From: Halothece sp. PCC 7418
Lineage (GTDB): Bacteria > Cyanobacteriota > Cyanobacteriia > Cyanobacteriales > Rubidibacteraceae
Assembly: GCF_000317635.1 (NCBI RefSeq)
Contig: NC_019779.1
Span: 1,178,001-1,242,000 of the forward strand
DNA length: 64,000 bases
Direction of reading: 5' to 3'
The position numbers and the translations under genes are program-made. Shown here piece after piece: positions 1 to 64,000 of the stretch (within the stretch, counting starts at the first letter, position 1; every line of letters begins with the position of its first letter). The notes beneath the pieces are model-generated. The model saw nothing but the letters and a program-made list of their open reading frames with translations, ran no database searches and was not told the origin of the DNA.

Positions 1-30
1 TTCTTGGTTCTTGGTTATTTGTTATTTGAG

Positions 31-60
31 GCGTTCTATGGAACGTCTTGACATTATTGG
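31..60. repeat. short dispersed repeat around GTTCYATGGAAC
   Basis: A short unit centred on GTTC(T/C)ATGGAACGTCT followed by a GACATTATTGG-like tail. A close relative lies at 29405-29432, between the small gene before the DndD-like ATPase and the YrhK-like gene. The centre of the second copy (GTTCCATGGAAC) is a perfect palindrome. No coding function is visible; it looks like an intergenic dispersed repeat. Confidence 0.5.
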
Positions 61-164
61 TTAAAAGGGACAGGGAAGAGACTCAAAAATTGCTGATATC
101 ATTTCTGCTCAATCCTTCCCTGTGTTCTGTAGAAAAATCTGATCTATAGCAATCCTAAATCAGT

Positions 165-226
165 TGTCCCCCCCAGCAATCCCCCCTTTAATTCCCCCCT
201 TAGTAAGGGGGGATAGGGGGGATCGT
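165..226. repeat. C-run/G-run palindromic repeat
   Basis: Runs of six or seven C and later six G form a hairpin: CCCCCCTT at 194-201 pairs with AAGGGGGG at 205-212 around the loop AGT. The unit ends in GGGGGGATC. Related GATCCCCC/GGGGGATC pairs occur at 30901-30941, and shorter G-run relatives near 27145 and 61262. Such units are common in cyanobacterial intergenic DNA and carry no gene. Confidence 0.6.
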
Positions 227-264
227 CAGTTAATCTACTTTTTACAAATGACATCATACTGCTA

Positions 265-425
265 TATAGCGTTTCTTAGTCTGTTGAGGTACGTAATGGG
301 AGTCGGTGGATGTTCATGTTCATTTTTGATTACTAGAACTGCTGTCCAAAATTTTTGAGATTGTCAAAGAACAACGAACAAAGAACAAAGAACAAAAAAT
401 GTACCTCACCCAAGTCAAAGATTAC
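265..425. repeat. MITE-like element, copy 1 (degenerate)
   Basis: It begins TATAGCGTTTC, continues with TTGAGGTACGTAATG and GAGTCGGTGGATGTTCATG, and ends near GTACCTCA (401-408), a layout shared with the better-preserved copies at 15984-16148 and 63769-63947. The interior differs from those copies and the right end is eroded. It abuts or slightly enters the 3' end of the methyltransferase gene at 422. No transposase is encoded, so it would be a non-autonomous element. The right boundary is approximate. Confidence 0.6.
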
Positions 426-1261
426 AGTTTTCTAATCATAGTTAAGCCATCACGGAGGGGAAGCAAAACTTGTTCCACACGAGGATCATCGGCGACCATT
501 TGATTAAATTGCGCGATCGCGTCACCATTTAGAGTTCGTTTTTCTGGCGGGAGATACGCCTGTCCTTGTAACAAGCTATTATCGACAAAAATATAGCCAC
601 CGTCTTCTAGTAACCCTTCATCTAGCAGGAGGCGATAGTAATCTTTATATTCGGTCTTATCTGCATCCAGAAACGCCAGTTGGAACGTCTGACCATCCGC
701 AGCTAACTTCTTCATGCTGTTAATCGCGGAATCGACCATAATTTCGATTTTTTGACCGTGAGGAGAAACATCAAAGCAGTTGCGACCCAATTGCGCGGTG
801 TAAGGATCGACCTCTAAAGCAACCACACGACCGTTTTCAGGAAGGGCTTCCGCCATAGCTAATGCAGAATAGCCCGTAAACATCCCCACTTCTAAAATCC
901 GTTTTGCGCCTGTCATGTGAACAAACATTTTCAGGGTTTGTCCTTCAATATGACCTGACAGCATTTCTTGTTCTAAACGGCGTACCGTTTCCCCATCAGA
1001 AAACGATTGACTCCAGTCTTCTTCACGGGTTTTGCGATCTAAGTTAGCTAAGGCTTCTGATTCTTGGGTCGTGATTTGTTCCAGATAGGGGTCAAGTCCA
1101 GCACCCAGTTCATAAGCACTTTCGATCGCGCTTTGTAACTGAGAAGAAATCCCTTCTTCTTTTCCTTGTTCCACAATCTGTTCTAACTGCTGAACTAAAA
1201 TCCCCAAGGGAGTTACAGGTCTTGCGGTTTTTTGACTGGGTTTATCGTTAGTGATCGTCAT
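422..1261 (-). CDS. mysB: Mycosporine-type SAM-dependent O-methyltransferase (MysB-like)
   Basis: A 279-residue class I methyltransferase of the O-methyltransferase 3 family. The SAM-binding glycine motif ILEVGMFTGYSALA lies near residue 122, an acidic FLDADK motif near 195 and VDNSLLQGQ near 226. The N-terminal part (FSDGETVRRLEQEMLSGH near 87-104) and the whole architecture closely match the cyanobacterial enzyme that converts desmethyl-4-deoxygadusol to 4-deoxygadusol in mycosporine-like amino acid (sunscreen) synthesis, where it normally follows the DDG synthase gene mysA. Here it stands alone: a repeat lies downstream and a divergent MFS gene upstream, with no mysA, mysC, mysD or mysE in the window. 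Family recognition is firm; the pathway role is inferred from similarity. Confidence 0.8.
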   Translation of the reverse strand: MTITNDKPSQKTARPVTPLGILVQQLEQIVEQGKEEGISSQLQSAIESAYELGAGLDPYLEQITTQESEALANLDRKTREEDWSQSFSDGETVRRLEQEMLSGHIEGQTLKMFVHMTGAKRILEVGMFTGYSALAMAEALPENGRVVALEVDPYTAQLGRNCFDVSPHGQKIEIMVDSAINSMKKLAADGQTFQLAFLDADKTEYKDYYRLLLDEGLLEDGGYIFVDNSLLQGQAYLPPEKRTLNGDAIAQFNQMVADDPRVEQVLLPLRDGLTMIRKL

Positions 1262-1635
1262 TTGCCAATACTCTCTCTTAATACTGCTTTTACATGAGGA
1301 TGATTACAATTTGGCTTTGGCGAGGGAAGCATCGCCGTCCTTATCTTAGAATATTGTTAAGAAAAATGTCACGATCGCGCTGCCATTTTTCAGATTAATC
1401 TTCCTTTTGATTTATAACTTTTCTCTATGTTTACGTCTAAATCCCTGTTATATCTTGTTTTTAGTGCTCAGAGCTTAAAGTATTTCCCTTGATAGATGAC
1501 GCAGCGCTTTCTCAGAATACCTTTAGAAAACTTATTAAAAATCAGAGAAATCCCTATTTTTAGCCAGAAGTGATAAGAACTCTTAAGCGTGTTTTAATTT
1601 TAGGGAGAGTGATGTACCCGTAACCGAAAAGACTA
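1262..1635. other. Divergent intergenic region
   Basis: This 374-bp A/T-rich spacer separates the divergent mysB-like and MFS genes and must hold both promoters. I see HIP1-like CGATCGCGC near 1372 but no convincing operator, small gene or terminator. The MFS start lies in a GACTAATGACAAATGACC repeat at its right edge. Confidence 0.4.
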
Positions 1636-2994
1636 ATGACAAATGACCAACCCTTACCTTTATCCACGCGCATCGCCTACGGAATGGGAGATTTCGGGGC
1701 TTCCATGTCTTTAAATGTCCTGATTATCTTCTTCTTCTTCTTTCTCACCACCGCAGCGAGTGTTCCCCCTAATATTGCAGGAACAATTTTGTTAATCAGT
1801 AAGGGCTGTAATGCGGTTGCAACGCTCTTTGTTGGCCCCTTGAGCGATAATACCCGCACTCGCTGGGGAAGGCGACACACATGGATGTTGGGCAGCGCAC
1901 CAATTATGGCGATTAGCTTTGTATTGCATTGGTGGATTCCGCCACTAACGGGTTGGCAGTTGTATGGGTATTACCTGATTGCTGCAATTTTCTTTCAAGT
2001 GAGTTTTGCTTGCTTTCTCATCCCCTATAGTGCGCTACTGACTGATCTTAGTGACGATAACCAAGAGCACATCCGTCTCAACAGTTGGCGGTTTGGCTTT
2101 GCGATGGGTGCGAGTACCTTTTCACTTTTGTTGATGGAAGGCTTAAATTTTTGGAGTGATCAACCGCAACAGCAACTACCAATTTTAGGAACAGTGTGCG
2201 CGATCGCGCTTTTAGTCTCCATTGGCTGGTGTAGTTGGCAAACTGAGGAAGAAGAAAAGAAAGCAGCTAGCCGTAAGATAAACTTTGGGGACATCAAAAA
2301 AATTGCTCAAAATCGACCCTTTTGGTTTTTATTAGGCATTTACGCTTTATCCTGGATGGCGCTTTTAGTCGCCCCCACCATTTTGCCCTACTTTGTCGTC
2401 AATAACTTGCGTCTCCCCGAATCAGACATCACTTTGATTGCACTGATCATGAAACTCGCCACCTTCGCAGCGATTTTTATTTGGAAACCCATTAGCGCCC
2501 AACTGGGAAAAAAAGCCACGTTTTGGTTTGGAATTAGCCTTTGGGTGATTGGCAACTGTGGACTCTTTTATCTACAACCTGAACAACCCCAATGGATTTA
2601 TCTCATTGCTAGTTTACAAGGGATTGGCATGGCAGCAGCCTATTTGATTCCCCCTTCCATGGTTCCCGAAGCGATTGATTGGAATGAGTTACAAACGGGA
2701 CAACGGCGAGAAGGTGTGTTTAATAGCATTATGTTGTTTGCCAACAAAATGGCGCAAGCAGTGGGCTTATTCTTATTTGGTCAGATTCTAGCGTTGGCGG
2801 GGTTTCAAGAATCTCTCCCTCCTCTTGAACAACCAGAATCGGCATTAGTTACCATTGCCATTACAGTGATTTTATTACCCACCATTCCCTTACTAGCGAG
2901 TTTATTGCTGATCTTCTTCTATCCCATTGACCGTGAAACCCATGAAAAAACTGTCTTTCAACTGCAACAACGTCGAGCCATCGATAATTCCTAA
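1636..2994 (+). CDS. MFS transporter, GPH (glycoside-pentoside-hexuronide) cation symporter type
   Basis: A 452-residue integral membrane protein with about 12 hydrophobic segments. The N-terminus GMGDFGASM, followed by a very hydrophobic first helix, and the loop SDNTRTRWGRRHTWM (near residues 70-85) are typical of the MelB/GPH family, which couples sugar or glycoside uptake to Na+ or H+. A second-half hallmark is PSMVPEAIDWNELQTGQRREG near 340-360. The substrate cannot be read from sequence. The ATG at 1636 lies inside a short repeat; the preceding GGGAGAG is a rather distant ribosome site. The gene is divergent from mysB, and an IS200/IS605 element begins just after its stop. Confidence 0.75.
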   Translation: MTNDQPLPLSTRIAYGMGDFGASMSLNVLIIFFFFFLTTAASVPPNIAGTILLISKGCNAVATLFVGPLSDNTRTRWGRRHTWMLGSAPIMAISFVLHWWIPPLTGWQLYGYYLIAAIFFQVSFACFLIPYSALLTDLSDDNQEHIRLNSWRFGFAMGASTFSLLLMEGLNFWSDQPQQQLPILGTVCAIALLVSIGWCSWQTEEEEKKAASRKINFGDIKKIAQNRPFWFLLGIYALSWMALLVAPTILPYFVVNNLRLPESDITLIALIMKLATFAAIFIWKPISAQLGKKATFWFGISLWVIGNCGLFYLQPEQPQWIYLIASLQGIGMAAAYLIPPSMVPEAIDWNELQTGQRREGVFNSIMLFANKMAQAVGLFLFGQILALAGFQESLPPLEQPESALVTIAITVILLPTIPLLASLLLIFFYPIDRETHEKTVFQLQQRRAIDNS

Positions 2995-3055
2995 TCTCTG
3001 AATCTTAATATGAAGCCTCCCCCACCTGCTAGCGCGAGGTGGGGGTGTCGCAATG

Positions 3056-4405
3056 CTAACCTGTAGATACTGCCGTATCCCACAGGTCACACAGACAAGC
3101 CCAGCTTCTAGGCGAACGTCCAGAACGTTTGCTGGAACGCTCCTCACGGTCATTTCTGCGCGTGAGCTTAAGGATGCCTCTTGCCCCGATATTCTGCGCT
3201 CCGTTTAGGTCTGCTGAATAGCGCTTGCCCGAGTTAAATTTTGCCAGTGCATAGTTCTTGGAGTCGCGCTTTACTTCCCCAGAACCGTCATAAGCCAGCT
3301 TGGATGTGTACGCCGCAATCACATCCACCACTTTGCCGCCAACCTCTCGCCACTTCATCTCAGTAAAGTCTCGAATCATGGCCTTGAGCCACCCGTGGAA
3401 ACGTTGTCGGAGGTTGGATCGTTTCCGTCCGCCCCTAGCTTTCCACCCCTTCAGGTTCTCAAACACAACGGCATCTGCATTGAATGTTTGTGCAATCTGC
3501 ACGATGCGCTTTGAGACGATGTGACCAATCTGTTGGTTGATATTGCGACACTTTCGATAGGTATTGGAGCAGAATCCCTTGTGGAGTTTCCCGCCCTTGC
3601 CCATCGTTTTACTGGCTCTCATGGACACTGATTTCAGTCGTTTGTCTCGGCGGTCTATGTCTCTTCCAGGGTGAACAAATTCACGATGGATTACAGTACC
3701 GCTGTTGTCCACAACTGCAACCGTCGCTGTGGTGTTGATACCCAAATCCACAGCAACAACAACGCCATCGCCCTGACGCTTTGGAGGATGGCACTCAAAT
3801 GGAACTGATAGGTGACAGGTGCTCTCGTTGAAAATCAGGTAAGGCGACAGCATCTTGTTGCTATCAACCTCATGACGTTCTCTGAGTCCGGTAATCTGAA
3901 CGGTTGTCCAGACCCAATCAGTTCCCGTAAAAACCTTGATTTCGACAAATTCGTAGCCATGCAGCTTGTAGCACTGCCCCCGGTACAGGGCTGGGTAACA
4001 GCCTGCATTCGCATTCAGCATGGGTGGCTTGGCATCTTTACGTTTGCGGTTGCCGCTTTGCCATTCCTGATAACGAGTCAGATAGCTGCTGACTTGGCCG
4101 GCGGCAAACATGATTGCCACCCTGCGGTAATAGCTAGGGAATTTGTGAAAGACCCTATCCACCAGCGCATACCGAGGCGTTGGATTCTTTGCTGTGGCGT
4201 GAATTAGTCGCTCGACAGCAGGCACTAATTCATTGCTGGACAGCCTCCCCAGTTCAGCCCAATGGGTAAAGACAATCCCGACCAAATATTGACACAGACG
4301 ACGATAGACCTGAACCGTTTCAGAAAACAGCACTCGCTGTTCATCGGTTGGGTTCAGCGTCCACTTGTCGGTGCGAATGATTTTAGTCGGTTTCTTTGTT
4401 AGCAT
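3056..4405 (-). CDS. tnpB: TnpB, RNA-guided RuvC-like nuclease of IS200/IS605
   Basis: A 449-residue OrfB/TnpB protein. The RuvC catalytic triad is visible: Asp220 in VAVDLGINTT, Glu316 in VVFENLKGW and Asp399 in SADLNGAQNIGARG. In studied TnpBs the protein is guided by an omega-RNA from the element's right end and re-cleaves donor sites. Between the Glu and last Asp motifs the usual four-cysteine zinc ribbon is missing: the segment after AAYTSKLAYDGSG has no cysteine. The same segment type occurs in a recognisable cyanobacterial TnpB lineage, so this is probably natural divergence and not decay. It is divergent from tnpA across 19 bp that contain repeated AGCTATAGT. Confidence 0.85.
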   Translation of the reverse strand: MLTKKPTKIIRTDKWTLNPTDEQRVLFSETVQVYRRLCQYLVGIVFTHWAELGRLSSNELVPAVERLIHATAKNPTPRYALVDRVFHKFPSYYRRVAIMFAAGQVSSYLTRYQEWQSGNRKRKDAKPPMLNANAGCYPALYRGQCYKLHGYEFVEIKVFTGTDWVWTTVQITGLRERHEVDSNKMLSPYLIFNESTCHLSVPFECHPPKRQGDGVVVAVDLGINTTATVAVVDNSGTVIHREFVHPGRDIDRRDKRLKSVSMRASKTMGKGGKLHKGFCSNTYRKCRNINQQIGHIVSKRIVQIAQTFNADAVVFENLKGWKARGGRKRSNLRQRFHGWLKAMIRDFTEMKWREVGGKVVDVIAAYTSKLAYDGSGEVKRDSKNYALAKFNSGKRYSADLNGAQNIGARGILKLTRRNDREERSSKRSGRSPRSWACLCDLWDTAVSTG

Positions 4406-4424
4406 AGCTATAGTTTAGCGCATA

Positions 4425-4844
4425 GTGATAGCTATAGTGACAAAATTAAGAAGTTTCGCTCATACTGTTGCCCTGATTAAAATACACGTTGTTTTTGTAA
4501 CTAAATATCGGCACCCAGTTATTCACGGTGACATAGAAGACGATATCAAAAATCTGGCGATGAACATCTGCCAGAAAAACGACTGTATTTTGGAGGACGC
4601 AAAGGCAGACTTGGGCGCAAACGACCATATACACCTGCTAATTGACTTGGCTCCTAAAGTGTCTGTGTCCCGCTTGTGCAACACAATTAAGACCGTGACC
4701 AGCAGGGAGATTAGGAAGCGGTATGCCGAAGAACTAAAGCCCTACTACTGGAAGCCCGTTTTTTGGAAGCGAGGATTTAGCGCGATTTCCTGTGGGGGTG
4801 CGCCACTATCGGTTCTAAAGCAGTACATAGAAAATCAGGGCTAG
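4425..4844 (+). CDS. tnpA: TnpA, Y1 HUH transposase of IS200/IS605
   Basis: A 139-residue protein with the HUH motif His68-Ile69-His70 in NDHIHLLIDL and the presumed nucleophilic tyrosine at Tyr134 (LKQYIENQG). VVFVTKYR near residue 22 is the common N-terminal block of Y1 transposases. It acts as a dimer that cuts and rejoins single-stranded element ends. The start shown is GTG at 4425; no ATG is nearby in a good position. Length and motifs are complete, so the element may be autonomous. Confidence 0.85.
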   Translation: MIAIVTKLRSFAHTVALIKIHVVFVTKYRHPVIHGDIEDDIKNLAMNICQKNDCILEDAKADLGANDHIHLLIDLAPKVSVSRLCNTIKTVTSREIRKRYAEELKPYYWKPVFWKRGFSAISCGGAPLSVLKQYIENQG

Positions 4845-4982
4845 GATGATTAGTTGCTGCCGTTCCTTAACCCCCACCTGCCGTGGGCGAGGTGGGGGAA
4901 TGCGTCACTCATTTGGTTCAAAAAATCCAGAAAACTTGGTACTGTAGCTAAGAGGGGTTAACTATTCATAAGAGCGTAGTTT

Positions 4983-5846
4983 ATGGAAACGATTTGGGAA
5001 CTTGATTTCTACTCTCGTCCAATTCGAGATGAAAATAATAAAAAGCTATGGGAAGTCTTAATCTGCGAAAGCCCTCTACAAGCGAACACAACCGAAGGGG
5101 AACTATTTCGCTATAGCAAGTTTTGTTCGGCGCAAAATGTGAACTCGATTTTCCTGCAAGAAGCCCTCAATGAGGCAATGGAAAAATCAGGGACGACCCC
5201 CAAAAAAATTCGCTTCTTTCGTCGTCAGATGAATAATATGATTACGAAAGCCTGTGAGGATTTAGAAATTACAGCCCTTCCCAGTCGGCGCACCTATGCT
5301 TTACAGAAGTGGCTGCAAGAGCGGTTAGACCAAGTGTATCCCCAACAAGAAGGCTATGATGAAACGGCGGTGACCAATGCTTCGGTGCAATATCCTGCGG
5401 AAAATGCCGTGATTCTTCCTGATGCGATTCGGGGGGATAAAGGGGATAAATGGGCTTTTGTGACACTGGAAGCGCAAGCCTTCCAAGAGATGGAAGACTG
5501 GGATATTAGTTTTGGCGAAGGTTTTCCTCTCTCTTTATTTGAGTTAGCCCCAGAAACAAAAGTTCCTGGGTTAGTGATTTTTTCACCCCGGGCGATGCCG
5601 TTTGCTGGTTGGATGTCGGGGATTGAACTGTCGCAGATTCAACTACAAGAGGGGAGTTTACCGCGTTTGGTGTTGCAGACAGGAAGTAGTGATTGCTGGA
5701 TTTTGGCAGATATTACGAACCCAGAAACTCTGAAGGAAGCGCAAGGGTTTGCTGCTGCGAAGAAAGATGCAAAAGGGGTTCATTTCTTAGCGATTCAAAC
5801 TGATCCCAGTTCAGAATCGTTTGCAGGATTTTGGTTACTCGCATGA
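4983..5846 (+). CDS. Tab2/Atab2-family RNA-binding protein
   Basis: A 287-residue protein opening with WELDFYSRPIRDENNKKLWE, the signature of the Tab2/Atab2 (DUF1092) family. In chloroplasts, members bind RNA and promote translation of photosystem I core mRNA; the cyanobacterial role is inferred by homology. Other conserved blocks are FFRRQMNNMI (near 78), LPSRRTYAL (near 100) and the glycine/tryptophan-rich C-terminus with CWILAD. No membrane segment or signal peptide is visible. The stop overlaps the next ATG (ATGA), so it is translationally coupled to the TldE-like gene. Confidence 0.85.
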   Translation: METIWELDFYSRPIRDENNKKLWEVLICESPLQANTTEGELFRYSKFCSAQNVNSIFLQEALNEAMEKSGTTPKKIRFFRRQMNNMITKACEDLEITALPSRRTYALQKWLQERLDQVYPQQEGYDETAVTNASVQYPAENAVILPDAIRGDKGDKWAFVTLEAQAFQEMEDWDISFGEGFPLSLFELAPETKVPGLVIFSPRAMPFAGWMSGIELSQIQLQEGSLPRLVLQTGSSDCWILADITNPETLKEAQGFAAAKKDAKGVHFLAIQTDPSSESFAGFWLLA

Positions 5847-7123
5847 TCAACCCAGAAGAAATTTTAGAAACTGCACAGAAAGCAGGGGCAGAGGAAGCAG
5901 AGGTCTATCAAATGATTTCCCATTCCCATCCTGTGTATTTTGAGGCAAATCGCTTAAAACAACTGGAAACCACGGAATCAGAAGGGATTGCGCTGCGGGT
6001 GTGGCGAGAGGGTGCGCCTGGGGTAACGGTGGCGTATGGAGAGGTTACCCCAGAAGCCCTGGTGGAACGGGCGTTGGCGTTATGTCCGTTAAATCCTCCT
6101 GAAACGATTGAACTGAGCGCGGATCATCGCCAAGTTTATCCCACACAGGGGAATCTTGTCTCTAGAGATGAGTTAGTGACAATCGGGAATGATGCTGTGG
6201 CGCAAGTATCTGCTCTTAATTCTAGTGTGATTTGTAGCGGGGAACTGGACTGTGAACAACATACCACTCGTCTTATTAACACACGCGGAACAGATTGTCA
6301 ATATACCGACATCAATCTTAGTGCTTTTTTCCAAGTGGAATGGGTGCGAGGCGAAGATTTTTTAGGGATTACTGATGGTGTTGAATCGGCGGATCGCCTT
6401 GATTTAGAAGCTGTACAGCAACGGATTGCACAGGGGATGAGGTGGGCGCGGGAAACGGTTTCTCCCCCACAAGGGCGCGTTCCCATCATTTTTACTCCTA
6501 AATCGGCCCCTCTCTTCTGGGAAATGGTGATTGCTGCCCTCAATGGAAAGCGCGTCTGGGAAGGATCTTCTCCTTGGGCCGATCGCGCAGGGGAACAGGT
6601 GATCTCAGATCAAATTACACTGTGGCAAGATCCGACACGGAATCCTGAACGGTGTCCCTTTGATGATGAGGGAACGCCAACCCAACACCTAACTTTAATT
6701 GAGAAAGGACAGTTAAAAACATTTTATCGCGATCGCGCGATCGGACGCTTACTGGGAAGCAATAGCACAGGGAATGGGTTTCGTCCCAGTTTAGGGCGTT
6801 ATCCTACTCCCAGTTTAATCAATTTAATTGTTGCACCTGGAAACGGAACGTTAGAAACTCTCATTTCGCAGTTGGATCAGGGACTGCTGATTGATCAACT
6901 CCTCGGAGGCGATACCGATCTCTCAGGAGATTTCTCAGCCAATATTGAACTCGGTTATCGGGTGGAAAAAGGACAGGTTACAGGTCGCGTTAAGGATACG
7001 ATGGTCGCAGGGAACATTTACACCGCGCTAAATCATCTCCTTGCTTTGGGGGAAGATAGCCAGATTAATGAATCTTATGTTACTCCCTCGGTGATGGTTG
7101 ATCGGTTATCCGTGGTGAGTTAA
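5843..7123 (+). CDS. TldD/PmbA-family protein (TldE-like subunit)
   Basis: A 426-residue protein of the TldD/PmbA family, whose two subunits form a modulator or protease complex known for microcin B17 maturation and CcdA turnover. GAEEAEVYQ near the N-terminus, the FEANRLKQLETTESEGIALRV block and the glycine-rich C-terminal region (LLGGDTDLSGDFSANIELGYRVE) fit the family. No HExxH zinc motif is present, so this is the PmbA/TldE-type partner and not TldD. I chose ATG at 5843 because it overlaps the tab2 stop in ATGA; the upstream TTG would lie deeper in tab2. It meets the glycerate kinase gene tail-to-tail with a 4-bp overlap. Confidence 0.85.
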   Translation: MINPEEILETAQKAGAEEAEVYQMISHSHPVYFEANRLKQLETTESEGIALRVWREGAPGVTVAYGEVTPEALVERALALCPLNPPETIELSADHRQVYPTQGNLVSRDELVTIGNDAVAQVSALNSSVICSGELDCEQHTTRLINTRGTDCQYTDINLSAFFQVEWVRGEDFLGITDGVESADRLDLEAVQQRIAQGMRWARETVSPPQGRVPIIFTPKSAPLFWEMVIAALNGKRVWEGSSPWADRAGEQVISDQITLWQDPTRNPERCPFDDEGTPTQHLTLIEKGQLKTFYRDRAIGRLLGSNSTGNGFRPSLGRYPTPSLINLIVAPGNGTLETLISQLDQGLLIDQLLGGDTDLSGDFSANIELGYRVEKGQVTGRVKDTMVAGNIYTALNHLLALGEDSQINESYVTPSVMVDRLSVVS

Positions 7124-8133
7124 GAAAGTTTTGTTGGGAGATGATTCTCATCAATTTCAATGACTAGATCGACCCCTCGCCTACTTTCGATTAAGGGAGT
7201 TATAAATAATTCAGGATGCAGCGATCGCCAAAAGTATTCCACAAACTGATCAATCTCTGCTGCACTCATTCCTGATTTTCCTTGGGCGATCATTTTTTGT
7301 TCTGCTTCTTTGCGTAATCTTTGACTCAAACGGTAATCAACAGGAGACAAAATAATTAATCCATCTAAACGATTCCACAAGGGAAGATAAGCGGTTAAAC
7401 GACGATTATTATCTTTTGCAAACTGACGATCGGCTTCCGTTGTAATCGGTGGCGGTGGCGATTCAAAAACGCTTTCTGCGACGGGTTGAACGCCAATAAA
7501 CCAGCCTTCAAATAGTAAGATATCAATGGGTTGGTGAATGATTTCTGGCGTAGCGCGATCGCCCATTCCATTAAATGCTGACTTATCAAATCGCGGAATT
7601 GAAATGGGTATTTTTCCCTCTCGAATTTGGTCTAATAATTCAATACCAATCTCAACATCATGGGTTCCAGGAGGACCCCTCCAGACTAATCTTGGATCGT
7701 CTTTTTGTAGTTGTTGACGATCAGCATAAGTTTTATATAAATCATCAATGGAAAGCGTCACCGTATGATATCCCAGTTCATTTAAAAGTAAACGCAGAAT
7801 CGTTGAGAGGGTAGTTTTTCCTGTTCCCTGAAGCCCGAGAATTCCTTGGATGATCGCTGAAGGTTTCTGGTCTTTTTTAGCTGCAATTTGTAAGGCTAAA
7901 GGAAGCCACACTTTCCACAATAAGTCTAAACGGTCTGCTTCTGATAAGCGAATATCAGAACAATAATGCTTAATTGCTGAGTATGCTGTAGGAAAAAAAT
8001 CAAGCTCTTTTTGTATAGATGGTTCAGGGGACAGCAAGCGCGATTTTGCTAGTGAGACTACTTCTTCTTGAGTAATCCCTTGCTGGTCTATAACTTTACT
8101 GAGAGCAGGAATTATAAAGTTTTTTGAATTCAT
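7120..8133 (-). CDS. glyK: D-glycerate 3-kinase (plant/cyanobacterial type)
   Basis: A 337-residue P-loop kinase. Walker A is GLQGTGKTT near residue 99, followed by LSIDDLYKTYADR near 127 and the WRGPPGTHD motif near 149 that marks the GLYK family. PRFDKSAFNGMGDR and LLFEGWFIG follow. The enzyme phosphorylates glycerate to 3-phosphoglycerate, the last step of photorespiration, returning carbon to the Calvin cycle. It appears monocistronic, with VapC downstream of its promoter region on the same strand and the TldE-like gene converging at its 3' end. Confidence 0.88.
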   Translation of the reverse strand: MNSKNFIIPALSKVIDQQGITQEEVVSLAKSRLLSPEPSIQKELDFFPTAYSAIKHYCSDIRLSEADRLDLLWKVWLPLALQIAAKKDQKPSAIIQGILGLQGTGKTTLSTILRLLLNELGYHTVTLSIDDLYKTYADRQQLQKDDPRLVWRGPPGTHDVEIGIELLDQIREGKIPISIPRFDKSAFNGMGDRATPEIIHQPIDILLFEGWFIGVQPVAESVFESPPPPITTEADRQFAKDNNRRLTAYLPLWNRLDGLIILSPVDYRLSQRLRKEAEQKMIAQGKSGMSAAEIDQFVEYFWRSLHPELFITPLIESRRGVDLVIEIDENHLPTKLS

Positions 8134-8196
8134 AAAATATCCAAGACTAATATAAAAATCTTACTAGAATTTAATATATTAATACTGCTTCAAACC

Positions 8197-8601
8197 TCAC
8201 AATTTAATCCAGTTTTCTACATTTAACTGCTTAATCCGTTTAAATTCTTTTTCATTATTAGTGATCAAAGTTAAACTATATGAAAGTGCTATAGCAGCAA
8301 TTTGTAAATCCATCGGTCCAATGATTTTTCCTTCTTGTTCTAAGATCGCGCGGATATAGCCACACCAATCGGCAGCACCTTCATCAAACGGTAAAACTTC
8401 CAGAGGAGAAACAAACTGACGGATTGCTTGTCGATTGACCTCCAAAAGTTGACTTTTATAAACCCCATACATCAATTCATAAAGAGTAATCGTTGATATA
8501 CAAATCTCTCCAACTTGATAGTCTTGGAGTCGTTCTAGCACAGATGGAGGTTGCTTTTTGATAATGTAGATGCAGATATTAGTGTCTAATAAAACTTTCA
8601 T
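8197..8601 (-). CDS. vapC: VapC-type PIN-domain toxin
   Basis: A 134-residue PIN-domain ribonuclease. The acidic active-site residues are Asp in KVLLDTNICIY near the N-terminus, Glu in TLYELMYG near 42, Asp in GPMDLQIAA near 97 and Asn/Glu in TNNEKEF near 116. Such toxins cleave RNA and are held inactive by a partner antitoxin. The ATG at 8601 overlaps the antitoxin stop (ATGA), which favours it over the TTG one codon upstream. The coupled upstream AbrB-like gene makes this a standard VapBC module. Confidence 0.88.
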   Translation of the reverse strand: MKVLLDTNICIYIIKKQPPSVLERLQDYQVGEICISTITLYELMYGVYKSQLLEVNRQAIRQFVSPLEVLPFDEGAADWCGYIRAILEQEGKIIGPMDLQIAAIALSYSLTLITNNEKEFKRIKQLNVENWIKL

Positions 8602-8834
8602 CAAAACATATCTTCCCTAGTATCAAAAGGAAGTTGTTCGGGACGTTCTTCCAGAAAATCTTCTGAAAATAACTCTAGTGAATCCAGCAGGTCATCAAAC
8701 CCCTCCGAGACAGGTTCAATGAGAAGTCCTCTCCCATATCGAGAAATTTTCACTCGCTTTCCAGAAAGTCGATAATCTCGTGGAATTCTAACTTCTTGGG
8801 AATACCCATGCTTAGAAAGACGTGTATATTGCAT
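8601..8834 (-). CDS. vapB: VapB-type AbrB-fold antitoxin
   Basis: A 77-residue antitoxin with an N-terminal swapped-hairpin AbrB/SpoVT domain (MQYTRLSKHGYSQEVRIP, then GKRVKISRYGRGLLIEP) and an acidic C-terminal tail expected to wrap the toxin. I chose ATG at 8834 because it has a good ribosome site (GAAAAGG, 2-3 bases before ATG) and because the promoter -10 at 8871-8876 would put the transcript start very near the alternative ATG at 8858. It is transcribed with vapC through a 4-bp overlap. Autorepression through the palindrome upstream is likely. Confidence 0.82.
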   Translation of the reverse strand: MQYTRLSKHGYSQEVRIPRDYRLSGKRVKISRYGRGLLIEPVSEGFDDLLDSLELFSEDFLEERPEQLPFDTREDMF

Positions 8835-8849
8835 AGCCTTTTCATTTGT

Positions 8850-8876
8850 AATGTACATTTATCCATGTACATTATA
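8850..8876 (-). promoter_or_regulatory. vapBC operator palindrome overlapping a -10 box
   Basis: AATGTACAT (8850-8858) and ATGTACATT (8865-8873) form a perfect 9-bp inverted repeat with a 6-bp spacer; each arm also contains the palindrome ATGTACAT. On the minus strand TATAAT occupies 8876-8871 and overlaps one arm. This is what an autoregulated VapBC promoter would look like. Confidence 0.65.
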
Positions 8877-8884
8877 AATCAATT

Positions 8885-8929
8885 CCTAAAAAAAGAGGGG
8901 AGAAACTAATATTTTGCTTCTTCCCCTCT
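8885..8929 (-). terminator. Rho-independent terminator of dxs
   Basis: Arms AGAGGGGA (8894-8901) and TCCCCTCT (8922-8929) form an 8-bp stem. Read on the minus strand it is followed by a run of seven T (8893-8887). It lies directly downstream of the dxs stop and ahead of vapB. Confidence 0.75.
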
Positions 8930-8955
8930 CTTAACTCACTTGGAATCAATGATTC

Positions 8956-10872
8956 CTATTTAACAACTGCTGAGGTGGGTGTTTCCTGTTGGAAGAAAGT
9001 GGATAAAACTTGTTCTGCAATTTGAGAACTATTTAATCCTAAATCAGCGATCGCTTCTTCAGGTTTCGCATGATCCACTAACTGATCGGGAACGCCAAAG
9101 CGCTTCACAGGGACTAAAATATTGTTGTCCATGAAGGCTTCCGTTACGGCTGACCCAAAGCCACCCATTAAACACCCTTCTTCTAAGGTGGCGACGCGCC
9201 CAATTTTTTGCGCGAGAGGGAAGATTAAATCGGTATCTAAGGGCTTAACGAAACGAGAATTGACGACAGTGGCTTCAATGCCGTGTTCACTGAGAATTTC
9301 AGCAGCTTGCATTGCTGTAGAAACCATAGTTCCATAGCCTAAGAGCAGAATATCATCTCCATTGCGGAGAATTTCGCCTTTGCCAATTTCAATCGGCTCC
9401 CAGCCTTCTTCCATGAGGGGAACACCAATGCCATTGCCACGAGGATAACGCATCGCGATCGCGCCATCGGTATAATTAATCCCAGTCACCGTCATCCGTT
9501 GTAATTCTGCTTCATCTTTCGGGGCCATTACGACCATATTCGGAAGACAGCGCAGATAAGCAATATCATACATACCTTGGTGAGTGGGGCCATCGGCACC
9601 AACAATTCCCGCGCGATCTAAACAGAAGAAAACGGGTAAGTTTTGAATACAGACATCATGAATAATCTGGTCATACGCCCGTTGTAGAAACGTGGAGTAA
9701 ATTGCAGCCACAGGGCGCATTCCTTCGCAAGCTAGACCTGCAGCCAGAGTAACCGCGTGTTGTTCCGCAATCCCCACATCCACATACTGATCAGGGAGTT
9801 TTTGCTGGAGTTTATCTAAACCAGTTCCCGTCGCCATTGCTGCGGTAATCCCGATAATTTTGGGATTACTTTCTGCAAGTTTGGTGAGAGTATGGGCAAA
9901 AACTTTACAATATTTCGGCGGTTTCGGTTTGCTAGAGGGCTGGGCTTTACCCGTCGCGATGTTAAACGCACTTTGGGCATGATATCCCACTTGGTCTTTT
10001 TCCGCGATCGCGTAACCTTTTCCTTTCGTCGTCGCCACATGGACTAACACAGGACCAGTCACTTGTTCCGCCTGTCTGAAAGTATGAATTAACTCACTTA
10101 AGTTATGTCCATCAATGGGACCAAAATATTTAAAGCCTAATTCTTCAATCACCGCGCCCACTTTGGGAACAGCCAACCGTTTCATCCCTTCTTTGACTCG
10201 TTCCATTTCAGGGGTTAAAGATTCGCCAAAGAAAGGTAAATGTTTAAATTGTTCTTCTAAATTGTCGCTTAAAAACTGCATCGGTGGGGATAAGCGCACC
10301 TTATTCAGATAACGAGAAATCGCCCCCACATTAGGAGAAATCGACATCTCATTATCATTCAACACCACCATTAAATTCGTTTTGGGTAAATGTCCTGCAT
10401 GGTTAATGGCTTCTAACGCCATACCACCCGTTAAAGCGCCATCACCGATGACAGAAACGACCTTAAACTCTTCGCCTTTGGCATCTCGCGCTAAAGCCAT
10501 TCCTAACCCCGCAGAAATGCTTGTGGAGGCGTGTCCAGCCCCAAAATGGTCAAAAGGGCTTTCACAGCGTTTGAGATAGCCAGCAATGCCATCTTTTTGG
10601 CGTAGGGTATGGAAATTATGATACCGTCCTGTAATCATCTTATGGGGATAGGCTTGGTGTCCCACATCCCAAATCACTTTATCGCGGTCTAAATCTAGAG
10701 TTTGATATAAGCCGAGGGTTAGTTCAACCACGCCTAAACCGGGTCCAAGGTGTCCGCCACTGGTGGAAACCGTTTCCAGATGTTTTTCCCGAATTTGTCG
10801 GGCGATGGTTTCCAATTCACGAATGGATAAACCGTGCAACTGGTTCGGATGGGTAATTTCGCTAATGTGCAT
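8956..10872 (-). CDS. dxs: 1-deoxy-D-xylulose-5-phosphate synthase
   Basis: A 638-residue thiamine-diphosphate enzyme that joins pyruvate and glyceraldehyde 3-phosphate in the first step of the MEP pathway, which supplies carotenoids, phytol and quinone side chains. The N-terminal half has [17 protein letters not shown] (near 36), [11 protein letters not shown] and the ThDP motif [15 protein letters not shown] near 143, closing with NDNEMSIS. The middle has GYHAQSAFN; the C-terminal transketolase domain has [17 protein letters not shown] and [18 protein letters not shown]. Length is normal. It is transcribed alone, with a clear terminator after the stop, and its promoter faces the ABC ATPase gene. 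Confidence 0.95.
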
Positions 10873-11085
10873 AGGTTGCGTTATTTTACAAGTGCTAGCG
10901 TTTGGTTTAGCTGTATTGTCTTTTCTCTACTGTAAAGGATTTAAACTCGCTAATTCCTCTACTTTGTTGCAAAATGCAATATGGTCATTAGTCATTGGTC
11001 TTATGTTCTCTCTCTTGGTATCTGGTAACTGATCACTGATAATAGGGAACAATAAATATGATCGTGTTCTAGATAAAGATTTAAG

Positions 11086-12075
11086 ATGGATTCAGTCACC
11101 TCTCAACCGAACATCTCTCCTGTTGACCAAGAAGCCCCTCGCGTTGTTCAAACTTGGGAACTGAAAAAAGTCTATCGCACTGGATTCTGGTTAAATCAAA
11201 CTGTTGAATCTTTAAAAGGGTGTAGTCTGACTGTTTATGAAGGGGAAACCTTCGGCTTGCTTGGCCCCAATGGTGCTGGGAAAACAACCCTCTTAAAAAT
11301 TTTGTTGGGTATTGTCCGACGGAGTTCGGGACGCGCTGTTTTATTAGGAAAACCCATTGGCGATCGCGCTGTAAAACAAAAATTAGGGTATCTCCCCGAA
11401 AATCCCTATCTCTACGATTATCTTACCGCTTGGGAGTTCCTTCAATTTACAGCAGGGCTTTTTCAAATTCCTGCTAGCACCCAAAAGCAACGGATTCCCG
11501 AACTGATTGATCAAGTGGGATTAGACCGCAAGACAGCGAAAAAGAAACAAATGCGCCAATACTCCAAGGGGATGTTACAACGAGTTGGGATGGCACAAGC
11601 TCTGATCAATGATCCCGAAGTGGTATTCTTAGATGAACCAATGTCAGGTTTAGACCCCATTGGACGTTATCAAATGCGTCAGATTATCTTACATCTCAAA
11701 GAACGAGGAAAAACCATCTTTTTTAATTCTCATGTTTTAGCCGATGTCGAACAAATCTGCGATCGCGTTGCTATTTTAGCTCAAGGAGAAATTATTGCCT
11801 CTGGTTCTCTCAATGAACTCTTAGGAAGTGAAGACACCTATCAAGTCGTTGGAATCGGGGGAAATCCAGAGAAGTTAAAACAATGGGTGAGTAACCTTGA
11901 CTTTCAAGAAAATCGTTGGTCTGGTCAACTCCTCACCCACCACAATCTTGATCATTTTTTAGCACAAGTGGCTCATAGCAATGGCAAAATTTTACAATTA
12001 AAGCTAGCGCGAATGTCTCTAGAAGACTTTTTCTTGCAAGAGTTACATAAAAAAGGGATTCAAACCAGTAAGTAG
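11086..12075 (+). CDS. ABC transporter ATP-binding protein, orphan
   Basis: A 329-residue ATPase of the DrrA/CcmA type. Walker A is GPNGAGKTTLLK near residue 58, the signature is YSKGMLQRVG near 162, Walker B is VVFLDEPMSGLDP near 183 and the switch histidine sits in FFNSHVLADVE. About 90 C-terminal residues follow the core. The family normally pairs with an ABC-2 membrane partner, but none follows here: a repeat and a solo-TnpB element begin about 35-100 bp after the stop. The permease is either elsewhere or was displaced by insertion. The substrate is unknown. Confidence 0.85.
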   Translation: MDSVTSQPNISPVDQEAPRVVQTWELKKVYRTGFWLNQTVESLKGCSLTVYEGETFGLLGPNGAGKTTLLKILLGIVRRSSGRAVLLGKPIGDRAVKQKLGYLPENPYLYDYLTAWEFLQFTAGLFQIPASTQKQRIPELIDQVGLDRKTAKKKQMRQYSKGMLQRVGMAQALINDPEVVFLDEPMSGLDPIGRYQMRQIILHLKERGKTIFFNSHVLADVEQICDRVAILAQGEIIASGSLNELLGSEDTYQVVGIGGNPEKLKQWVSNLDFQENRWSGQLLTHHNLDHFLAQVAHSNGKILQLKLARMSLEDFFLQELHKKGIQTSK

Positions 12076-12110
12076 CCGACCGTTTCCAACTAAAAATCCG
12101 AAACAATACT

Positions 12111-12168
12111 GAGCAACGGTTGCAGCAAGTCCCTTCCGTTTAGGAAGGCGCCTGCGCGTGACCGTTGG
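12111..12168. repeat. Repeat unit with GAGCAACGGT, copy 1
   Basis: GAGCAACGGTTGCAGC (12111-12126) and CCCTTCCGTTTAGG (12131-12144) recur nearly unchanged at 13761-13776 and 13781-13795, on the far side of the TnpB gene. The following GCCTGCGCGTGACCGTTGGT (12150-12169) matches 18 of 20 bases at 58244-58263, inside the 98-codon gene before aspS. No coding potential is seen in this copy. Confidence 0.5.
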
Positions 12169-12179
12169 TGAATTCGCCC

Positions 12180-13510
12180 CACAGCCCCTTGGGATAGTGC
12201 GAAAGCGCGAGGGGTTCGATGCCCCGAAGCTAAACAAAACCTAGATATGTTATAATCACAATGGTGAACTTTTGAAGACGATGGAACAGACGTTAACCCT
12301 AGTAGTAAAGCTGAATGTAGAACCTGAGCAAGCGGATCAACTTGAAGAGACTGCTCAGGCTTTTGCTAATGCTTGCTCTTGGATTAATGAAAACGTCAAC
12401 CATCGCTTAACGAATAGGAACTCCATCCAAGCTGTTTGCTACAGCGACGTTAAAGAAAGGTTTGGATTAAAGGCAAATCATATTGTCCGTGCTTGCGCCA
12501 GAGTAGGGGCTAACCGATCAACCGCCAAGGCAAAAGGTAGAAAAGTGAAAGGGTTTAAGCCTACTAGCTTTGATTGTGATGGTCGAACGTTCTCCTTTCG
12601 AGAAAAAGATTGGACTGTTAGCGTAACTACCCTTGGAAAGCGGTTAAGACTCCCTTTAAGAGCTAGCAACTACCATCGCGGAAAGTTAACGGGACAGAAA
12701 CCGACTTCGGCTCAAATCTGCAAGCATAAAGACGATCAGTGGTATGTCCACATTCAGCTTAAAAATATTCCCCCTACCCCTCAAAAGACATCTAATGTGA
12801 TTGGGGTCGATTTTGGGAGAAGGGAAATTGCTAAAACCTCAACCAATCAAGGCTGGGACGGGAAGAACATTCAACAAAAACGAGATAGGTTTAGTCGAGT
12901 AAGAGCATCTCTTCAGAAGAAAGCATCCCAAGGCAAGTCCGCGTCGCCTGGGGTTTCCCCAGGCGTTTATGCCGGAGGCACAAGGTCGTCTCGACGCAGA
13001 TGTCGAGAAGTCTTGAAACGGTTATCGGGACGCGAGAAGAGATATCAAAAATGGTTAAACCACAATATCTCAAAGCAAATCATTGAGGAGGCAAAGCAGA
13101 CCAACTCAACGGTGGCAATTGAAGATTTAACGGGCATTCGGGAGCGAACTAACCAGAAACCCAGAAACAAGACGGAAAGAAGACGGTCTAACAATTGGGC
13201 TTTCTATCAGTTAAGAACGTTCTTGGAATACAAGGGAATTAAAGAAGGAATTAAGGTAGTAGCAGTTCCTCCTGCCTATACCAGCCAAACTTGCCACTGT
13301 TGTAACCACATAGGAATTAGAACCAACAAAAATTTCAAGTGTTCTAATCAGTTTTGTGGTTGGATTGGCGATGCCGACTTAAATGGTGCTTTAATGATTA
13401 AGAAATGGGGCTGCTCTATAAACCAGCCTGGAGGCTCGGAAGTTCTATCCTGTAGAATTTCCAGGGCTACTGAAAACCCTAACCGAGCGCGAAGCGGGTT
13501 AGGGTAGTTT
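12180..13510 (+). mobile_element. Solo-TnpB element (IS1341-type IS605 relative)
   Basis: A single tnpB gene lies between a left structured end (CCCCT at 12185-12189 pairing with AGGGG at 12210-12214 around a GCGAAAGC stem) and a right hairpin (ACCCTAACC at 13476-13484 with GGTTAGGGT at 13497-13505). The right hairpin overlaps the tnpB stop codon, as expected if the 3' end of the gene also encodes an omega-RNA. No tnpA is present, so movement would need one in trans, possibly from the IS at 3-4.9 kb. Boundaries are approximate. Confidence 0.7.
12272..13507 (+). CDS. tnpB: TnpB nuclease with intact zinc ribbon
   Basis: A 411-residue TnpB. The RuvC residues are Asp180 (VIGVDFGRREIAK), Glu284 (VAIEDLTGIRE) and Asp369 (GDADLNGALMIKKWG). 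The zinc ribbon has Cys341, Cys344, Cys357 and Cys362. It is therefore a full-length, apparently active relative that differs from the cysteine-free TnpB at 3-4.4 kb. The start is TTG at 12272, with ATG at 12281 as alternative; a TATAAT box at 12250-12255 lies just upstream. Residues about 221-236, rich in G, S, P and V, look like an in-frame insertion: the DNA there holds a 9-bp perfect hairpin (12945-12965) and the flanking sequence reads smoothly without it. Confidence 0.85.
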   Translation: MKTMEQTLTLVVKLNVEPEQADQLEETAQAFANACSWINENVNHRLTNRNSIQAVCYSDVKERFGLKANHIVRACARVGANRSTAKAKGRKVKGFKPTSFDCDGRTFSFREKDWTVSVTTLGKRLRLPLRASNYHRGKLTGQKPTSAQICKHKDDQWYVHIQLKNIPPTPQKTSNVIGVDFGRREIAKTSTNQGWDGKNIQQKRDRFSRVRASLQKKASQGKSASPGVSPGVYAGGTRSSRRRCREVLKRLSGREKRYQKWLNHNISKQIIEEAKQTNSTVAIEDLTGIRERTNQKPRNKTERRRSNNWAFYQLRTFLEYKGIKEGIKVVAVPPAYTSQTCHCCNHIGIRTNKNFKCSNQFCGWIGDADLNGALMIKKWGCSINQPGGSEVLSCRISRATENPNRARSGLG

Positions 13511-13923
13511 ATTGTCTCATCTTCCGATCAGGAGATTGATTCCTCGCCACAACAGGAAATGATGAGGTTTTTTGCTGTCTCCATCAGAACTTAATCTGCT
13601 ATAGCACTACTTGAAAAGGGAAAGGCTAAGTGTGGAATCCAAATTAATTCAGTATAAATACTAGACAAATTCAAGAAATTCGAGCTATATTACTTATTAT
13701 TACGTAAATAATAACACTGGGATTAACCAGTTTAACAGTGCTTGTGGATCGGATCATTTTGAGCAACGGTCGCAGCCCGCCCCTTCCGTCTAGGCTAGGA
13801 GGGCGTAATCTGCGACTCCTTATCTCAAAACCATCAACTACGTATGTAATTGTACTAGCCATGGATAGTGATCTGCACGGAAGGGTGATTCCTGTTGTTT
13901 ACCTCCTGAAAACCATTGGTATC
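13508..13923. repeat. Repeat-filled intergenic region
   Basis: No gene is supported here. It contains a unit starting TATAGCACTACTTGAAAAGG (13600-13625; 25 of 26 positions recur at 43998-44023), a TTATTACGTAAATAATAA palindrome near 13692-13709, and the second GAGCAACGGT unit (13761-13795). An open frame through this stretch would add about 62 residues to the next gene but has no protein-like character and ignores that gene's signal peptide. Confidence 0.5.
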
Positions 13924-14724
13924 ATGAAAAATTCGGACACATCAAGGGTAAAAAGTTCGCTACTGCTTAAAAAATCTCCTATTTTCTACGTGATGTTTCC
14001 GTTAACGAGTGTCATCACCTTGAGTTTACCCGCTCAAAGTATTAGTTTATCCGAGACGAATTATTCTCTTGAACTCGATAATTTTAGTCATCAACCCGAT
14101 CGGGTGGCGGTGGAGGTTGAGGCTACTGTCAGTGCTCTTTCTTATGTTGGTTTTATCGAGACGATTGCGAGTTCTGAAGCCACTTTTATGTCTGAATCCT
14201 CCCTCATTTTTTCCCAGTCCTCTTCTGACATCAGGCTTGCTGGTGAGGGAAGTCGCTACTTCGGAAAAGCAGAAGTAAGGACACAAGCGATGGGACAATT
14301 TTCCATCGCAGCCGAAGAAGAATTCTCCTTTGATTATAAGGGATCATTTAATACGAAAGCCCTCTTCAATTTTCCAGACATCGAAGAATCAAGAACAACA
14401 GTGAATATTTCTTTACTGTTGAGTAATGAGACTCATGAAAAAGAGATTTATAACTTAAATTTTTCGAGTCATTCCTCACAAAATGCGGAAATTGCATTTG
14501 GGGGTCAGTTTCAAGAATATTTTGAAGAAGACACGCAATTCAATTTATCTGCGAAGACAGAAATTCAAAGCTGTCTTCAAAGTTTTCAAGAGGATCAGAT
14601 ATGTGATTCTTTTCCTCAAATCAATACCTCTACTGGTGTTCCGTTTAATGCTTCTGAAACATTAGGCTTGGTCTTCGCTTTGAGCTTTTTCATCGTCCGT
14701 TTGATTAAAAAGCATATAGTCTAA
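13924..14724 (+). CDS. Exported protein with PEP/PFE-CTERM-like sorting tail
   Basis: From ATG at 13924 the protein has 266 residues. It starts with a signal peptide: a basic stretch (SRVKSSLLLKKS), a hydrophobic core (FYVMFPLTSVITLSLP) and AQS as likely cleavage site. The body is rich in Ser, Glu and Phe with alternating beta-type patterns and no family I recognise. The C-terminus VPFNASETLGLVFALSF followed by RLIKKH has the short motif, hydrophobic helix and basic end of cyanobacterial PEP-CTERM variants, which are sorted to the envelope by an exosortase. The gene converges on the PpiC-like gene with a 63-bp 3' overlap. Its proximity to the export locus may be meaningful or chance. Confidence 0.6.
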   Translation: MKNSDTSRVKSSLLLKKSPIFYVMFPLTSVITLSLPAQSISLSETNYSLELDNFSHQPDRVAVEVEATVSALSYVGFIETIASSEATFMSESSLIFSQSSSDIRLAGEGSRYFGKAEVRTQAMGQFSIAAEEEFSFDYKGSFNTKALFNFPDIEESRTTVNISLLLSNETHEKEIYNLNFSSHSSQNAEIAFGGQFQEYFEEDTQFNLSAKTEIQSCLQSFQEDQICDSFPQINTSTGVPFNASETLGLVFALSFFIVRLIKKHIV

Positions 14725-15435
14725 TTCTTGAGCGAGCCAATCTTGAAACATTTCATCAAGGAGCATTTGATAAATCTCATTTGTTAGTTCTGGCTGGATA
14801 AACTTTTCTACTAAAAAAATATGATAGCCTTGTTCAGAAGCAAAAGGAGTGATGACACTGCCTGGGATTGCTTGGAAAACAAGTGTTGCTATGTTAGGTT
14901 TCAAGTCATGGCGATGAACTTTCCCCACATAGCCACACTGAATTCTCCGCTCTGGATCAACATCATATAAATGTGCAGCTTGATAAAAACTCAATTCTTC
15001 TTCTTCAATTTGATAAAAAATTTCCCATGCTAACTTTTCGTCAGCAAGAATCATTTCATACAGTAAGATTTGCTCAAATTGATGTTGATTTTGATTGAAT
15101 AAATCTGTAACAGCTTGCGAAAAAAGATGATTCGCCAGTTTGTGAGCAGCGAGATCTTCATAAATTCCAGCTTCCCAATCTTCAGGAGTGATTAATTCGT
15201 CATTTAACCACGCAAAGGTATCTTCAGCTTGTTCTAAGTGCATTTGATGACGAATTTTATCGGCTTCGGCTTGTATTTCTTCAGCACTAATTTCGAGTTG
15301 ATGATCCTGAATGGCTTGCTGAATAATTTTTTGGTGTAATATTTTGGTGCAAGTCTGTTTTAATTGAACTTGTCTTTTCAGAAACGCGACGATTTCTTCT
15401 GCTTCAATTATTTCACCTGAAACGTTAATCATCAT
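14662..15435 (-). CDS. PpiC/SurA-like peptidyl-prolyl isomerase
   Basis: A 257-residue protein with a helical SurA_N-like region (residues 1-140, rich in Gln/Glu helices) and a parvulin-type domain. Its hallmarks are the IQCGYVGKVHRHDLKPNI block near 178, VFQAIPGSVITPF near 201 and GYHIFLVEKF near 218. No signal peptide or lipobox is visible, so a cytoplasmic or exporter-linked role is likely. Similar rotamase genes accompany HlyD and C39-peptidase ABC exporters in cyanobacterial peptide clusters. It is the last gene of the minus-strand locus, 130 bp after the peptide gene, and a hairpin between them may lower its expression. Confidence 0.8.
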   Translation of the reverse strand: MMINVSGEIIEAEEIVAFLKRQVQLKQTCTKILHQKIIQQAIQDHQLEISAEEIQAEADKIRHQMHLEQAEDTFAWLNDELITPEDWEAGIYEDLAAHKLANHLFSQAVTDLFNQNQHQFEQILLYEMILADEKLAWEIFYQIEEEELSFYQAAHLYDVDPERRIQCGYVGKVHRHDLKPNIATLVFQAIPGSVITPFASEQGYHIFLVEKFIQPELTNEIYQMLLDEMFQDWLAQELDYMLFNQTDDEKAQSEDQA

Positions 15436-15474
15436 AAGTTTTTAGAAAGGGTCTCATCAGTCCGATTAGAATAA

Positions 15475-15514
15475 ATTGGAAAGAAGCGAAACTGAGAACT
15501 TGCTTCTTTCCAAT
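15475..15514 (-). terminator. Strong hairpin between peptide gene and ppiC (terminator/attenuator)
   Basis: ATTGGAAAGAAGC (15475-15487) and GCTTCTTTCCAAT (15502-15514) form a perfect 13-bp stem with a 14-base loop. On the minus strand it follows the peptide stop and is followed by TTATTCT, which is only moderately T-rich. Partial termination here would give many peptide transcripts and fewer ppiC transcripts; it could also stabilise the peptide mRNA. Confidence 0.6.
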
Positions 15515-15565
15515 TCAGACTTACGCTACGTTAACAGAACTCTAAAAAATGACGAGTTTCATGAC

Positions 15566-15826
15566 TTAAGCAGTAGCAGCGAATGCAGTGCTCTGTGCAG
15601 TAGCCACGGCTCCTTTACCTACAGCGACTGCTGCACCAAATGTGAAAGAAGCTGCAAACGAAGGGGGCTGATAGTAATATTTTGGTTTTTTATAGCCATA
15701 CATGGGTTTTTTGTAGCCTTTTTTCTTCTCAGGCTTTTCAGGCTTTTCATAGCTTTTTCCCCAGCCCCCTAAAAGGGTGTTTTCGTCAGCAACAACTTCC
15801 AAGTGTTTGAGATTAGAAATAACCAT
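15566..15826 (-). CDS. Double-glycine-leader peptide precursor (candidate cargo of the C39 exporter)
   Basis: An 86-residue precursor. I chose ATG at 15826 because AAGGAG lies seven bases upstream; the longer frame has no support. The leader LKHLEVVADENTLLGG ends in a Gly-Gly site expected for C39-peptidase cleavage, leaving a 65-residue mature part. That part has a Lys/Tyr/Pro-rich segment with repeats (EKPEKPEKKKG, then YKKP twice and KYYYQPP) and an Ala-rich, weakly hydrophobic tail (FTFGAAVAVGKGAVATAQS). No Cys, Ser/Thr cluster or modification enzyme suggests a lanthipeptide. The HetC-like exporter and HlyD adaptor lie upstream on the same strand. Bacteriocin, matrix protein and signalling peptide all remain possible. 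Confidence 0.75.
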   Translation of the reverse strand: MVISNLKHLEVVADENTLLGGWGKSYEKPEKPEKKKGYKKPMYGYKKPKYYYQPPSFAASFTFGAAVAVGKGAVATAQSTAFAATA

Positions 15827-16174
15827 TTTTTGCTCCTTATTGGTGTGAGTAAATAGCCTTTCGGCTTCAACACTTTTAAATATAATTGCTTGAGCCAGAA
15901 TCGTAATGCCATATTGGCATAAGTTTTTGATTTTTTGGGAAAAGAACAGTAATTCGTGCAGAAAAAGGACAAATCCATTGGGATATAGCACTTCCCAATC
16001 TCATGAGGTACATTCTAAATTTTGGTTCTTTGTTCTTTGTTCTTCGTTCTTTGTTATTTCTTGGTTGTTAATCAATGAACCACGAACTATGAACCATGAA
16101 CATCCACCGACTCGCATTACGTACCTCAACCAACTAGGAAACGCCATAGTTTTTTCAAGGATGATTTGAGATCA
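15827..16174. other. Spacer between hetP-like and peptide genes
   Basis: This 348-bp stretch is mostly occupied by MITE copy 2 (15984-16148). The remaining 150 bp next to the peptide gene is A/T-rich and probably carries a separate peptide promoter. No other gene is supported. Confidence 0.5.
15984..16148. repeat. MITE-like element, copy 2
   Basis: It is inverted relative to copies 1 and 3. It starts TATAGCACTTCCCAATCTCA then TGAGGTAC, and ends with GTACCTCAACC and CTAGGAAACGCCATA. The ends are imperfect inverted repeats sharing TATAGC, TTCC and TGAGGTAC at the same spacing. The interior is a run of GTTCTTTGTTCTT-type units and ATGAACCATGAAC. It lies between the hetP-like gene and the peptide gene. 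Confidence 0.75.
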
Positions 16175-16570
16175 CTATAAGCGGATAGAAAGACTCTTAC
16201 GATAAGAGATCAACTTAGTTGAGTAATACGGTTGTCTTCCTCCTTTCACCTTACTGTGAGGAGTCTGCTTGACGTAATTTAAGTCTTTAATGTGAGGCGT
16301 AGATGAAGAGGAGCAGTTGGAATTTTTAGTCTGCTTGGGCTGGATCTTTGATTGTTGATCGGAAGGGGAAGTGGTACAGTTATTTTTAATAAGACGATTA
16401 TAGGTTCGATAGGGGATATAATGCAGTGGGTTGTATCCTGCTGTTTCTAGAACTAGGACACAAGCCCAAGAATATTTACCAGCTAGAATAGCATCAATAA
16501 TTTGATCAAATTTTTCTTCACTCATGATTGGGTTACGCTCCTCATTGAAGGAAGATTTTTGATACGACAT
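16175..16570 (-). CDS. HetP-like protein
   Basis: A 131-residue protein whose core (residues about 21-65) contains ILAGKYSWACVLVLETAGYN and HYIPYRTYNRLIKNN, the conserved block of the HetP family. A second, shorter family block is IKDLNYV near residue 95. In Anabaena HetP acts just after HetR in heterocyst commitment and its gene follows hetC; paralogues there modulate timing. The C-terminus here is short, basic and unlike Anabaena HetP. Two in-frame starts each have a ribosome site: ATG at 16570 after GAGGAG and ATG at 16525 after GAGGAG. The gene lies 66 bp after hlyD. Family is clear; function in this organism is unknown. Confidence 0.82.
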   Translation of the reverse strand: MSYQKSSFNEERNPIMSEEKFDQIIDAILAGKYSWACVLVLETAGYNPLHYIPYRTYNRLIKNNCTTSPSDQQSKIQPKQTKNSNCSSSSTPHIKDLNYVKQTPHSKVKGGRQPYYSTKLISYRKSLSIRL

Positions 16571-16636
16571 TGTTACACTCCTCTTAATGATGTGAATTGG
16601 TACAAAATTTTTATGCGAGGTGCAGGAAGAATTTGT

Positions 16637-18055
16637 TTAGAGCTTAAAGCCACTTTCTCGTAGCTTTCGCAAGGGCTCAAAAATGACCTCAGCAATGCGA
16701 CGGCGACGAGTTACAATTTCAGCACTGGCACTTTGACCTGGTTGAAATTGAATGGTTTGCTGATTATGTTGAATATAGTTGCGATCCAGAGCAATTTCTA
16801 CTTGATAGAATGTTCCTTTTTCGGTTGTTTTTGAAGTGGGAGAAATGGATAATACTTTTCCTTCAACGACTCCATAGTCTTGATAGGGGTAAGCATCAAA
16901 TTTGATGTTAACATCCATATTTTTTTCAAGAAAACCCGCTTCTTGGTTAGCAATCATAGCATCTAACACAAGGGGAGAATCTTTCGGTGCAATTTCTGCA
17001 ATAGTTTGTCCTGGTTGTAGCACTTGACCAATGTTTTGTAAGTTGAGAGATAAGACTGTTCCATCTACAGGAGACTGTAAAAAAGTTTCCTGTTCTTGAT
17101 TTTTAGCAATGGCTAATTCATTTTTAGTTTCTATAATTTTTCCTTGAAGTTCTTCGATGTTAATCTCAAGTTGTTTAATTTGTTGCTCTGCTTCAAGCTG
17201 AGTTCGAGTTTTTTGTTGATCCTTTTGCGCGAGTTCTACTTCCAGGCGTTCCGCCTCTTTTCGGGTGGCATTAATCTCACTTTGTAATTGTAAAACTTTC
17301 ATCTTACTATCTTGTAAGGCTTGCTGAGCTTGAAAGACATATTCTTGAGAAATTGCACCACTTTTTTCCAAGGGTTGGAGTCGTTCTAAACGTTGTTTAT
17401 TTTGATTCACTTCTTGTTGTAATGCTGCCAGTTGTTGCGTTTTACTCATCAGTTGCTCTTGGGCATTGGCAATCACAACCGATTGCACTTTTAGGTCAGA
17501 ATTGGCAATTTCTTCACCATTTAGTGCTTCTATTTTTTTAACTTGTAGTAAGTTTTGTTGCTGTTGTAATTGGTTTTGATAGGTTTCTAATCTTTGCTCA
17601 ATTTTATTAATTTCTTGTTTCAGTTCTTCTGCATCTAAACTGGCAAGAACTTCTCCCGCAGCAACAGTATCTCCTTCTTCAATCAAGAGTTGTTTGATTC
17701 TGCCATTGGTACTAGGTTCTACTTTATAGGTTTTTCCTTGAGGAACTAATGTTCCTTGTGCGCGTCCCACTTCTTCTACTTTGCCAAACCAAGCCCAGCT
17801 ACCAAAGGCAAGACAAAAAATTAAACCACCTAAAAGAAACCGTAAGGGAAAAGAAGCAGGGGGTTGTTCTAAAAGATTGAGTACCGATGGAGAATAACCA
17901 TTAGAAACATGATTTAAAGCAGAGGAATTCACTTTACGAATAGCGGAGGAGTTTTGAGGACTTTCCTGAGAGGATTGATGGGACTGTGAGTGACTGGGTA
18001 ATTGGTAATTTTTTTTCGGAGAAGGTGAGTGATTGGAAGGGGATTCTAAAGGCAT
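16637..18055 (-). CDS. HlyD-family membrane fusion protein (exporter adaptor)
   Basis: A 472-residue periplasmic adaptor. A polar Ser/Gln-rich cytoplasmic N-terminus (about 75 residues) precedes one membrane helix (FLLGGLIFCLAFGSWAWFG). Then come a half lipoyl domain (GTLVPQGKTYKVEPSTNGRI), a long coiled-coil hairpin (residues about 150-320), the second half lipoyl domain (SPVDGTVLSLNLQNIGQVLQ) and beta-barrel parts. It would bridge the HetC-like inner-membrane exporter to an outer-membrane TolC channel encoded elsewhere. ATG at 18055 follows GGGAGAAAATA. It is preceded by a 216-bp gap after the exporter gene, so it may have its own promoter. Confidence 0.88.
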   Translation of the reverse strand: MPLESPSNHSPSPKKNYQLPSHSQSHQSSQESPQNSSAIRKVNSSALNHVSNGYSPSVLNLLEQPPASFPLRFLLGGLIFCLAFGSWAWFGKVEEVGRAQGTLVPQGKTYKVEPSTNGRIKQLLIEEGDTVAAGEVLASLDAEELKQEINKIEQRLETYQNQLQQQQNLLQVKKIEALNGEEIANSDLKVQSVVIANAQEQLMSKTQQLAALQQEVNQNKQRLERLQPLEKSGAISQEYVFQAQQALQDSKMKVLQLQSEINATRKEAERLEVELAQKDQQKTRTQLEAEQQIKQLEINIEELQGKIIETKNELAIAKNQEQETFLQSPVDGTVLSLNLQNIGQVLQPGQTIAEIAPKDSPLVLDAMIANQEAGFLEKNMDVNIKFDAYPYQDYGVVEGKVLSISPTSKTTEKGTFYQVEIALDRNYIQHNQQTIQFQPGQSASAEIVTRRRRIAEVIFEPLRKLRESGFKL

Positions 18056-18271
18056 TATTTTCTCCCGTTGTCATTACTTTTGATTGTATTGCACCCTAAA
18101 AAGATCTTAATTTATTGATGAGAATAAATTCTGCCAACTTGGCAACTTTTTCTTGAGGTTTAAGGTAAGAGGCGGACAAAGTGACTGACGTTTTGATCAT
18201 TAAATTGAGTGCATCAAATAATGAGATCAAAACGATTTCTTATCGGAAGTTAAGAGTGACTTGATCGGGGT

Positions 18272-21200
18272 TTAAATATCAATTTGCTGTTTAGCTAAGT
18301 GATAGTATAATTGCTGGGCTTCAATTAATTCCTCATGAGTTCCTTTTTCTACTAATAAACCTTGATTTAAGACTAAAATGCAGTCGGCATCGCGCACGGT
18401 GGAAAGGCGATGGGCAATGATAAACGTGGTTCGATCGCGCTGGAGACGTTTCAGATTACTTTGAAACCGTTGTTCCGATTCCGTATCGAGGGCACTAGTG
18501 GCTTCGTCGAGAATGAGCAGTTTGGGATGATCTAACAAAGCCCGCGCGATCGCGATTCGTTGCCGTTGTCCTCCCGATAAGGTTGCTCCTCGCTCTCCCA
18601 CTTTCGTGTTATAACCAAGGGGCATGGCTTGAATAAAACTGTGTGCTTCAGCAAGTTTGGCTGCTTCAATCACTTCTTCGAGGCTAAACTCAGGTCGGTA
18701 CATCGTAATATTTTCTAAGATGGTTCCAGAGAACAAAAAGCAATCCTGAGAGACAACCCCCAGTTGGGAACGGAGAGAATGAGGCGAAACGTGCCGTAAG
18801 TCGTGACCATCAATAAAAATCCGTCCCTGATCTGGTTGATATAACCCTTGCAGCAGTTTCACCAGCGTACTTTTACCAGATCCACTGCGTCCCACAATCG
18901 CGATCGTTTCTCCAGCATTAGCCTCAAACGACACCCCATCCAGAGCATTCTGTCCTTCTTCTGCACTATAACCAAAGACAACATTCTGAAAACTGACATT
19001 CCCTTCTAACTGCGGTAAAGGAAGCATAGTTTGGTCTGCAGTTTCCTCGGATTGCACAAGGAAGACATCATTGAGTCGTTCCACTGCAATCAAGACTTCT
19101 TGTAATTCATCCCAAATATTCGCCAATGCCAAAATGGGATTAATCACCCGTCCCAGCAGCATATTAAAAGCAACCAGTTGTCCAATAGTGAGTTCGCCTC
19201 GAATCACGAGACTCGCCCCGTACCATAACAACGCTGTTGATCCAATAATGTTAATAAAGCCATTAAGGGCTTCGAGTTTGATCCCAAATTTTTCTTGCCG
19301 AAAGCTAGTATTCAAAAAATCGGTGAAATGGCTTTCCCAGCGCCACCGCAACTCTTGTTCTGAAGCCGTGGTTTTAACGGTTTCGATACCAGTAATCGTC
19401 TCCACAAGGGCTGAATTTTCCGCAGCCGATTGATTAAACACTTGTCGGGAGAGTTTTCGCATCCAAGGGGTAGCGATTAAGGTTGAGATCATAATCGGTG
19501 GAATAATAGCAAGAATCAAAAAGGTTAATTCCCAGTTGTAGTAAAACATCAACCCGAGATAAACCACACTCATCAGGATGTCTAACCAAGCCACCATCCC
19601 ATTACTAAGTAAAAACTGTTGGATTTTTTGATTCTCATTGACGCGGGTGAGAATATCCCCCACTTGACGGGATTCAAAAAACTTAAGGGGGAGTTTCATC
19701 GTATGACGAATAAACCCGCCAATCATGGTTAAATCCAAAATATTGGCGAGATAGCTAAACAAATACTGTCGGGTTGAGGATAAAATCACTTCCGCCATTC
19801 CAAAAATCAAAATCCCGATCGCGAAAACATTCAACATACTTAAGCTGCGAGTGACGACCACTTGGTCGAGAATGATTTGGGTAAACAACGGCGTGACCAG
19901 ACCGAAGACTTGAATTAACAGTGACGCTAAGATGATTTGGAAGGCGGTTGATTGATAGGGGAACAGGAGCTTAAAAAATCTCCCTAAAGAGGGCTTTTCA
20001 TCAGGGAGTTCTTTTAACTGTTCAGTGGGGTTAAGTAACAGCGCATATCCTGTCCAACCTTGCAAGAATTCTCGTTTGGATAAGCTAAACTTACCCCGAG
20101 CGGGATCAGCGACCAGCACTCGCCTTTTCTGCACGTGATAAACCACTACATAATGATCTCCTTGCCAGTGAGCAATCCAAGGATTATTCTGAATCGTACT
20201 CACTAGGGCATCTAAACTACCTCGTACTGGTTTGGCAATATAGCCTAATTTTTCCGCAACTTTAGCAAGTACAGAGAGGGATGTACCAGAACGCCCGACA
20301 TTGCCTAAACTGCGAACAGAATTAATACTCAATCGTTTGTCCCAGTACAGGCTAATCATGACCAAACAAGCAATCCCACAATCAGAGCTACTTTGTTGTT
20401 CAATAAAGGGATAACGTCGCCAAATCCGTTTTCGTCTGCTTTGGGGTTGAGGAAATTCCACTTCAACGGTTTCTGTCGGTAAAGCCGAGGTAGCAGCGGT
20501 TTGACGCTGCGATGACTTTTCGGACTTGGGGACAATCGGAGATGGGGTCGAGAGTTGGTGGTTGTTGGTTTCGGGGTGATGATCGGGTTCTGAGGTTGAG
20601 AGTTGGTGTAAGTGCTCTTGGGGAAGATAATAGAGTTTGAGCGGGGTTTGCGCGACCCAATCCGAGCCGACGGGATCGGTATCTCCCCAGGCCTTGACCG
20701 ATGAGGGATGAATTTGACCTTGACGTAGCCAAAATCGTCCCGCTTGGGTCGGTGTGGCTTCCGCGAGAGACGTACCTGCAGCCATGTCTAGGGCTTGGAG
20801 ATGAGGAACAATCCCTTGCAAACGATGGGCGGGAAAGGTTCTCAGTTCAGTTAAGGTTTTCAGAAATATTAAGCGTTGTCGCTTCTGAGCGATTTTGATC
20901 CAAAGGGTTTTCAGTTGCGGATACTCTCGAAACCATTTATTTTGTTGGGATCTCCTGAGACGAGCGACTGCTACAGGAGTGGTATTGTCAGCAGCGACCA
21001 CTTGATAAGATAAACCATTCTCTTCCGCAAGTTGATCACCTCCAAATAATGCTCCTTGTTTTAAAACTTCTACTGAGACTTGTCGTTGTTTTTGCGGGTC
21101 AAAACTGAGTAAGCGCACTCGCCCTTGCGTAATGCAATATAAATCCTGATCCGATTGGTTATTGTCTTGTTCAGAGGTAGCTAAGTATTCATAAATTAAA

Positions 21201-21364
21201 TCACCAAAGTGAAAAGAAAGGGATGTAAAGTCATTACTAAAATTGGTAATCACTTTCTGATCTAGGCTTTCTAAGATGGGGTCTTGTTTCAAGACACTTG
21301 ACAACAGACTTTCCTGTGAAAGGGTCGAGGATGGTTTTCCTTGATGATTGAAATCAGTCTGCAT
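18272..21364 (-). CDS. HetC-like peptidase-containing ABC exporter with cNMP-binding domain
   Basis: A 1030-residue protein. Residues about 40-165 form a cyclic-nucleotide-binding-like domain (FGDLIYEYLATSE, then GRVRLLSF and ALFGGDQL). A variable Ser/Pro/His-rich linker follows. The C39 peptidase has Cys329 (SSSDCGIACLVM), His404 (QGDHYVVVYHV) and Asp420 (VADPARG), so it looks catalytic. Six membrane helices span about 470-755. The ATPase has GRSGSGKSTLVKLLQG, LSGGQRQRIAIARALL and LLILDEATSALD. This order is that of HetC, required for heterocyst differentiation, and of bacteriocin exporters. It should cut double-glycine leaders and export the product. It is first in a minus-strand locus with HlyD, HetP-like, peptide and PpiC genes. 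Confidence 0.88.
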   Translation of the reverse strand: MQTDFNHQGKPSSTLSQESLLSSVLKQDPILESLDQKVITNFSNDFTSLSFHFGDLIYEYLATSEQDNNQSDQDLYCITQGRVRLLSFDPQKQRQVSVEVLKQGALFGGDQLAEENGLSYQVVAADNTTPVAVARLRRSQQNKWFREYPQLKTLWIKIAQKRQRLIFLKTLTELRTFPAHRLQGIVPHLQALDMAAGTSLAEATPTQAGRFWLRQGQIHPSSVKAWGDTDPVGSDWVAQTPLKLYYLPQEHLHQLSTSEPDHHPETNNHQLSTPSPIVPKSEKSSQRQTAATSALPTETVEVEFPQPQSRRKRIWRRYPFIEQQSSSDCGIACLVMISLYWDKRLSINSVRSLGNVGRSGTSLSVLAKVAEKLGYIAKPVRGSLDALVSTIQNNPWIAHWQGDHYVVVYHVQKRRVLVADPARGKFSLSKREFLQGWTGYALLLNPTEQLKELPDEKPSLGRFFKLLFPYQSTAFQIILASLLIQVFGLVTPLFTQIILDQVVVTRSLSMLNVFAIGILIFGMAEVILSSTRQYLFSYLANILDLTMIGGFIRHTMKLPLKFFESRQVGDILTRVNENQKIQQFLLSNGMVAWLDILMSVVYLGLMFYYNWELTFLILAIIPPIMISTLIATPWMRKLSRQVFNQSAAENSALVETITGIETVKTTASEQELRWRWESHFTDFLNTSFRQEKFGIKLEALNGFINIIGSTALLWYGASLVIRGELTIGQLVAFNMLLGRVINPILALANIWDELQEVLIAVERLNDVFLVQSEETADQTMLPLPQLEGNVSFQNVVFGYSAEEGQNALDGVSFEANAGETIAIVGRSGSGKSTLVKLLQGLYQPDQGRIFIDGHDLRHVSPHSLRSQLGVVSQDCFLFSGTILENITMYRPEFSLEEVIEAAKLAEAHSFIQAMPLGYNTKVGERGATLSGGQRQRIAIARALLDHPKLLILDEATSALDTESEQRFQSNLKRLQRDRTTFIIAHRLSTVRDADCILVLNQGLLVEKGTHEELIEAQQLYYHLAKQQIDI

Positions 21365-21375
21365 ATATTTACTGA

Positions 21376-21514
21376 ATTACGTAATGAGTTAGAACAATTT
21401 CGGTTAATTTGGGTTAGAGGTTTAAAGAAGTTATGAAGACCCTATGGTTGTTTTTTGACGGGAATTACATCAAATCTTGACGTAACTTGGATTCGTTATT
21501 ATTTCTTACGTTAA
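21376..21514 (-). promoter_or_regulatory. TTACGT-type motifs upstream of the HetC-like gene
   Basis: ATTACGTAAT (21376-21385) is a perfect palindrome about a dozen bases before the start codon. Further upstream lie TGACGTAAC (21478-21486) and TTACGTTAA (21506-21514). Three related ACGTAA/TTACGT elements in 140 bp suggest a regulator, but no known site is matched with confidence. Confidence 0.3.
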
Positions 21515-21606
21515 CACGCAAAAAAGTAGTTGTAAATACGGAATATAAATCAGGGAATTGATTGATCTAGTGATTCGAGATCAAACAACATTACGGTTAA
21601 ATAATT

Positions 21607-22500
21607 TTAATTAGGTAAAAACAAGAATCCGATTCCAGTTAGTGCAATGAAAACGCCAAGAATTGCTCGGAGGGTAATGGTTTCTTTGAGAAATGCTGCA
21701 ATGGGAAGCACAAAAAGCGGGCTGGTTGAGCTTAAGGTTTGAGCCACGCCAGTTGCTGTAAACTTGAGGGAAATCTGCTGCAACCAAATGCCCAAGTAGG
21801 TGCTGGCGAAAGCAGTGATAAAAATAATCCCGACTAAGCGCCATGACCATTGCAAGGAAGGGAGTTTAAGCTGTTGTTGTCGGGAGACAAGTAAGGGAAT
21901 AAGAGAGAGTGTCCCTGCACTGAGGCGGATCAGGGTACTCCAGAGGGGATTAAGGTCAAAATCAGTTAATGCGGAACGAGAAAGCACTGCACCGACCGCT
22001 TGCGCGATCGCGCTGGCGAGCCCAAACCCAATCCCAAGTTTTAAGTTTTCGACGGTTAAATCTTGATTGCTGGTACGTTCACTAATTACAGTGGCGACAC
22101 CCACTAAAGTTAAGATAATGCCTAGCCAAGCCGACACAGACAGGGTTTCTTGCAGGAAAATCAGGGCGATCATCGCAGCCAACGGAGGCGCAAGGGTTTC
22201 AAACAACAAGGCTCGTCTTGCGCCCAAATACTTGAGACTGGAAAAGAAAACCGTATCGCCAAAGCCAATCCCAATGATGCCACTGGTGACGAGGAAGAGG
22301 ATGGGAAGGAGGGGAAGGGTGGGGAAGGTGCTTTGGGTGATAATTGCGGTGAAGGCTAAGAGAAACAGCGCGATCGCGCCCTTTAAGAAATTCAGGAATA
22401 AAGGGGACATCTGCTGTCCGAGACGGCTATAAACCACCGAAGCACTCGCCCATAACAAAGCAGCGAATAAAGCAGCAAATTCCCCCTTAAAATCAAGCAT
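21607..22500 (-). CDS. DMT-superfamily (EamA) transporter
   Basis: A 297-residue membrane protein with about ten hydrophobic helices in two EamA repeats: residues 5-140 (FAALFAALLWASASVVYSRL at the start, GDTVFFSSLKYLGARRALL in the middle) and residues 150-297 (starting near GIGFGLASAIAQAVGAVLSR). Members export or exchange metabolites; the substrate is not readable. The gene starts 9 bp after the preceding 155-residue gene on the same strand, so they form an operon. Confidence 0.85.
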   Translation of the reverse strand: MLDFKGEFAALFAALLWASASVVYSRLGQQMSPLFLNFLKGAIALFLLAFTAIITQSTFPTLPLLPILFLVTSGIIGIGFGDTVFFSSLKYLGARRALLFETLAPPLAAMIALIFLQETLSVSAWLGIILTLVGVATVISERTSNQDLTVENLKLGIGFGLASAIAQAVGAVLSRSALTDFDLNPLWSTLIRLSAGTLSLIPLLVSRQQQLKLPSLQWSWRLVGIIFITAFASTYLGIWLQQISLKFTATGVAQTLSSTSPLFVLPIAAFLKETITLRAILGVFIALTGIGFLFLPN

Positions 22501-22509
22501 CAGAGCTAA

Positions 22510-22977
22510 CTACAGTACCGTGTGGGTGTGAGAGTGTTGTTTGACATTATCCTCGGTGCGTACCATCCGTTCCGCGTTGAGAACTCGTTTCCGTTTCGTG
22601 GAATGATTAAGATCGGTTTTCAGTGTGCCCAAAGGAAAAGAGGATTGTAAATGATCATGATACTTGTAAGTGCGTACCGCAGCAATCACGCGCTCGGTAA
22701 AGTCTGTTCCAAAATCGGAATCTTGGGGGAAATCATCGGGCTTGATCAAGTTTTTCCCGTCAAACACTTCTTTCACGGGTTTGGCTGCAATCATCTGATA
22801 AGAGGTTTCTGCTCCTCCTAAAACTGACTCTAAACTAGAAGAAGGAATGGGTTCAATAACATTCACTTGCTTGGTTTCTCCTTCTTCCCGAATGAAGCAA
22901 GTGGCAACCCCAAACACACAATAATCATCTTGGGAGATTTCTGGGGCGTTACTAAATAAAACGGTGTCTGTGGTCAT
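22510..22977 (-). CDS. Conserved-looking hypothetical protein
   Basis: A 155-residue soluble protein that I do not recognise. It has an acidic N-terminal half (ISQDDYCVFGVATCFIREEG, then VNVIEPIPSSSLESVLGG) and a basic, His-rich C-terminus (STKRKRVLNAERMVRTEDN, then HSHTH). There is no signal peptide or membrane segment. Codon use matches its neighbours. It is the first gene of a two-gene operon with the EamA transporter, so a linked role is possible but unsupported. Confidence 0.6.
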   Translation of the reverse strand: MTTDTVLFSNAPEISQDDYCVFGVATCFIREEGETKQVNVIEPIPSSSLESVLGGAETSYQMIAAKPVKEVFDGKNLIKPDDFPQDSDFGTDFTERVIAAVRTYKYHDHLQSSFPLGTLKTDLNHSTKRKRVLNAERMVRTEDNVKQHSHTHTVL

Positions 22978-23100
22978 AATAATTTAACGGCTGCAATCCA
23001 ATTATAGTTTCTGCTTTTGGGATGATCTTGACAGACTTTCTCTCTGATATCCTGCTTAGGCAAATATTTGTTGCAATTGGGCGCATTGAGGTAACGTTTT

Positions 23101-23973
23101 ATGAAAATTGGTTTACTGGGAACGGGTTTGATGGGACAGGCGATGGCACAAACGCTCCTCGCTGCGGACTATTCGGTGATGGCGTATAACCGTACAGCCG
23201 AAAAGTTAGATCCTCTGAAAGAAAAAGGCTGCGCGATCGCGCGATCGGCTGCTCATTTAATTTCAAACTGCGATTGTATCATTTTAATGTTAAGTGATGC
23301 TCCTGCGATTCGAGAGGTTGTCCTCGCCACAGAAAGCGCCCAAGAGTTATCTGGACACACGATTATTCAAATGGGGACGATCGCGCCGAAAGAAAGTAGA
23401 GAGTTGCAATCTGAGATTGTTAGTTCTGGTGGAGATTATTTAGAAGCCCCTGTGTTAGGGAGTGTTCCTCAAGCGCAGTCTGGAACATTACAAGTGATGG
23501 TTGGGGGAACACAAGAACAGTTTGACCAGTGGAATGCGGTCTTGTCTGCTTTCGGAAAACCCTTTTTAGTGGGAGAAGTGGGGAAAGCAGCGACCTTAAA
23601 ACTCGCCTTAAATCAATTAATTGTTTCTCTCACGGGTGCATTTTCTATGAGTTTAGCTTTTGCACAGCAAGAAGGGTTAGATGTGGAAATGTTGATGTCA
23701 GTTTTAAGAGAAAGTGCGTTATACGCGCCCACGTTTGATAAGAAACTGAAACGAATGGTCAGCCATGATTACAGTAATCCTAATTTTCCCACGAAGCATC
23801 TGTTAAAAGATACTCGCTTATTTTTAGATGCAGCCAAGACAGAAGGATTAACGGTTTCTGCATTACAAGGAATGGAAACCATTTTAGAAGCTGCATTAGA
23901 CTTAGGGTTAGGCGATGAAGATTATTCGGCTTTATTTGAAGTCATCCAATCCTCAGTGAGCAGTGAGCAGTGA
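23101..23973 (+). CDS. NAD(P)-dependent beta-hydroxyacid dehydrogenase (glyoxylate/succinic-semialdehyde reductase type)
   Basis: A 290-residue oxidoreductase. The Rossmann motif is GLLGTGLMGQAMAQTLL at residues 4-20; YNRTAEKLDPLKEKG follows. The substrate loop APVLGSVPQAQSGTLQVMVGG (near 115-135, slightly condensed from the family's usual form) and the catalytic lysine in GKAATLKLALNQL (near 165-175) place it in the 3-hydroxyisobutyrate dehydrogenase superfamily, close to plant-type glyoxylate/succinic semialdehyde reductases. It would scavenge reactive aldehydes. The last few codons lie in a CAGTGAGCAGTGAGCAGTGA repeat, so the C-terminal tail is repeat-derived. The PEP-synthase-like gene follows 31 bp later. 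Confidence 0.85.
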   Translation: MKIGLLGTGLMGQAMAQTLLAADYSVMAYNRTAEKLDPLKEKGCAIARSAAHLISNCDCIILMLSDAPAIREVVLATESAQELSGHTIIQMGTIAPKESRELQSEIVSSGGDYLEAPVLGSVPQAQSGTLQVMVGGTQEQFDQWNAVLSAFGKPFLVGEVGKAATLKLALNQLIVSLTGAFSMSLAFAQQEGLDVEMLMSVLRESALYAPTFDKKLKRMVSHDYSNPNFPTKHLLKDTRLFLDAAKTEGLTVSALQGMETILEAALDLGLGDEDYSALFEVIQSSVSSEQ

Positions 23974-24018
23974 CTAATGACCAATGACTAATGACTAATG
24001 ACTAATGACCAATGACAT
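23955..24018. repeat. Heptamer-type tandem repeat (TGACTAA/TGACCAA)
   Basis: AGTGAGC units grade into (TGACTAA/TGACCAA)n. The array spans the stop of the reductase gene and the start codon of the next gene. Similar arrays occur at 1631-1648, 10985-11000, 29383-29400 and 58039-58145. Confidence 0.7.
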
Positions 24019-26281
24019 CTATGATTTAGATAGCATTAATTCATCTCATCGCCAAGTGGTAGGAGATAAAGCGATCGCGCTGAGTTGGCTTTCCCAACAA
24101 GGGTTTCCCGTTTCCTCAGGGGTAGTCGTCGGGAGTCAAGTTTTGGGGTCGGTGTTGAGTCGAGAAGAGTCCTTTGCGTCTCTAAAGCAAGTAATCCCGA
24201 CGCTGAATGATTATGAAAGGTTACAACAAACGGCTCAAACCTTGTCGGAATTGGTCAGTGAGTTTGTATTCGATCCCGATTGGTATCAGGAACTGTATCA
24301 AAAAATTGCCTCTTGGGAAACACAAACACTAATCTTCCGCCCTTCCGTTGTCTTCCCCCCATCTCATCCTCCAGTGTCGGGTTTATTCGCCTCATACTGT
24401 TGTTTATTTCAGAAAGATGAAATTGAAATAGGATTAAAGCGGGTGTGGCGTTCATTCTTCTACGCCCGTAATTTATTTTATTGGCAACAGCAAGGAATCA
24501 GTTGGGAGAGTTTAGGATTAGCGGTACTGATGCAACCGATATCAAGCGCGATCGCGTCAGGGATTTTAGAAGTGAGGGAACAACAATGTTACCTGCAAGC
24601 AGTACAAGGGTTAGGACACAGTTTAGTCTGGGGAGAAGCGTCACCAGAAACGTACCACGTTGATCTGACCCTGCAAGAAATCAAAGGTCATCAACTGGCT
24701 TATCAAACTCGCATTTACCAACTTAATCCCTCACTAGAGGTGACGACGGTGGACAAAGAAGCTGAGAAAGCTGTTTTAAGTTCCCGCCAATTTTCTGAGT
24801 TGATTAAACTAGCGGTCAGTTTACAGGGAAAAATGAAGCAAAATTTTCGCTGTGAATGGACATTTTTCCCCGAATCTAACTCCGACAACGGTCAAGACGA
24901 AAGTTCTCTCTTATACTTAACTCAATTTTCCTCTGAGATCTCTATGGTTACCAAGAGTGATTCCCAATCCCGAAACTTCAAAGCTAACGAACCTGTCACG
25001 CCCACAAGGTCTCGTCTTCTGGTGAAGGGGATTGGTTCGGCTTGCGGAACCGCAACGGGACAAGTTTATGTCGTTGGGAAAGATGACGATCAAAGGTTTC
25101 CTCCCCAAGGGATTTTAGTAACAACTAACGTGAACTCTCAAACTTTACCTTTGATTAAACGGGCGAAGGGATTGATTGTCGAACAGGGAGGGGTGACTTC
25201 TCATGGCGCGATCTTGGCTCGGGAGTTGAACATTCCTGCGGTTGTTGGTGCAGAAGGCGCGGTTGAGGTTTTAGCAGGAGAAACAGAAGTGATGGTTGAT
25301 GGCGATCAAGGAGAAGTGTTACGCCCCCCTCTAGAAGCAGAAACGAAGACGAAAACGCTTCCGACTTCGGAAAGACCTGAAAGAACGGTTTTAGCTACCC
25401 AGTTGCTGGTCAATGTCTCTCAGCGCGATCGCTCTCAGGAACTGTCTCAACTCCCAGTGGATGGCGTGGGCTTAATTCGTTCTGACTTAATGTTATTAGA
25501 ATTACTGGAAGAACACTCTTTATCTACTTGGTTGTCTTCCTCTTTTCGTGACCAATTTATTCAACGCTTGGCTGATACGATCGGTGAGTTGGCGGAAGCA
25601 TTTTTTCCCCGCCCAGTTTTCTATCGTTCCACAGATTGGCTCAGTGTGGAATCTTCAGAAATCCCTCTGTTAGGCGCGAGAGGGGCTTACAGCTATCGCA
25701 AACATCCAGAATTTTTTTCAGCCCAGATGTTTGCCCTGCGACACTTACAACAGCATCATGGCTACAACAATATTAACCTTATAATACCATTTGTTCGTAG
25801 TGTTGAGGAAGTGGAGTTTTGCAAAAGTTTACTCACTGAAATTGGGGTGGAAAAAAGCTGTCAGTTATGGATCATGGCGGAAGTCCCTTCCGTGGTTTAT
25901 TTATTACCAGAATATGCGAAAGCTGGGGTGGAAGGGATTGCGATCGGGACGAATGATCTCACGCAATTATTATTAGGAGTTGACCGCGAACAAGGGGCAT
26001 TACAAGGTCAATATAATGAACGTCATCCAGCCTTAAAAGCTGCATTAAAAGGATTAATTACAACAGCAAGATCCCAAGGGATTTTTTGTTCAGTGTGTGG
26101 ACAAGGGGTGGTTTTATATCCAGAATTAGTGTCTGATCTGGTGCGTTGGGGAGTGACTAGCATTTCTGTAGAAGAGTCAGGAGTGGAAGAAACTTATGGC
26201 GCGATCGCGCGGTCAGAAAAACAATTGTTGCTCGAAGCAGCGAGAAACCAATTAGGGCGCGATCGTGATCTTCCCCTTTAA
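24005..26281 (+). CDS. PEP synthase / PPDK-like protein with unusual N-terminal domain
   Basis: A 758-residue protein with the three-part layout of PEP-utilising enzymes. The N-terminal ATP-grasp part (GDKAIALSWLSQQGFPVSSG, FRPSV, and GILEVREQQCYLQAVQGLG) is shortened, and the usual VRSSATAED-type motif is replaced by FRPSVVFPPS. The swivelling phosphohistidine domain is intact (EQGGVTSHGAILARELNIPA near 395). The C-terminal TIM barrel has DGVGLIRSDLMLLE, PLLGARGAYSYRKHPE, AIGTNDLTQLLLGVDRE and the catalytic-type CSVCGQGV. It may make PEP from pyruvate, but ATP use is uncertain. The start codon lies in a heptamer repeat. TauE follows closely. Confidence 0.72.
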   Translation: MTNDIYDLDSINSSHRQVVGDKAIALSWLSQQGFPVSSGVVVGSQVLGSVLSREESFASLKQVIPTLNDYERLQQTAQTLSELVSEFVFDPDWYQELYQKIASWETQTLIFRPSVVFPPSHPPVSGLFASYCCLFQKDEIEIGLKRVWRSFFYARNLFYWQQQGISWESLGLAVLMQPISSAIASGILEVREQQCYLQAVQGLGHSLVWGEASPETYHVDLTLQEIKGHQLAYQTRIYQLNPSLEVTTVDKEAEKAVLSSRQFSELIKLAVSLQGKMKQNFRCEWTFFPESNSDNGQDESSLLYLTQFSSEISMVTKSDSQSRNFKANEPVTPTRSRLLVKGIGSACGTATGQVYVVGKDDDQRFPPQGILVTTNVNSQTLPLIKRAKGLIVEQGGVTSHGAILARELNIPAVVGAEGAVEVLAGETEVMVDGDQGEVLRPPLEAETKTKTLPTSERPERTVLATQLLVNVSQRDRSQELSQLPVDGVGLIRSDLMLLELLEEHSLSTWLSSSFRDQFIQRLADTIGELAEAFFPRPVFYRSTDWLSVESSEIPLLGARGAYSYRKHPEFFSAQMFALRHLQQHHGYNNINLIIPFVRSVEEVEFCKSLLTEIGVEKSCQLWIMAEVPSVVYLLPEYAKAGVEGIAIGTNDLTQLLLGVDREQGALQGQYNERHPALKAALKGLITTARSQGIFCSVCGQGVVLYPELVSDLVRWGVTSISVEESGVEETYGAIARSEKQLLLEAARNQLGRDRDLPL

Positions 26282-26311
26282 ATTTTTAAATTCGGCTAGA
26301 ATTTGCAAATA

Positions 26312-27100
26312 ATGCTTTCACTCTCACTTGATCTAATGGAAAACCTTTGGTTACTTGCAGGAGGCGGTCTTTTTTCTGGATTACTGGCGGGTTTATTTGG
26401 AATCGGTGGTGGAACAGTCCTTGTTCCCATCATTATTACTGTCGGTTATACACCAGTCCAGGCGGTAGCAACCAGTAGTCTCGCCATCGTCTTAACAGCA
26501 CTCTCGGGGAGTTGGCAAAATTATCGCATGGGCTATCTCGACTTAAAGCGAGTGTGGAGTTTAGGGTTCTCGGCGATTATTACTGCTCAGTTTGGGGCGT
26601 ATATTGCCAGTGATCTTTCGGATCGTATCCTTTTATTCGCGTTTGGCATTTTATTGCTCATCAATATCTTTCTGGCGAGTTGGCGTAAAACCTTAGCGAA
26701 ACAAGACGATCAGGGTCAAGAAAAAACTCAATATCGAACCCTAGGACGAGTGGCAACAGGGGGTCTTGCGGGGTTTCTTGCGGGGTTATTTGGTATTGGC
26801 GGTGGGGTGATTATGGTTCCGCTACAAATGGTCTTACTAGGAGAATCGATTAAAGTGGCGATTCAAACGAGTTTAGGGGTGATTGTCATTACTGCGATTT
26901 CAGCAACGGTGGGACACGCTTGGCAGGGAAATGTTTTATTTTGGCAAGGATTGATTTTAGGCTGTGGGGGCTTAGTGGGGGCGCAGGTGAGTACCCGTTA
27001 TTTACCTAAATTGCGCGATCGCGCGATCGCTTTCGGTTTCTATGCCTTGCTCGTCATATTAGCCATTTATACCTTTTGGCGAGCCAGTCTTTTGAACTAA
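26312..27100 (+). CDS. TauE/SafE (DUF81) family anion permease
   Basis: A 262-residue membrane protein with about eight helices. The internal duplication characteristic of the family is visible as GLLAGLFGIGGGTVLVPI (near residue 23) and GFLAGLFGIGGGVIMVPL (near 155). Members move sulfite, sulfonates or other small organic anions. ATG at 26312 is preferred to the TTG three codons earlier; ATG at 26336 is also possible. It lies 30 bp after the PEP-synthase-like gene and may be cotranscribed. Confidence 0.85.
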   Translation: MLSLSLDLMENLWLLAGGGLFSGLLAGLFGIGGGTVLVPIIITVGYTPVQAVATSSLAIVLTALSGSWQNYRMGYLDLKRVWSLGFSAIITAQFGAYIASDLSDRILLFAFGILLLINIFLASWRKTLAKQDDQGQEKTQYRTLGRVATGGLAGFLAGLFGIGGGVIMVPLQMVLLGESIKVAIQTSLGVIVITAISATVGHAWQGNVLFWQGLILGCGGLVGAQVSTRYLPKLRDRAIAFGFYALLVILAIYTFWRASLLN

Positions 27101-27165
27101 CTAAATGAAATCGAAAAAAGTCTGCTTGATACCGATCCTTACCAAGGGAGATTAGGGGGGGGATT

Positions 27166-29229
27166 TCATATAATCTCTCGAATTTCTGTATATTCAAACC
27201 CATTTTCACTGGGCTGTACTAAAGGATAATACCTCCCATTAATGGTTAAGCCGTCTTCGCTGCAATCTCGTTTTGGCGAGAAATAAACTAAAACATATTG
27301 CTTACCAATAAACTGATTCATCTCTTCAGCAACTTCACCACGCCATTGGGTTTTTGTGACCAGAACAACTAACTGATTCGCCAGTTTCGGGAGAGCTTTT
27401 GCCACTTGTCGGCGATAAATTTCATCTAAACTGCCAAAGGGAGAATCCATGACCATCGGAAAGGTGCTACTATCAGGAGCGATGAGGGTATTATTGGCGC
27501 TCCAATTACGAACACGATCCATAATTCCGCCAATTAAAGAGAGACTTAAAATTTGGTTTTCTCCAGTAGAAGCAGCAACCACTTGTTCTTCCCCAGTTGT
27601 TGTTTCTACTAAACTCAATTCATAATTGGAATCCAGTTTTGGCACATAGGGTGTAAAGGAAATATCCGCAAAAATCTCCTGTACTTTTTGTTCTAACGTG
27701 ATGCGAAACCGTTGCTCAATATCCGATTTCAGTTGTTGAATACAGGCAATCGCTGCTTCTGTAGCTTCTCGGCGACGTTGCACTAATTGCTGTTTTGCTT
27801 CCTTACTTTCCTCTTGATTCAATTGTTGATTGAGGAGGTCTAATTGCTCGCTTTTTTGTTGCAGTTCAATTTCATTTCGTCCTTTCTCAATCAAGAGAGA
27901 TTCCAATTCTTTCTCGCTACTATCTAACGCTTCTTGTAGTGCGTTAATTTTCTCATCAGGATACTCTCGCAACTGCTGTTTCACCGTTTCTAATTGGTGC
28001 TCTAACGTTGTTAATGTTTCTCTGAATTGTGTCACTTGCTCTTGTCGATCATCAATGATTTCCCAAAACTTCAGAGCCTGTTTTTCAATTTCTTGGGTTT
28101 GACTCTGTAAGCGCATTAAACCTTCTTCCACATCACCATTTTCAGCTTTTTCCATCCATGATGTCACTTGTTCATGGGGAGAAGTGCCTGCAATTAATTC
28201 TGTTCCACAAATACAACGCTGCTGGTTAATCAAGTTTTGGACAAAGGGCTTTTTTATCCCACGAGGAAGTGCTTCGGTTTCGTCTAAACTTGCAAATAAA
28301 TCAGAACATTTTTCTACCAAACTCATCATAAAAACCGTATAACCTTGACTAGAAATCGTTTGTTTAATTTCTTGATGGAAGCGGACTAATTGTTCTCGCG
28401 TCAGTTTAATTTCCCGCTCTAGGTTACTTTTCAGGATTTGTAAATCTTCTGCACCTTTCAGCGCGAGTAATTCTTCTCCTAACTGTTGTTTCCGATTTTG
28501 TGCTTGTTCAATGTTCTCTTCAACGCGATCTTGATGGTCTCGAATGCGATCAATTTCTTGCTCAATATCTTGTTTATTTTGAATTAGAGTTTGCGTTTGA
28601 ATATTGCCAATTTTGCGGAGTTCTTCTTCTAAGCTGCGACGTGCATTTTTGAGATGTTCTGCGGAGCGTTCAAAAATCTTAATGCCTAATAATTCTTTTG
28701 TTGCTTCTGTTAATCCCGTCTTTTTTTGATAACGAATAATATGATCAATGCGTTCTCCATCAAAGAAAAAATACTGGTGTAAGCTAGCGGGTAAAATGCG
28801 CCCAATAATTTCTTCAGGATGTTCTAAGGGCGGTCGCCAACAACCATCATCCCCTGCAACCAGCATAAATAATTGACTTTCCCCTTCTTCAACAATTTCC
28901 TGATCCGTTTTTTTGGTTGCATAACAACGGCGTTTCAACTGATAGGATTTATATTCATGCTCAAAATTTAAATCAACAAAATATTCAATAGACTTGCCAG
29001 GAATAGCTTCTTGAATAGCTCGTTTATTAACCAGATACTCCGCGTGAGCAAAAGCTGCTGTAAACTGCTCATAAAGCACCCAAGTAAAGGCATTTAAAAG
29101 CGTAGTTTTACCCGCCCCATTATTCCCATGAATCATGGTTATATTTTTGGCTTCACCCGATAATTGAATCTCGGGTGTTGCACCGTAAAACTGACGAAAA
29201 TTGCAGAGTTTGACGGATTTTAACCTCAT
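27166..29229 (-). CDS. SMC/Rad50-like ATPase related to DndD
   Basis: A 687-residue ABC-type ATPase. Walker A is IHGNNGAGKTTLLNAF near residue 34. Long coiled coils (about 210-290 and 370-510) flank a central RCICGTEL cysteine pair that recalls a zinc hook. The ABC signature region is STGENQILSLSLIGG near 560 and Walker B is FPMVMDSPFGSLDE near 600. FFFDGERIDHI near 156 is shared with DndD-type proteins of DNA phosphorothioation and defence systems. No dndA, dndB, dndC or dndE is nearby. Its ATG overlaps the stop of a 54-codon gene (ATGA), so the two are translationally coupled. A DNA-repair or defence role is inference. Confidence 0.78.
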   Translation of the reverse strand: MRLKSVKLCNFRQFYGATPEIQLSGEAKNITMIHGNNGAGKTTLLNAFTWVLYEQFTAAFAHAEYLVNKRAIQEAIPGKSIEYFVDLNFEHEYKSYQLKRRCYATKKTDQEIVEEGESQLFMLVAGDDGCWRPPLEHPEEIIGRILPASLHQYFFFDGERIDHIIRYQKKTGLTEATKELLGIKIFERSAEHLKNARRSLEEELRKIGNIQTQTLIQNKQDIEQEIDRIRDHQDRVEENIEQAQNRKQQLGEELLALKGAEDLQILKSNLEREIKLTREQLVRFHQEIKQTISSQGYTVFMMSLVEKCSDLFASLDETEALPRGIKKPFVQNLINQQRCICGTELIAGTSPHEQVTSWMEKAENGDVEEGLMRLQSQTQEIEKQALKFWEIIDDRQEQVTQFRETLTTLEHQLETVKQQLREYPDEKINALQEALDSSEKELESLLIEKGRNEIELQQKSEQLDLLNQQLNQEESKEAKQQLVQRRREATEAAIACIQQLKSDIEQRFRITLEQKVQEIFADISFTPYVPKLDSNYELSLVETTTGEEQVVAASTGENQILSLSLIGGIMDRVRNWSANNTLIAPDSSTFPMVMDSPFGSLDEIYRRQVAKALPKLANQLVVLVTKTQWRGEVAEEMNQFIGKQYVLVYFSPKRDCSEDGLTINGRYYPLVQPSENGFEYTEIREII

Positions 29230-29390
29230 TGCACAACGTCTTTAATAATGTTGAGAATTTCCTCATTAATATACCGAGGAGTTTTTTGATAAAGTTTCTT
29301 TTTCTCCAGTTGTAACACTTGGGTTACAATTTGTTGGACTTCTGGAGAAAATTGTTGGAGATGAGTTTGGAGATAGTTGTCATTACTCAT
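29226..29390 (-). CDS. 54-residue protein coupled to the DndD-like ATPase
   Basis: A short frame of 54 codons. It starts MSNDNYLQTHLQQF, continues with PEVQQIVTQVLQLEKKKLY and ends with YINEEILNIIKDVVQ. It is predicted to be helical and amphipathic, with no membrane segment. The stop overlaps the ATPase ATG in ATGA, strong evidence that it is a real, coupled gene. The start lies in an ACTAATGAGTAATGAC repeat and has no clear ribosome site. No family is recognised; it may be a regulatory or adaptor subunit of the ATPase. Confidence 0.65.
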   Translation of the reverse strand: MSNDNYLQTHLQQFSPEVQQIVTQVLQLEKKKLYQKTPRYINEEILNIIKDVVQ

Positions 29391-29447
29391 TAGTCATTGG
29401 GTAGAGAGGTTCCATGGAACGTCTGTACATTGGTCACTGATGACTGT

Positions 29448-29624
29448 TCATTGTTTAATGGAATCAAGAACAAAACAAACACAACCCACTGTAAATAAAA
29501 TACATCCTAATAGATAGACAAAAGAACGCCAAGTGAGTTGATCTAAGTTTAAAAGAAACGCATCAAGGGTAAACAAACCGCTTCCGAATAAAAAGAGCCA
29601 ACTTCCCCACCAATAGTAGTTCAT
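29448..29624 (-). CDS. Small YrhK-like membrane protein
   Basis: From ATG at 29624 the protein has 58 residues: MNYYWWGSWLFLFGSG and two hydrophobic helices separated by LNLDQLTWRSF, ending CFVLDSIKQ. The layout resembles the YrhK-domain small membrane proteins. The alternative start at 29648 is TTG and would overlap sqdX by 11 bp. It lies directly after sqdX on the same strand and is probably cotranscribed. Function is unknown. Confidence 0.6.
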   Translation of the reverse strand: MNYYWWGSWLFLFGSGLFTLDAFLLNLDQLTWRSFVYLLGCILFTVGCVCFVLDSIKQ

Positions 29625-29637
29625 ATCAGTAAGGAAA

Positions 29638-30771
29638 CTAACTGGCAACAGACAAAGATTGTTTGGACAAAATTTGTTGATAATAATCCCGCAATTGTTG
29701 GGTTGCTGCTGACCATCCCCAACACTCCGCTTCCTGACGGGCTTTTTCTCGTAATAATTCTCGTTCAGATTGCGTCTCTAACAGTCGTTTGGTGGCTGTG
29801 ACTGCGCCTTCTGGATCATGAGGATCAAATAAATAACCGTTGACCCCATCAGTAACAATATCTGGAATCCCGCCCGATCGCGCTGCAACAACAGGACATC
29901 CTGCAGCCATGGCTTCTAATAAGACTAAACCTAAAGTTTCAGTGCGAGAAGGAAAAATAAAGGCATCTGCGGAAGCATAAGCAGCCCCAAGGGTCTCTCC
30001 TTCTAAATAGCCTACAAAATGGGTGGGTGTATCAGCAAAATGCTTTTCTAAAGTCTCCCGATAAGGGCCATCGCCAACAATCGCTAACCTTGCTTGAGGA
30101 ATCGCCTCTAAAATGGGCTTAATCTCATCAATTTGTTTTTCTGCTGAGACCCGTCCCACATACAGCAATAATGGCTCATCGGGATGTCCTTGGGAAAGAT
30201 AGTCTCGCATTTCCTGAGACTTTAACTGGGGACGAAATAACTCAGTATCAACGCCTCTTTGCCACAAGGCGACGCGCTCAATGCCATGTTGACTTAATTC
30301 CTCCATCATGGCGGTAGAAGTGCATAAATTCAATTCTGCTTGATTATGGGCTGCTTTTAATAACTCCCATAACACCCCTTCTAGTGCGCCCATGCCATAG
30401 TGCTGTAGATATTGGGGAAGATGGGTATGGTAAGACGCAATTAAAGGTAATGACATCATTTTGGCATAATACAATCCCGCCAAGCCCAAGACAGCAGGAT
30501 TGACAAGATGAACCAGATCGGGTTGAAACTCTTCCAAGGCTTCACCAATAGCGGGACGAGGTAACGCCAATTTTAACTCAGGATATAACGGTAATGGCAT
30601 TCCGGAAACCCCATAGACTCTAGCCCCTTTGTGTTCTGTGATTCCCCCATCTGGGGCAACCACTAACACTTGATCACCTCCCTGTTGTAGGTAATTAACC
30701 GTGTGACGTAAACGGGTGACAATGCCATCAACTTTCGGTAAAAAGGTTTCGGTAAACAGGGCAATACGCAT
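29638..30771 (-). CDS. sqdX: Sulfoquinovosyltransferase (SQDG synthase)
   Basis: A 377-residue GT4 glycosyltransferase that moves sulfoquinovose from UDP-sulfoquinovose to diacylglycerol, the last step of thylakoid sulfolipid synthesis. FTETFLPKVDGIVTRLRHT at the N-terminus, HLVNPAVLGLAGLYYAK near 87, SYHTHLPQYLQHYG near 112, LWQRGVDTELFRP near 168 and the nucleotide-sugar site FPSRTETLGLVLLEAMAAG near 274 match SqdX. sqdB is not next to it here. A small YrhK-like gene follows with 13 bp between. Confidence 0.9.
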   Translation of the reverse strand: MRIALFTETFLPKVDGIVTRLRHTVNYLQQGGDQVLVVAPDGGITEHKGARVYGVSGMPLPLYPELKLALPRPAIGEALEEFQPDLVHLVNPAVLGLAGLYYAKMMSLPLIASYHTHLPQYLQHYGMGALEGVLWELLKAAHNQAELNLCTSTAMMEELSQHGIERVALWQRGVDTELFRPQLKSQEMRDYLSQGHPDEPLLLYVGRVSAEKQIDEIKPILEAIPQARLAIVGDGPYRETLEKHFADTPTHFVGYLEGETLGAAYASADAFIFPSRTETLGLVLLEAMAAGCPVVAARSGGIPDIVTDGVNGYLFDPHDPEGAVTATKRLLETQSERELLREKARQEAECWGWSAATQQLRDYYQQILSKQSLSVAS

Positions 30772-30900
30772 AACTTCTACAGCCAGTACACAATGAATCA
30801 GAGTTTTTTGTCTTCCCTGATTTTAGGATGTCATTGACCGATTCAACCAAAAAAATCATGATCTAGTGCTATGCGCTGGGGAAAGGGACAAGTCACACCA

Positions 30901-30941
30901 GATCCCCCAACCCCCGCGAGTTCGGGTGGCGAAGGGGGATC
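30901..30941. repeat. GATCCCCC palindromic repeat
   Basis: GATCCCCC (30901-30908) and GGGGGATC (30934-30941) form inverted arms around CAACCCCCGCGAG and CGGGTGGCGAA. It belongs with the G/C-run repeats at 165-226. A frame through this region has no protein-like features. Confidence 0.55.
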
Positions 30942-31008
30942 GTTGTGTAGCACGAGTTGATCGAAATGGCGTTAATTCCCGATGGACTAGAATAATCCAG
31001 TCAGAGAG

Positions 31009-31031
31009 CCACCCGTTTGTTAAACGGGTGG
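31009..31031 (-). terminator. Hairpin downstream of the ferredoxin operon
   Basis: CCACCCGTTT (31009-31018) and AAACGGGTGG (31022-31031) form a perfect 10-bp stem with a 3-base loop, 35 bp after the ferredoxin stop on the minus strand. No T-run follows, so it is either an atypical terminator or the end of a decayed IS605-like element. Confidence 0.45.
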
Positions 31032-31065
31032 ATGATGCGGTCTTCTCAGGACATTAGATAATGAG

Positions 31066-31509
31066 TTAAGACGATTTTTGTTGCTTTTGACGTTGTTTTT
31101 GTAAACGTCTTTGTTGAGCAGCAATTACACCTTTGCTAACTGGAAAACCAGCAACGGGAATGACTTGGAACTCCCGTTCCGCTTCTAGCTTTTTCAGTTC
31201 AGTGTAGTCAACCCAGTGGATACAGTTAACGGGACAAGTATCAATGGCTTCTTGAATCACCTCTTCTGTATCCCCATCTTGGCGACTGACACGCGCCCGC
31301 CCATATTCTGGTTCCATATAGAAGGTATTTTGTGCAGTATGAGCGCAATGTTTACAACCAATGCAGGTTAACTCATCCACATAGACTCCCTTCTCTCGAA
31401 AAAATCCCCCTAACTCGGGTTCATAACCAGAACGGTTGGGATTATGGCGTAGAATACCGCCCAATTCAGGTTCTAAGCCTGAACGGTTGGGATTTTCTAA
31501 GTCAGACAT
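31066..31509 (-). CDS. 4Fe-4S ferredoxin with duplicated N-terminal motif
   Basis: A 147-residue ferredoxin. One cluster-binding set is clear: YVDELTCIGCKHCAHTAQNT near 46-65 and DTCPVNCIHWVDY near 92. This is a single 4Fe-4S site of the cyanobacterial type often found with Ycf35. The N-terminus holds NPNRSGLEPELGG and NPNRSGYEPELGG, a near-perfect duplication of 13 residues. The C-terminus is basic and Gln/Lys-rich (QQRRLQKQRQKQQKSS). The start overlaps the ycf35 stop (TAATG). It is probably an electron carrier for a pathway shared with its operon partners. Confidence 0.85.
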   Translation of the reverse strand: MSDLENPNRSGLEPELGGILRHNPNRSGYEPELGGFFREKGVYVDELTCIGCKHCAHTAQNTFYMEPEYGRARVSRQDGDTEEVIQEAIDTCPVNCIHWVDYTELKKLEAEREFQVIPVAGFPVSKGVIAAQQRRLQKQRQKQQKSS

Positions 31510-31895
31510 TACGCACTCCAGCGTTGAACAACAAGACGAATCGAACCATCTTCATTTTTTTGTTCTTGGGCAACTTGGAATCCTTCCTCGGCTGTTGCAT
31601 TCATAACGGTGTGGTACGCATACCGTTGGCTCACTTGGTTGATAAAGCCATTCACGGTTAACGGTTGTTGCCAGTATTGTAAATCAGCAACGAGTTCGTA
31701 TTCGCTACCATTCCACCGAAAGCCGACATCGTATTGATTGTCCTGTTCAATAACAACTTCTGCGCTATGGGTTTGCCCTTGATAACCGCGAACGGTTGCA
31801 GGACCTTCTTTCCAGTCAATCTCTAAGTCGCTGAGAGCAGCTTTTAAGGAAGACAGATTCCGAATTTGGGTTTTAATTTGGCTAAAGTGTGACAT
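31509..31895 (-). CDS. ycf35: Ycf35 (DUF1257) protein
   Basis: A 128-residue protein starting MSHFSQIKTQIRNLSSLKAA with VRGYQGQTHSAEVVI near 35 and DVGFRWNGSEYELVADLQYW near 56, the marks of Ycf35/DUF1257. It is widely conserved in cyanobacteria and red-lineage plastids, and its function is not settled. Its stop overlaps the ferredoxin start, and the DUF2997 gene precedes it, a recurrent three-gene arrangement that suggests a shared redox role. Confidence 0.88.
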   Translation of the reverse strand: MSHFSQIKTQIRNLSSLKAALSDLEIDWKEGPATVRGYQGQTHSAEVVIEQDNQYDVGFRWNGSEYELVADLQYWQQPLTVNGFINQVSQRYAYHTVMNATAEEGFQVAQEQKNEDGSIRLVVQRWSA

Positions 31896-31959
31896 TTGAT
31901 CTCAATACTCCGCACAGGTTTACTTAAATTTAACAAAACAAACGTTTCTATAAAAAAAT

Positions 31960-32175
31960 TTACCAAGAGGTTGTCGTGGTTTGCGTGGTTGTTGTGGTAG
32001 AGTCAACGGTGTTTTGGGCAAAATATTCTGAGGTTTGCTCTTGCGAAACCACGTTGCCGAGTTGTGCTTCGATCGCTGCTGTTACTTCCATACAAGAGTT
32101 ACCAACAATGCCAGTAACTTTTTCCTCAACTCGCCCGTCAGGACGAATAATGAATTCTAGGGTTTCCATGCTCAT
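31960..32175 (-). CDS. DUF2997 small protein
   Basis: From ATG at 32175 the protein has 71 residues. METLEFIIRPDGRVEEKVTG and NSCMEVTAAIEAQLGNV are the DUF2997 core; the C-terminus is a Thr/Gln tail (TTTTTQTTTTSW). The longer frame to 32220 has no family similarity in its extra residues. METLEF at 32169 is an equally possible start. It leads the DUF2997-ycf35-ferredoxin operon. Confidence 0.8.
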   Translation of the reverse strand: MSMETLEFIIRPDGRVEEKVTGIVGNSCMEVTAAIEAQLGNVVSQEQTSEYFAQNTVDSTTTTTQTTTTSW

Positions 32176-32240
32176 AAGATCTTGATGGTCGGTTATAGAT
32201 GAAGAAAAAACTGAGGGCAAGATAAAGTTTGATTACACTC

Positions 32241-32270
32241 AATGATTATCATTGATTTTTGATAATTATT
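32241..32270 (-). promoter_or_regulatory. Fur-box-like inverted repeat
   Basis: AATGATTATCA (32241-32251) and TGATAATTATT (32260-32270) are inverted copies with one mismatch, 8 bp apart. The GATAAT/ATTATC elements resemble Fur boxes. It lies about 65 bp before the DUF2997 start and 190 bp before bioU. Iron control of the ferredoxin operon is a reasonable guess. Confidence 0.4.
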
Positions 32271-32456
32271 AATGGTTTAATGAGAATTTGCCCCAATACT
32301 TTGTAAGTTTGGCTTAAGTTTCTTGAAGCGTCAAGTCTAGCGAAAGCCGAACCTAAGATGGATGGTCTTGTCGGTTCAGGAAATGGGGGCAATTGCTGAG
32401 AGTTGAACTTAGTAATTTGTAATAAAACTTAAAAAACGCTTCACAATCAATTTGGC

Positions 32457-33458
32457 ATGAATAGCACGGAACAAACGCAATCAATCAATGTCGGGATTCT
32501 TGGCTTTGGTGGCTTAGGACAAGCAGCAGCCCAACTTTTACAGCCCAAACAGGAAATGCAGTGGGTTGCCGTAGCCGATCAAACGGGATATGCCTATCAA
32601 GCCCAAGGCTTAAACTTACAATCTTGTCGGAATAGTTATCGCCATCAAGGGTCAGTGGGACATTTAGAAGAGATAGGAACCTTGTCTCAGACTAGCATTC
32701 GCGATTTAATTCAACAGTATCCCGTTGATGGCTATTTCCTCGCCCTTCCCAATTTACCGAATACGTTTATGGCTTCGGTAGTGAGAGAATTTATAAATGT
32801 GGGTTGGCAAGGGGTGCTTGTGGATGCCCTAAAGCGCACCAGTGCGATGGAAGAACTCCTCGGGATGAAGCAAGAGTTAGCAGCAGCTGGAATTACTTAT
32901 TTAACGGGCTGTGGGGCAACCCCTGGTTTACTCACCGCAGCAGCAACAGTTGCAGCGCAAAGCTACGCCGAGATTCATGAGGTCAATATTACCTTTGGGG
33001 TGGGGATTGCCAACTGGGAAGCCTATCGGGCAACGATCCGCGAAGATATTGCTCATTTGCCAGGCTATACCGTGGAACAAGCGAAAGCCATGAGTGATGA
33101 TGAGGTCGCTGCCTTACTAGCGGAAACGGATGGCATTTTGAAATTAGAAAATATGGAACACGCGGATGATTTGATGCTGGAGTTGGCAGGCCTTTGTCCG
33201 CGCGATCGCGTTTCTGTGGGTGGTGTCGTCGATACCCGTCACGCCGAAAAACCTATCAGCACTAACGTACAAGTAACTGGACGCACCTTTGAAGGGAAAA
33301 TTTCGACTCATACGTTTACTTTGGGTAATGAAACCAGTATGGCAGCAAATGTCTGTGGAACTGCCTTTGGGTATCTCAAAGCGGGAACTCAGTTTCACCG
33401 TCGGGGATGGTATGGTGTCATGACCGCAACCGAAGTCATGCCACAGTTTGTGAAATAA
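32457..33458 (+). CDS. bioU: (S)-8-amino-7-oxononanoate synthase BioU
   Basis: A 333-residue Rossmann-fold protein. [16 protein letters not shown] at residues 13-28 is the NAD(P) motif. [16 protein letters not shown] near 121-136 contains Lys126, which corresponds to the lysine that BioU consumes as amino donor in its single-turnover reaction in biotin synthesis. [38 protein letters not shown] and [20 protein letters not shown] are highly characteristic of the cyanobacterial family. It replaces BioA in these organisms. The gene is transcribed alone, with a terminator after the stop. Confidence 0.9.
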
Positions 33459-33464
33459 CAATAC

Positions 33465-33499
33465 GGATCCCCTTAACCTGATGATTTTAAGGGGATTCC
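33465..33499. terminator. Bidirectional hairpin between bioU and pentapeptide gene
   Basis: ATCCCCTTAA (33467-33476) and TTAAGGGGAT (33487-33496) form a perfect 10-bp stem with a 10-base loop, 7 bp after the bioU stop. The 3' end of the converging pentapeptide gene is 20 bp away, so it may serve both. Confidence 0.6.
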
Positions 33500-33517
33500 T
33501 GAAGTTGTTTGATCAGT

Positions 33518-34447
33518 TCACGCGGTTGGAATATTAAGCCCACCGTTTGCCTTTAAATACTCCTTTTGTTCTAGAGTTAATCCTTGAGCATTCCTGAAAT
33601 CTGCCTTTTCGACTTGACTCTTGGTTAAATCAACCTCTTTGACAACTGTATTTTTGAAGTTAGCTTGGCTCAAATTTGTGTTTGTGAAATTAACTTGATC
33701 GAGGGTTGCTCCTTCAAAATTTGTTCCCACTAAAGAAGAATCACTAAAATCCACATCACAGAATTGAGAGTTTTGAAAATTCGCTGCTTCTAATTCAACA
33801 TCTTGACATTCAATTTGGTTTAACTGCGCTCTTGGTAAGATAGATTGAAATAAACTCGAACCGTAAAAGTTAATTTTAGTTAATATTGCTTCGGTAAAAT
33901 TGGTTTTCTGCAACTTACTATTAGGGATAATAATTCCGCTCCAATTGGCTTGTTTTAAATTCGCTTCTCGTAAGTTGACTTGGGTCAAGTTGCTCTCTTC
34001 AAATTGACTTTTAATGAGAATGGCTTTCTGAAAAATGGCTTGGGTAAAATTAATATTCTTCCCTTGGGCTTCACTTAAATTTGTTTCTGTGAAGTCAGCA
34101 GCAGAGATTTCCGTATCATCTAGACAAATACTTTGTAATTGAGCCTTTAAAAATTGGGCTTCCCGAAAATTAGCCCCTTGACAATTGGCTTTAATGAGAT
34201 TGGATTTACTAAAATTAGCAGACGCAAAAATACCATGACTGAGGTTGGCTCGAATTAAAATAGCTCGGCTAAAATCTGTTGCTTGACAATCAGTATGGGA
34301 TAAATTGGCAGTTTTTAAGTAAGCACTAAAAAATTGTCCACCACTAAGGCGTATTCCTTCAAGATTAATATGACTGAGTTCAGCATAAGCAAGAGAGGCT
34401 CTGGCTTCAACTTTACGAAAAACATCGGTGGGCGTGAGAAGAGTCAT
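33518..34447 (-). CDS. Pentapeptide-repeat protein
   Basis: About 309 residues from ATG at 34447 (a TTG at 34465 would add six). Nearly the whole chain is A(D/N)LXX-type pentapeptides such as ANLSH, ADFTE, TNLSE and VNFTN, forming a right-handed quadrilateral beta-helix of some 50 coils' worth of motifs. There is no signal peptide, membrane helix or extra domain. Such proteins are abundant in cyanobacteria and their roles are mostly unknown. C-terminal residues LTLEQKEYLKANGG cap the helix. Confidence 0.85.
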   Translation of the reverse strand: MTLLTPTDVFRKVEARASLAYAELSHINLEGIRLSGGQFFSAYLKTANLSHTDCQATDFSRAILIRANLSHGIFASANFSKSNLIKANCQGANFREAQFLKAQLQSICLDDTEISAADFTETNLSEAQGKNINFTQAIFQKAILIKSQFEESNLTQVNLREANLKQANWSGIIIPNSKLQKTNFTEAILTKINFYGSSLFQSILPRAQLNQIECQDVELEAANFQNSQFCDVDFSDSSLVGTNFEGATLDQVNFTNTNLSQANFKNTVVKEVDLTKSQVEKADFRNAQGLTLEQKEYLKANGGLNIPTA

Positions 34448-34680
34448 TTGAATTTCTAGAATCAATGATAGAATGGATGATTTTGCAGAGAATATGCCTT
34501 TTAAACAAAAGTCAAAAGAAACATCTCGTGATCTGTCGATCAGGTACTTTTTAAGAAAACAATTTTACTGTAATCCCCAAGAATCTTATCTTCTAAAGGG
34601 CACAAAGTACACGCTTGCTGCTAGAATGCAGCCAACCTCAAAGATTGCGATCAGTTTAGGATTAGGAAGATTAATTAATT

Positions 34681-35739
34681 ATGAATGCTTCAGATAAAAT
34701 TTCTGTTGGTATTGTTGGGGCATCTGGGTATGGGGGGGTGCAATTGGTTCGCCTACTCCTAGAACACCCCAAAGTTGAAATTACTTATTTAGGTGGCAAT
34801 CAAAGTGCAGGCAAAGATTTTGCAGAGCTTTATCCTTACCTAGGTCATCGCTTTCACTATACCATCGAACCGATTGAGGTGGAGACGATCGCGCAAAAGT
34901 GTCAGGTGGTCTTTCTCTCTCTCCCCCATGGCTTAGCGTACAATCTCGCCCCACAATTGCTAGCGAAAGGGTGTCAAGTGCTAGATTTATCTGCAGATTA
35001 TCGGTTTCGCGATCTCAAGACTTACAGCAACGCTTACAATGTAGAGCGAGACGATGAAGAAACGGTTGCAGCAGCCGTTTATGGCTTACCGGAACTGTAT
35101 CGAGAACAGATTGCAAGCGCTTCTCTGATTGGCTGTCCTGGATGCTATCCCACTGCTAGTTTACTCGCGATCGCGCCCGCCCTGAAACAAGGTTTAATTC
35201 TCCCCGATAGTGTGATTATTGATGCGAAATCAGGTACATCTGGCGGTGGACGCAAAACTAAAGTAAATTTACTCCTTGCAGAAGCAGACAACGCCCTCTC
35301 CCCTTACAGTGTTGCTGGGCATCGTCATACACCCGAAATCGAAGAAGTTTGTAGTGACTTGGCTGGGGGAGAAATGCGGGTTCAATTTACCCCCCATTTA
35401 ATTCCGATGGTACGGGGAATGTTAACCACTGTATATGCAACTTTGCGCGATCCTGGACTAGTCCGTGATGATTTACTCACCATTTATAACGCCTTCTATC
35501 GCTCTTGTGAGTTTGTGAAAATTCTTCCCAATGGGGTTTATCCACAAACGAAATGGGCCTCAGGGACAAATCTTTGTTATATCGGGATTGAAGTTGATCC
35601 ACGAACTGATCGTGTAATTATTATGTCTGCCATTGATAACCTAATGAAAGGGCAAGCAGCACAAGGAGTTCAGTGCCTGAATTTAATGTTCGGTTGGGAA
35701 GAAACCCTTGGTTTACCGCAGCTTGCATTTTATCCCTAA
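34681..35739 (+). CDS. argC: N-acetyl-gamma-glutamyl-phosphate reductase
   Basis: A 352-residue enzyme of arginine synthesis that reduces N-acetylglutamyl phosphate with [25 protein letters not shown] at the N-terminus binds the nucleotide; the catalytic cysteine is in [13 protein letters not shown] near 148-160; [12 protein letters not shown] holds a conserved active-site histidine. The start ATG at 34681 follows AGGAAG. Its own terminator follows, so it is monocistronic. Confidence 0.95.
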
Positions 35740-35756
35740 TCAGCACTTCTCCTTCT

Positions 35757-35784
35757 AGGGAGAGGCTTCGGGCTTCTCCCTTTT
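35757..35784 (+). terminator. Rho-independent terminator of argC
   Basis: GGGAGAGGC (35758-35766) pairs with GGCTTCTCCC-type bases (35772-35780) around a TTCGG loop, with one G-T wobble, followed by TTTT at 35781-35784. Confidence 0.75.
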
Positions 35785-35804
35785 AATGAATTTGCATTTA
35801 ACTA

Positions 35805-35897
35805 ATGCCCTATCCTGACCATTACAAAACTCTAGGCTTAACCTCGGATGCCAGCCAAGAAGAGATTAAACAAGCCTATCGTCGCCAACCCCATTAA
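35805..35897 (+). pseudogene. Truncated DnaJ (J-domain) N-terminus
   Basis: Thirty codons, MPYPDHYKTLGLTSDASQEE then IKQAYRRQPH and stop. The first 27 are helices I and II of a J-domain, but the sequence ends before the HPD motif. The DNA beyond runs into the 3' end of the converging aldo/keto reductase gene. This is a stub of a dnaJ-type gene cut off by deletion or rearrangement. Confidence 0.7.
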
Positions 35898-35905
35898 TCT
35901 TGATC

Positions 35906-37033
35906 CTATTCCCAAAGTCGTCGCCGAGGAGATCCATTCAGCCGTTGATGGGTATCCTTTAACAAGCGCGGGATATCTAAATTTTCTGGACAACGGGGAA
36001 GACAGTCTCCACATTCAGTGCAACGGTTTCCTTTATTTCCTGGAAACCAATGACCCGCATTTTCAAACATCCCATAGCGATATTGTCCAAAATTTGTCAG
36101 ATCATAGGCAACGGCTAGATTTCGCAAACGTAGAACTTCGGGAATATTAATCTCTTCTGGACAGGGTAAACATTGATAACATTGGCGACATTGATCTGTC
36201 CCAAGAGCGGTTTCTAACTGGGTTTCGAGGCGTTCTAAAGCGTTTTTTTCTTCTAAGGTGAGGGGGAACGTCTCATCAGCAACATCCAAGCCTGGGCGCA
36301 ATTCTGAGGGGTCTGCTGCCCCTAAACTTAAGGTGGTGATTCTCGGATCGCTGAGGAGAAAGCGATAGTTCAAAACTTGCGGGGAAAAGGGAGCACACAA
36401 TGCTTTTAGTTTCTCTGGAGGGGCGTAGAGTTGTCCGCCTTTATCGGTGGGGGAAATAATAAAAACCCCCAGATCTCGCTCAGCAGCAGCAGCCACAGCA
36501 GGTTCATTCCGTTGCCAAAAATAGTAATAGTGGAGATTAACAAAGGAAAATAAGTCGGTTGCAATGGCTGCGAGAATAATTTCTAGCGGGGCATGAGTCG
36601 AGAAGCCAATATGTTTAATTTGTCCTTGCTGTTGGGCTTGTTGAAGCGGTTTTAAGCAACTGTTTTCTCCAGTGACCCAACTTAAATGTTCCCATGTATT
36701 TAGTCCGTGAATGGCAACGGCATCAAGATAATCCACTTGTAACCGTTCTAAACTGGCTTTGAGAGCAGTTTCCATTGTCTCTGGGTCAGGGGTGGGGGAG
36801 AGTTTTGTGGTGAGGTGAAAGTTGCTTCTGGGTTGCTGGAACTTCTGCAAGACTGCGCCAATATATTCTTCACTCTTGCCATAAGCGCTGGCGGTTTCAA
36901 TATGATTAATCCCGTTTTGCCGTGCTTGCAGGAGAGTTTGTTGAAACGCAGCGGGATTCCCTAAACCCCGCATTGTTCCCAGCGAGAAAACCGATAGAGA
37001 AAGATTCGTTTTTCCAAAGCGCCGGTATTGCAT
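35906..37033 (-). CDS. Aldo/keto reductase with C-terminal ferredoxin-like domain
   Basis: A 375-residue protein. The barrel starts MQYRRFGKTNLSLSVFSLGT and has IETASAYGKSEEYIG (catalytic Asp replaced by Glu-Thr context, Tyr kept), then VDYLDAVAIHGLN and GFSTHAPLEII. After about residue 280 a ferredoxin-like extension carries two cysteine sets: CRQCYQCLPCPEEINIP and CTECGDCLPRCPENLDIP, suited to 4Fe-4S clusters. Such fused reductases are common in cyanobacteria; the substrate is unknown. It lies 2 bp after the DUF151 gene, so they form an operon. Confidence 0.88.
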   Translation of the reverse strand: MQYRRFGKTNLSLSVFSLGTMRGLGNPAAFQQTLLQARQNGINHIETASAYGKSEEYIGAVLQKFQQPRSNFHLTTKLSPTPDPETMETALKASLERLQVDYLDAVAIHGLNTWEHLSWVTGENSCLKPLQQAQQQGQIKHIGFSTHAPLEIILAAIATDLFSFVNLHYYYFWQRNEPAVAAAAERDLGVFIISPTDKGGQLYAPPEKLKALCAPFSPQVLNYRFLLSDPRITTLSLGAADPSELRPGLDVADETFPLTLEEKNALERLETQLETALGTDQCRQCYQCLPCPEEINIPEVLRLRNLAVAYDLTNFGQYRYGMFENAGHWFPGNKGNRCTECGDCLPRCPENLDIPRLLKDTHQRLNGSPRRRLWE

Positions 37034-37035
37034 CG

Positions 37036-37545
37036 TTAACTCGATTCTTCGTTATTTTTAGAGGATTGTCCGCGAATAAAGTCTTCTGGGCTTAAATTGG
37101 AGATGAATTCTCGGAAGGCTTGTTTCTCTTCTTCATCTGCATCGCGATCGACAGGAATCGAGGCTTCTGCAATCACTTCTTCCATCACCCAAATGGGACT
37201 ATTGGTCCGAACCGCGATCGCGATCGCGTCACTGGGGCGACAATCAATTTCTCGGATTTCGTCTCCCTGTTGCAAACACAGCAGCGCGTAAAATGTATTA
37301 TCTTGCAAGGCGTGAATAATCACCCGCGTCACCATCATTTCCCAAGTATCAAAAATATTGACCATTAAGTCATGGGTGAGGGGACGCGGTGGCGTTTGGT
37401 TTTCAATTGCCCCCATAATGGCTTTTGCCTGGTCTTGTCCGATGTAAATGGGCAATGCCCTACGTTCAGAATGATCTTTTAAAAGCGCGATCGGGCTTCG
37501 CGTTATAGCATCCAAGGCAATCCCAGCAACTTTCATTTCAATCAT
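37036..37545 (-). CDS. Bifunctional nuclease family protein (DUF151)
   Basis: A 169-residue protein with the DUF151 core: VAGIALDAITRSPIALLKD, RALPIYIGQDQAKAIMGAIE and the acidic IDCRPSDAIAIAVRTNSPIW. Related proteins in plants and Thermotoga have RNase/DNase activity. The C-terminus continues in an acidic tail (DRDADEEEKQAFREFIS) close to a UVR-like segment. It precedes the aldo/keto reductase by 2 bp on the same strand. Confidence 0.88.
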   Translation of the reverse strand: MIEMKVAGIALDAITRSPIALLKDHSERRALPIYIGQDQAKAIMGAIENQTPPRPLTHDLMVNIFDTWEMMVTRVIIHALQDNTFYALLCLQQGDEIREIDCRPSDAIAIAVRTNSPIWVMEEVIAEASIPVDRDADEEEKQAFREFISNLSPEDFIRGQSSKNNEESS

Positions 37546-37716
37546 CAGCTTAGCCTCTCTTGCACTGCTCTCAGTCTTGAGTTTTCCTTTGGGGTAATGC
37601 GGTACAGTGATAAGTGTACCAATCCACCCCCTATTGTACTTTTTTCCCTGTCCTGCTCCTAGCTGATTCAGGGTTCAGTAGGTATTTAATTAGTTACTCA
37701 GCCCACGAATTGACTT

Positions 37717-38403
37717 ATGTTTACTGGATTAATTCAAGCTCAAGGTATTATTCAACCTCTCGGGCGCGATCGCTTCCAAATTCGTATTCCTCCCGCACAA
37801 GGAGCTTCTCTTCTTGCAGAAATGGCAATGGGGGATAGTGTTGCTGTGGATGGCGTGTGTCTCACGGTAGAAAGTCTTCTTCCTGATGGTTTTGTCGCTA
37901 CAGCTTCCCCAGAAACCTTAACCCGCACGACTCTTGGCAGTCGCAATGAGGCAAGCACCTACGTTAATATCGAACCCTCCCTTCAGGTGGGCTCAAAACT
38001 GGGAGGACATTTTGTCACGGGTCATGTGGACGGTGTCGGACGTTTAATCCGCTCAGTGGCAACAGACCGCGCTTGGGAAATGACCTTTGGTTCTCTCAGT
38101 GGTCTATCTGAGGTTTGGGAGCAAAATATTGCTCGTTACTTAATCCCCAAAGGGAGTATCGCCATTAATGGCATTAGTTTAACCATTGCTGAGTGTGATG
38201 CCAGTGGAAGTTGGTTTCAGTGTGCTGTGATTCCAGTAACTTATCACGAAACCAATCTCTCCCATCTCCAAGAAGGAAACTGGGTCAATTTAGAAAGTGA
38301 TATTTTAGGCAAATATGTGAATAAATTGCTGCATCATCCTTCTCATCACACTTCAGAACATGATATTAGTCTCTCGTTTTTGGCTGAACATGGCTATCTG
38401 TGA
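37717..38403 (+). CDS. ribE: Riboflavin synthase, alpha subunit
   Basis: A 228-residue enzyme that dismutates two 6,7-dimethyl-8-ribityllumazines to riboflavin. It has two lumazine-binding repeats: MFTGLIQAQG with VAVDGVCLTVESL in the first half, and GGHFVTGHVDG with IAINGISLTIAEC in the second. No FMN riboswitch was recognised upstream. The C-terminal end is extended and overlaps the converging M23 peptidase gene by 38 bp. Confidence 0.93.
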   Translation: MFTGLIQAQGIIQPLGRDRFQIRIPPAQGASLLAEMAMGDSVAVDGVCLTVESLLPDGFVATASPETLTRTTLGSRNEASTYVNIEPSLQVGSKLGGHFVTGHVDGVGRLIRSVATDRAWEMTFGSLSGLSEVWEQNIARYLIPKGSIAINGISLTIAECDASGSWFQCAVIPVTYHETNLSHLQEGNWVNLESDILGKYVNKLLHHPSHHTSEHDISLSFLAEHGYL

Positions 38404-40210
38404 CCTCCTGCCGAGATAATTGTTGAGAATCTCGGGGACGAGGTGCGGGGAAATTCAGCGTTCCTAAAGCCTCCAGATTCGTTAATGACTCTAAACTTTC
38501 TTGTTCTGATAAAAATTGTGAGACCTCAGCATAGTTTTCACTAGCAGGAGAGGGGGGACGATAAGCAACGGGGGTCTGGAAGTTAATTTGATTAGCAGTT
38601 GGGACTCGCTGTAAGTCTTCTTGCGTAAAGAGTTGAGGGGGTTGCCAATTAAAGAGAGAAGCTAAGACTTTGGGTAAGGAAAAAGGTAGGACTAAAACTG
38701 AGTTACTGCGTTGAGAAAAAGGAGCAAGATCCGCTTTCCGTTCGTAGGCTTGCTTAAAGTTACCTTTTTTTAGAAATGGCAATTCTGGAAGAGACATCCA
38801 CGAGGCGGTTGCAGTGGGAAAAGCTGTGAGCATTTCTGGTAAGAAAGCCAAGAAATTATTACCATCAACTTCATCGCTACTATCAGCAAGATTACTAAAA
38901 TTGATGGCACTGGGATCGAGGTTTGCTTTTGCCATGAGTAACTGTTTCCCAGCATTGACAGCAATCCAGCGCGATCCTTTGCGAATGCGCCATTCAAAGT
39001 GTAAATGGGGACCAGTAGATAAACCTGTGTTACCGACTCGACCAATCACCGTTCCTTGTTCGACCCATTGTCCGGGTTTAACGTGAATTTGGGAAAGGTG
39101 AGCATAACGGGATTCGTTTTTGTCGTTATGGCGTAAACCAACGATTAATCCGTAACCACTGCTATAGTCCGCTAAGACCACTCGTCCTGATTTCGTGGCA
39201 ACCACAGGCGTTCCTTCTGGGGCTGTAAAATCGGTTCCAGTGTGAAAGCGACGATTACCATAAATGGGGTGAATGCGCCAACCATAGTTAGAACTCACGG
39301 GCATCGATCGCGCTAGAGGGAACATTAAGGCTGAATCACCGTTATCGGGAAGTTTAAGCTGCGGTAAGTCTTCTGGTGGTGTGTAGGTACTGACGGCTTG
39401 GTTTTCTTTTGGAGGAGTCGGCTGCTGAAAGTTTTTCGGTAATTCTGGTAGTGTTTCCACGTCAACTGCAGCTTGTTGAGACTCGCTTGGGTCTTGAGAA
39501 ATCTTGCAACTGCCACTAACCAGTTTTCCATCTTCAACAACGGTTGTACAGTTTTCTGCGCGATCGCTTACTTCCACGCGAGGGGCGGGTAAACTATTTT
39601 CTCCAGTTGGGGGATAACCGTTGAAATCCACAAAATCTTGAGTATCTCCGGTTGCAGTTCTTTCGTTTCTTTGCCAAACGGGACCCCCTGAATCTTGTTG
39701 TTGTGGCGGATTATTCTGAGAGTTGGCTGGTCTCGGCTCTAAGTTCACCGTTGGTGCTGAAGGCTGGGAAGATTCAGCGACCTCTGGGGAAGCCGATGGA
39801 GAGGGTGAGGGTTGGGGTGGGGAAGAATCTTGTGGCGTGGAGTGAGAAGGGGAATTAACAAGCGGTTGAATCGGCTTTAGTTCGGGTTTGGCTTGCGGTT
39901 GAGATGTTTTTGCGGTTTCCTCTGACTCAGGTTCGTTGACTCGTAGCGGAGAAACCGATTCGTAATCGGGAAGGGCTGGTTTTTGGGGAACCGTTTCTGA
40001 GGCCTGAATTGGCTCTAAGGGTGAAGCGGGTTGATCTTCATTCAGACTGGGTAACGGTTTGACTGGGGAGGTAGAAGAAGATTGCGCTATTACCGCTCCT
40101 CCACTCAATAAGGTGAGGGGCAGTAGATATCCTAAGCCTTGTAGCAATAACAGATGAAATTGTCCCTTAACAGGGGAAAGCGGGGAAGGGGAGAGGAGTT
40201 GCTGAGTCAT
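38366..40210 (-). CDS. M23-family peptidoglycan endopeptidase
   Basis: A 614-residue envelope protein. An N-terminal hydrophobic segment (LLLLQGLGYLLPLTLLSGGA) acts as signal or anchor. A long Pro/Ser/Gln-rich linker follows (residues about 50-290). The LytM domain has GWRIHPIYGNRRFHTGTDF, SRYAHLSQIHV and TGPHLHFEWR, giving the zinc ligands His (HTGTD), Asp and His (HLHFE). A 150-residue C-terminal tail has no recognised fold. It probably cuts peptide crosslinks in the wall during division or growth. Confidence 0.85.
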   Translation of the reverse strand: MTQQLLSPSPLSPVKGQFHLLLLQGLGYLLPLTLLSGGAVIAQSSSTSPVKPLPSLNEDQPASPLEPIQASETVPQKPALPDYESVSPLRVNEPESEETAKTSQPQAKPELKPIQPLVNSPSHSTPQDSSPPQPSPSPSASPEVAESSQPSAPTVNLEPRPANSQNNPPQQQDSGGPVWQRNERTATGDTQDFVDFNGYPPTGENSLPAPRVEVSDRAENCTTVVEDGKLVSGSCKISQDPSESQQAAVDVETLPELPKNFQQPTPPKENQAVSTYTPPEDLPQLKLPDNGDSALMFPLARSMPVSSNYGWRIHPIYGNRRFHTGTDFTAPEGTPVVATKSGRVVLADYSSGYGLIVGLRHNDKNESRYAHLSQIHVKPGQWVEQGTVIGRVGNTGLSTGPHLHFEWRIRKGSRWIAVNAGKQLLMAKANLDPSAINFSNLADSSDEVDGNNFLAFLPEMLTAFPTATASWMSLPELPFLKKGNFKQAYERKADLAPFSQRSNSVLVLPFSLPKVLASLFNWQPPQLFTQEDLQRVPTANQINFQTPVAYRPPSPASENYAEVSQFLSEQESLESLTNLEALGTLNFPAPRPRDSQQLSRQEVTDSHVQPKTRD

Positions 40211-40301
40211 CTTAACGATTTCAGGCGCGATCGCGCTGCTGATTCTACGAATAGCCTATGCTCATTTTACCAGCGCGATCGAGAAAAGTTTATGAACAGA
40301 A

Positions 40302-41039
40302 TCAACACGCCTGAGCATTATTCACGACTCTTGCCCGTTGAAATAAATACCCCGTCCCTCGTTCGGTAATAATTAATTCTGGATTTTTCGGATCTGCTTC
40401 GATTTTGCCTCGCAACCGCGACACATGAACATCCACTACGCGCAAATCGCCATGACGCTGCGGTGGATATCCCCAAATCCGCTTCAGGATTTCGGTGCGG
40501 GAAATGGACTCCCCAGAATGGGTAGCAAGCAACTCTAACAAATTATACTCGCGACCGGTTAAACGGACTAACTCATTCCCCATATAAACTCGTCGTTTAT
40601 TGGTGTCGATTTGTAATTTTCCCACTTGCATCACCCCAGAAGCGGGAATCATCGCCTCGCTGTTTTTCTTCAGCCGTCTTAACACTGTATGAATTCTTGC
40701 TTCTAATTCTTTGGGTGAGAAGGGCTTCACTAAATAGTCATCGGCCCCAATTTGTAACCCAGTAATTCGATCGGCAACATCACCTAAAGCGGTCAGCATA
40801 ATAATGGGAACATTCGACTCTTTTCTTAACTCTTTGCAGGTGAAGTAACCATCACCATTGGGCATCATGACATCTAAAACCACCAAGTCAGGCTGTTCCG
40901 CAGCAAATACCTTTAAAGCCTGTTCTCCATCAGCAGCAATCACAACTTCATAGCCCACCATTGACAATCGGGTTTGTAAAATGCGACGAACGGCTGCTTC
41001 ATCATCGACCACAAGAATTTTTTCTGTATGGTTTTCCAC
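40302..41039 (-). CDS. rpaB: OmpR-type response regulator RpaB
   Basis: A 245-residue regulator. The receiver has VVDDEAAVRRILQTRL, phospho-Asp in LVVLDVMMPNGDGYFTC near 55 and KPFSPKELEAR. The winged helix has LTGREYNLLELLATHSGE, KRIWGYPPQRHGDLRVVDV and the wing ERGTGYLFQ. The match to RpaB (Ycf27) is strong. RpaB is an essential regulator of light-stress and photosystem genes, working with the kinase NblS. The loop after the phospho-Asp reads MPNGDGYFT and not the usual MPKLDGYGV, a mild departure. It is monocistronic with a long upstream region. Confidence 0.9.
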   Translation of the reverse strand: MENHTEKILVVDDEAAVRRILQTRLSMVGYEVVIAADGEQALKVFAAEQPDLVVLDVMMPNGDGYFTCKELRKESNVPIIMLTALGDVADRITGLQIGADDYLVKPFSPKELEARIHTVLRRLKKNSEAMIPASGVMQVGKLQIDTNKRRVYMGNELVRLTGREYNLLELLATHSGESISRTEILKRIWGYPPQRHGDLRVVDVHVSRLRGKIEADPKNPELIITERGTGYLFQRARVVNNAQAC

Positions 41040-41503
41040 GCTTAATACTCCTTGCGAAATTGCTTAAAATTCGACTTCAATGTATTTATTTTGATCAAGA
41101 TTTTTAGGACAACTTTCTTATCATTTGCTGATTAATCAAGGGAACTTTTCAGACACTCAATTCAGCTTTTTTGAGGAGAAAACTGACTTTCAAACTCCAT
41201 CACATCCTCCCCATACACATTTTTAATGCTCTGTCAATGTTATTTCAGTAAAGAATTATTAAAAGTTATCACAATGATAACATAAGTTTTCAAGATTGTC
41301 GGGATCGAGTCAAGAAAAATGATTTCTACCATAAGAAAAATCTTTTGAAAAGTGTTTTGTAAACTTTATTTATTATTAAATGAGCATTTACTTCAATTTT
41401 AGTTGAGTTTCAATTCATTCAGGAGATTTCATCAATAATGATTCATGAATGACTGCTATGATGTGAATCTATAACTTAGCCCCGATCGCGCAATGAGGGA
41501 CTA
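41040..41503. other. Long A/T-rich intergenic region upstream of rpaB and truB operon
   Basis: These 464 bp separate divergent genes. The clearest structure is a perfect inverted repeat, GTTATCA (41265-41271) and TGATAAC (41275-41281), three bases apart. It could be an operator for rpaB or just a cruciform. Poly-A/T tracts dominate the rest. No small gene or repeat family was recognised. Confidence 0.4.
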
Positions 41504-41737
41504 ATGCCGAATCCATTCCTTGGCGTAAGAATTCCACCAGAAATCGAACAGGCAATTGTCGAGCGGATGCAACACACAGGACAAAGCAAGTCCGATATCG
41601 TGGTTGCTGCCCTCAAAACCTACTTGGAACTTCCTTCCTGTCATCAGCGACTGACTGAAGTTGAGGAACGTCTGGCTGAAGTAGAATCAGCACTGAAAAC
41701 GCATCAAACAGACAACTCAACTCCCGACAGTGAATAA
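41504..41737 (+). CDS. Ribbon-helix-helix-like small protein with coiled-coil tail
   Basis: A 77-residue protein. [19 protein letters not shown] followed by [19 protein letters not shown] fits a ribbon-helix-helix DNA-binding fold. The C-terminal heptads ([18 protein letters not shown]) form a coiled coil. It overlaps truB by 8 bp, so translation is coupled. It may autoregulate the operon; no target site was identified. Confidence 0.72.
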
Positions 41738-42626
41738 TCAGCCTTTACTTGGATTTATGAATATTGACAAACCCCTCAACGTTACCTCTCATGACTGTGT
41801 AGCGAAAGTGAGACGCTGGGCAAAAATGAAGCGAGTGGGACACGGTGGCACATTAGACCCTGCAGCTACAGGCGTTTTACCCCTCGCTCTAGGAAAAGCC
41901 ACTCGTTTATTACAATTTCTCCCGAATACAAAAGCCTACACCGCAACCATACGCTTTGGTTGTCGGACGACCAGCGATGACTTAGAAGGAGAGATTTTAG
42001 AAGAAAACCCAGCCCCTAACTTAACATTAGAAGCAATTAAGCCTTATCTACCGCAATTTCTGGGGAAAATTAATCAAATTCCTCCCATTTACAGTGCCAT
42101 TCAAAAAGACGGGAAACGACTGTATGATTTAGCCAGACAGGGGAAAACCGTAGAAGTGCCACCGCGAGAAGTAGAAATTACCGAGATGGAAGTGATGGCT
42201 TGGCAAGACGGAGACTTTCCAGAATTGACCCTACACATTGCTTGTAAAAGTGGCACTTATATCCGTTCTCTGGCGCGAGACCTCGGGGATTGTTTAGGCG
42301 TTGGCGGTACACTTTCAGGCTTAAGACGGACTGAAAGTAGTGGCTTTTCCTTAGAAAAAAGCCTTTCTCTTTCTGCGTTAGAAATACAACTGCAAAGCGG
42401 GACTTTTACCCCACTTCCTGCGGATTATCCCTTGCAGCATCTCGAAAAAATTGATCTAACTTCAGAAACAGCAAAACGCTGGTGTCAAGGACAACGCTTA
42501 GTCTTACCAGAAGAAACCAATGCAACGGGTTTTGTTCGTGTTTATGGAGAAAATGGTTTATTTTTAGGGATTGGGGAGAAAGAGCCTCCCCAACAGTTGC
42601 AACCGAAAACAGTTATAGCGGTTTAA
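41730..42626 (+). CDS. truB: tRNA pseudouridine-55 synthase
   Basis: A 298-residue enzyme. [20 protein letters not shown] opens the domain; [20 protein letters not shown] contains the catalytic aspartate; [22 protein letters not shown] and [15 protein letters not shown] complete the signature. The start is GTG at 41730, needed to include the conserved Gly-Phe before the NIDKP motif. Its 3' end overlaps the converging pdhC-like gene by 4 bp. Confidence 0.93.
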
Positions 42627-43909
42627 AGGGTTAAGGATTGTGGATCATTTTCAATCAACTGCGCTAAATCTTGTAAGAAAGCAGCAGCATGAGCGCCATA
42701 AATGATGCGGTGGTCGCAGGTGATATTCACGCTCATCTGACGACGCACCCCAAACAGTCCGTCATCAGTGGCGACCACTTGCGGACGAGATGCGCCAATG
42801 GCAAGAATTCCGCCTTGTCCAGGCGGTAAAATCGCATCAAAGCGATCGACCCCAAACATTCCTAAGTTGGAAAGGGTAAAGGTACCCGTGCTATATTCTT
42901 CGGGTTGTAGTTGTTTACTGCGCGATCGTTTAACTAAATCTTTCCAGTTGCGAGAGAGGGTATAAATATCTTGTTCCGCAGCATTGCGTAAGACAGGGGT
43001 AATCAAACCACCATCTTCCATCGCGACTGCAACCGCAATATTAATCGCCGAGTTATATTGTGTTCCTTGATCCGTATAACTAGCATTGACTAAAGGATGT
43101 TTCTGGAGAGTGCTCGCCACCGCTTTCGCCAAGAGAGCAGTCATTGTTACCCCTTTCGACTTGATTTGTTGATAGAGTTTATCGAGTTCATCGGTGGTGA
43201 TGGTGTAACCAACATGGAACGTAGGAACTTGTACCGTTGCCGTCATGTTACGAACAACAGAACTTTGTAAGGTAGTAAAGGGAACCACTTCTCCTTTCCC
43301 AGCAGGTGCAGGTTGTGGTGTGGGTTGCGGGGCAGGCTGAGGCGTGGGTTGAGGGGCAGCTTGAGGAGTCGGTGTCGCGGGTGCTTGACCCGTTGCTGCT
43401 TCCACATCTGCTGCTACGATTCGACCGTGGGGGCCACTCCCTTGTAACGTTGCTAAATCAATGTTGTGTTCTTGGGCTAACTTACGGGCGCGAGGAGAAG
43501 CAATCACCCGACCATTTTCTTTTTTCGCAGCAGGGGCAGGTTGTACCGCTGGTGCTGCGGGTTCAGGTTTTGAAGGAGCAGGTGCAGCAGGTTCAGGGGT
43601 TTTGGTTTCTGCTGGAGTGCTGGCGGTTTGTTTGCTTTGGGCTTGTTGTTTTGCCGTTTCGATTTCTGCTTCAGTTTCAGCGAGTAAACCAATTGCTGAA
43701 CCAACAGGGGCTTGTTCTCCTTCTTGGACGAGAATGGTTGCTAAGTACCCATCATGGAACGACTCCACATCCATATCAGCTTTGTCTGATTCCACTACGA
43801 GGACGGTTTCCCCTTTCTCCACCTTATCACCAGGGGATTTTGCCCAAGAAACAATTTTTCCTTCGGTCATGGTTGAACTGAGGGCAGGCATGAAAATGTC
43901 GCGGATCAT
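42623..43909 (-). CDS. pdhC: Pyruvate dehydrogenase E2 (dihydrolipoamide acetyltransferase)
   Basis: A 428-residue protein with one lipoyl domain (lipoyl-lysine in [13 protein letters not shown] near 43), an Ala/Pro linker, an E3-binding domain ([19 protein letters not shown]) and the catalytic domain. Between the last two lies a [15 protein letters not shown]-type tandem hinge. The catalytic end is [20 protein letters not shown]: the usual HxxxDG has Tyr in place of Asp, as in cyanobacterial and plastid E2 proteins generally, so this is a lineage feature. It makes acetyl-CoA for lipid synthesis. Confidence 0.92.
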
Positions 43910-43997
43910 AGAGTCGTTCCCTTAAGCGTAGATAATTAACGGTCAATAATTAACAATTACCAACTATACCAATGATCAGGCTCGGATGGCACAAGGA

Positions 43998-44023
43998 TAT
44001 AGCACGACTTGAAAAGGGAAAGG
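43998..44023. repeat. TATAGCAC...ACTTGAAAAGGG repeat, second copy
   Basis: Twenty-six bases match the unit at 13600-13625 with a single difference. It lies in the 276-bp gap between pdhC and the chemotaxis operon. It starts with the same TATAGC as the MITE family, so it may be a related end. Confidence 0.55.
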
Positions 44024-44185
44024 GTACTTTGCAGAAAACGCATCAAATTTATTCTTTCTGAAAGGTTTTGTATCAAATATTACTTCGATAGCCGTATTAG
44101 TCTTATATGATTCGAGTCAGTTGCTGATTGAGTGAAAGCTCAAGTAAAGCCTTGAAGCAAGCCATAAAAAGATTATTTTAACTAT

Positions 44186-45340
44186 ATGGTAGAACCACTT
44201 TCTTCTGTTTTAGACGCAACCACCTCAGTGGTCAAGGCGCTGAAAGAAATATCGAAAAAAGAACTATCTGGACAACTCACCATCCGTTTTTTTAATTCTC
44301 ATTCTACAGGTTGGCGAGTGTATATCGGACGCGGAAAAGTTCATTACGCCAGTAGTTTAGTGGCTAACCAAGAGCGAATTAATTATTTATTGTCTCATTA
44401 TTTTCCTGATCTCAACCGTCATCCGATGCAAGATCAGGAACAGGAATATGATTATCTTTGTTCCTTTTGGCGGTCTGGAAAAATTTCTCTGCAAGACCTT
44501 AGACAAGTCATCTATACCCTAACCCAAGAAGCATTAATTCATTGTTTTGCTTCACCCCCTGTGCAATTGGAATTTGAAGAGAGCGTGGGGCTAGATCCGA
44601 TTTTGGTTTCGGCTTCCGTGAAGAAGATTGCTTATTCGGTTCGTCCGCAAGTTTTGGGGTGGATGAAGCTACGAGAAGGGATTTCATCTCCTTTGTGGCG
44701 CGTGGGAACAGAGCAATTAAATGGATTTTACAACGCGATCGCGCAAAACAGTTTATCTCAACAGAGCAATATTAATTCTTCTCTGGCTCAGTTAAAACCC
44801 CTAGCACAAGCTCTAACTGCATTTCCGAATCTTTACGCTCTGGCTCAGGAATTTAAGGTTGATGTTCTCACTCTCGCCCAAGAGTTGCAACCCTACGCCG
44901 AACAAAAACAACTGCAAATCAAGCCTTACGAAGAACCAAAAGCACCAAACGGAGAAACACCAGTGGTTGCTTGCATTGATGATAGTCATACAGTGCAACG
45001 GAATGTGAAGTTAACCCTAGAAACCGCAGGTTACGAAGTGATTTCCTTAACTGAACCAGGTCGCGCCCTGACAGCCCTTGCTCGCAAGAAACCCGTTCTA
45101 ATTTTAATGGATATTACCATGCCCGATATGAATGGCTATGATCTCTCCCGAATGTTACGAAAATCCGCATCCTTAGCGGAAGTTCCCATTGTCATGCTAA
45201 CGGGGCGCGATGGGGTTGTGGATCGATTACGGGCGCGAATGGTGGGAGCCAATGATTACATTACCAAACCTTTCAATCCTCACCAACTGATTCAACTGGT
45301 TCAAGCATTAACCCGTCAACCTCAACCTGTGGAGCAATAA
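44186..45340 (+). CDS. pilG: PATAN-domain response regulator (PilG/PixG type)
   Basis: A 384-residue protein. The N-terminal PATAN (DUF4388-like) domain has KELSGQLTIRFFNSHS and WRVYIGRGKVHYASS. A helical middle region follows. The C-terminal CheY-type receiver (about 258-380) has VACIDDSHTVQRNVKLTLE, phospho-Asp in PVLILMDITMPDMNGYDL and KPFNPHQL. In Synechocystis such proteins head operons controlling type IV pilus motility. It is the first of five coupled genes. PixG is the alternative assignment; the MCP of this operon lacks a GAF photoreceptor, which favours Pil. Confidence 0.82.
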   Translation: MVEPLSSVLDATTSVVKALKEISKKELSGQLTIRFFNSHSTGWRVYIGRGKVHYASSLVANQERINYLLSHYFPDLNRHPMQDQEQEYDYLCSFWRSGKISLQDLRQVIYTLTQEALIHCFASPPVQLEFEESVGLDPILVSASVKKIAYSVRPQVLGWMKLREGISSPLWRVGTEQLNGFYNAIAQNSLSQQSNINSSLAQLKPLAQALTAFPNLYALAQEFKVDVLTLAQELQPYAEQKQLQIKPYEEPKAPNGETPVVACIDDSHTVQRNVKLTLETAGYEVISLTEPGRALTALARKKPVLILMDITMPDMNGYDLSRMLRKSASLAEVPIVMLTGRDGVVDRLRARMVGANDYITKPFNPHQLIQLVQALTRQPQPVEQ

Positions 45341-45343
45341 AAA

Positions 45344-45715
45344 ATGACAACTGTTTTAATCGTTGAAGATGGTCACGCCGATCAAAAATTAATGGTTTCC
45401 CTGCTAGAACAATCAGGATATGAAGTCGTTGCGAAAAATTCAGTGGAAGAAGCAGAAAGCTGGTTACTTCAAGAAAAACATGATCCTGATTTAATTGTGC
45501 TCGATATTGTGATGCCTGGTTCTAGCGGTTTAGAATTATGTCGCGAAATTAGAGCAAATGAGACATTAAAAAATATTCCGATTGTTTTCTGTTCTTCTAA
45601 AAATAAAGAATTTGACCAATTTTGGGCGCTGCGTCAGGGGGGAAATGCCTATCTGACAAAACCTTTTCTCCCTAAAGAATTTTTGAATACTGTCGCTGAA
45701 CAATTAGCGTCCTGA
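45344..45715 (+). CDS. pilH: CheY-like single-domain response regulator (PilH/PixH type)
   Basis: A 123-residue receiver. LIVEDGHADQKLMVSLLEQ near the start, phospho-Asp in LIVLDIVMPGSSGLELCREI near 52 and AYLTKPFLPKEFL. The QGGNAYLTKPF stretch is typical of the PilH class. It starts 3 bp after pilG and its stop overlaps the next start (TGATG). It should relay or drain phosphate from the hybrid CheA. Confidence 0.85.
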   Translation: MTTVLIVEDGHADQKLMVSLLEQSGYEVVAKNSVEEAESWLLQEKHDPDLIVLDIVMPGSSGLELCREIRANETLKNIPIVFCSSKNKEFDQFWALRQGGNAYLTKPFLPKEFLNTVAEQLAS

Positions 45716-46206
45716 TGGCAAAAGATTACTTTCAGATTACGGTTAGACAATCTCTCGGTTTACTAATTCCCATTTCAGAAACAGTAGAAGTGGTGACTTG
45801 TTTACGAAAAGAGATTTGTCCCATTCCAGGTGTTGTTCCGCCCTTAAGAGGGGTTTTAAACCAGCGCGGAAGACTACTGTGGATTTTTGGTTTAGGAGAT
45901 GCTCTTCAGTTACCTCAAAAAGAACAAAGAAGACGCGCCCAAGATCGCTTAACTGTTGTCATTCTCACTTCACAAACCGAAACCAACCTTCGGTTAGGGG
46001 CTGTGGTGAGCAGTTTACAAGGGATTATTTCCCTCTCAGAAACCGCATTTGGTGAAGTTCCTTCTGGGTTTCGTCCCCAAGCCCGCCAATTTTTAGCTGG
46101 AATCACGAAAGTCAATGATAAAAAAGTTGCTATCGTTGATACTGCTGCGATTTTCGACCATTTACAACAATCCTCTCTTTCTAGTTATTCATCCGTATTA
46201 TCATGA
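45715..46206 (+). CDS. pilI: CheW-like coupling protein (PilI/PixI type)
   Basis: A 163-residue CheW-fold protein: [20 protein letters not shown], then [20 protein letters not shown] (the conserved CheW stretch near 38-58) and [18 protein letters not shown]. It bridges the receptor and the CheA-type kinase. It overlaps both neighbours (TGATG upstream, ATGA downstream), so expression is stoichiometrically coupled. Confidence 0.85.
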
Positions 46207-48704
46207 CTCAATCCCCGATTTCTCAACAAATTGATATCGCAACTTTGGCTAGCAAAATCACCGAAGCCAGTCGCAAAGAAGAACAAGGTCAACTCGAAGA
46301 AGCTAGGCAACTGTATCAGGAGGTTGCAGAGGCTGATCCTCATGGCAGTTTGGGGGGAAGTGCTCTCCGCGCGATCGCGCATTTAGATGATATCAATAGG
46401 ACAACGCCTTCTATTTCCATCTCTCAAGCTGAATCATCCACCGCAACTGCGCCAACCAACCCTTTACAACAAGGATGGCAATGGTTTAAGAATCGTCCGA
46501 TTGCGAAAAAACAACTTGCCACACTGGGGATTTCTGAGGTGACATCTCTTGCACTGGTTGCAGTCAGTTCAGTATTACTTTTTGTTGGGTTACGAGCGCA
46601 ATTAAAAGAACAAAGTCAATCAGAGTTAGCCGTTGCAGATATTGCCTATAACCTCAAAATTGACCAAATGGGCTTTGGTTTTCGCGGACAAGCGGATAAC
46701 ACCGCAATTATTAACGCAGCCATTGCAGGACAAGGAAATGATACTGTAGATCAAATTCTCAGTAACGAAATTCGCAAGCGTAAGATTGAATTTGCCACCT
46801 TAGTTAGTCCCGAAGCAAAGGTCATTGAGGATGCCAATGGTTTGGCGGTGGGAAGCACATTTAATCCCAATAATTTAGTTAATGCAGCGATTAACCGTGG
46901 GGAACAAATCAAAACCACAGAAATCATTAGTGCGGATACGCTCAGGGAAGCTAACCCGCCAAACTTGGACACATTTGATCTCGAAAACCGAAACAACTTT
47001 CTGATTCGCTACACAATTACCCCTGTTAAACAAGCAGATGCAACAGTAGGCGTATTGATTTCGGGAGACGTTGTGAAAGAGCCCATTGTGGAGAAAATTA
47101 ATACATCTTTTGAAGGGGGTTATAGTGCTGTTTATCTGGCTCAACCCGATGGAGAATTTGTTTTAGGAACATCGCAAGAACAAACAGCAAATGGAATCGA
47201 TGCCAATGTTGCTATCCCTTCCACTCAGTTGTTAGAAAAAGCACTGAATCAACCTGAAACAGTGGTAATCAATTGGATGAGTTTAGGCGGTCAAGGATAT
47301 GCCACTTCCGCCCACGCGATTACAAATTATAGGGGAGAGCCGATTGGTGTTTTAGTGCGAGGAACCGCAGCCACGCAATTGAATCAACTTTTAAGTAATA
47401 CCCTCATTACGCTAGCTATCTCAGTTGTCATTGCAATCATTGTTGATATTATTCTGGCGCGTCAAGTTTCAGGATTAATTGCCACCCCCATCCAGAAATT
47501 AAGAGAATCCACAAAACGTTTTTCACGGGGAGAAAAAGGGGTTCGCGCCAAAATTGAAACCAATGATGAAATTGGTGAGTTAGCCCGCACTTTTAATGAG
47601 ATGGCGGATAATATAAATAATTCAGAAGCGATGATGGCAGAACAAAGCCGTCTTAAGGAAAAAGAAGCGGAATATCAACGTCAAGAAAGAGAACAACTGC
47701 AACAAGAAGTAGTGAATCTTCTGTTGGAAATTGATGAAGCGCGGAAAGGAGATTTAACGGTTCGCGCCACGGTTGTGGAAGGGGAAATGGGATCCGTTGC
47801 AGATGCGTTTAATGCCACGATTCGCAGTTTACGAGAAATTGTGATGCAGGTGCAAACGGTGGTGAACCAAGTGCAACAGTCCGCAACCACCAGTGAAACG
47901 TCAATTCAACATTTATCGGAAGATGCAACGACGCAAGCCCAAGAAGTGACTCATACTCTCAGCGCGATCGAGCAAATGAGTCAGTCGATTCAAGCAGTGG
48001 CAAATTCGGCGCAAGAAGCTGCGGACATTTCCCGTCAAACCCGAGAAGCTGCGCAAAGTGGGGAATCAGCCATGGATCGCACGGTTGGCAGTATTGATAA
48101 TATTCGCAATAGTACGGGAGAAACCTCGAAAAAAGTGAAACGCCTCGCAGAATCGTCCCAAGAAATTTCTAAAATCGTGAGTATCATTTCTGGTATTTCC
48201 GAAAAAACCAACTTACTGGCGTTTAATGCTTCCATTGAGGCTTCTCGCGCGGGGGAACATGGGGAAGGTTTCCGCATTGTTGCGGATGAGGTGCGGAGAC
48301 TCGCGGAACGGGTGACGGAATCCACGAAAGAAATTTCGCAGTTAGTAGAAACCATTCAAACTGAGACTGGGGAAGTGTTGGCGACGATGGAAGAAAGTAC
48401 CGCTCATGTTGTCGCTGGAACCGAGTTAGTGGGAGAAACCAAGCAAAACTTACAACAGTTAGCCCAGTTGAGTGAAAAAGCAGATCAACTCCTACAGTCG
48501 ATTTCTACCAGTACCGTTTCCCAAGCGGAAACCTCACAACAAGTTACGGGAACCATGCAAGGAGTGGTAGAAAAATCACAAGCCACGTCTAGCGAGTCAC
48601 AAACCGTTGCTCAATCCTTACAGTCGCTGGTGCAATTATCTCAAGATCTCCAGAATTCTCTATCTCGATTCCAAGTAGAAAAACAACAGCAGGAAGAGGG
48701 TTAA
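46203..48704 (+). CDS. pilJ: Methyl-accepting chemotaxis protein (PilJ type)
   Basis: An 833-residue receptor. Residues 1-60 resemble a TPR-like helix pair ([20 protein letters not shown]). The first membrane helix is near 112-132, an extracytoplasmic sensing domain spans about 135-390, and the second helix ([19 protein letters not shown]) is near 400. HAMP regions follow ([19 protein letters not shown], and a second with [20 protein letters not shown]). The signalling tip is [20 protein letters not shown]. No GAF domain is present, so it is not a PixJ-type phytochrome photoreceptor. The start overlaps pilI. Confidence 0.88.
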
Positions 48705-48707
48705 CTG

Positions 48708-51347
48708 ATGTTAGATGCTACTCAACTCGACGCGATCGCGCAGGAAGCTCGGATGTGTTTTCTCTATGAAGATGCACCCGACTATCAAACCCAGTTAGAA
48801 GCAGGATTATCGGCATTATATAACGGGGAAAATGTATCCGAGGCAATTCACAGCTTAATGAAAACCGCCCACTCCCTCAAAGGCGGTGCAGGAATTGCTC
48901 AGCTTTCGGATCTGAGTACCCTCGCCCACCAGTTAGAAGACTTATTAGAAGCCCTCTATCATCAGCGCGTCACAGAAACGGATGTTGCTTATGATTTACT
49001 CTGTCAAGGGGTAGAGGAAGTCAGTGTCGTCATTGCGAATGCTTTACAGAAAGACACGCCACCCACAGCAGTCTCTTCTGAATTACTGAGCGCGATCGCG
49101 CAATTTCTCGACAGTCTCCCTGAAACAGGAGAAGAAAATCAAGAATCTGATTCAGCTACAGCAGAAGCAGAAAGCATTCCTTTTGCGATCATTCAATCAG
49201 CTTTAGAAGTAGATTTAGAAGAATGTATCGAACGAGTGGAACCGCTTCTAAACGCATCCAGTGATCAACTCATTCCTGCAATACAAAGTTTTTGTGAAGA
49301 ATGTGTTCTCCTGGCGGAAACTTTAAGCCTCGATTGGTTACAACAAGATATTCAGCCCTTACAAACTGCTTTAAAAGAGGATCACGAAAACCTTTCTAGC
49401 ATTGCTGAAACCACTCTCAATACTTTACGAGACCATCGCCAACAATGCTTAAACGGGGAAGCCCTCAGCACCCAATCGGAAACCGTTGATTCAGAAACGT
49501 CTCTCCCTGAAGTCACTCCCAGTAATCTCTCTGCTGATCCCGGATTGAGCTTAAAAATGCCCGTTACTCGGCTCGATCGCATGAGTAACACCTTTGGGGA
49601 ACTAATTATTAACTATGAACGGTTGAACTTAATTAGTCAACAACTGCAAGCAGCCAATCGTTCGTTACATAAACATAGCTTCCAACTCTCGCCCATTAAA
49701 GAACAAGTCCAAACCTTTTATGACCAACTTGCCACAAACCTGAATTATTTCAATCAAACCCCAACCAACGATGAATTTGATCCCTTACAACTGGATCAAT
49801 ATAGTCACTTTCATCAAACGTTACAAGACTTTCAAGAATTAATGGTACGGGTGCAAGAAAACCGCGCGGATATTGATATTATTGCTCGTGATTTTCAAGA
49901 CACCTTAGAAGAACTCCTCAGCTTTCTTAATACACTTCGGACTGATATTACCAATTCTCGTTTAATTCCATTTAAAACTTACGCCCAACGCTTTAATGTT
50001 CCCCTACAAAACTTAAATGAACGCTATCATAAATCAGTCCAACTCGTGTTAGAGGGAGAAGATACCCTTGTTGATCAAGTTATTTTAGAACAGTTACAAA
50101 CGCCCTTAACCCATCTGTTTCGGAATGCCTTTGATCATGGAATTGAAACCACAGAAGAAAGAATAACTGTTGATAAATCGCCCATTGCGACAATTAAATT
50201 TCAGGCAAGATTACAAGGAAATCGAATCCTAATTGATATTAGTGATGATGGTCGCGGAATTAGTTTAGAAAACGTTTTTGCCAAAGCGAAAGCACAAGGG
50301 TTAACCCAACGAGAAAATCCTCAAGAATTAACCCGAGACCAAATTTTAGAATTTCTATTTTTACCGAACTTTTCCACCGCAAAAACCGTTTCTGATTTAT
50401 CGGGTCGCGGAGTCGGTTTAGATGTGGTGCGAATGCAAGTGGAACGCCTCAACGGTACTGTCAATATTGATTCCACTCTCGGTCAAGGAACAACCTTTAC
50501 ACTTTCGATTCCGCTTACTCTGAGTATTTTACCCTTTCTGCTTTGTCGCGCCCAGCAACAAACCCTTGCCATTCCTGCCAGTAAAATTTTAGCCGTGGTT
50601 AGCCTGAAAGAAATGTCAGAGAATCAAACTCTGATTTGGCATCAGCAACGGCTTCCCGTTTATCCTTTATTACAATTACTACCCTATCCTGACCCGATTC
50701 CCCCCAGTGGTCAAGAACCCATTGGCTTAGTTTTAAATATCAATGAAACTCTGATTGTTGTGGGAATTGACGGCTTACAAGGAGAACGAGAATTAGTCGT
50801 CAAACCCTTTGATCGCACAATTCCGGTTCCGCCTTATGTGGCTGGCTGTACGGTTTTAGGAACAGGAGACGTGGTTCCTGTGGTTGACCCCGATTATTGG
50901 GGTGATCTCTTATCCTTCGTTCAATCGCCAACCCTTGCATCTCATACCACCCATCAAACAGACAAAGATCCAACGATTTTAGTCATTGATGATTCGGTAG
51001 CGGTTCGACGCAACCTGGAAAGTTTACTCACTAAATCAGGCTATGACGTGATTAGTTGTCGCGATGGGAAAGAAGCCACTGCAACCCTTGATGAACCGGG
51101 AAAAGAAATTAATGTCGTCATTTCTGATATTGAAATGCCTCGTTTAGATGGGTTTGGTGTTTTGCAAGCGATCCGGTCTCATTCCCGTTGGCATTCTCTC
51201 CCCGTGATTATGCTAACCTCACGGGAACACGAACGACATCGACAAAAAGCGTTTAGTTTGGGCGCAACGGATTATATTGGGAAACCATTTAGTCCGCAAA
51301 AGTTACTAACAACGGTTCAACAGTATGCCTTGGAGACGGTAAGATAA
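48708..51347 (+). CDS. pilL: Hybrid CheA histidine kinase with receiver (PilL type)
   Basis: An 879-residue kinase. The HPt domain has the phospho-His55 in MKTAHSLKGGAG. A second four-helix segment (about 160-240) lacks a comparable His. The dimerisation domain starts VTRLDRMSNTFGELIINYER. The ATPase has PLTHLFRNAFDHGIE (N box), DISDDGRGISLENVFAKA (G1) and GRGVGLDVVRMQVERLNGT (G2). A CheW domain and a C-terminal receiver (DDSVAVRRNLESLL, phospho-Asp in VVISDIEMPRLDGF) finish the chain. It is the last gene of the operon; no cheB or cheR is adjacent. Confidence 0.9.
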   Translation: MLDATQLDAIAQEARMCFLYEDAPDYQTQLEAGLSALYNGENVSEAIHSLMKTAHSLKGGAGIAQLSDLSTLAHQLEDLLEALYHQRVTETDVAYDLLCQGVEEVSVVIANALQKDTPPTAVSSELLSAIAQFLDSLPETGEENQESDSATAEAESIPFAIIQSALEVDLEECIERVEPLLNASSDQLIPAIQSFCEECVLLAETLSLDWLQQDIQPLQTALKEDHENLSSIAETTLNTLRDHRQQCLNGEALSTQSETVDSETSLPEVTPSNLSADPGLSLKMPVTRLDRMSNTFGELIINYERLNLISQQLQAANRSLHKHSFQLSPIKEQVQTFYDQLATNLNYFNQTPTNDEFDPLQLDQYSHFHQTLQDFQELMVRVQENRADIDIIARDFQDTLEELLSFLNTLRTDITNSRLIPFKTYAQRFNVPLQNLNERYHKSVQLVLEGEDTLVDQVILEQLQTPLTHLFRNAFDHGIETTEERITVDKSPIATIKFQARLQGNRILIDISDDGRGISLENVFAKAKAQGLTQRENPQELTRDQILEFLFLPNFSTAKTVSDLSGRGVGLDVVRMQVERLNGTVNIDSTLGQGTTFTLSIPLTLSILPFLLCRAQQQTLAIPASKILAVVSLKEMSENQTLIWHQQRLPVYPLLQLLPYPDPIPPSGQEPIGLVLNINETLIVVGIDGLQGERELVVKPFDRTIPVPPYVAGCTVLGTGDVVPVVDPDYWGDLLSFVQSPTLASHTTHQTDKDPTILVIDDSVAVRRNLESLLTKSGYDVISCRDGKEATATLDEPGKEINVVISDIEMPRLDGFGVLQAIRSHSRWHSLPVIMLTSREHERHRQKAFSLGATDYIGKPFSPQKLLTTVQQYALETVR

Positions 51348-51377
51348 ACTTTTTCAGCCGACCCTAATAAGCAATCT

Positions 51378-53531
51378 TCAGGAATAATAAGGTCTATGGG
51401 GTTCACCGAATAAAATTAAGGAACAAGTGAGAGAATTGATTACTTCTGTCGTTACATCACTAACCGCTAATCCTCCTGCTGTGCGACGACGCAGCGATCG
51501 CAGCACGACGAGATCAAACGATCGCGCAGCCCGAATAATGACTTCAGAAGCGCGATCGTAAGCAATGGTTTTAATCCGATAATTAATCTCTGCGCCTCCT
51601 TGCTGCAAGACTTGTTCAATCTCTTGTTCAAACGCTAAGATTTGATCTTTCGTCGTTCTCGGGTCACACACATGAAGATACGTTACCGAAGATTGATGCG
51701 TATCCGCAAACAACTGAGAAAACCGAATCACCCGAACCGCAGACACGCTGAGGTTTTTCACGGGAACGAGAATCCGACGCAGATTAATCGGTTCATCCAA
51801 TAAGCGCGTGACCACCACAGGACAATGAGACGACCAAATCACATTATTAATTAAATTGCCAAATAAGCGCGATCTTAACCCCGTTGTCGTTTCACTCCAG
51901 CCCATTACAATTAAACTTGCTTTTTGTTCTCTGGCGGTGCGAGTAATCCCTTCTGCGATATCGTCATCAATGCGTAATAGCGGACTCGCCTTAACCTGAA
52001 ACTCGTTACTGTACTTTTCCCCCTTCGCTAAGAGTTTTTCTTGCTGCTGAATGGACACAGAAAGCTGTGGTTCATCCATGTGGACATGGGCTTGTACTAC
52101 CGTTAAGGGAACAAGGATTCCCGACTCGTGACGGGCTAACAACGCTCCCATTTCAATTAAATAGCGTTCTGTCATCGGGTTATATACAGGAACGACTACC
52201 GTAAACAAATTTTCTTGGGCTTTCACTAAAGCAGGATTAATAATCTCCTGTTGTAATTCTTCCTCCACCTGTTCCCACCAAACCCAATCTTCTCCCGTAT
52301 TCAGTCCAGTTGTCGCTAAAGGAAGTTTACTTCCAAAACGTTCCGTGAATAACGGCCCCACTAAGGAAGTCACCAGCATTAAAACAATGACTGTATTAAA
52401 GACTGCTTGCGGAATTAACCCCGCTTGTACCCCTGCTAGAGCAGCAGCTAAGGTTGCAGCCACCTGCGGTAAGGAAAGCGACCACATCGTCAAGGTTTCA
52501 TCCCAAGAATAGCGATAGAACAGTTTAGCGAGAAACGCTGCTAAAAACTTAGATACAAATAACCCCACAATCATCGCCAAGGGGAAAGCAAAATTAAAGC
52601 GAAGGGTTTCAATAAAAACAGGAATATCGAGTAATAAGCCCATACTGACAAAAAAGAAGGGAATAAATAGGGTACTGCCAACAAATTCCACTTTTTCCTC
52701 CACAGGGCTGTGTCCTACGACATCATTCACCGCTAAACCCACTAGAAACGCCCCGACAATTTTATCGACATTAACCAGTTGCGCCCCCACTGACGCGAGA
52801 AATACCACCAACAAGACAAACAGAAACTGATTACTTTCCTCGTCTCCCGTGCGTTGAAAATATTTTTTACCTGCCCAATCGACCCCAAATAACACCAAAG
52901 CAGAATAAAGAACAAGCCCCACCAATTGCAAAGTTAAGCTAGTAGCAGACAAGTCTCCCGCATGAATGGCGATACAAATAGCAAGAACTAACAATGCAGC
53001 AATGTCAGTGAAGATTGTTGCGCCAATCGTGACAATGACCGATTCATTACTACTAACCCCAAGCCGATTCACAATCGGGAAGCCTAAAAGGGTATGGGAG
53101 GCAATGAGAGAACCAATGAGAATGGACGCATTCCAGCCATAATCAAAGCCTTGGGCAATACCGAAGCCGAAAACAAGCGGGAACATAAATGTAGCCAGAC
53201 CAAAAGAGATCGCGCGATTTTTCTTTTTCCGAAATTCCTCTAGATCAATTTCTAGACCTGCCACAAACATCAAATAGATTTTCCCCACATCCGACAGCAG
53301 TTTCATGGTTTCGCTGTCCTTGTTGAGGAGTTGTAAGCCATCATTACCGAGAATAATACCCGCTACCAGTAGCCCCACTAATCCTGGTAAGCGCAACCGC
53401 TCAAAAATGGGAGGAATGGTGAGGCTAACAAGGAGTAGAATGGTGAATTCAACCAGTGGACTATCGGAGATAAAAGAAAACAAGGTCGCTCCAACTGAAT
53501 CAACAAGAAAGTTAACCTGATCATAGTTCAC
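51378..53531 (-). CDS. CPA2-type cation/proton antiporter with universal stress domains
   Basis: A 717-residue protein. Residues about 25-405 hold some 12 membrane helices: LPGLVGLLVAGIILGNDGLQ near 50, SHTLLGFPIVNRLGV near 150 and the conserved acidic TDIAALLVLAICIAI near 172. The cytoplasmic half has two UspA-like domains (about 435-575 and 585-710), the first with VMGWSETTTGLRSRLFGN and VIWSSHCPVVVTRLL. Such fused exchangers move Na+ or K+ against H+. Nucleotide sensing by the Usp part is a plausible control. It converges on the chemotaxis operon, 30 bp away. Confidence 0.87.
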   Translation of the reverse strand: MNYDQVNFLVDSVGATLFSFISDSPLVEFTILLLVSLTIPPIFERLRLPGLVGLLVAGIILGNDGLQLLNKDSETMKLLSDVGKIYLMFVAGLEIDLEEFRKKKNRAISFGLATFMFPLVFGFGIAQGFDYGWNASILIGSLIASHTLLGFPIVNRLGVSSNESVIVTIGATIFTDIAALLVLAICIAIHAGDLSATSLTLQLVGLVLYSALVLFGVDWAGKKYFQRTGDEESNQFLFVLLVVFLASVGAQLVNVDKIVGAFLVGLAVNDVVGHSPVEEKVEFVGSTLFIPFFFVSMGLLLDIPVFIETLRFNFAFPLAMIVGLFVSKFLAAFLAKLFYRYSWDETLTMWSLSLPQVAATLAAALAGVQAGLIPQAVFNTVIVLMLVTSLVGPLFTERFGSKLPLATTGLNTGEDWVWWEQVEEELQQEIINPALVKAQENLFTVVVPVYNPMTERYLIEMGALLARHESGILVPLTVVQAHVHMDEPQLSVSIQQQEKLLAKGEKYSNEFQVKASPLLRIDDDIAEGITRTAREQKASLIVMGWSETTTGLRSRLFGNLINNVIWSSHCPVVVTRLLDEPINLRRILVPVKNLSVSAVRVIRFSQLFADTHQSSVTYLHVCDPRTTKDQILAFEQEIEQVLQQGGAEINYRIKTIAYDRASEVIIRAARSFDLVVLRSLRRRTAGGLAVSDVTTEVINSLTCSLILFGEPHRPYYS

Positions 53532-53550
53532 CGAGTTTGATCTGCGATGA

Positions 53551-53572
53551 CCCCCGACCTTCGCTGCGGGGG
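53551..53572 (-). terminator. Hairpin downstream of guaA
   Basis: CCCCCG (53551-53556) and CGGGGG (53567-53572) form a 6-bp GC stem 32 bp after the guaA stop. No T-run follows, so termination is possible but unproved. Confidence 0.4.
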
Positions 53573-53603
53573 ATGAGCTTAAAAGACACTATTCCCGATC
53601 AAA

Positions 53604-55229
53604 CTATTCCCATTCGATGGTACCAGGGGGCTTAGAGGTAACATCATAGACAACACGATTCACGCCTTTGACCTCATTTACCATGCGATTAGAAATCGTT
53701 TCCAGGAGGTCATAAGGAACGCGCGACCAGTCAGCAGTCATCCCATCTTCACTGGAAATCAGACGTAATACGACCGGGTGGGCATAGGTGCGTTTATCCC
53801 CCATGACACCAACACTTCGGATAGGAAGCAGTACCGCAAAGGCTTGCCAAAAATCTTGGTAGCAGTTTTGTTTTTTGATCTCATCCCTGACGACAAAATC
53901 AGCATCGCGGAGAATGTTTAAACGTTCTGCGGTGACTTCCCCGATAATACGAATCGCTAAACCTGGCCCAGGGAAGGGATGGCGTTGAATAATTTCATCG
54001 GGTAAACCAAGGGATGAGCCCACTTTTCGCACTTCATCTTTGAAGAGTTTGCGTAAGGGTTCAACTAGCTTAAAGCGTAAGTCTTCGGGTAAACCGCCAA
54101 CATTGTGGTGACTTTTAATTTTAACCGCAACCCGTTCTCCTGTTTTCGGGTCAACGTTGGTGTCTGCGGACTCAATGACATCAGGATAGAGTGTTCCTTG
54201 GGCGAGATAGTCAAACGGTCCGAGTTCTCGGGATTTTTCTTCAAAGACTTTAATAAATTCGTGACCAATACGACGGCGTTTTTCTTCAGGATCACTCACC
54301 CCTTCCAATTGCGCTAAAAACCGATCGCGCGCGTTAACATATTCAACAGGAATATGAAAGCGATCTTTAAAAATCTCAAGCAACCGTTCCGGTTCTCCTT
54401 TCCGCATAAACCCTTGGTCAATAAACATACAGACCAACTGATCGCCAATGGCTTTGTGAAGCAAAAAGGCAAGGGTTGAGGAGTCCACACCGCCAGACAG
54501 GGCAAGTAAGACGCGCTTTTCCCCGACTTTTGCCCGCACTTCCCGCACGGCTTCTTCCACAAAGGCTTCTGATGTCCAAGTGGGTTCGCACTGACAAACT
54601 TTATACACAAAATTCCGAATCAGAACCGCCCCACCCACAGAATGAACCACTTCGGGGTGAAATTGAACCCCGTAGAGTTTTCTGTCTGGATGCGCGATCG
54701 CGGCACAAGGGGTATTGTCCGTATGGGCTAACACCTGAAAACCTAGAGGAAGTTCAATGCAGGAGTCACCATGACTCATCCACATGGTTGCGCCATCTTC
54801 AACCCCAGGAAACAAAATTTCTTCCTCATCAATATGGAGAGAGGCTTTACCATATTCAGCGTGTTTCGCCCGTTCGACCACTCCCCCCAACTGTTGTACC
54901 ATCACTTGCATTCCGTAACAGACACCAATGACAGGAATGCCTAAATCCCAAATTTTTGGGTCAACTTGTGGGGCTCCTTGATCATAAACGGAACTGGGAC
55001 CGCCTGAGAGAATAATACCGTGAGGGTTTAATTTCTTGAGTTGTTCTGCGGTTGTCCGATAGGGCAGAACTTCTGAATATACTTGAGTTTCACGAATTCG
55101 CCGAGCAATCAGTTCCGAGTATTGAGAACCAAAATCAAGGATCGCAATCATTTGCCGATTGATGCTACCTGTGATTTCTGCTTGCTCGATCGCTGCACTT
55201 TTTTGGGAAGAGTCAGTTGAAATAGTCAC
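53604..55229 (-). CDS. guaA: GMP synthase (glutamine-hydrolysing)
   Basis: A 541-residue enzyme that aminates XMP. The class I glutaminase half has [12 protein letters not shown], the nucleophile Cys in [11 protein letters not shown] and His/Glu in [10 protein letters not shown]. The ATP pyrophosphatase half has the PP-loop [17 protein letters not shown] near 247. The dimerisation end has [13 protein letters not shown] and ends [11 protein letters not shown]. Length is normal and the gene stands alone. Confidence 0.95.
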
Positions 55230-55375
55230 GGTGTTTGCGGGGATAAATTATAAAAGCAGACTAGCAATAGAATTTTGGGTATTCCTTTATCATAGCAAGG
55301 AAATACTTGTAATATTTCTTAATATTACTCCTACTTTAACATAATCTGAAGTCACTCATTCGGAGGTGACAGCAA

Positions 55376-56203
55376 CTATTGCAATAATCCTGATGCAATT
55401 TCATCAACTTCTATATTTTCAACACCGCGTTCAATAATATCTGGCGATCGTTGGCGACGTTTCTTTTCACTGATCGGAGAAGATTGCATCAGATGAATCG
55501 CTTTGCTGTAGGCGGACATACGCCGTTGATGGAGAAACAAATCAGCAGCTTGTCGCCAATCTAAAAAGGCTTCTTGGTGATCTCCTAATTTCTTTTTCGC
55601 TAAGCCTCGATTATAATAAGCATTTGCGTATTGAGGATTGCACGCCAGAGCATGATTATAATCCTCAATCGCGCCCTGAATGTTGCCACTGTAGAACTTA
55701 GCCACTGCGCGATTATAATATCCTTCTGTCAAGTAAGGATTGGCGCGAATCACATGGCTAAAATCGGAGACAGCTTCCTGATAAGTTTGAAGTTGACAAC
55801 GAGTAATCCCCCGATAATAATAAGCCTTAGTGAGATGAGGCTTGAGTCGGATCGCATGATTACAATCGGCGAGTGCTTGCTCATATTTTTTCAATTTAAA
55901 ACAAGTTCCGCCTCGGGTCGCATAAACTTGGGCATCTGTATCATCTAGTTGAATTGCATAATTACAGTCTGCAAAAGCAGCTTTATATTTTCTCAACTTA
56001 AAATATCCTCTTGCTCGATGTCCATAGGCTTCGGCATAGTCAGGCTTCAAATCAATCGCATGGGTAAATGACTGAATCGCCTCTTGATACTGTTTGTTGG
56101 TATAGAATTCCTGACCTCGTTGAAAATGAATTTTAGCCTGTGTTGAAGATTGACCGACAAGAAACGACCAATTAATTTTTTCAGTCCAATCCAGTAAAAC
56201 CAT
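55376..56203 (-). CDS. TPR-repeat protein
   Basis: A 275-residue protein with six consecutive TPR units from about residue 23 to 226. Examples are YQEAIQSFTHAIDLKPDYAE, YKAAFADCNYAIQLDDTDAQ and IQGAIEDYNHALACNPQYAN. The C-terminal 45 residues are basic then acidic (ISEKKRRQRSPD, then EVDEIASGLLQ). No signal peptide is clear. It is a scaffold for protein contacts; the partner is unknown. Confidence 0.85.
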   Translation of the reverse strand: MVLLDWTEKINWSFLVGQSSTQAKIHFQRGQEFYTNKQYQEAIQSFTHAIDLKPDYAEAYGHRARGYFKLRKYKAAFADCNYAIQLDDTDAQVYATRGGTCFKLKKYEQALADCNHAIRLKPHLTKAYYYRGITRCQLQTYQEAVSDFSHVIRANPYLTEGYYNRAVAKFYSGNIQGAIEDYNHALACNPQYANAYYNRGLAKKKLGDHQEAFLDWRQAADLFLHQRRMSAYSKAIHLMQSSPISEKKRRQRSPDIIERGVENIEVDEIASGLLQ

Positions 56204-56364
56204 TTTTCATTAGCTCACTTTAAATATCTTTTTTATTTCTATTTTTATTGTATTCTAAATCACACTTAAACTAGAATCGTAAAAGCGATGAATTTTCGAG
56301 GATGAAATATTTATTAATATCAGTAATTTTTTCTAATCGTGAGGTAAGGCAAGGAAAAATCAGC

Positions 56365-56370
56365 TATACT
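56365..56370 (+). promoter_or_regulatory. Candidate -10 box of nadB
   Basis: TATACT lies 40 bp before the nadB start in an otherwise featureless A/T-rich spacer. No convincing -35 or repressor site was found. Confidence 0.3.
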
Positions 56371-56409
56371 GTTTCTTTTAGCTGACACGCAAAGGCAATT
56401 CCCACAATC

Positions 56410-58050
56410 ATGCAGTTTGATCTTATTATCGTTGGTGCTGGTGCTGCTGGACTTTATACCGCTTTATGTCTTCCTCAGAATCTTCGGATTGCCATTGTCA
56501 GCAAGGAGAACCTGAAAATTGGCGCGAGTGACTGGGCGCAGGGAGGAGTTGCAGCAGCGATCGCGCCAGGAGATTCCACAGACAATCATTATCAAGATAC
56601 CCTCAAAGCGGGAGTTGGCTTGTGTATTCCAGAAGCAGTCAGGTTTCTCGTTGATCATGCAGCATCTAGCATTGAAACCCTTGTTGAATTAGGGGTAGAG
56701 TTTGACCGTAAAGGGGAAGAACTGGCGATGACCCTAGAAGCAGCCCATTCTTATCCTCGGGTGCTTCATGCTGCGGATACCACAGGACGCGCCATTGTTA
56801 ATACTCTCACCGAACAAGTGCTAGCCCGTGAGAATATTACGGTGATTCCTCAAGCCTTTGTTTTACAATTGGAGGTTAATCCCCAAACCCAACACTGTGA
56901 AGGGGTTCGTCTATTACATGAAAATAAAATTCAATGGGTGAAAGCACCCGCCGTTATTTTAGCCACTGGCGGTGGCGGACAAGTTTTTGCCCAAACCACA
57001 AATCCCACAGTCAGCACGGGAGATGGTGTGGCTTTGGCTTGGCGTGTCGGTGCATTATTAAGAGATATTGAGTTCTTTCAATTTCATCCCACAGCGTTAA
57101 CAAAACCAGGTGCGCCTCACTTTTTAATTACAGAAGCGGTGCGGGGAGAAGGAGCGCATTTAGTGGATGAAACTGGGTATCGGTTTGCGTTTGAATATCA
57201 TCCGAATGGGGAATTAGCCCCTCGTGATGTTGTCAGTCGTGCGATTTATAATCATCTCCACAAAACCTCGGATGACCCTGCTCATGCGACAGTTTATTTA
57301 GATTTACGCCCGATTCCAAGAGAACGCATTGAATATCGCTTTCCGAATATTATCAAAGTCTGTCAGTCTTATGGCATTGATGTTTTCTCACAACCGATTC
57401 CAGTCGCCCCCGCAGCCCATTATTGGATGGGAGGAGTCGCCGTTGATATTAATAGCGCAACCTCTATTCCAGGCTTATATGCGGTGGGAGAAACGACAAA
57501 TACAGGGGTTCATGGCGCGAATCGTTTAGCGAGTAATTCTCTTTTAGAATGTTTGGTTTTTGGACAACAATTTAAGATGATGACAGTGCAGCCCTTAACC
57601 GATGTTCCGACATCAGAAACCTTGACTTGGGGAGAAACCAATTGGGCGGAAGAAGTCAATTATCTACAAGAGTTGAGAGAAGCGTTACGGGTTTTAGTTT
57701 GGGATAGTGCTGGAATTTCTCGCACTGAAGTCGAGTTAGCCCAGGGGTTAGCGCAAGTGGAAGCATGGCGGGAAACTGTTGCGGAGTTGAGTATTGCTGA
57801 GTTTTTACAGGGAGAAACCTTAAAAAGCGCGATCGAATTTAGCGATCCCAACGCGGAACAGCAATTGCGTTGTGCTGGAGAAACGTTTAATCTATTGGAT
57901 GTAGCGTATTTAGTGCTGAAAAGTGCTTTATTTCGTGAAGAAAGTCGAGGCGGACATTATCGTTCTGATTACCCGCGATCGCGCTCAGAATGGCAGGTTC
58001 ATACGTTGATCCAAAATGACACTTGGTGGACAATGGGGAGTTACCAGTGA
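56410..58050 (+). CDS. nadB: L-aspartate oxidase
   Basis: A 546-residue flavoenzyme that makes iminoaspartate for NAD synthesis. The FAD motif is IIVGAGAAGLYTALCL at residues 5-20. SDWAQGGVAAA, HSYPRVLHAADTTGR, FFQFHPTAL and HYWMGGVAVD are family blocks; GANRLASNSLLECLVFG lies near 377-393. The C-terminal helical domain is complete (SRGGHYRSDYPRS). The stop codon lies at the edge of a CCAGT(G/T)A repeat array. Confidence 0.93.
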   Translation: MQFDLIIVGAGAAGLYTALCLPQNLRIAIVSKENLKIGASDWAQGGVAAAIAPGDSTDNHYQDTLKAGVGLCIPEAVRFLVDHAASSIETLVELGVEFDRKGEELAMTLEAAHSYPRVLHAADTTGRAIVNTLTEQVLARENITVIPQAFVLQLEVNPQTQHCEGVRLLHENKIQWVKAPAVILATGGGGQVFAQTTNPTVSTGDGVALAWRVGALLRDIEFFQFHPTALTKPGAPHFLITEAVRGEGAHLVDETGYRFAFEYHPNGELAPRDVVSRAIYNHLHKTSDDPAHATVYLDLRPIPRERIEYRFPNIIKVCQSYGIDVFSQPIPVAPAAHYWMGGVAVDINSATSIPGLYAVGETTNTGVHGANRLASNSLLECLVFGQQFKMMTVQPLTDVPTSETLTWGETNWAEEVNYLQELREALRVLVWDSAGISRTEVELAQGLAQVEAWRETVAELSIAEFLQGETLKSAIEFSDPNAEQQLRCAGETFNLLDVAYLVLKSALFREESRGGHYRSDYPRSRSEWQVHTLIQNDTWWTMGSYQ

Positions 58051-58145
58051 CCAGTTACCAGTGATCAGTGACCAGTTACCAGTTACCAGTTACCAATGAA
58101 CGAAGAACAATGAACCAAGAACAAATAACAAATGACTAATGACAA
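58039..58145. repeat. Short tandem repeat array between nadB and the 98-codon gene
   Basis: Units of AGTTACC and AGTGACC or AGTGATC repeat about eight times (58039-58095), then grade into AACGAAGAACAATGAACC and AACAAATGACTAATGAC. The array reaches the start codon of the next gene. AACAAAGAACAATTA units continue the style at 58440-58478, before aspS. Confidence 0.7.
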
Positions 58146-58428
58146 TCGAAAAATTAATGAACTAAAACGAGAAATGCAAAGGCTTTATGAAGAAGTAAAG
58201 ACCTTAAAAATTGATGTTGCGTACTCCGCCGTGAGACGACGAAGCCTGCGGATGACCGTTGGTCATATTTCGGAAGGCTTTGATCATTTGAGTGAAGATA
58301 TTGATAGATTAAGAGATGAAGTACGGAAAAACCATTACCAACTTTCTCATCAAATCAATCAAGTTTTAGCACGTCAAGAAGTGATGTTAGAAGCCTTTAC
58401 TAAACTTTCGGATTTACCAGAAGAGTAA
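58132..58428 (+). CDS. Small coiled-coil protein
   Basis: A 98-residue, largely helical protein: INELKREMQRLYEEVKTLK, then HLSEDIDRLRDEVRKNHYQL and INQVLARQEVMLEAFTKL. Heptads suggest a coiled coil. Residues about 33-46 (SAVRRRSLRMTVGH) are coded by DNA that matches an intergenic repeat at 12150-12169 in 18 of 20 bases. The start lies in an ACTAATGAC repeat and has no good ribosome site. No family is recognised; it lies 52 bp before aspS. Confidence 0.6.
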   Translation: MTNDNRKINELKREMQRLYEEVKTLKIDVAYSAVRRRSLRMTVGHISEGFDHLSEDIDRLRDEVRKNHYQLSHQINQVLARQEVMLEAFTKLSDLPEE

Positions 58429-58480
58429 CGTAATAATTAATAATTAACAAAGAACAATTAATAAAGAACAATTAACAAAA

Positions 58481-60271
58481 ATGCGGACATACTATTGCGG
58501 AGACTTAAAAGCAAAACAAATTGGTGAAACAGTAACCTTGTATGGTTGGGTGGATCGTCGTCGGGATCATGGCGGTGTGATTTTTTTAGATGTGCGCGAT
58601 CGCGCTGGTATCGTGCAAGTCGTGAGTGATCCAGAACGGACACCCGATTCCTATCCCCAAGCCGAAAATATCCGTAATGAGTATGTGGTGAAAGTGACAG
58701 GGCGAGTGAGTCAACGTCCTGAAGAATCCCTCAATCCCAATCTTCCCACAGGCGAGGTGGAAGTCTATGCGGATGAAATTGAAGTTTTAAATGCAGTACG
58801 GAAACAGCTTCCATTTCAAATTTCCAGTGATGAAGCCGATGCTGTCCGAGAGAATATTCGCTTAAAATATCGCTATCTGGATTTACGGCGGGAGAGACTC
58901 AATCAAAACCTCCATTTACGTCATCAAGTCGTTAAAGCCATTCGTCGCTTCCTCGAAGACGAAGAAAACTTTGCAGAAGTGGAAACCCCCATCCTCACCC
59001 GTTCCACTCCCGAAGGCGCAAGAGACTATTTAGTTCCCTCGCGAGTGAATCCTGGACAATGGTTCGCCCTTCCGCAGTCGCCTCAGCTATTTAAGCAACT
59101 ATTGATGGTGTCTGGGTTTGACCGCTACTATCAAATCGCTCGTTGTTTCCGTGACGAAGATTTACGGGCGGATCGTCAACCGGAGTTTACGCAGCTTGAT
59201 CTGGAAATGAGTTTCCTCTCTGAAGACGAAATCCTTGATCTCAATGAACGGTTAGTTTGTCATATCTTCAAAACCGTAAAAGGGATTGATCTCCCCCGTC
59301 CGTTCCCGCGTTTAACTTACAATGAAGCCATGAGCCGTTATGGCAGCGATCGTCCTGATACCCGTTTCGGCTTAGAATTAGTCGATGTGTCTGATATTGT
59401 CGCCGATTCTGGCTTTAAAGTCTTTTCGGGTGCGGTCAAAAGTGGTGGTTTGGTGAAAGTTTTACCCATTCCAGGGGGGAATGATCAAATCTCCAACGTC
59501 CGCATTAAATCGGGCGGTGATTTATTCAAACAAGCAGCAACCGCAGGCGCGAAAGGCTTGGCTTATGTCCGAGTGCGGGAAGGAATGGAAATCGATTCCA
59601 TTGGCGCGATTAAAGATAACCTCAGCGAAGAACAAAAACAAGAATTACTCCGACGCACGGGCGCACAACCTGGACATCTCTTACTGTTTGGCGCGGGAGA
59701 TACCGTCACCGTCAATAAATCTTTAGATCGCGTCCGTCAAGCATTAGGGGAAGAAATGGGATTAATTGATGAAAATGCGATTAATCTGCTTTGGGTGACT
59801 GAGTTTCCCATGTTTGAATGGAATCCCGACGAAAAACGTTTAGAAGCTCTTCATCACCCCTTTACCGCCCCCCATCCTGATGATTTAGAGGATATCAAAA
59901 CCGCACGAGCGCAAGCCTATGATTTAGTGTATAACGGTCTTGAAATCGGTGGCGGAAGTCTGCGGATTTATCAGCGAGAAATTCAACAACAGGTGTTTGC
60001 AGCCATTGGCTTATCCCCAGAAGCAGCAGAGGAAAAATTTGGTTTCCTTCTCGAAGCCTTTGATTATGGAACCCCTCCTCACGGCGGAATTGCTTACGGG
60101 TTAGATCGCCTCGTCATGCTATTGGCGGGAGAAGAATCCATTCGCGATGTGATTGCATTTCCGAAAACCCAGCAAGCCAGTTGCTTGTTAACTGAAGCCC
60201 CTAGTGCAGTGGATGAAAAGCAACTGAAGGAACTTTATGTTGCTTCCACCTACGATCCGGAGATGGAATAA
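58481..60271 (+). CDS. aspS: Aspartyl-tRNA synthetase
   Basis: A 596-residue class IIb synthetase. The OB-fold anticodon domain has [20 protein letters not shown] near 19-38. Motif 2 is [18 protein letters not shown] near 222, the bacterial GAD insertion lies about 290-420, and motif 3 is [19 protein letters not shown] near 534. Length and motifs are complete. The stop overlaps the ATG of a degraded ATPase frame (TAATG). Confidence 0.95.
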
Positions 60272-60735
60272 TGGCAAAAAATCTAGAGCACTTAACGATT
60301 CATCAGTTTCGAGGCTTACCAAAATATCACGGGTTTAAAGCTGCTCACGCTTTGCTCCGCTGCCCTTAAGGGCGTTCTGTGTTAATATAGGGAAATACTG
60401 GAAAGGTATTCAACCAGTCTAAAAACCTTGATCTCTCGTCGAGATTAAAGCAATCAACAAGAAATTTGGTTGTCTAAATAGTACCCAATTGCCTTGGGAA
60501 ACTAGAGGGAAACCTCAAACGACTGAGGAGACTTCCGCCTCTGTTAATGAAGGGAAACCAGAGTTAGTAAGTGGTGTCGCTGAGCCAGTAACTACCTTCG
60601 GGTAGGAATCACCGTCCTTCTAGGGCGGTGAGTATGTCAAGTTGGTTGTTTCCACAAGGAACTCAAGAAACCTCAGGGGAAATAATGATCGCAGGAGAAG
60701 GCAATTTTTCGTTCAATGACCCCCACCTCACAAAG
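60271..60735 (+). pseudogene. Broken AAA/OLD-like ATPase gene
   Basis: A 32-codon frame starts at the aspS stop: [16 protein letters not shown] is the usual N-terminus of AAA ATPases of the RecF/OLD kind, but it ends in IS-like DNA before any Walker A. After that DNA (from about 60634) comes a frame with SSWLFPQGTQETSGEIMIAG and EGNFSFNDP, which resembles a middle part of the same family. The nucleotide-binding core and the rest are gone. I infer an ATPase gene once coupled to aspS, destroyed by insertion and deletion. Confidence 0.55.
60345..60640 (+). mobile_element. Remnant of an IS1341/TnpB-type element
   Basis: The left part has a CCGCTGCCCTTAAGGGCG stem (GCCCTTAAGGGC palindrome). The right part has a frame GCLNSTQLPWETRGKPQTTE and so on that resembles the poorly conserved C-terminal tail of TnpB, then a hairpin ACCGTCCTTCTAGGGCGGT (60611-60629), a common right end of such elements. 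The nuclease domain is deleted. It splits the ATPase pseudogene. Confidence 0.55.
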
Positions 60736-60753
60736 TAGGTGGGGGTCATTGAA
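60712..60753. terminator. Perfect 17-bp hairpin
   Basis: TTCAATGACCCCCACCT (60712-60728) and its exact inverse (60737-60753) surround an 8-base loop. The core arms CCCCCACCT and AGGTGGGGG are identical to both hairpin ends of the IS200/IS605 element at 3.0-4.9 kb. The stop codon of the minus-strand gene at 60746 lies inside the stem. It may terminate transcription and may derive from an IS end. Confidence 0.65.
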
Positions 60754-61159
60754 GCAAGTTTCTCTCATCTTCACTGGGTAAATAGAGCATTGCTGTTTGT
60801 GCATCTTCATCTGCTTCCACCCAGATCTGAATCGGTAGTTCAGTTTCTACCCCATGATGAGGAATGGAGAGTCCCACAAAACGTTCTCCGTCTTCAGCCT
60901 GACGACCCATCAGATTAAGAGAGGTGTCTTGGATGTCCCATAGTTGCAGGGGGCGAGTAAAATTCCAATTTTTCATTAATCGCTGTTGATTTTGGAATTT
61001 AATAAAATGTCTTAATTCTTCCATCCCATCTTCTGCGGGGAGAAATAAATAAGGTTGTGCAGCGACAATCAGGCTGATTAACTCATTGAGTTTCTCATCA
61101 TTTTCTTTTAAATCTAAAATGCCCTGAGTTCCCTCTACTCTAATCTCTGGTGTCTCCAT
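60746..61159 (-). CDS. Hypothetical acidic protein
   Basis: A 137-residue acidic soluble protein that I do not recognise: METPEIRVEGTQGILDL, then LPAEDGMEELRHFIKF and LSIPHHGVETELPIQIWVEA. There is no signal or membrane segment. ATG at 61159 has AAAGGA eight bases upstream, better than ATG at 61165. It is alone on its strand, and its stop lies in the 17-bp hairpin. Confidence 0.6.
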   Translation of the reverse strand: METPEIRVEGTQGILDLKENDEKLNELISLIVAAQPYLFLPAEDGMEELRHFIKFQNQQRLMKNWNFTRPLQLWDIQDTSLNLMGRQAEDGERFVGLSIPHHGVETELPIQIWVEADEDAQTAMLYLPSEDERNLLQ

Positions 61160-61476
61160 TCTCATTCCTTTGCCTCTTTGGTGGCAATTTTATCACAGGG
61201 AAAAAGATTGGATTGGGATCTGTCTTATATGAAATACAAAAAAGTGTGCGACATACCCTTAGAAAGGGGGGCTAATGGGGGATTATTAAACCAGTTTTAT
61301 GTAGCAACCATAAGTGGATTCCATATTAAATTGAATCAGTAGTGCTAGATCTGTTGCTTGGGGCAAATTCCCGAATGACTAACGACAATTTTAGAAATCC
61401 TTGCTCTCGTTACACTGAGGGTTAAAGGAAGTCTCATGATCAAAACAGACTTCTGATTTCCTTTACCCCATCTTGG
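61160..61476. other. Intergenic region with repeat and structured leader
   Basis: It contains a G-run unit (AGAAAGGGGGGCTAATGGGGG near 61260-61281, degenerate relative of the unit at 165) and a CAGTAGTGCTAGA stretch near 61337. Just before the next gene GAAGTCT (61428-61434) pairs with AGACTTC (61446-61452) inside a wider GGTTAAAGG/CCTTTACC pairing. The latter could fold in the 5' leader. No gene is supported. Confidence 0.4.
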
Positions 61477-63315
61477 ATGTCTCCCATGTTTAGTTTTCTG
61501 GTCTTACAAGCTCTAGCGATGGGGTTGATTAGTGCCTGTTCATTGCCCCTAGGAGCATTGACGGCTCGTTTCTGGCAACCGAGAGAGCGTGCATTAGCTT
61601 TTCTGATGGCGTTTGGGGCGGGAGCATTACTGTCAGCGTTAGCCATTGATTTGGTTAATCCTGCGGTAGAAGCTGGACATTTTTATCCTCTCGCTTTCGG
61701 ATGTATTTTAGGTGGATTATTATTTCTGTCCTTAAACCAATTATTGAATAATTATGGGGGATTTCTGAGAAAAGATTCGATTACGGCTCATTACTTCCGC
61801 GCTCGTCAACGGCGACGATTTAAGCGGATGTTATCGAATATGGGTCGAATTGATGTGTTTCAACAGCTAGCCCCTGGAGAAATTCAACAACTTGCCAATA
61901 GCGTTTTTAGTCGTAAATATCCAGCAAGAACACGAGTTTATCACTCTCGTGAACCCTCAGAAGGTCTTTATATCATTGAAGAAGGGGAAGTTGAGCTTTT
62001 AGATCCAGAGCAAAACGCTCGTGTTGTTAAGCGATTGACGAAAAATGATGCTTTTGGACGGATGGCATTTTTTACGGGTGCGCCTCACGCCACGATCGCG
62101 CTGACAAAAACGGACACTCGACTTTGGATCTTACCGAAAACGGCTTTTGATCAATTGCTCAAGACCTCCCCAACATTAGTGGAAGCGGTAAAACAGTTTC
62201 TCAAAAGTCATGAAATTGCGTTTTATTTACAAAAGCGACAAGGAATCTCGCCCAAAAATGTGAAAGCATGGGTGAAGCGGGCGGTTGAAGAAATTGAAAC
62301 TCGCAGTGCGCCACAGGAAGTCATTTCCGTTGAGCGTAAAGATCAAGAACTAGAGCATATCTTAACTCAAGTCCGACGAGTTCCGATTTTCCAAGATTTA
62401 TCCCCAGAGGATACGCGAGCCATTGCAGGGCGTGTTTTTTGCAAACGACATCCCAAGGGTCACACCTTTTTTCATCAAGGTGAACTCGCTGATCGGATGT
62501 ATATTATCGAAAGTGGAGAAGTGGCGTTAATTGACCGTACCAATCCACAGCGACAGCCTTTAACGTTGGGAGAACGGGATGCTTTTGGCAGTCTATCTTT
62601 TTTAACGGGAACTTTCCACACGGCGACCGCGATCGCGAATACCGAAACCACAGTTTGGGTCTTGCGAGAACAGGATTTTAATCAACTGTTACAAAAATCA
62701 CCGCTTCTGGAAAGGGCGGTTAAACACTTTTTACAAGAAGGAGAAGTATTTCACTATCTGCAAGAACGACAAAATTTTGATTTGGATCAAGCTGCGCGTT
62801 GGACTCGAAAAGTGATTAAAATCATGGATGCGGGTCAATTCATTCCTTCTGCTGCGGAGATGAGAGATGCAATTCAAGAACACCGTAGCGCACCTCTGGC
62901 GATTTGGTTGGGGTTAATGCTGGATGACATTCCAGAATCATTAGTCATCGGTTCGAGTTTAGTCCACTCTCAGGTTAGTTTTTCCTTGATGGCTGGCTTA
63001 TTTCTCTCTAACTATCCCGAAGCCCTTTCCAGTTCCGTGGGAATGATGCAACAAGGCTTCCCCTTTCGGCGAGTAATGATGATGTGGAGTTCTTTAACTG
63101 TGGTGACAGCAGTGGGGGCTGCACTGGGAAGTCTCTTTTTTGCAAGTGTATCGCCCTTTCTCTTTTTTTTCGTGGAAGGATTAGCAGCTGGTTGTGTACT
63201 CACAATGGTTGTGGAAACGATGTTACCCGAAGCCTATCTGAAAGGGGGATCAATTATTGGATTTTCCACTTTAATCGGGTTTCTAGCTGCTTTATTTTTT
63301 AAAACGTTCGAGTAG
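61477..63315 (+). CDS. ZIP-like membrane protein interrupted by two cNMP-binding domains
   Basis: A 612-residue protein. Three N-terminal helices (FLVLQALAMGLISACSLPLG, then ALAFLMAFGAGALLSALAID and LAFGCILGGLLFLSL) look like ZIP helices 1-3. The cytoplasmic loop is replaced by about 370 residues with two CRP-like domains: PARTRVYHSREPSEGLYIIE with GRMAFFTGAPHATIAL, and HPKGHTFFHQGELADRMYII with GSLSFLTGTFHTATAI. About five C-terminal helices follow. Where ZIP transporters have HNxPEG and HExPHE-type metal ligands, this has LDDIPESLVIG and SNYPEALSS, with no histidines. It could be a gated transporter or a sensor. It meets the DUF2358 gene tail-to-tail. Confidence 0.75.
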   Translation: MSPMFSFLVLQALAMGLISACSLPLGALTARFWQPRERALAFLMAFGAGALLSALAIDLVNPAVEAGHFYPLAFGCILGGLLFLSLNQLLNNYGGFLRKDSITAHYFRARQRRRFKRMLSNMGRIDVFQQLAPGEIQQLANSVFSRKYPARTRVYHSREPSEGLYIIEEGEVELLDPEQNARVVKRLTKNDAFGRMAFFTGAPHATIALTKTDTRLWILPKTAFDQLLKTSPTLVEAVKQFLKSHEIAFYLQKRQGISPKNVKAWVKRAVEEIETRSAPQEVISVERKDQELEHILTQVRRVPIFQDLSPEDTRAIAGRVFCKRHPKGHTFFHQGELADRMYIIESGEVALIDRTNPQRQPLTLGERDAFGSLSFLTGTFHTATAIANTETTVWVLREQDFNQLLQKSPLLERAVKHFLQEGEVFHYLQERQNFDLDQAARWTRKVIKIMDAGQFIPSAAEMRDAIQEHRSAPLAIWLGLMLDDIPESLVIGSSLVHSQVSFSLMAGLFLSNYPEALSSSVGMMQQGFPFRRVMMMWSSLTVVTAVGAALGSLFFASVSPFLFFFVEGLAAGCVLTMVVETMLPEAYLKGGSIIGFSTLIGFLAALFFKTFE

Positions 63316-63759
63316 TTAAGTTTGATAGGATTGCGGAAGAAATTGTTTAAGAATTGTTTTTGGTGCGCGATCCCAATTGTCTCGATGATGATAAATTAAT
63401 CCGTCTTCATTTAGTTTATAAGTGGAATCACCATTAAAAAAAATATTTGCTTGCCAAGGAACGCGCAATTTTCCTCTAACTGTCCACCAAACTTTAATCA
63501 CGTTATTTTCGGTTTGTTGGATATCATGAACATCAAAATAAATCTCGGTGAAGAATAAACGGGCGTGAAAGCGGAGTGTCCAGAAAATAATCCGATAATT
63601 GAGTTTGCCCTGAAACAGATTAACAGGGTCTTTGAAAAAGATATTTGAACTATAAATTTGATAAGAAATATCTTTTTTGAATAAGGTGGGGAGATCTTGC
63701 CAGAGTTGCGCGATCGCGCTTTCTACTTTAGTTTGATAATCGGATTGAGTTAAAGACAT
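63316..63759 (-). CDS. DUF2358 protein
   Basis: A 147-residue protein in the DUF2358 family of cyanobacteria and plastids: AIAQLWQDLPTLFKKDISYQ near 15, IYSSNIFFKDPVNLFQG near 35 and VWWTVRGKLRVPWQ near 90. The fold is probably NTF2-like and the function is unknown. I chose ATG at 63759; the longer frame to 63828 runs through the MITE and would encode repeat-derived residues. The MITE begins 10 bp upstream, so the promoter must lie in or beyond it. Confidence 0.8.
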   Translation of the reverse strand: MSLTQSDYQTKVESAIAQLWQDLPTLFKKDISYQIYSSNIFFKDPVNLFQGKLNYRIIFWTLRFHARLFFTEIYFDVHDIQQTENNVIKVWWTVRGKLRVPWQANIFFNGDSTYKLNEDGLIYHHRDNWDRAPKTILKQFLPQSYQT

Positions 63760-63768
63760 CTCGTTTGT

Positions 63769-63947
63769 TATAGCGTTTCCTAGTTGGTTGAGGTACGTAA
63801 TGCGAGTCGGTGGATGTTCATGGTTCATGGTTCATGGTTCGTGGTTCATTGATTAACAACCAACAAATAACAAAGAACGAAGAACAAAGAACAAAGAACA
63901 AAGAACCAAAATTTAGAATGTACCTCATGAGATTGGGAAGTGCTATA
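63769..63947. repeat. MITE-like element, copy 3
   Basis: The best-preserved copy, 179 bp. The left end TATAGCGTTTCCTAGTTGGT then TGAGGTAC, and the right end (reverse complement) TATAGCACTTCCCAATCTCA then TGAGGTAC, agree at the TATAGC, TTCC and TGAGGTAC positions. The interior is ATGGTTCATGGTTC and AACAAAGAACAAAGAAC units. The 53 bp from 63948 to the window end show nothing I can assign. Confidence 0.75.
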
Positions 63948-64000
63948 TTCATTATTTGTTCTTGGCTCATCATCTAAACGAGGGACCCTTGCTAAACTAG

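Follow-up and report, generated by a model that had tools for sequence, protein, structure and literature searches.

The window, by which is meant the whole stretch of 64,000 nucleotides from Halothece sp. PCC 7418 that was analysed, contains what we read, with slightly more confidence than doubt, as a small-protein export locus in which HetC exports Gly-Gly peptides and also binds, and perhaps cuts, HetP. The exporter of heterocyst commitment and its partner gene are found here, in an apparent non-heterocyst former, within a seemingly ordinary small-protein export locus. The heterocyst gene pair can be traced to a widespread export locus, the likely older form of which persists in a genome without a HetR_C match. 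A Gly-Gly motif inside HetP supplies a testable candidate for the substrate of HetC, an active and essential peptidase; the genes known from work on development are also those of the natural-product literature, and it is the two taken together that name this candidate.

Five genes make up the locus, all on the minus strand and in the order exporter, HlyD, HetP, peptide and PpiC; a sequence-only reading had listed them in this way, and the order and coordinates that it gave hold for all five, with matching domains. The exporter (18272..21364, 1030 aa) has an N-terminal cNMP-binding domain (residues 70-129, 20978..21157), a C39 peptidase domain (residues 318-448, 20021..20413; Peptidase_C39, 124.6 bits) with the cysteine box QxxxxDCG, an ABC transmembrane domain and an ATPase (matches to ABC_membrane and ABC_tran), and the combination of a C39 domain with its catalytic cysteine box, a transmembrane domain and an ATPase gives it the make-up of a PCAT. 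Its cNMP_binding score of 27.7 bits lies barely above the cut-off of 27.5. The PDB entries 4ry2 and 6v9z, which we take to be the PCAT1 bacteriocin transporter, share the C39-ABC architecture at 449-454 bits over exporter residues 312-1026, but the matched chain is without the cNMP domain of the window exporter, and we know of no HetP association for PCAT1. An anti-phage library matched the ATPase half of the exporter only (mad3, mad8 and ATPase-Toprim). Next in order come an HlyD-type periplasmic adaptor (16637..18055, 472 aa; TIGR01843 234.3 bits, cut-off 208.65) and HetP (16175..16570, 131 aa; NF037966 113.2 bits, cut-off 45), in which a conserved core (residues 4-64, 16379..16561) is followed by a probably disordered tail. 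The AlphaFold model of HetP has three helices (18-65) and a low-confidence remainder, with a mean pLDDT of 61.9, and a Foldseek search with this model gave no match at E <= 0.001. The peptide gene, for which 15566..15826 is most likely the reading frame, encodes a 21-residue N-terminal Gly-Gly leader, MVISNLKHLEVVADENTLLGG, and a mature part of 65 residues with an abundance of Lys, Tyr and Ala, which qualifies the product as a double-glycine peptide precursor. The last gene encodes a PpiC-type peptidyl-prolyl isomerase (14662..15435, 257 aa; Rotamase 41.2 bits), which reached 60.7 bits against the peptide maturation proteins of TIGR04500, below the cut-off of 180. The nearest match to an M16 peptidase (PF00675) is at 987819-988250 of the contig, approximately 204 kb from the locus, which leaves C39 as the only protease among the five genes.

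The arrangement is not peculiar to this strain. HetP was detected in 45 of the 120 genomes in the order sample and in 96 of the 388 in the class sample, and 139 regions around HetP matches, fewer than all the HetP places listed, were fetched and scored against the window's proteins, with gene content counted in any order within the fetched stretch and with some stretches truncated by a contig end. The 23 genomes under family code f33 are treated as heterocyst formers, a reading based on the five that match named ones (L184, L232, L255, L256 and L258), and one region without HetP (L102) was left out. Outside f33, and with the window included, all four large genes were present at 62 of 106 HetP loci in 58 genomes, a raw count given without a random expectation; the others carried the exporter, HlyD and HetP (19), HetP alone (15), HetP and PpiC (4), HlyD, HetP and PpiC (3), HlyD and HetP (2) or the exporter, HetP and PpiC (1). 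The proposal, made from the sequence alone, that hetC and hetP belong to a peptide-export type of locus therefore extends well beyond one strain, and a chance cluster is ruled out by the joint presence of all four large genes in the 58 genomes. The gene order of the window is the one usually seen; L046, L049, L051, L068 and L130 are among the loci in which it is rearranged. Where all four proteins are present, at 61 loci, their pairwise distances are correlated (r from 0.52 to 0.86), the value for HetC and HetP, a comparison suggested by the sequence-only reading, being 0.55, although shared ancestry alone could account for such correlations. Among 40 relatives, HetP was found in all 11 genomes with an exporter above 1000 bits and in one whose exporter is broken (G010), and two of the other 28 (G020 and G032) have a HetP, with a degenerate tail in both.

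Candidate cargo genes were sought with a leader profile built from 146 small-peptide leaders, the consensus of which is IISDLNYLEVVSEETSIVGG; the leader of the window's peptide, probably itself among the seeds, scores 18.8 bits. The profile identified 159 Gly-Gly small ORFs at a score of at least 10 bits in the window and the fetched loci, and 48 of the 56 full loci (all four large genes) that extend at least 4 kb downstream carry one or more of them no further than 6.5 kb away and on the same strand as hetP. Since the seeds came from the same loci, the profile is not an independent discovery tool and it is the controls that carry the cargo claim. At the full loci 114 of the Gly-Gly ORFs lay on the hetP strand as against 12 on the opposite strand, and upstream of hetP there were none beyond 500 bases; none of the 16 HetP loci without the exporter had such an ORF, and no match was obtained among 8000 shuffled ORFs.

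A segment of the same kind occurs inside HetP itself. Residues 94-111 (16238..16291, minus strand), IKDLNYVKQTPHSKVKGG, score 8.5 bits against a profile made from the small-peptide leaders with HetP frames excluded, and past the Gly-Gly there is a tail of 20 residues (16178..16237), the piece that a C39 cut would be expected to free. Outside f33, and again with the window included, 65 of 83 HetC-linked HetP tails reached at least 5 bits to this profile, compared with one among 1660 shuffled tails and none among 892 C-termini taken from other ORFs; the threshold does not in itself require a Gly-Gly, as L073 scores 6.2 bits without one. The linked tails that fall short of 5 bits, 18 in all, comprise seven low-scoring tails with a Gly-Gly, one cut by a contig end and ten without the Gly-Gly motif, among them both loci of the close relative G121; some HetC-linked loci thus do without the motif. 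Ten of 27 unlinked tails also reached at least 5 bits, but six of these are on short contigs or near a broken exporter and three are from G091, whose exporter sits elsewhere. In 16 non-heterocyst genomes with HetP there is no exporter above 600 bits, and the 12 HetPs read from these genomes, which span eight genera and have no HetC-clade exporter, all lack the motif's Gly-Gly. The sequence-only reading, which missed the motif in HetP, had suggested that HetP might be a regulator of the locus; nothing found here shows that. HetP itself bears a leader motif of the cargo type, and a role as the exporter's client or partner seems likelier for it than a regulatory one.

The relationship of the window exporter to HetC was examined in a FastTree phylogeny of 92 exporters, rooted on one long outgroup row, for which 38 of 78 non-heterocyst exporters were drawn at random, the window was added and 18 heterocyst hetC loci were picked by hand. 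The HetP-linked exporters, consisting of 39 from non-heterocystous genomes, the 18 heterocyst hetCs and a second copy from G465, formed one clade with a support of 99, and the 18 sampled heterocyst hetCs formed a single clade (support 100) nested inside it, as they again formed one group in an IQ-TREE analysis of a 45-row subset. The window exporter falls in the same clade as heterocyst HetC and on the tree counts as a HetC orthologue. Neither a gene order confined to one strain nor a grouping of the exporter with unrelated bacteriocin exporters was seen: the order recurs and the HetP-linked exporters form one clade. The nested position of heterocyst HetC, which supports the suggestion of an ancestral link with export, indicates that the arrangement in the window is likely to be the older form. 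A separate clade (support 100) contained 16 exporters from heterocyst genomes lacking an upstream hetC (12 genomes), 15 downstream copies and two exporters from HetP-less genomes. All 16 of the former being in this other clade, long-type exporters cannot be treated as one undivided group; not every exporter of those 12 genomes is in the tree, and six further heterocyst genomes without an upstream hetC were judged by score alone, one of which (the same as L258) has a downstream copy in the tree. The cysteine box is present in 91 of the 92 rows, including that of the window, the sole failure being the outgroup row. A histidine pattern combined with the cysteine box matched 69 of the 92, was judged too strict and was discarded.

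Named heterocyst loci were represented by the best 80 of 223, a set that does not contain the PCC 7120 locus, and many of these 80 have hetC, a short HlyD-like frame, hetP and a downstream ppiC. Loci of the Nostoc/Anabaena PCC 7120 type resemble that of the window in the exporter clade, in the HetP motif of many heterocyst formers and in the neighbouring genes, but they differ in that the HlyD beside hetC is weak or absent and a Gly-Gly small ORF was found at 1 of the best 80 of 223 loci (same strand, no more than 4.5 kb downstream, at the score threshold applied, with some stretches shorter owing to contig ends), and in that the window genome is without a HetR_C match. The small ORFs in the 1.6 kb that follow hetP at three heterocyst loci included no patC-like peptide with a leader. 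Within f33 the Gly-Gly of the HetP tail was found in 5 of 5 genomes with an adjacent hetC-type exporter (G035, G077, G111, G381 and G465) and in 3 of 18 without one (G094, G297 and G460), and the motif can thus outlive the exporter in heterocyst formers. Of the best 80 named loci 76 were scored, L197, L217, L238 and L241 being set aside for short contigs or a broken hetC; with an intact hetC the Gly-Gly was present in 34 of 39 HetPs, the other five having RGRG (four) or RGA (one), and with hetC absent or a remnant it was present in 17 of 37, the other 20 being without it. A hetC counted as lost in this comparison means that none above 350 bits lay within 6.6 kb upstream of hetP, most of these loci having been judged from the stretch around hetP. 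The association gives a Fisher p of 1.9e-4 on rows that are not independent. An ancestry-aware test, which was underpowered, did not reach significance, with approximately 3.4 of 6 pairs in agreement and 0.1 in disagreement (median p 0.25) and, in the other direction, 3.5 and 0.0 of 8 pairs (median p 0.125). The direction of the correlation between hetC and the motif in heterocyst formers fits a connection between them, but the test does not establish it.

A number of published observations bear on these genes. The 2024 HetC paper, which includes a purified HetC domain, states that the C39 domain is active and essential in Nostoc, that the cNMP domain binds ppGpp and that the HetC substrate is an open question; it reports that no double-glycine gene was found near hetC and raises the question of whether HetP derivatives might be exported. 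According to the HetC papers of 2014 and 2024, when the C39 motif was deleted in Nostoc, raising the hetP transcript three- to fourfold with a HetP-GFP construct restored heterocysts and diazotrophy, and HetP with a C-terminal GFP was apparently functional, cytoplasmic and polar, promoted differentiation and kept its localisation without the C39 motif, a native hetP copy also being present. The absence of hetC from Nodularia has already been published. From the natural-product side, Wang 2011 described bacteriocin cluster types with adjoining HetP-like proteins, gave the motif KIXDLXYLEX10GG for 13 HetP-type precursors and proposed an M16 peptidase as the cutter, and Micallef 2015 repeats the HetP-type precursor motif for 13 Subsection V genomes. 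The linked cargo, which the sequence-only reading had placed outside the classical picture, had therefore already appeared in print. Groups I and II of Wang 2011, as there described, share with the window a long-type CAP_ED-C39-ABC exporter, an HlyD, a rotamase and a HetP-type protein with a Gly-Gly motif, and the window, with its long-type exporter, HlyD and rotamase, is a new example of this known cluster type. It departs from group II, in which an M16 peptidase belongs to the cluster, and the HetP motif of the window deviates from the printed pattern KIxDLxYLEx10GG in the first K, the LE and the spacing. The HetP motif goes unmentioned in the covered parts of the 2014 and 2024 HetC papers, and a literature search, outside which the main HetP paper (PNAS 2016) fell, found no paper linking the cluster type or the HetP motif to the HetC substrate question.

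In the mechanism that we favour the C39 domain of HetC would bind the leader of the Gly-Gly peptide and cut after the Gly-Gly, the mature peptide would leave by way of HlyD and of an outer-membrane channel whose gene lies elsewhere, and PpiC would assist the folding of the precursor or the product. HetP would be the second client of this C39 domain: its three-helix core appears to lead into a linker that is probably disordered, and beyond the linker come the leader-like segment with its terminal Gly-Gly and a short tail. HetP would be docked by HetC and might be cut by it, the core remaining in the cytoplasm and a tail of approximately 20 residues being released. Recognition of HetP by C39 is rated at somewhat better than even and its cleavage, which is predicted, lower than that. 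The bypass of a C39 deletion by extra HetP fits HetP acting downstream of HetC and suggests as well that uncut HetP works when abundant; that HetP with a C-terminal GFP stays in the cytoplasm speaks against the tail being fully exported, with the proviso that those cells had a native hetP as well. In heterocyst formers, which have kept hetP and often hetC but in which adjacent cargo has mostly gone and the adaptor is reduced or absent, HetP may be the remaining Gly-Gly client. An extension of this mechanism, which we hold only tentatively and consider doubtful, is that HetP is a HetC substrate and that commitment arose from the export system, the cutting of HetP by C39 having become a switch after the cargo was lost, with the core staying intracellular and the tail possibly serving as a signal.

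Several other explanations of the motif in HetP have to be weighed against this mechanism. Wang 2011 proposed that HetP-type proteins are true precursors, with the core as a long leader domain and the part after the Gly-Gly as the bacteriocin, and the 13 precursors and the motif given in that paper, the repetition of it in Micallef 2015 and the match of the HetP motif to the cargo leaders are all in keeping with this. We consider it unlikely nonetheless, as the core is better conserved than the linker and tail in an alignment of 22 rows, 21 of them from heterocyst formers (L239, which has a stop codon within the given coordinates, was excluded), the tails vary from 6 to 63 residues among the 72 measured, and HetP-GFP in Nostoc, on the published account, is cytoplasmic and promotes differentiation. 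The polar and apparently functional C-terminal fusion in that same account would sit well with the Gly-Gly segment being a docking or occluding mimic, which binds C39 uncut and either adjusts export or draws HetP to the membrane, as would the altered glycines of the five heterocyst HetPs that occur beside an intact hetC; retention of the Gly-Gly in the other 34 goes beyond what docking alone would be expected to need, and this alternative too we think rather improbable.

It is distinctly unlikely, in our estimation, that HetP is an unrelated regulator that came to be in the locus through inheritance of the operon as a block, its motif being a relic. The persistence of motif-less HetP paralogs away from hetC, the survival of the motif in some heterocyst formers that are without hetC and the correlated distances of all four proteins, which shared ancestry alone would give, are what such a history would produce, but it does not sit easily with a motif found at 65 of 83 HetC-linked tails from many families and missing from 12 of 12 non-heterocyst HetPs in genomes without the exporter clade. 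With regard to the cargo, the name that the literature gives to the class would make it a bacteriocin of the lanthipeptide type rather than a matrix or adhesive protein. The mature parts are rich in Ser, Ala, Thr, Gly and Tyr and a cysteine is present in only 11 of 159, which speaks against lanthipeptides, and we regard that identity as very unlikely. An adhesive role, or one in a matrix or biofilm as raised in the sequence-only reading, may be proposed by analogy with EbfG of Synechococcus elongatus. The PteB-EbfG biofilm system of S. elongatus PCC 7942, according to its published description, likewise combines a C39 exporter with small Gly-Gly proteins that have Tyr and Pro in their mature parts; efficient secretion of the EbfG proteins needs PteB, and three of them, EbfG1-3, were seen to form amyloid in a test system. 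It differs in that the parts covered of that description mention no HetP partner.

The genome of Halothece sp. PCC 7418 is a single contig of 4,179,170 bases with one HetP. The organism, which we take to be non-heterocystous, gave no HetR_C match in a search in which 5 of 9 genomes were positive and has nifD (851 bits). A tie of HetP to nitrogen fixation as such was considered and rejected, nifD being above the cut-off in 13 of the 45 genomes of the order sample with HetP and in 25 of the 75 without it.

Among the 76 heterocyst loci scored within the best 80 of 223 named loci, hetC was either absent or reduced to a remnant in 37, there being no hetC match over 350 bits in the 6.6 kb upstream of hetP. 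The observation covers L189-L262 of the fetched hetP loci, among them named ones from Nostoc, Anabaena, Trichormus and Brasilonema; in Nostoc PCC 7120, by contrast, hetC is reported to be essential. Between hetC and hetP, five heterocyst loci (L193, L203, L204, L223 and L233) carry HlyD-like frames of 306-435 residues that score weakly (30-141 bits) and are perhaps reduced adaptors. A second long-type exporter (cNMP/CAP_ED-C39-ABC), which belongs to a clade separate from that of the HetP-linked exporters, lies about 4-5 kb downstream of hetP in some heterocyst loci, for example L185, L206, L233 and L256, and several of these second exporters are accompanied by HlyD and a second PpiC.

A single hetC-hlyD pair is flanked by a HetP on either side in L078 (genome G042) and L081 (genome G084), and in both only the HetP downstream of hlyD has the leader-like Gly-Gly motif, the other lacking it. 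Gly-Gly peptides occur in tandem as three copies, alike across the printed residues, in L072 and as four close copies in L048.

In the window, a plus-strand ORF (13738-14724) overlaps the end of ppiC on the opposite strand; a family search with it gave nothing above the cut-off, and its C-terminus is basic and hydrophobic. Another plus-strand ORF (12272-13507), which contains CxxC pairs, looks by eye like an IS200/605-type TnpB.

Follow-up and report, generated by a model that had tools for sequence, protein, structure and literature searches.

A tandem tag at the N-terminus of the cyanobacterial ferredoxin Fed7: an old, conserved repeat and a candidate docking label for Ycf35-type proteins

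Why should a small ferredoxin carry nearly the same peptide twice in succession ahead of its cluster domain? The question is raised by a 147-residue [4Fe-4S] ferredoxin encoded on the reverse strand at 31066..31509 of the window, that is, of the 64,000-nucleotide stretch of Halothece sp. PCC 7418 analysed here (NC_019779.1, positions 1,178,001 to 1,242,000); the protein begins MSDLENPNRSGLEPELGGILRHNPNRSGYEPELGGFFREKGVYVDELTCIGC. The first-pass annotation of this DNA had described a duplicated 13-residue motif at the N-terminus and had proposed that it might be either a docking handle for the neighbouring Ycf35 protein or a recent tandem duplication. That the protein is a ferredoxin was confirmed by its Pfam match to Fer4_13 (66.9 bits against a cut-off of 24.5). 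This single-cluster 4Fe-4S domain occupies residues 44-99 (31213..31380, reverse strand) and contains Cys 49, 52, 55, and 92, plus Cys 96, which lies four residues past the last cluster cysteine just as C100 follows C96 in the Synechocystis protein; both C92 and C96 are invariant in a Fed7 alignment of 36 rows.

The gene immediately upstream, ycf35 (31509..31895, reverse strand), was identified from the open reading frame list and from Pfam as encoding a DUF1257 protein (PF06868, 157.7 bits against a cut-off of 22.2), and its stop codon shares a single base with the ferredoxin start in the sequence TAATG. It is preceded by a DUF2997 gene identified in the same way (31960..32220, reverse strand), which was taken from a TTG and for which an inner ATG may be the true start. 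This order, DUF2997-ycf35-fed7, with fed7 as the third gene, is that of the published cluster g, and it is on this place in the cluster that the identification of the ferredoxin as Fed7 (sll0662) rests. In the available part of the source, cluster g is tabulated for most cyanobacterial genomes (PMC4284462).

The two 13-residue copies (residues 6-18, 31456-31494, and residues 23-35, 31405-31443) differ at a single position, where one has L and the other Y. The period of the repeat, however, is 17 residues (51 nt), with the units abutting without a gap and with 13 of 17 positions identical by eye, and the true repeat unit is 17 residues around an EPELGG core rather than 13. The distal unit, NPNRSGLEPELGGILRH, consists of residues 6-22 (31444..31494, reverse strand) and the proximal unit, NPNRSGYEPELGGFFRE, of residues 23-39 (31393..31443, reverse strand); the latter is followed by a lysine, then by GVYVDE, and then by the cluster cysteines, the first of which lies 19 residues after the beginning of the proximal EPELGG. 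In 464 kb of the same genome (the window and twenty further stretches of 20 kb, all lying outside the second DUF1257 locus described below), Fed7 alone among 422 kept open reading frames has two [VEIL]LGG motifs within its first 80 residues. Since it is unique in this respect, and since the arrangement is kept in most of the orthologues (see below), the repeat is real and goes beyond chance. A search of solved structures with the 36-residue tag (phmmer) gave no match up to E 10, in line with the earlier remark that such a tag is unusual in ferredoxins, although within the Fed7 family it is the rule.

How widely is the repeat kept? A search for Fed7 was positive in each of 40 genomes, its own included, and in 92 of 194 genomes across the phylum, with 86 strong matches within the class and six weak ones outside it. 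The N-termini were read in 109 genomes at one locus each, a count that excludes two of the weak out-of-class matches, which have no tag (L110 and L111); the other four are not among the N-termini read. When a relaxed pattern is applied, two copies of the tag are present in 94 of the 109 proteins, and the remaining 15 have one, the proximal. The register is equally constant: all 109 proximal tags begin 19 residues ahead of the first cluster cysteine, and of the 94 two-copy proteins 93 have a period of 17 and one a period of 18. As to sequence, 97 of the 109 proximal cores read EPELGG, while all 109 have a G two residues ahead of the core and 103 have an R three residues past the GG; 79 of the 94 distal cores read EPELGG, some distal copies being worn (e.g., KPELGE). 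Moreover, ycf35 lies on the same strand and within a few kb of fed7 at each of the 109 loci and at each of 80 named loci, the best 80 of 555 matches.

The single-copy proteins are unevenly distributed. Twelve of the 15 come from genomes of one family, which, to judge from genome size and sequence, look like picocyanobacteria, one groups with Pseudanabaena and one with Gloeomargaritales (both groupings being taken from the copy-number tree discussed below), and one belongs to the window's own order. Among the best 80 of 555 matches, a sample biased by a query of the single-copy kind, 66 named genomes have a two-copy and 14 a one-copy Fed7; twelve of these 14 are the nearest to the query and are mostly Pseudanabaena or uncultured, and two are of the Gloeomargarita type. 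Several single-tag proteins (L093-L104) have a further N-terminal motif, approximately DPxxAFE, that precedes the tag, and one of them (L099) seemingly has two. A metagenome-assembled contig titled Chloroflexaceae (L173) contains the cyanobacterial cluster, with proteins the same as those of L107/G018, and is probably misbinned.

When did the duplication occur? Within the window gene, ten residues agree between the aligned 17-residue frames, and the same codon is used in just two of these ten; the search pattern itself dictates the P, E, L, and G columns of this comparison, which carry no evidential weight. Like-placed copies compared across six genomes of the genus have DNA identities of 82% and 79%, versus 62% when the two copies within a genome are compared. 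Because so few codons are the same, because the repeat is conserved in orthologues, and because like-placed copies are the closer ones, the duplication is, as judged from these comparisons, old and held by selection at the level of the protein. On a quick tree, a single change in copy number suffices, the tree being weak, with a long branch, and built from 37 of the 55 usable loci (ycf35 was missed in 62 of 117, and the single-copy G026 is absent).

The recent tandem duplication considered in the first-pass annotation, which had named a single copy in all relatives as the sign of a neutral event (a result that was not obtained), is ruled out by the 94 two-copy orthologues and by the DNA identities. 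That the repeat is functionless, a neutral or recent duplication, is barely conceivable: the variation in copy number would be in keeping with it, but the repeat is old and is conserved both in sequence and in register.

If the repeat is selected, one explanation might be sought in the structure of Fed7 itself. An AlphaFold prediction for Fed7 alone, from 36 aligned sequences, gave pLDDT values of 41-58 for residues 1-40 and of 86-94 for residues 41-100 (in blocks of ten), with the five models varying considerably (mean pLDDT 78 down to 54), and the tagged tail is predicted to be of low order. The fold of the ferredoxin domain matches that of Desulfovibrio africanus ferredoxin I with a TM score of 0.91 by target length. 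The tail could be a structural cap, lying on the cluster domain or on a second Fed7 chain and tuning stability or redox potential; indeed, the exact 17-residue period and the fixed distance of -19 are stricter than most flexible linkers require. Such a cap is nevertheless unlikely given the low pLDDT of the tail, the fact that the ferredoxin domain alone matches complete ferredoxins in fold comparison, and the existence of the 15 proteins that manage with one copy. Another possibility is based on the LGG sequence. In some exported peptides, the leader ends in GG, and the tail might similarly be removed at a double-glycine-type processing site; however, a cut needs neither exact spacing from the cluster nor conservation past the GG, where the arginine is almost constant, and processing is a very improbable explanation.

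A natural read-through of adjacent ycf35 and fed7 genes (L169), with the stop read as Q and with 69 rows, was modelled with a view to docking; in this model Ycf35 was folded, its blocks scoring 83-97, and the ferredoxin part was unfolded (32-61), save for a C-terminal helix (86-88). The Ycf35 fold from this model had no match in the PDB with E up to 0.001. CpcN was considered as a relative of Ycf35 and was set aside, its sequence match (E 0.012) being judged too weak.

Is a tag of this type confined to Fed7? The genome has four DUF1257 matches, one of which is a short fragment with a stop. The second DUF1257 locus (L220, C1:2456000-2472000; 7277-11717 and 14215-15219 of that stretch) also contains genes for an AAA ATPase, a DUF2997 protein, and three proteins with a DAVLGG tag, namely, a KGK-domain protein with one copy, an LRV-repeat protein with two, and an FGE-sulfatase protein with two. 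All three matches to the DAVLGG N-terminus in this genome lie within 8 kb at this locus, the third being weak and in a short remnant; a 47-residue frame corresponding to a truncated copy of the start of the tagged FGE protein was noted at C1:2472264 (L299). An AAA gene adjoins both the second and the third DUF1257 genes.

A scan of the whole genome (4.18 Mb) for the codons of [DE][PA]-x-L-G-G, written as GANSCNGNNYTNGGNGG, gave ten sites, compared with three for the reversed pattern used as a control. Fed7 accounts for two of the ten; four more belong to the second DUF1257/AAA locus, where they fall in three genes and in the remnant, and the last four are internal to other proteins, which we take to be one RecN-like protein, two DnaJ-type chaperone-like proteins, and one protein like a large enzyme. 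The two in DnaJ-like-looking proteins are at C1:2531433 and 3344933 (L300 and L301), and Fed7 has been reported to bind a DnaJ-like protein. A proposed xLGG class, defined by an N-terminal [DE][PA]xLGG, as a rule in two copies, encoded near a DUF1257 gene, would comprise Fed7 and three intact proteins of this genome, one of them single-copy. Homology of the Fed7 and DAVLGG tags at the profile level is unsupported, hhalign having aligned only three columns, LGG alone, with a probability of 0.8%. A known defence system at the second locus was also considered and rejected; PADLOC matched the AAA protein to IetA and TRIP13 and the LRV protein, weakly, to Cas11a, and there was no PADLOC match on the other five proteins scanned. 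In a tagged GUN4 protein of another genome (L238:11404-12222), PADLOC reported PD-T4-6 over the GUN4 region with an E of 2.6e-39.

The association of tag and DUF1257 gene extends beyond this genome. A DAVLGG...VLGG N-terminus was found in 20 of the 194 genomes (E up to 0.001), two of which (G191 and G153) have weak or broken-frame matches. Among the matches listed, 18 of these 20 genomes have, in addition to the DUF1257 gene linked to Fed7, an extra one, and two do not; from the other side, 21 genomes have an extra gene among the matches listed, three of them with no tagged protein found. These extra genes ('type 2') were sorted by eye among the matches listed, down to about 81 bits, and some may be missed. 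For the 89 class-level genomes (a count read off the order of the Fed7 search listing), co-occurrence of the tag with an extra DUF1257 gene among the matches listed has a Fisher p of about 8e-14, uncorrected for kinship. The two genes are less than 10 kb apart in 15 of the 20 tagged genomes, 13 kb apart in one, and on different contigs in two drafts; over all 50 tagged matches, 28 are within 10 kb of an extra DUF1257 gene and 22 are not. A motif scan of 20 stretches (L237-L256) found a total of 18 tagged genes in 11 of them, and a Pfam scan of ten of these genes gave LRV in three, GUN4 in two, FGE-sulfatase in two, WD40 in two, and pentapeptide repeats in one, the last with a single tag. The cargo domains are diverse, comprising GUN4, WD40, LRV, FGE-sulfatase, pentapeptide, and KGK.

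DUF1257 itself occurs in 88 of the 89 class-level genomes among the matches listed, one of these 88 having fragments only, and Fed7 is absent from three of the 89. In two of these, which belong to one genus, DUF1257 is gone (G172) or reduced to stop-bearing fragments (G206), and of DUF2997 a remnant or nothing is left. The third (G200) has just other kinds of DUF1257 gene among the matches listed, and in it the gene for a twin-LGG pentapeptide protein overlaps the end of a ycf35-like gene. Beyond the class, ten DUF1257 places were read in nine other genomes of the phylum, and no twin tag was found near any of them (for eight, within about 1.5 kb per side), nor near the DUF1257 place read in G051. 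At two loci of a third DUF1257 kind, an AAA gene adjoins and there is no tagged gene.

That unrelated proteins encoded beside ycf35 relatives bear a similar tag suggests a docking label common to them, not a chance event of recent date. Among possible readers Ycf35 comes first, because it is the constant neighbour of fed7 and because its paralogues accompany the other tagged proteins. We give an even chance to the reading that the repeat is an old docking label kept by selection and most likely recognised by a reader of the Ycf35 (DUF1257) type. The label draws on observed conservation and fixed register, on age, on low predicted order, and on the linkage of N-terminal xLGG to DUF1257; that Ycf35 is the reader, that it binds directly, and that the Fed7 and second-locus tags are read in the same way is what we infer from these. 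The proposal of a docking handle for Ycf35 has gained indirect support from the tagged proteins at the second DUF1257 locus and from the co-occurrence over 194 genomes, while its element of direct binding stays at the level of inference. The mechanism might be as follows: the low-order tail would present the motif G-x-[E/D]-[P/A]-[E/V]-L-G-G twice, with constant spacing, ahead of the [4Fe-4S] domain; the tail would bind a Ycf35/DUF1257-type reader, possibly along with DUF2997 and with an AAA ATPase of the kind seen beside other DUF1257 genes; this binding would bring Fed7, a redox protein, into a complex; and the second copy of the tag might add strength or fit a second site.

Alternatively, the tag could dock another partner, either Sll1384, which is DnaJ-like, or FtrC, a ferredoxin-thioredoxin reductase protein, with the linkage to ycf35 being that of a shared operon. 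In the available part of the Synechocystis study, bacterial two-hybrid assays revealed Sll1384 and FtrC as partners of Fed7, with no test of Ycf35 mentioned, and eukaryotes were described in which DnaJ and Fed7-like domains are fused (PMC4284462). In the same source, however, C53S and a triple cysteine change weakened both the Sll1384 and the FtrC contacts, and C100S lowered the FtrC signal from 1766 to 237 (PMC4284462). These effects of cysteine changes point to the cluster domain, rather than to the tag, as the site of both contacts. Moreover, another partner would not explain why GUN4, WD40, and LRV proteins encoded close to DUF1257 genes are tagged, and such docking is unlikely.

Docking to a Ycf35-type reader is loosely in keeping with the known iron biology of Fed7, ycf35, and ycf46. 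According to the accessible text, Fed7 is needed in iron limitation in Synechocystis (PMC4284462), and in red-algal plastids, where ycf35 is known, the presence of ycf35 and ycf46 is linked to habitat and tied by the authors to iron (PMC5940233, as far as its available portion goes). In Pfam, DUF1257 is still entered as a family of unknown function, and a tag on its operon partner, together with similar tags beside its paralogues, provides a concrete binding hypothesis for this family.

Viruses carry parts of the same set of genes. A Ycf35 protein is present in fifteen phage records, and no Fed7 was found in the annotated phage collection at 1e-5. In the cyanophage P-SSM2 (L287:5802-6381), the 'hypothetical' genes PSSM2_178 and 179 are, by Pfam, DUF2997 followed by DUF1257. 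In IMG/VR, 534 stretches have a Ycf35 relative, and at the best 80 of these 534 loci, a DUF2997-like frame accompanies it in 77; at these 80, stretches of up to 4 kb yielded neither Fed7 nor [DE][PAL][VECIL]LGG, and Ycf35 therefore occurs without a tagged neighbour. Conversely, twelve IMG/VR contigs (L192-L203) encode Fed7, all twelve with one tag at the usual place; in nine the tag reads EPCLGG, with an added cysteine. In the four of these twelve records that were searched for it, all fragments, there is no DUF1257. The neighbours of two of the Fed7-bearing contigs are presumably T4-type phage genes, to judge from their appearance. In six (L193, L195-L197, L199, and L200), inspection by eye shows no ATG, GTG, or TTG in the Fed7 frame from the upstream stop as far as the tag, and an ATT start (IDPRIAFE) is possible.

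A broader version of the docking idea can be put forward tentatively, its chances being well short of even: xLGG might be a general cyanobacterial address label with which DUF1257, DUF2997, and a Ycf46-like AAA ATPase load interchangeable cargo, and of which marine viruses carry parts in order to redirect it. The cargo would be the ferredoxin and the GUN4, WD40, LRV, FGE, and pentapeptide proteins, and the viruses would hold either the reader genes (many of them) or a one-tag Fed7 (few).

How do these findings compare with known systems? Fed7/Fx7 of Synechocystis (sll0662) has the same single [4Fe-4S] cluster, the same three-gene neighbourhood (cluster g), and the same four cluster cysteines plus one, and, on the published description, no essential difference from the window protein is seen; the tag is not mentioned in the available part of that description (PMC4284462). 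Ferredoxin I of Desulfovibrio africanus (1fxr/1dax) has the same cluster-domain fold, with 46% identity over 61 columns, but the sequence match covers Fed7 residues 42-101 and none of the tagged tail. EPELGG gave nothing in open-licence PubMed Central text, and a subscription paper may describe the tag; DAVLGG found there, by title, just cotton villins and cathepsin E.

Effector-associated domains (EADs) are folded domains, whereas the xLGG tag is a short motif. The two are alike in that EADs, in the available part of the work of Kaur et al. (2020, PMC7159879), are modules by which effectors are allotted to a core system. The NTP-dependent conflict systems described in the same text are built on vWA, MoxR, and VMAP components, and neither 'ycf' nor 'lgg' occurs in the main text of that paper. 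What the accessible portion does have in common with the present loci is interchangeable cargo, with FGS, GUN4, HEAT, pentapeptide, and beta-propeller domains serving as exchangeable parts and with cyanobacteria among the hosts (PMC7159879).
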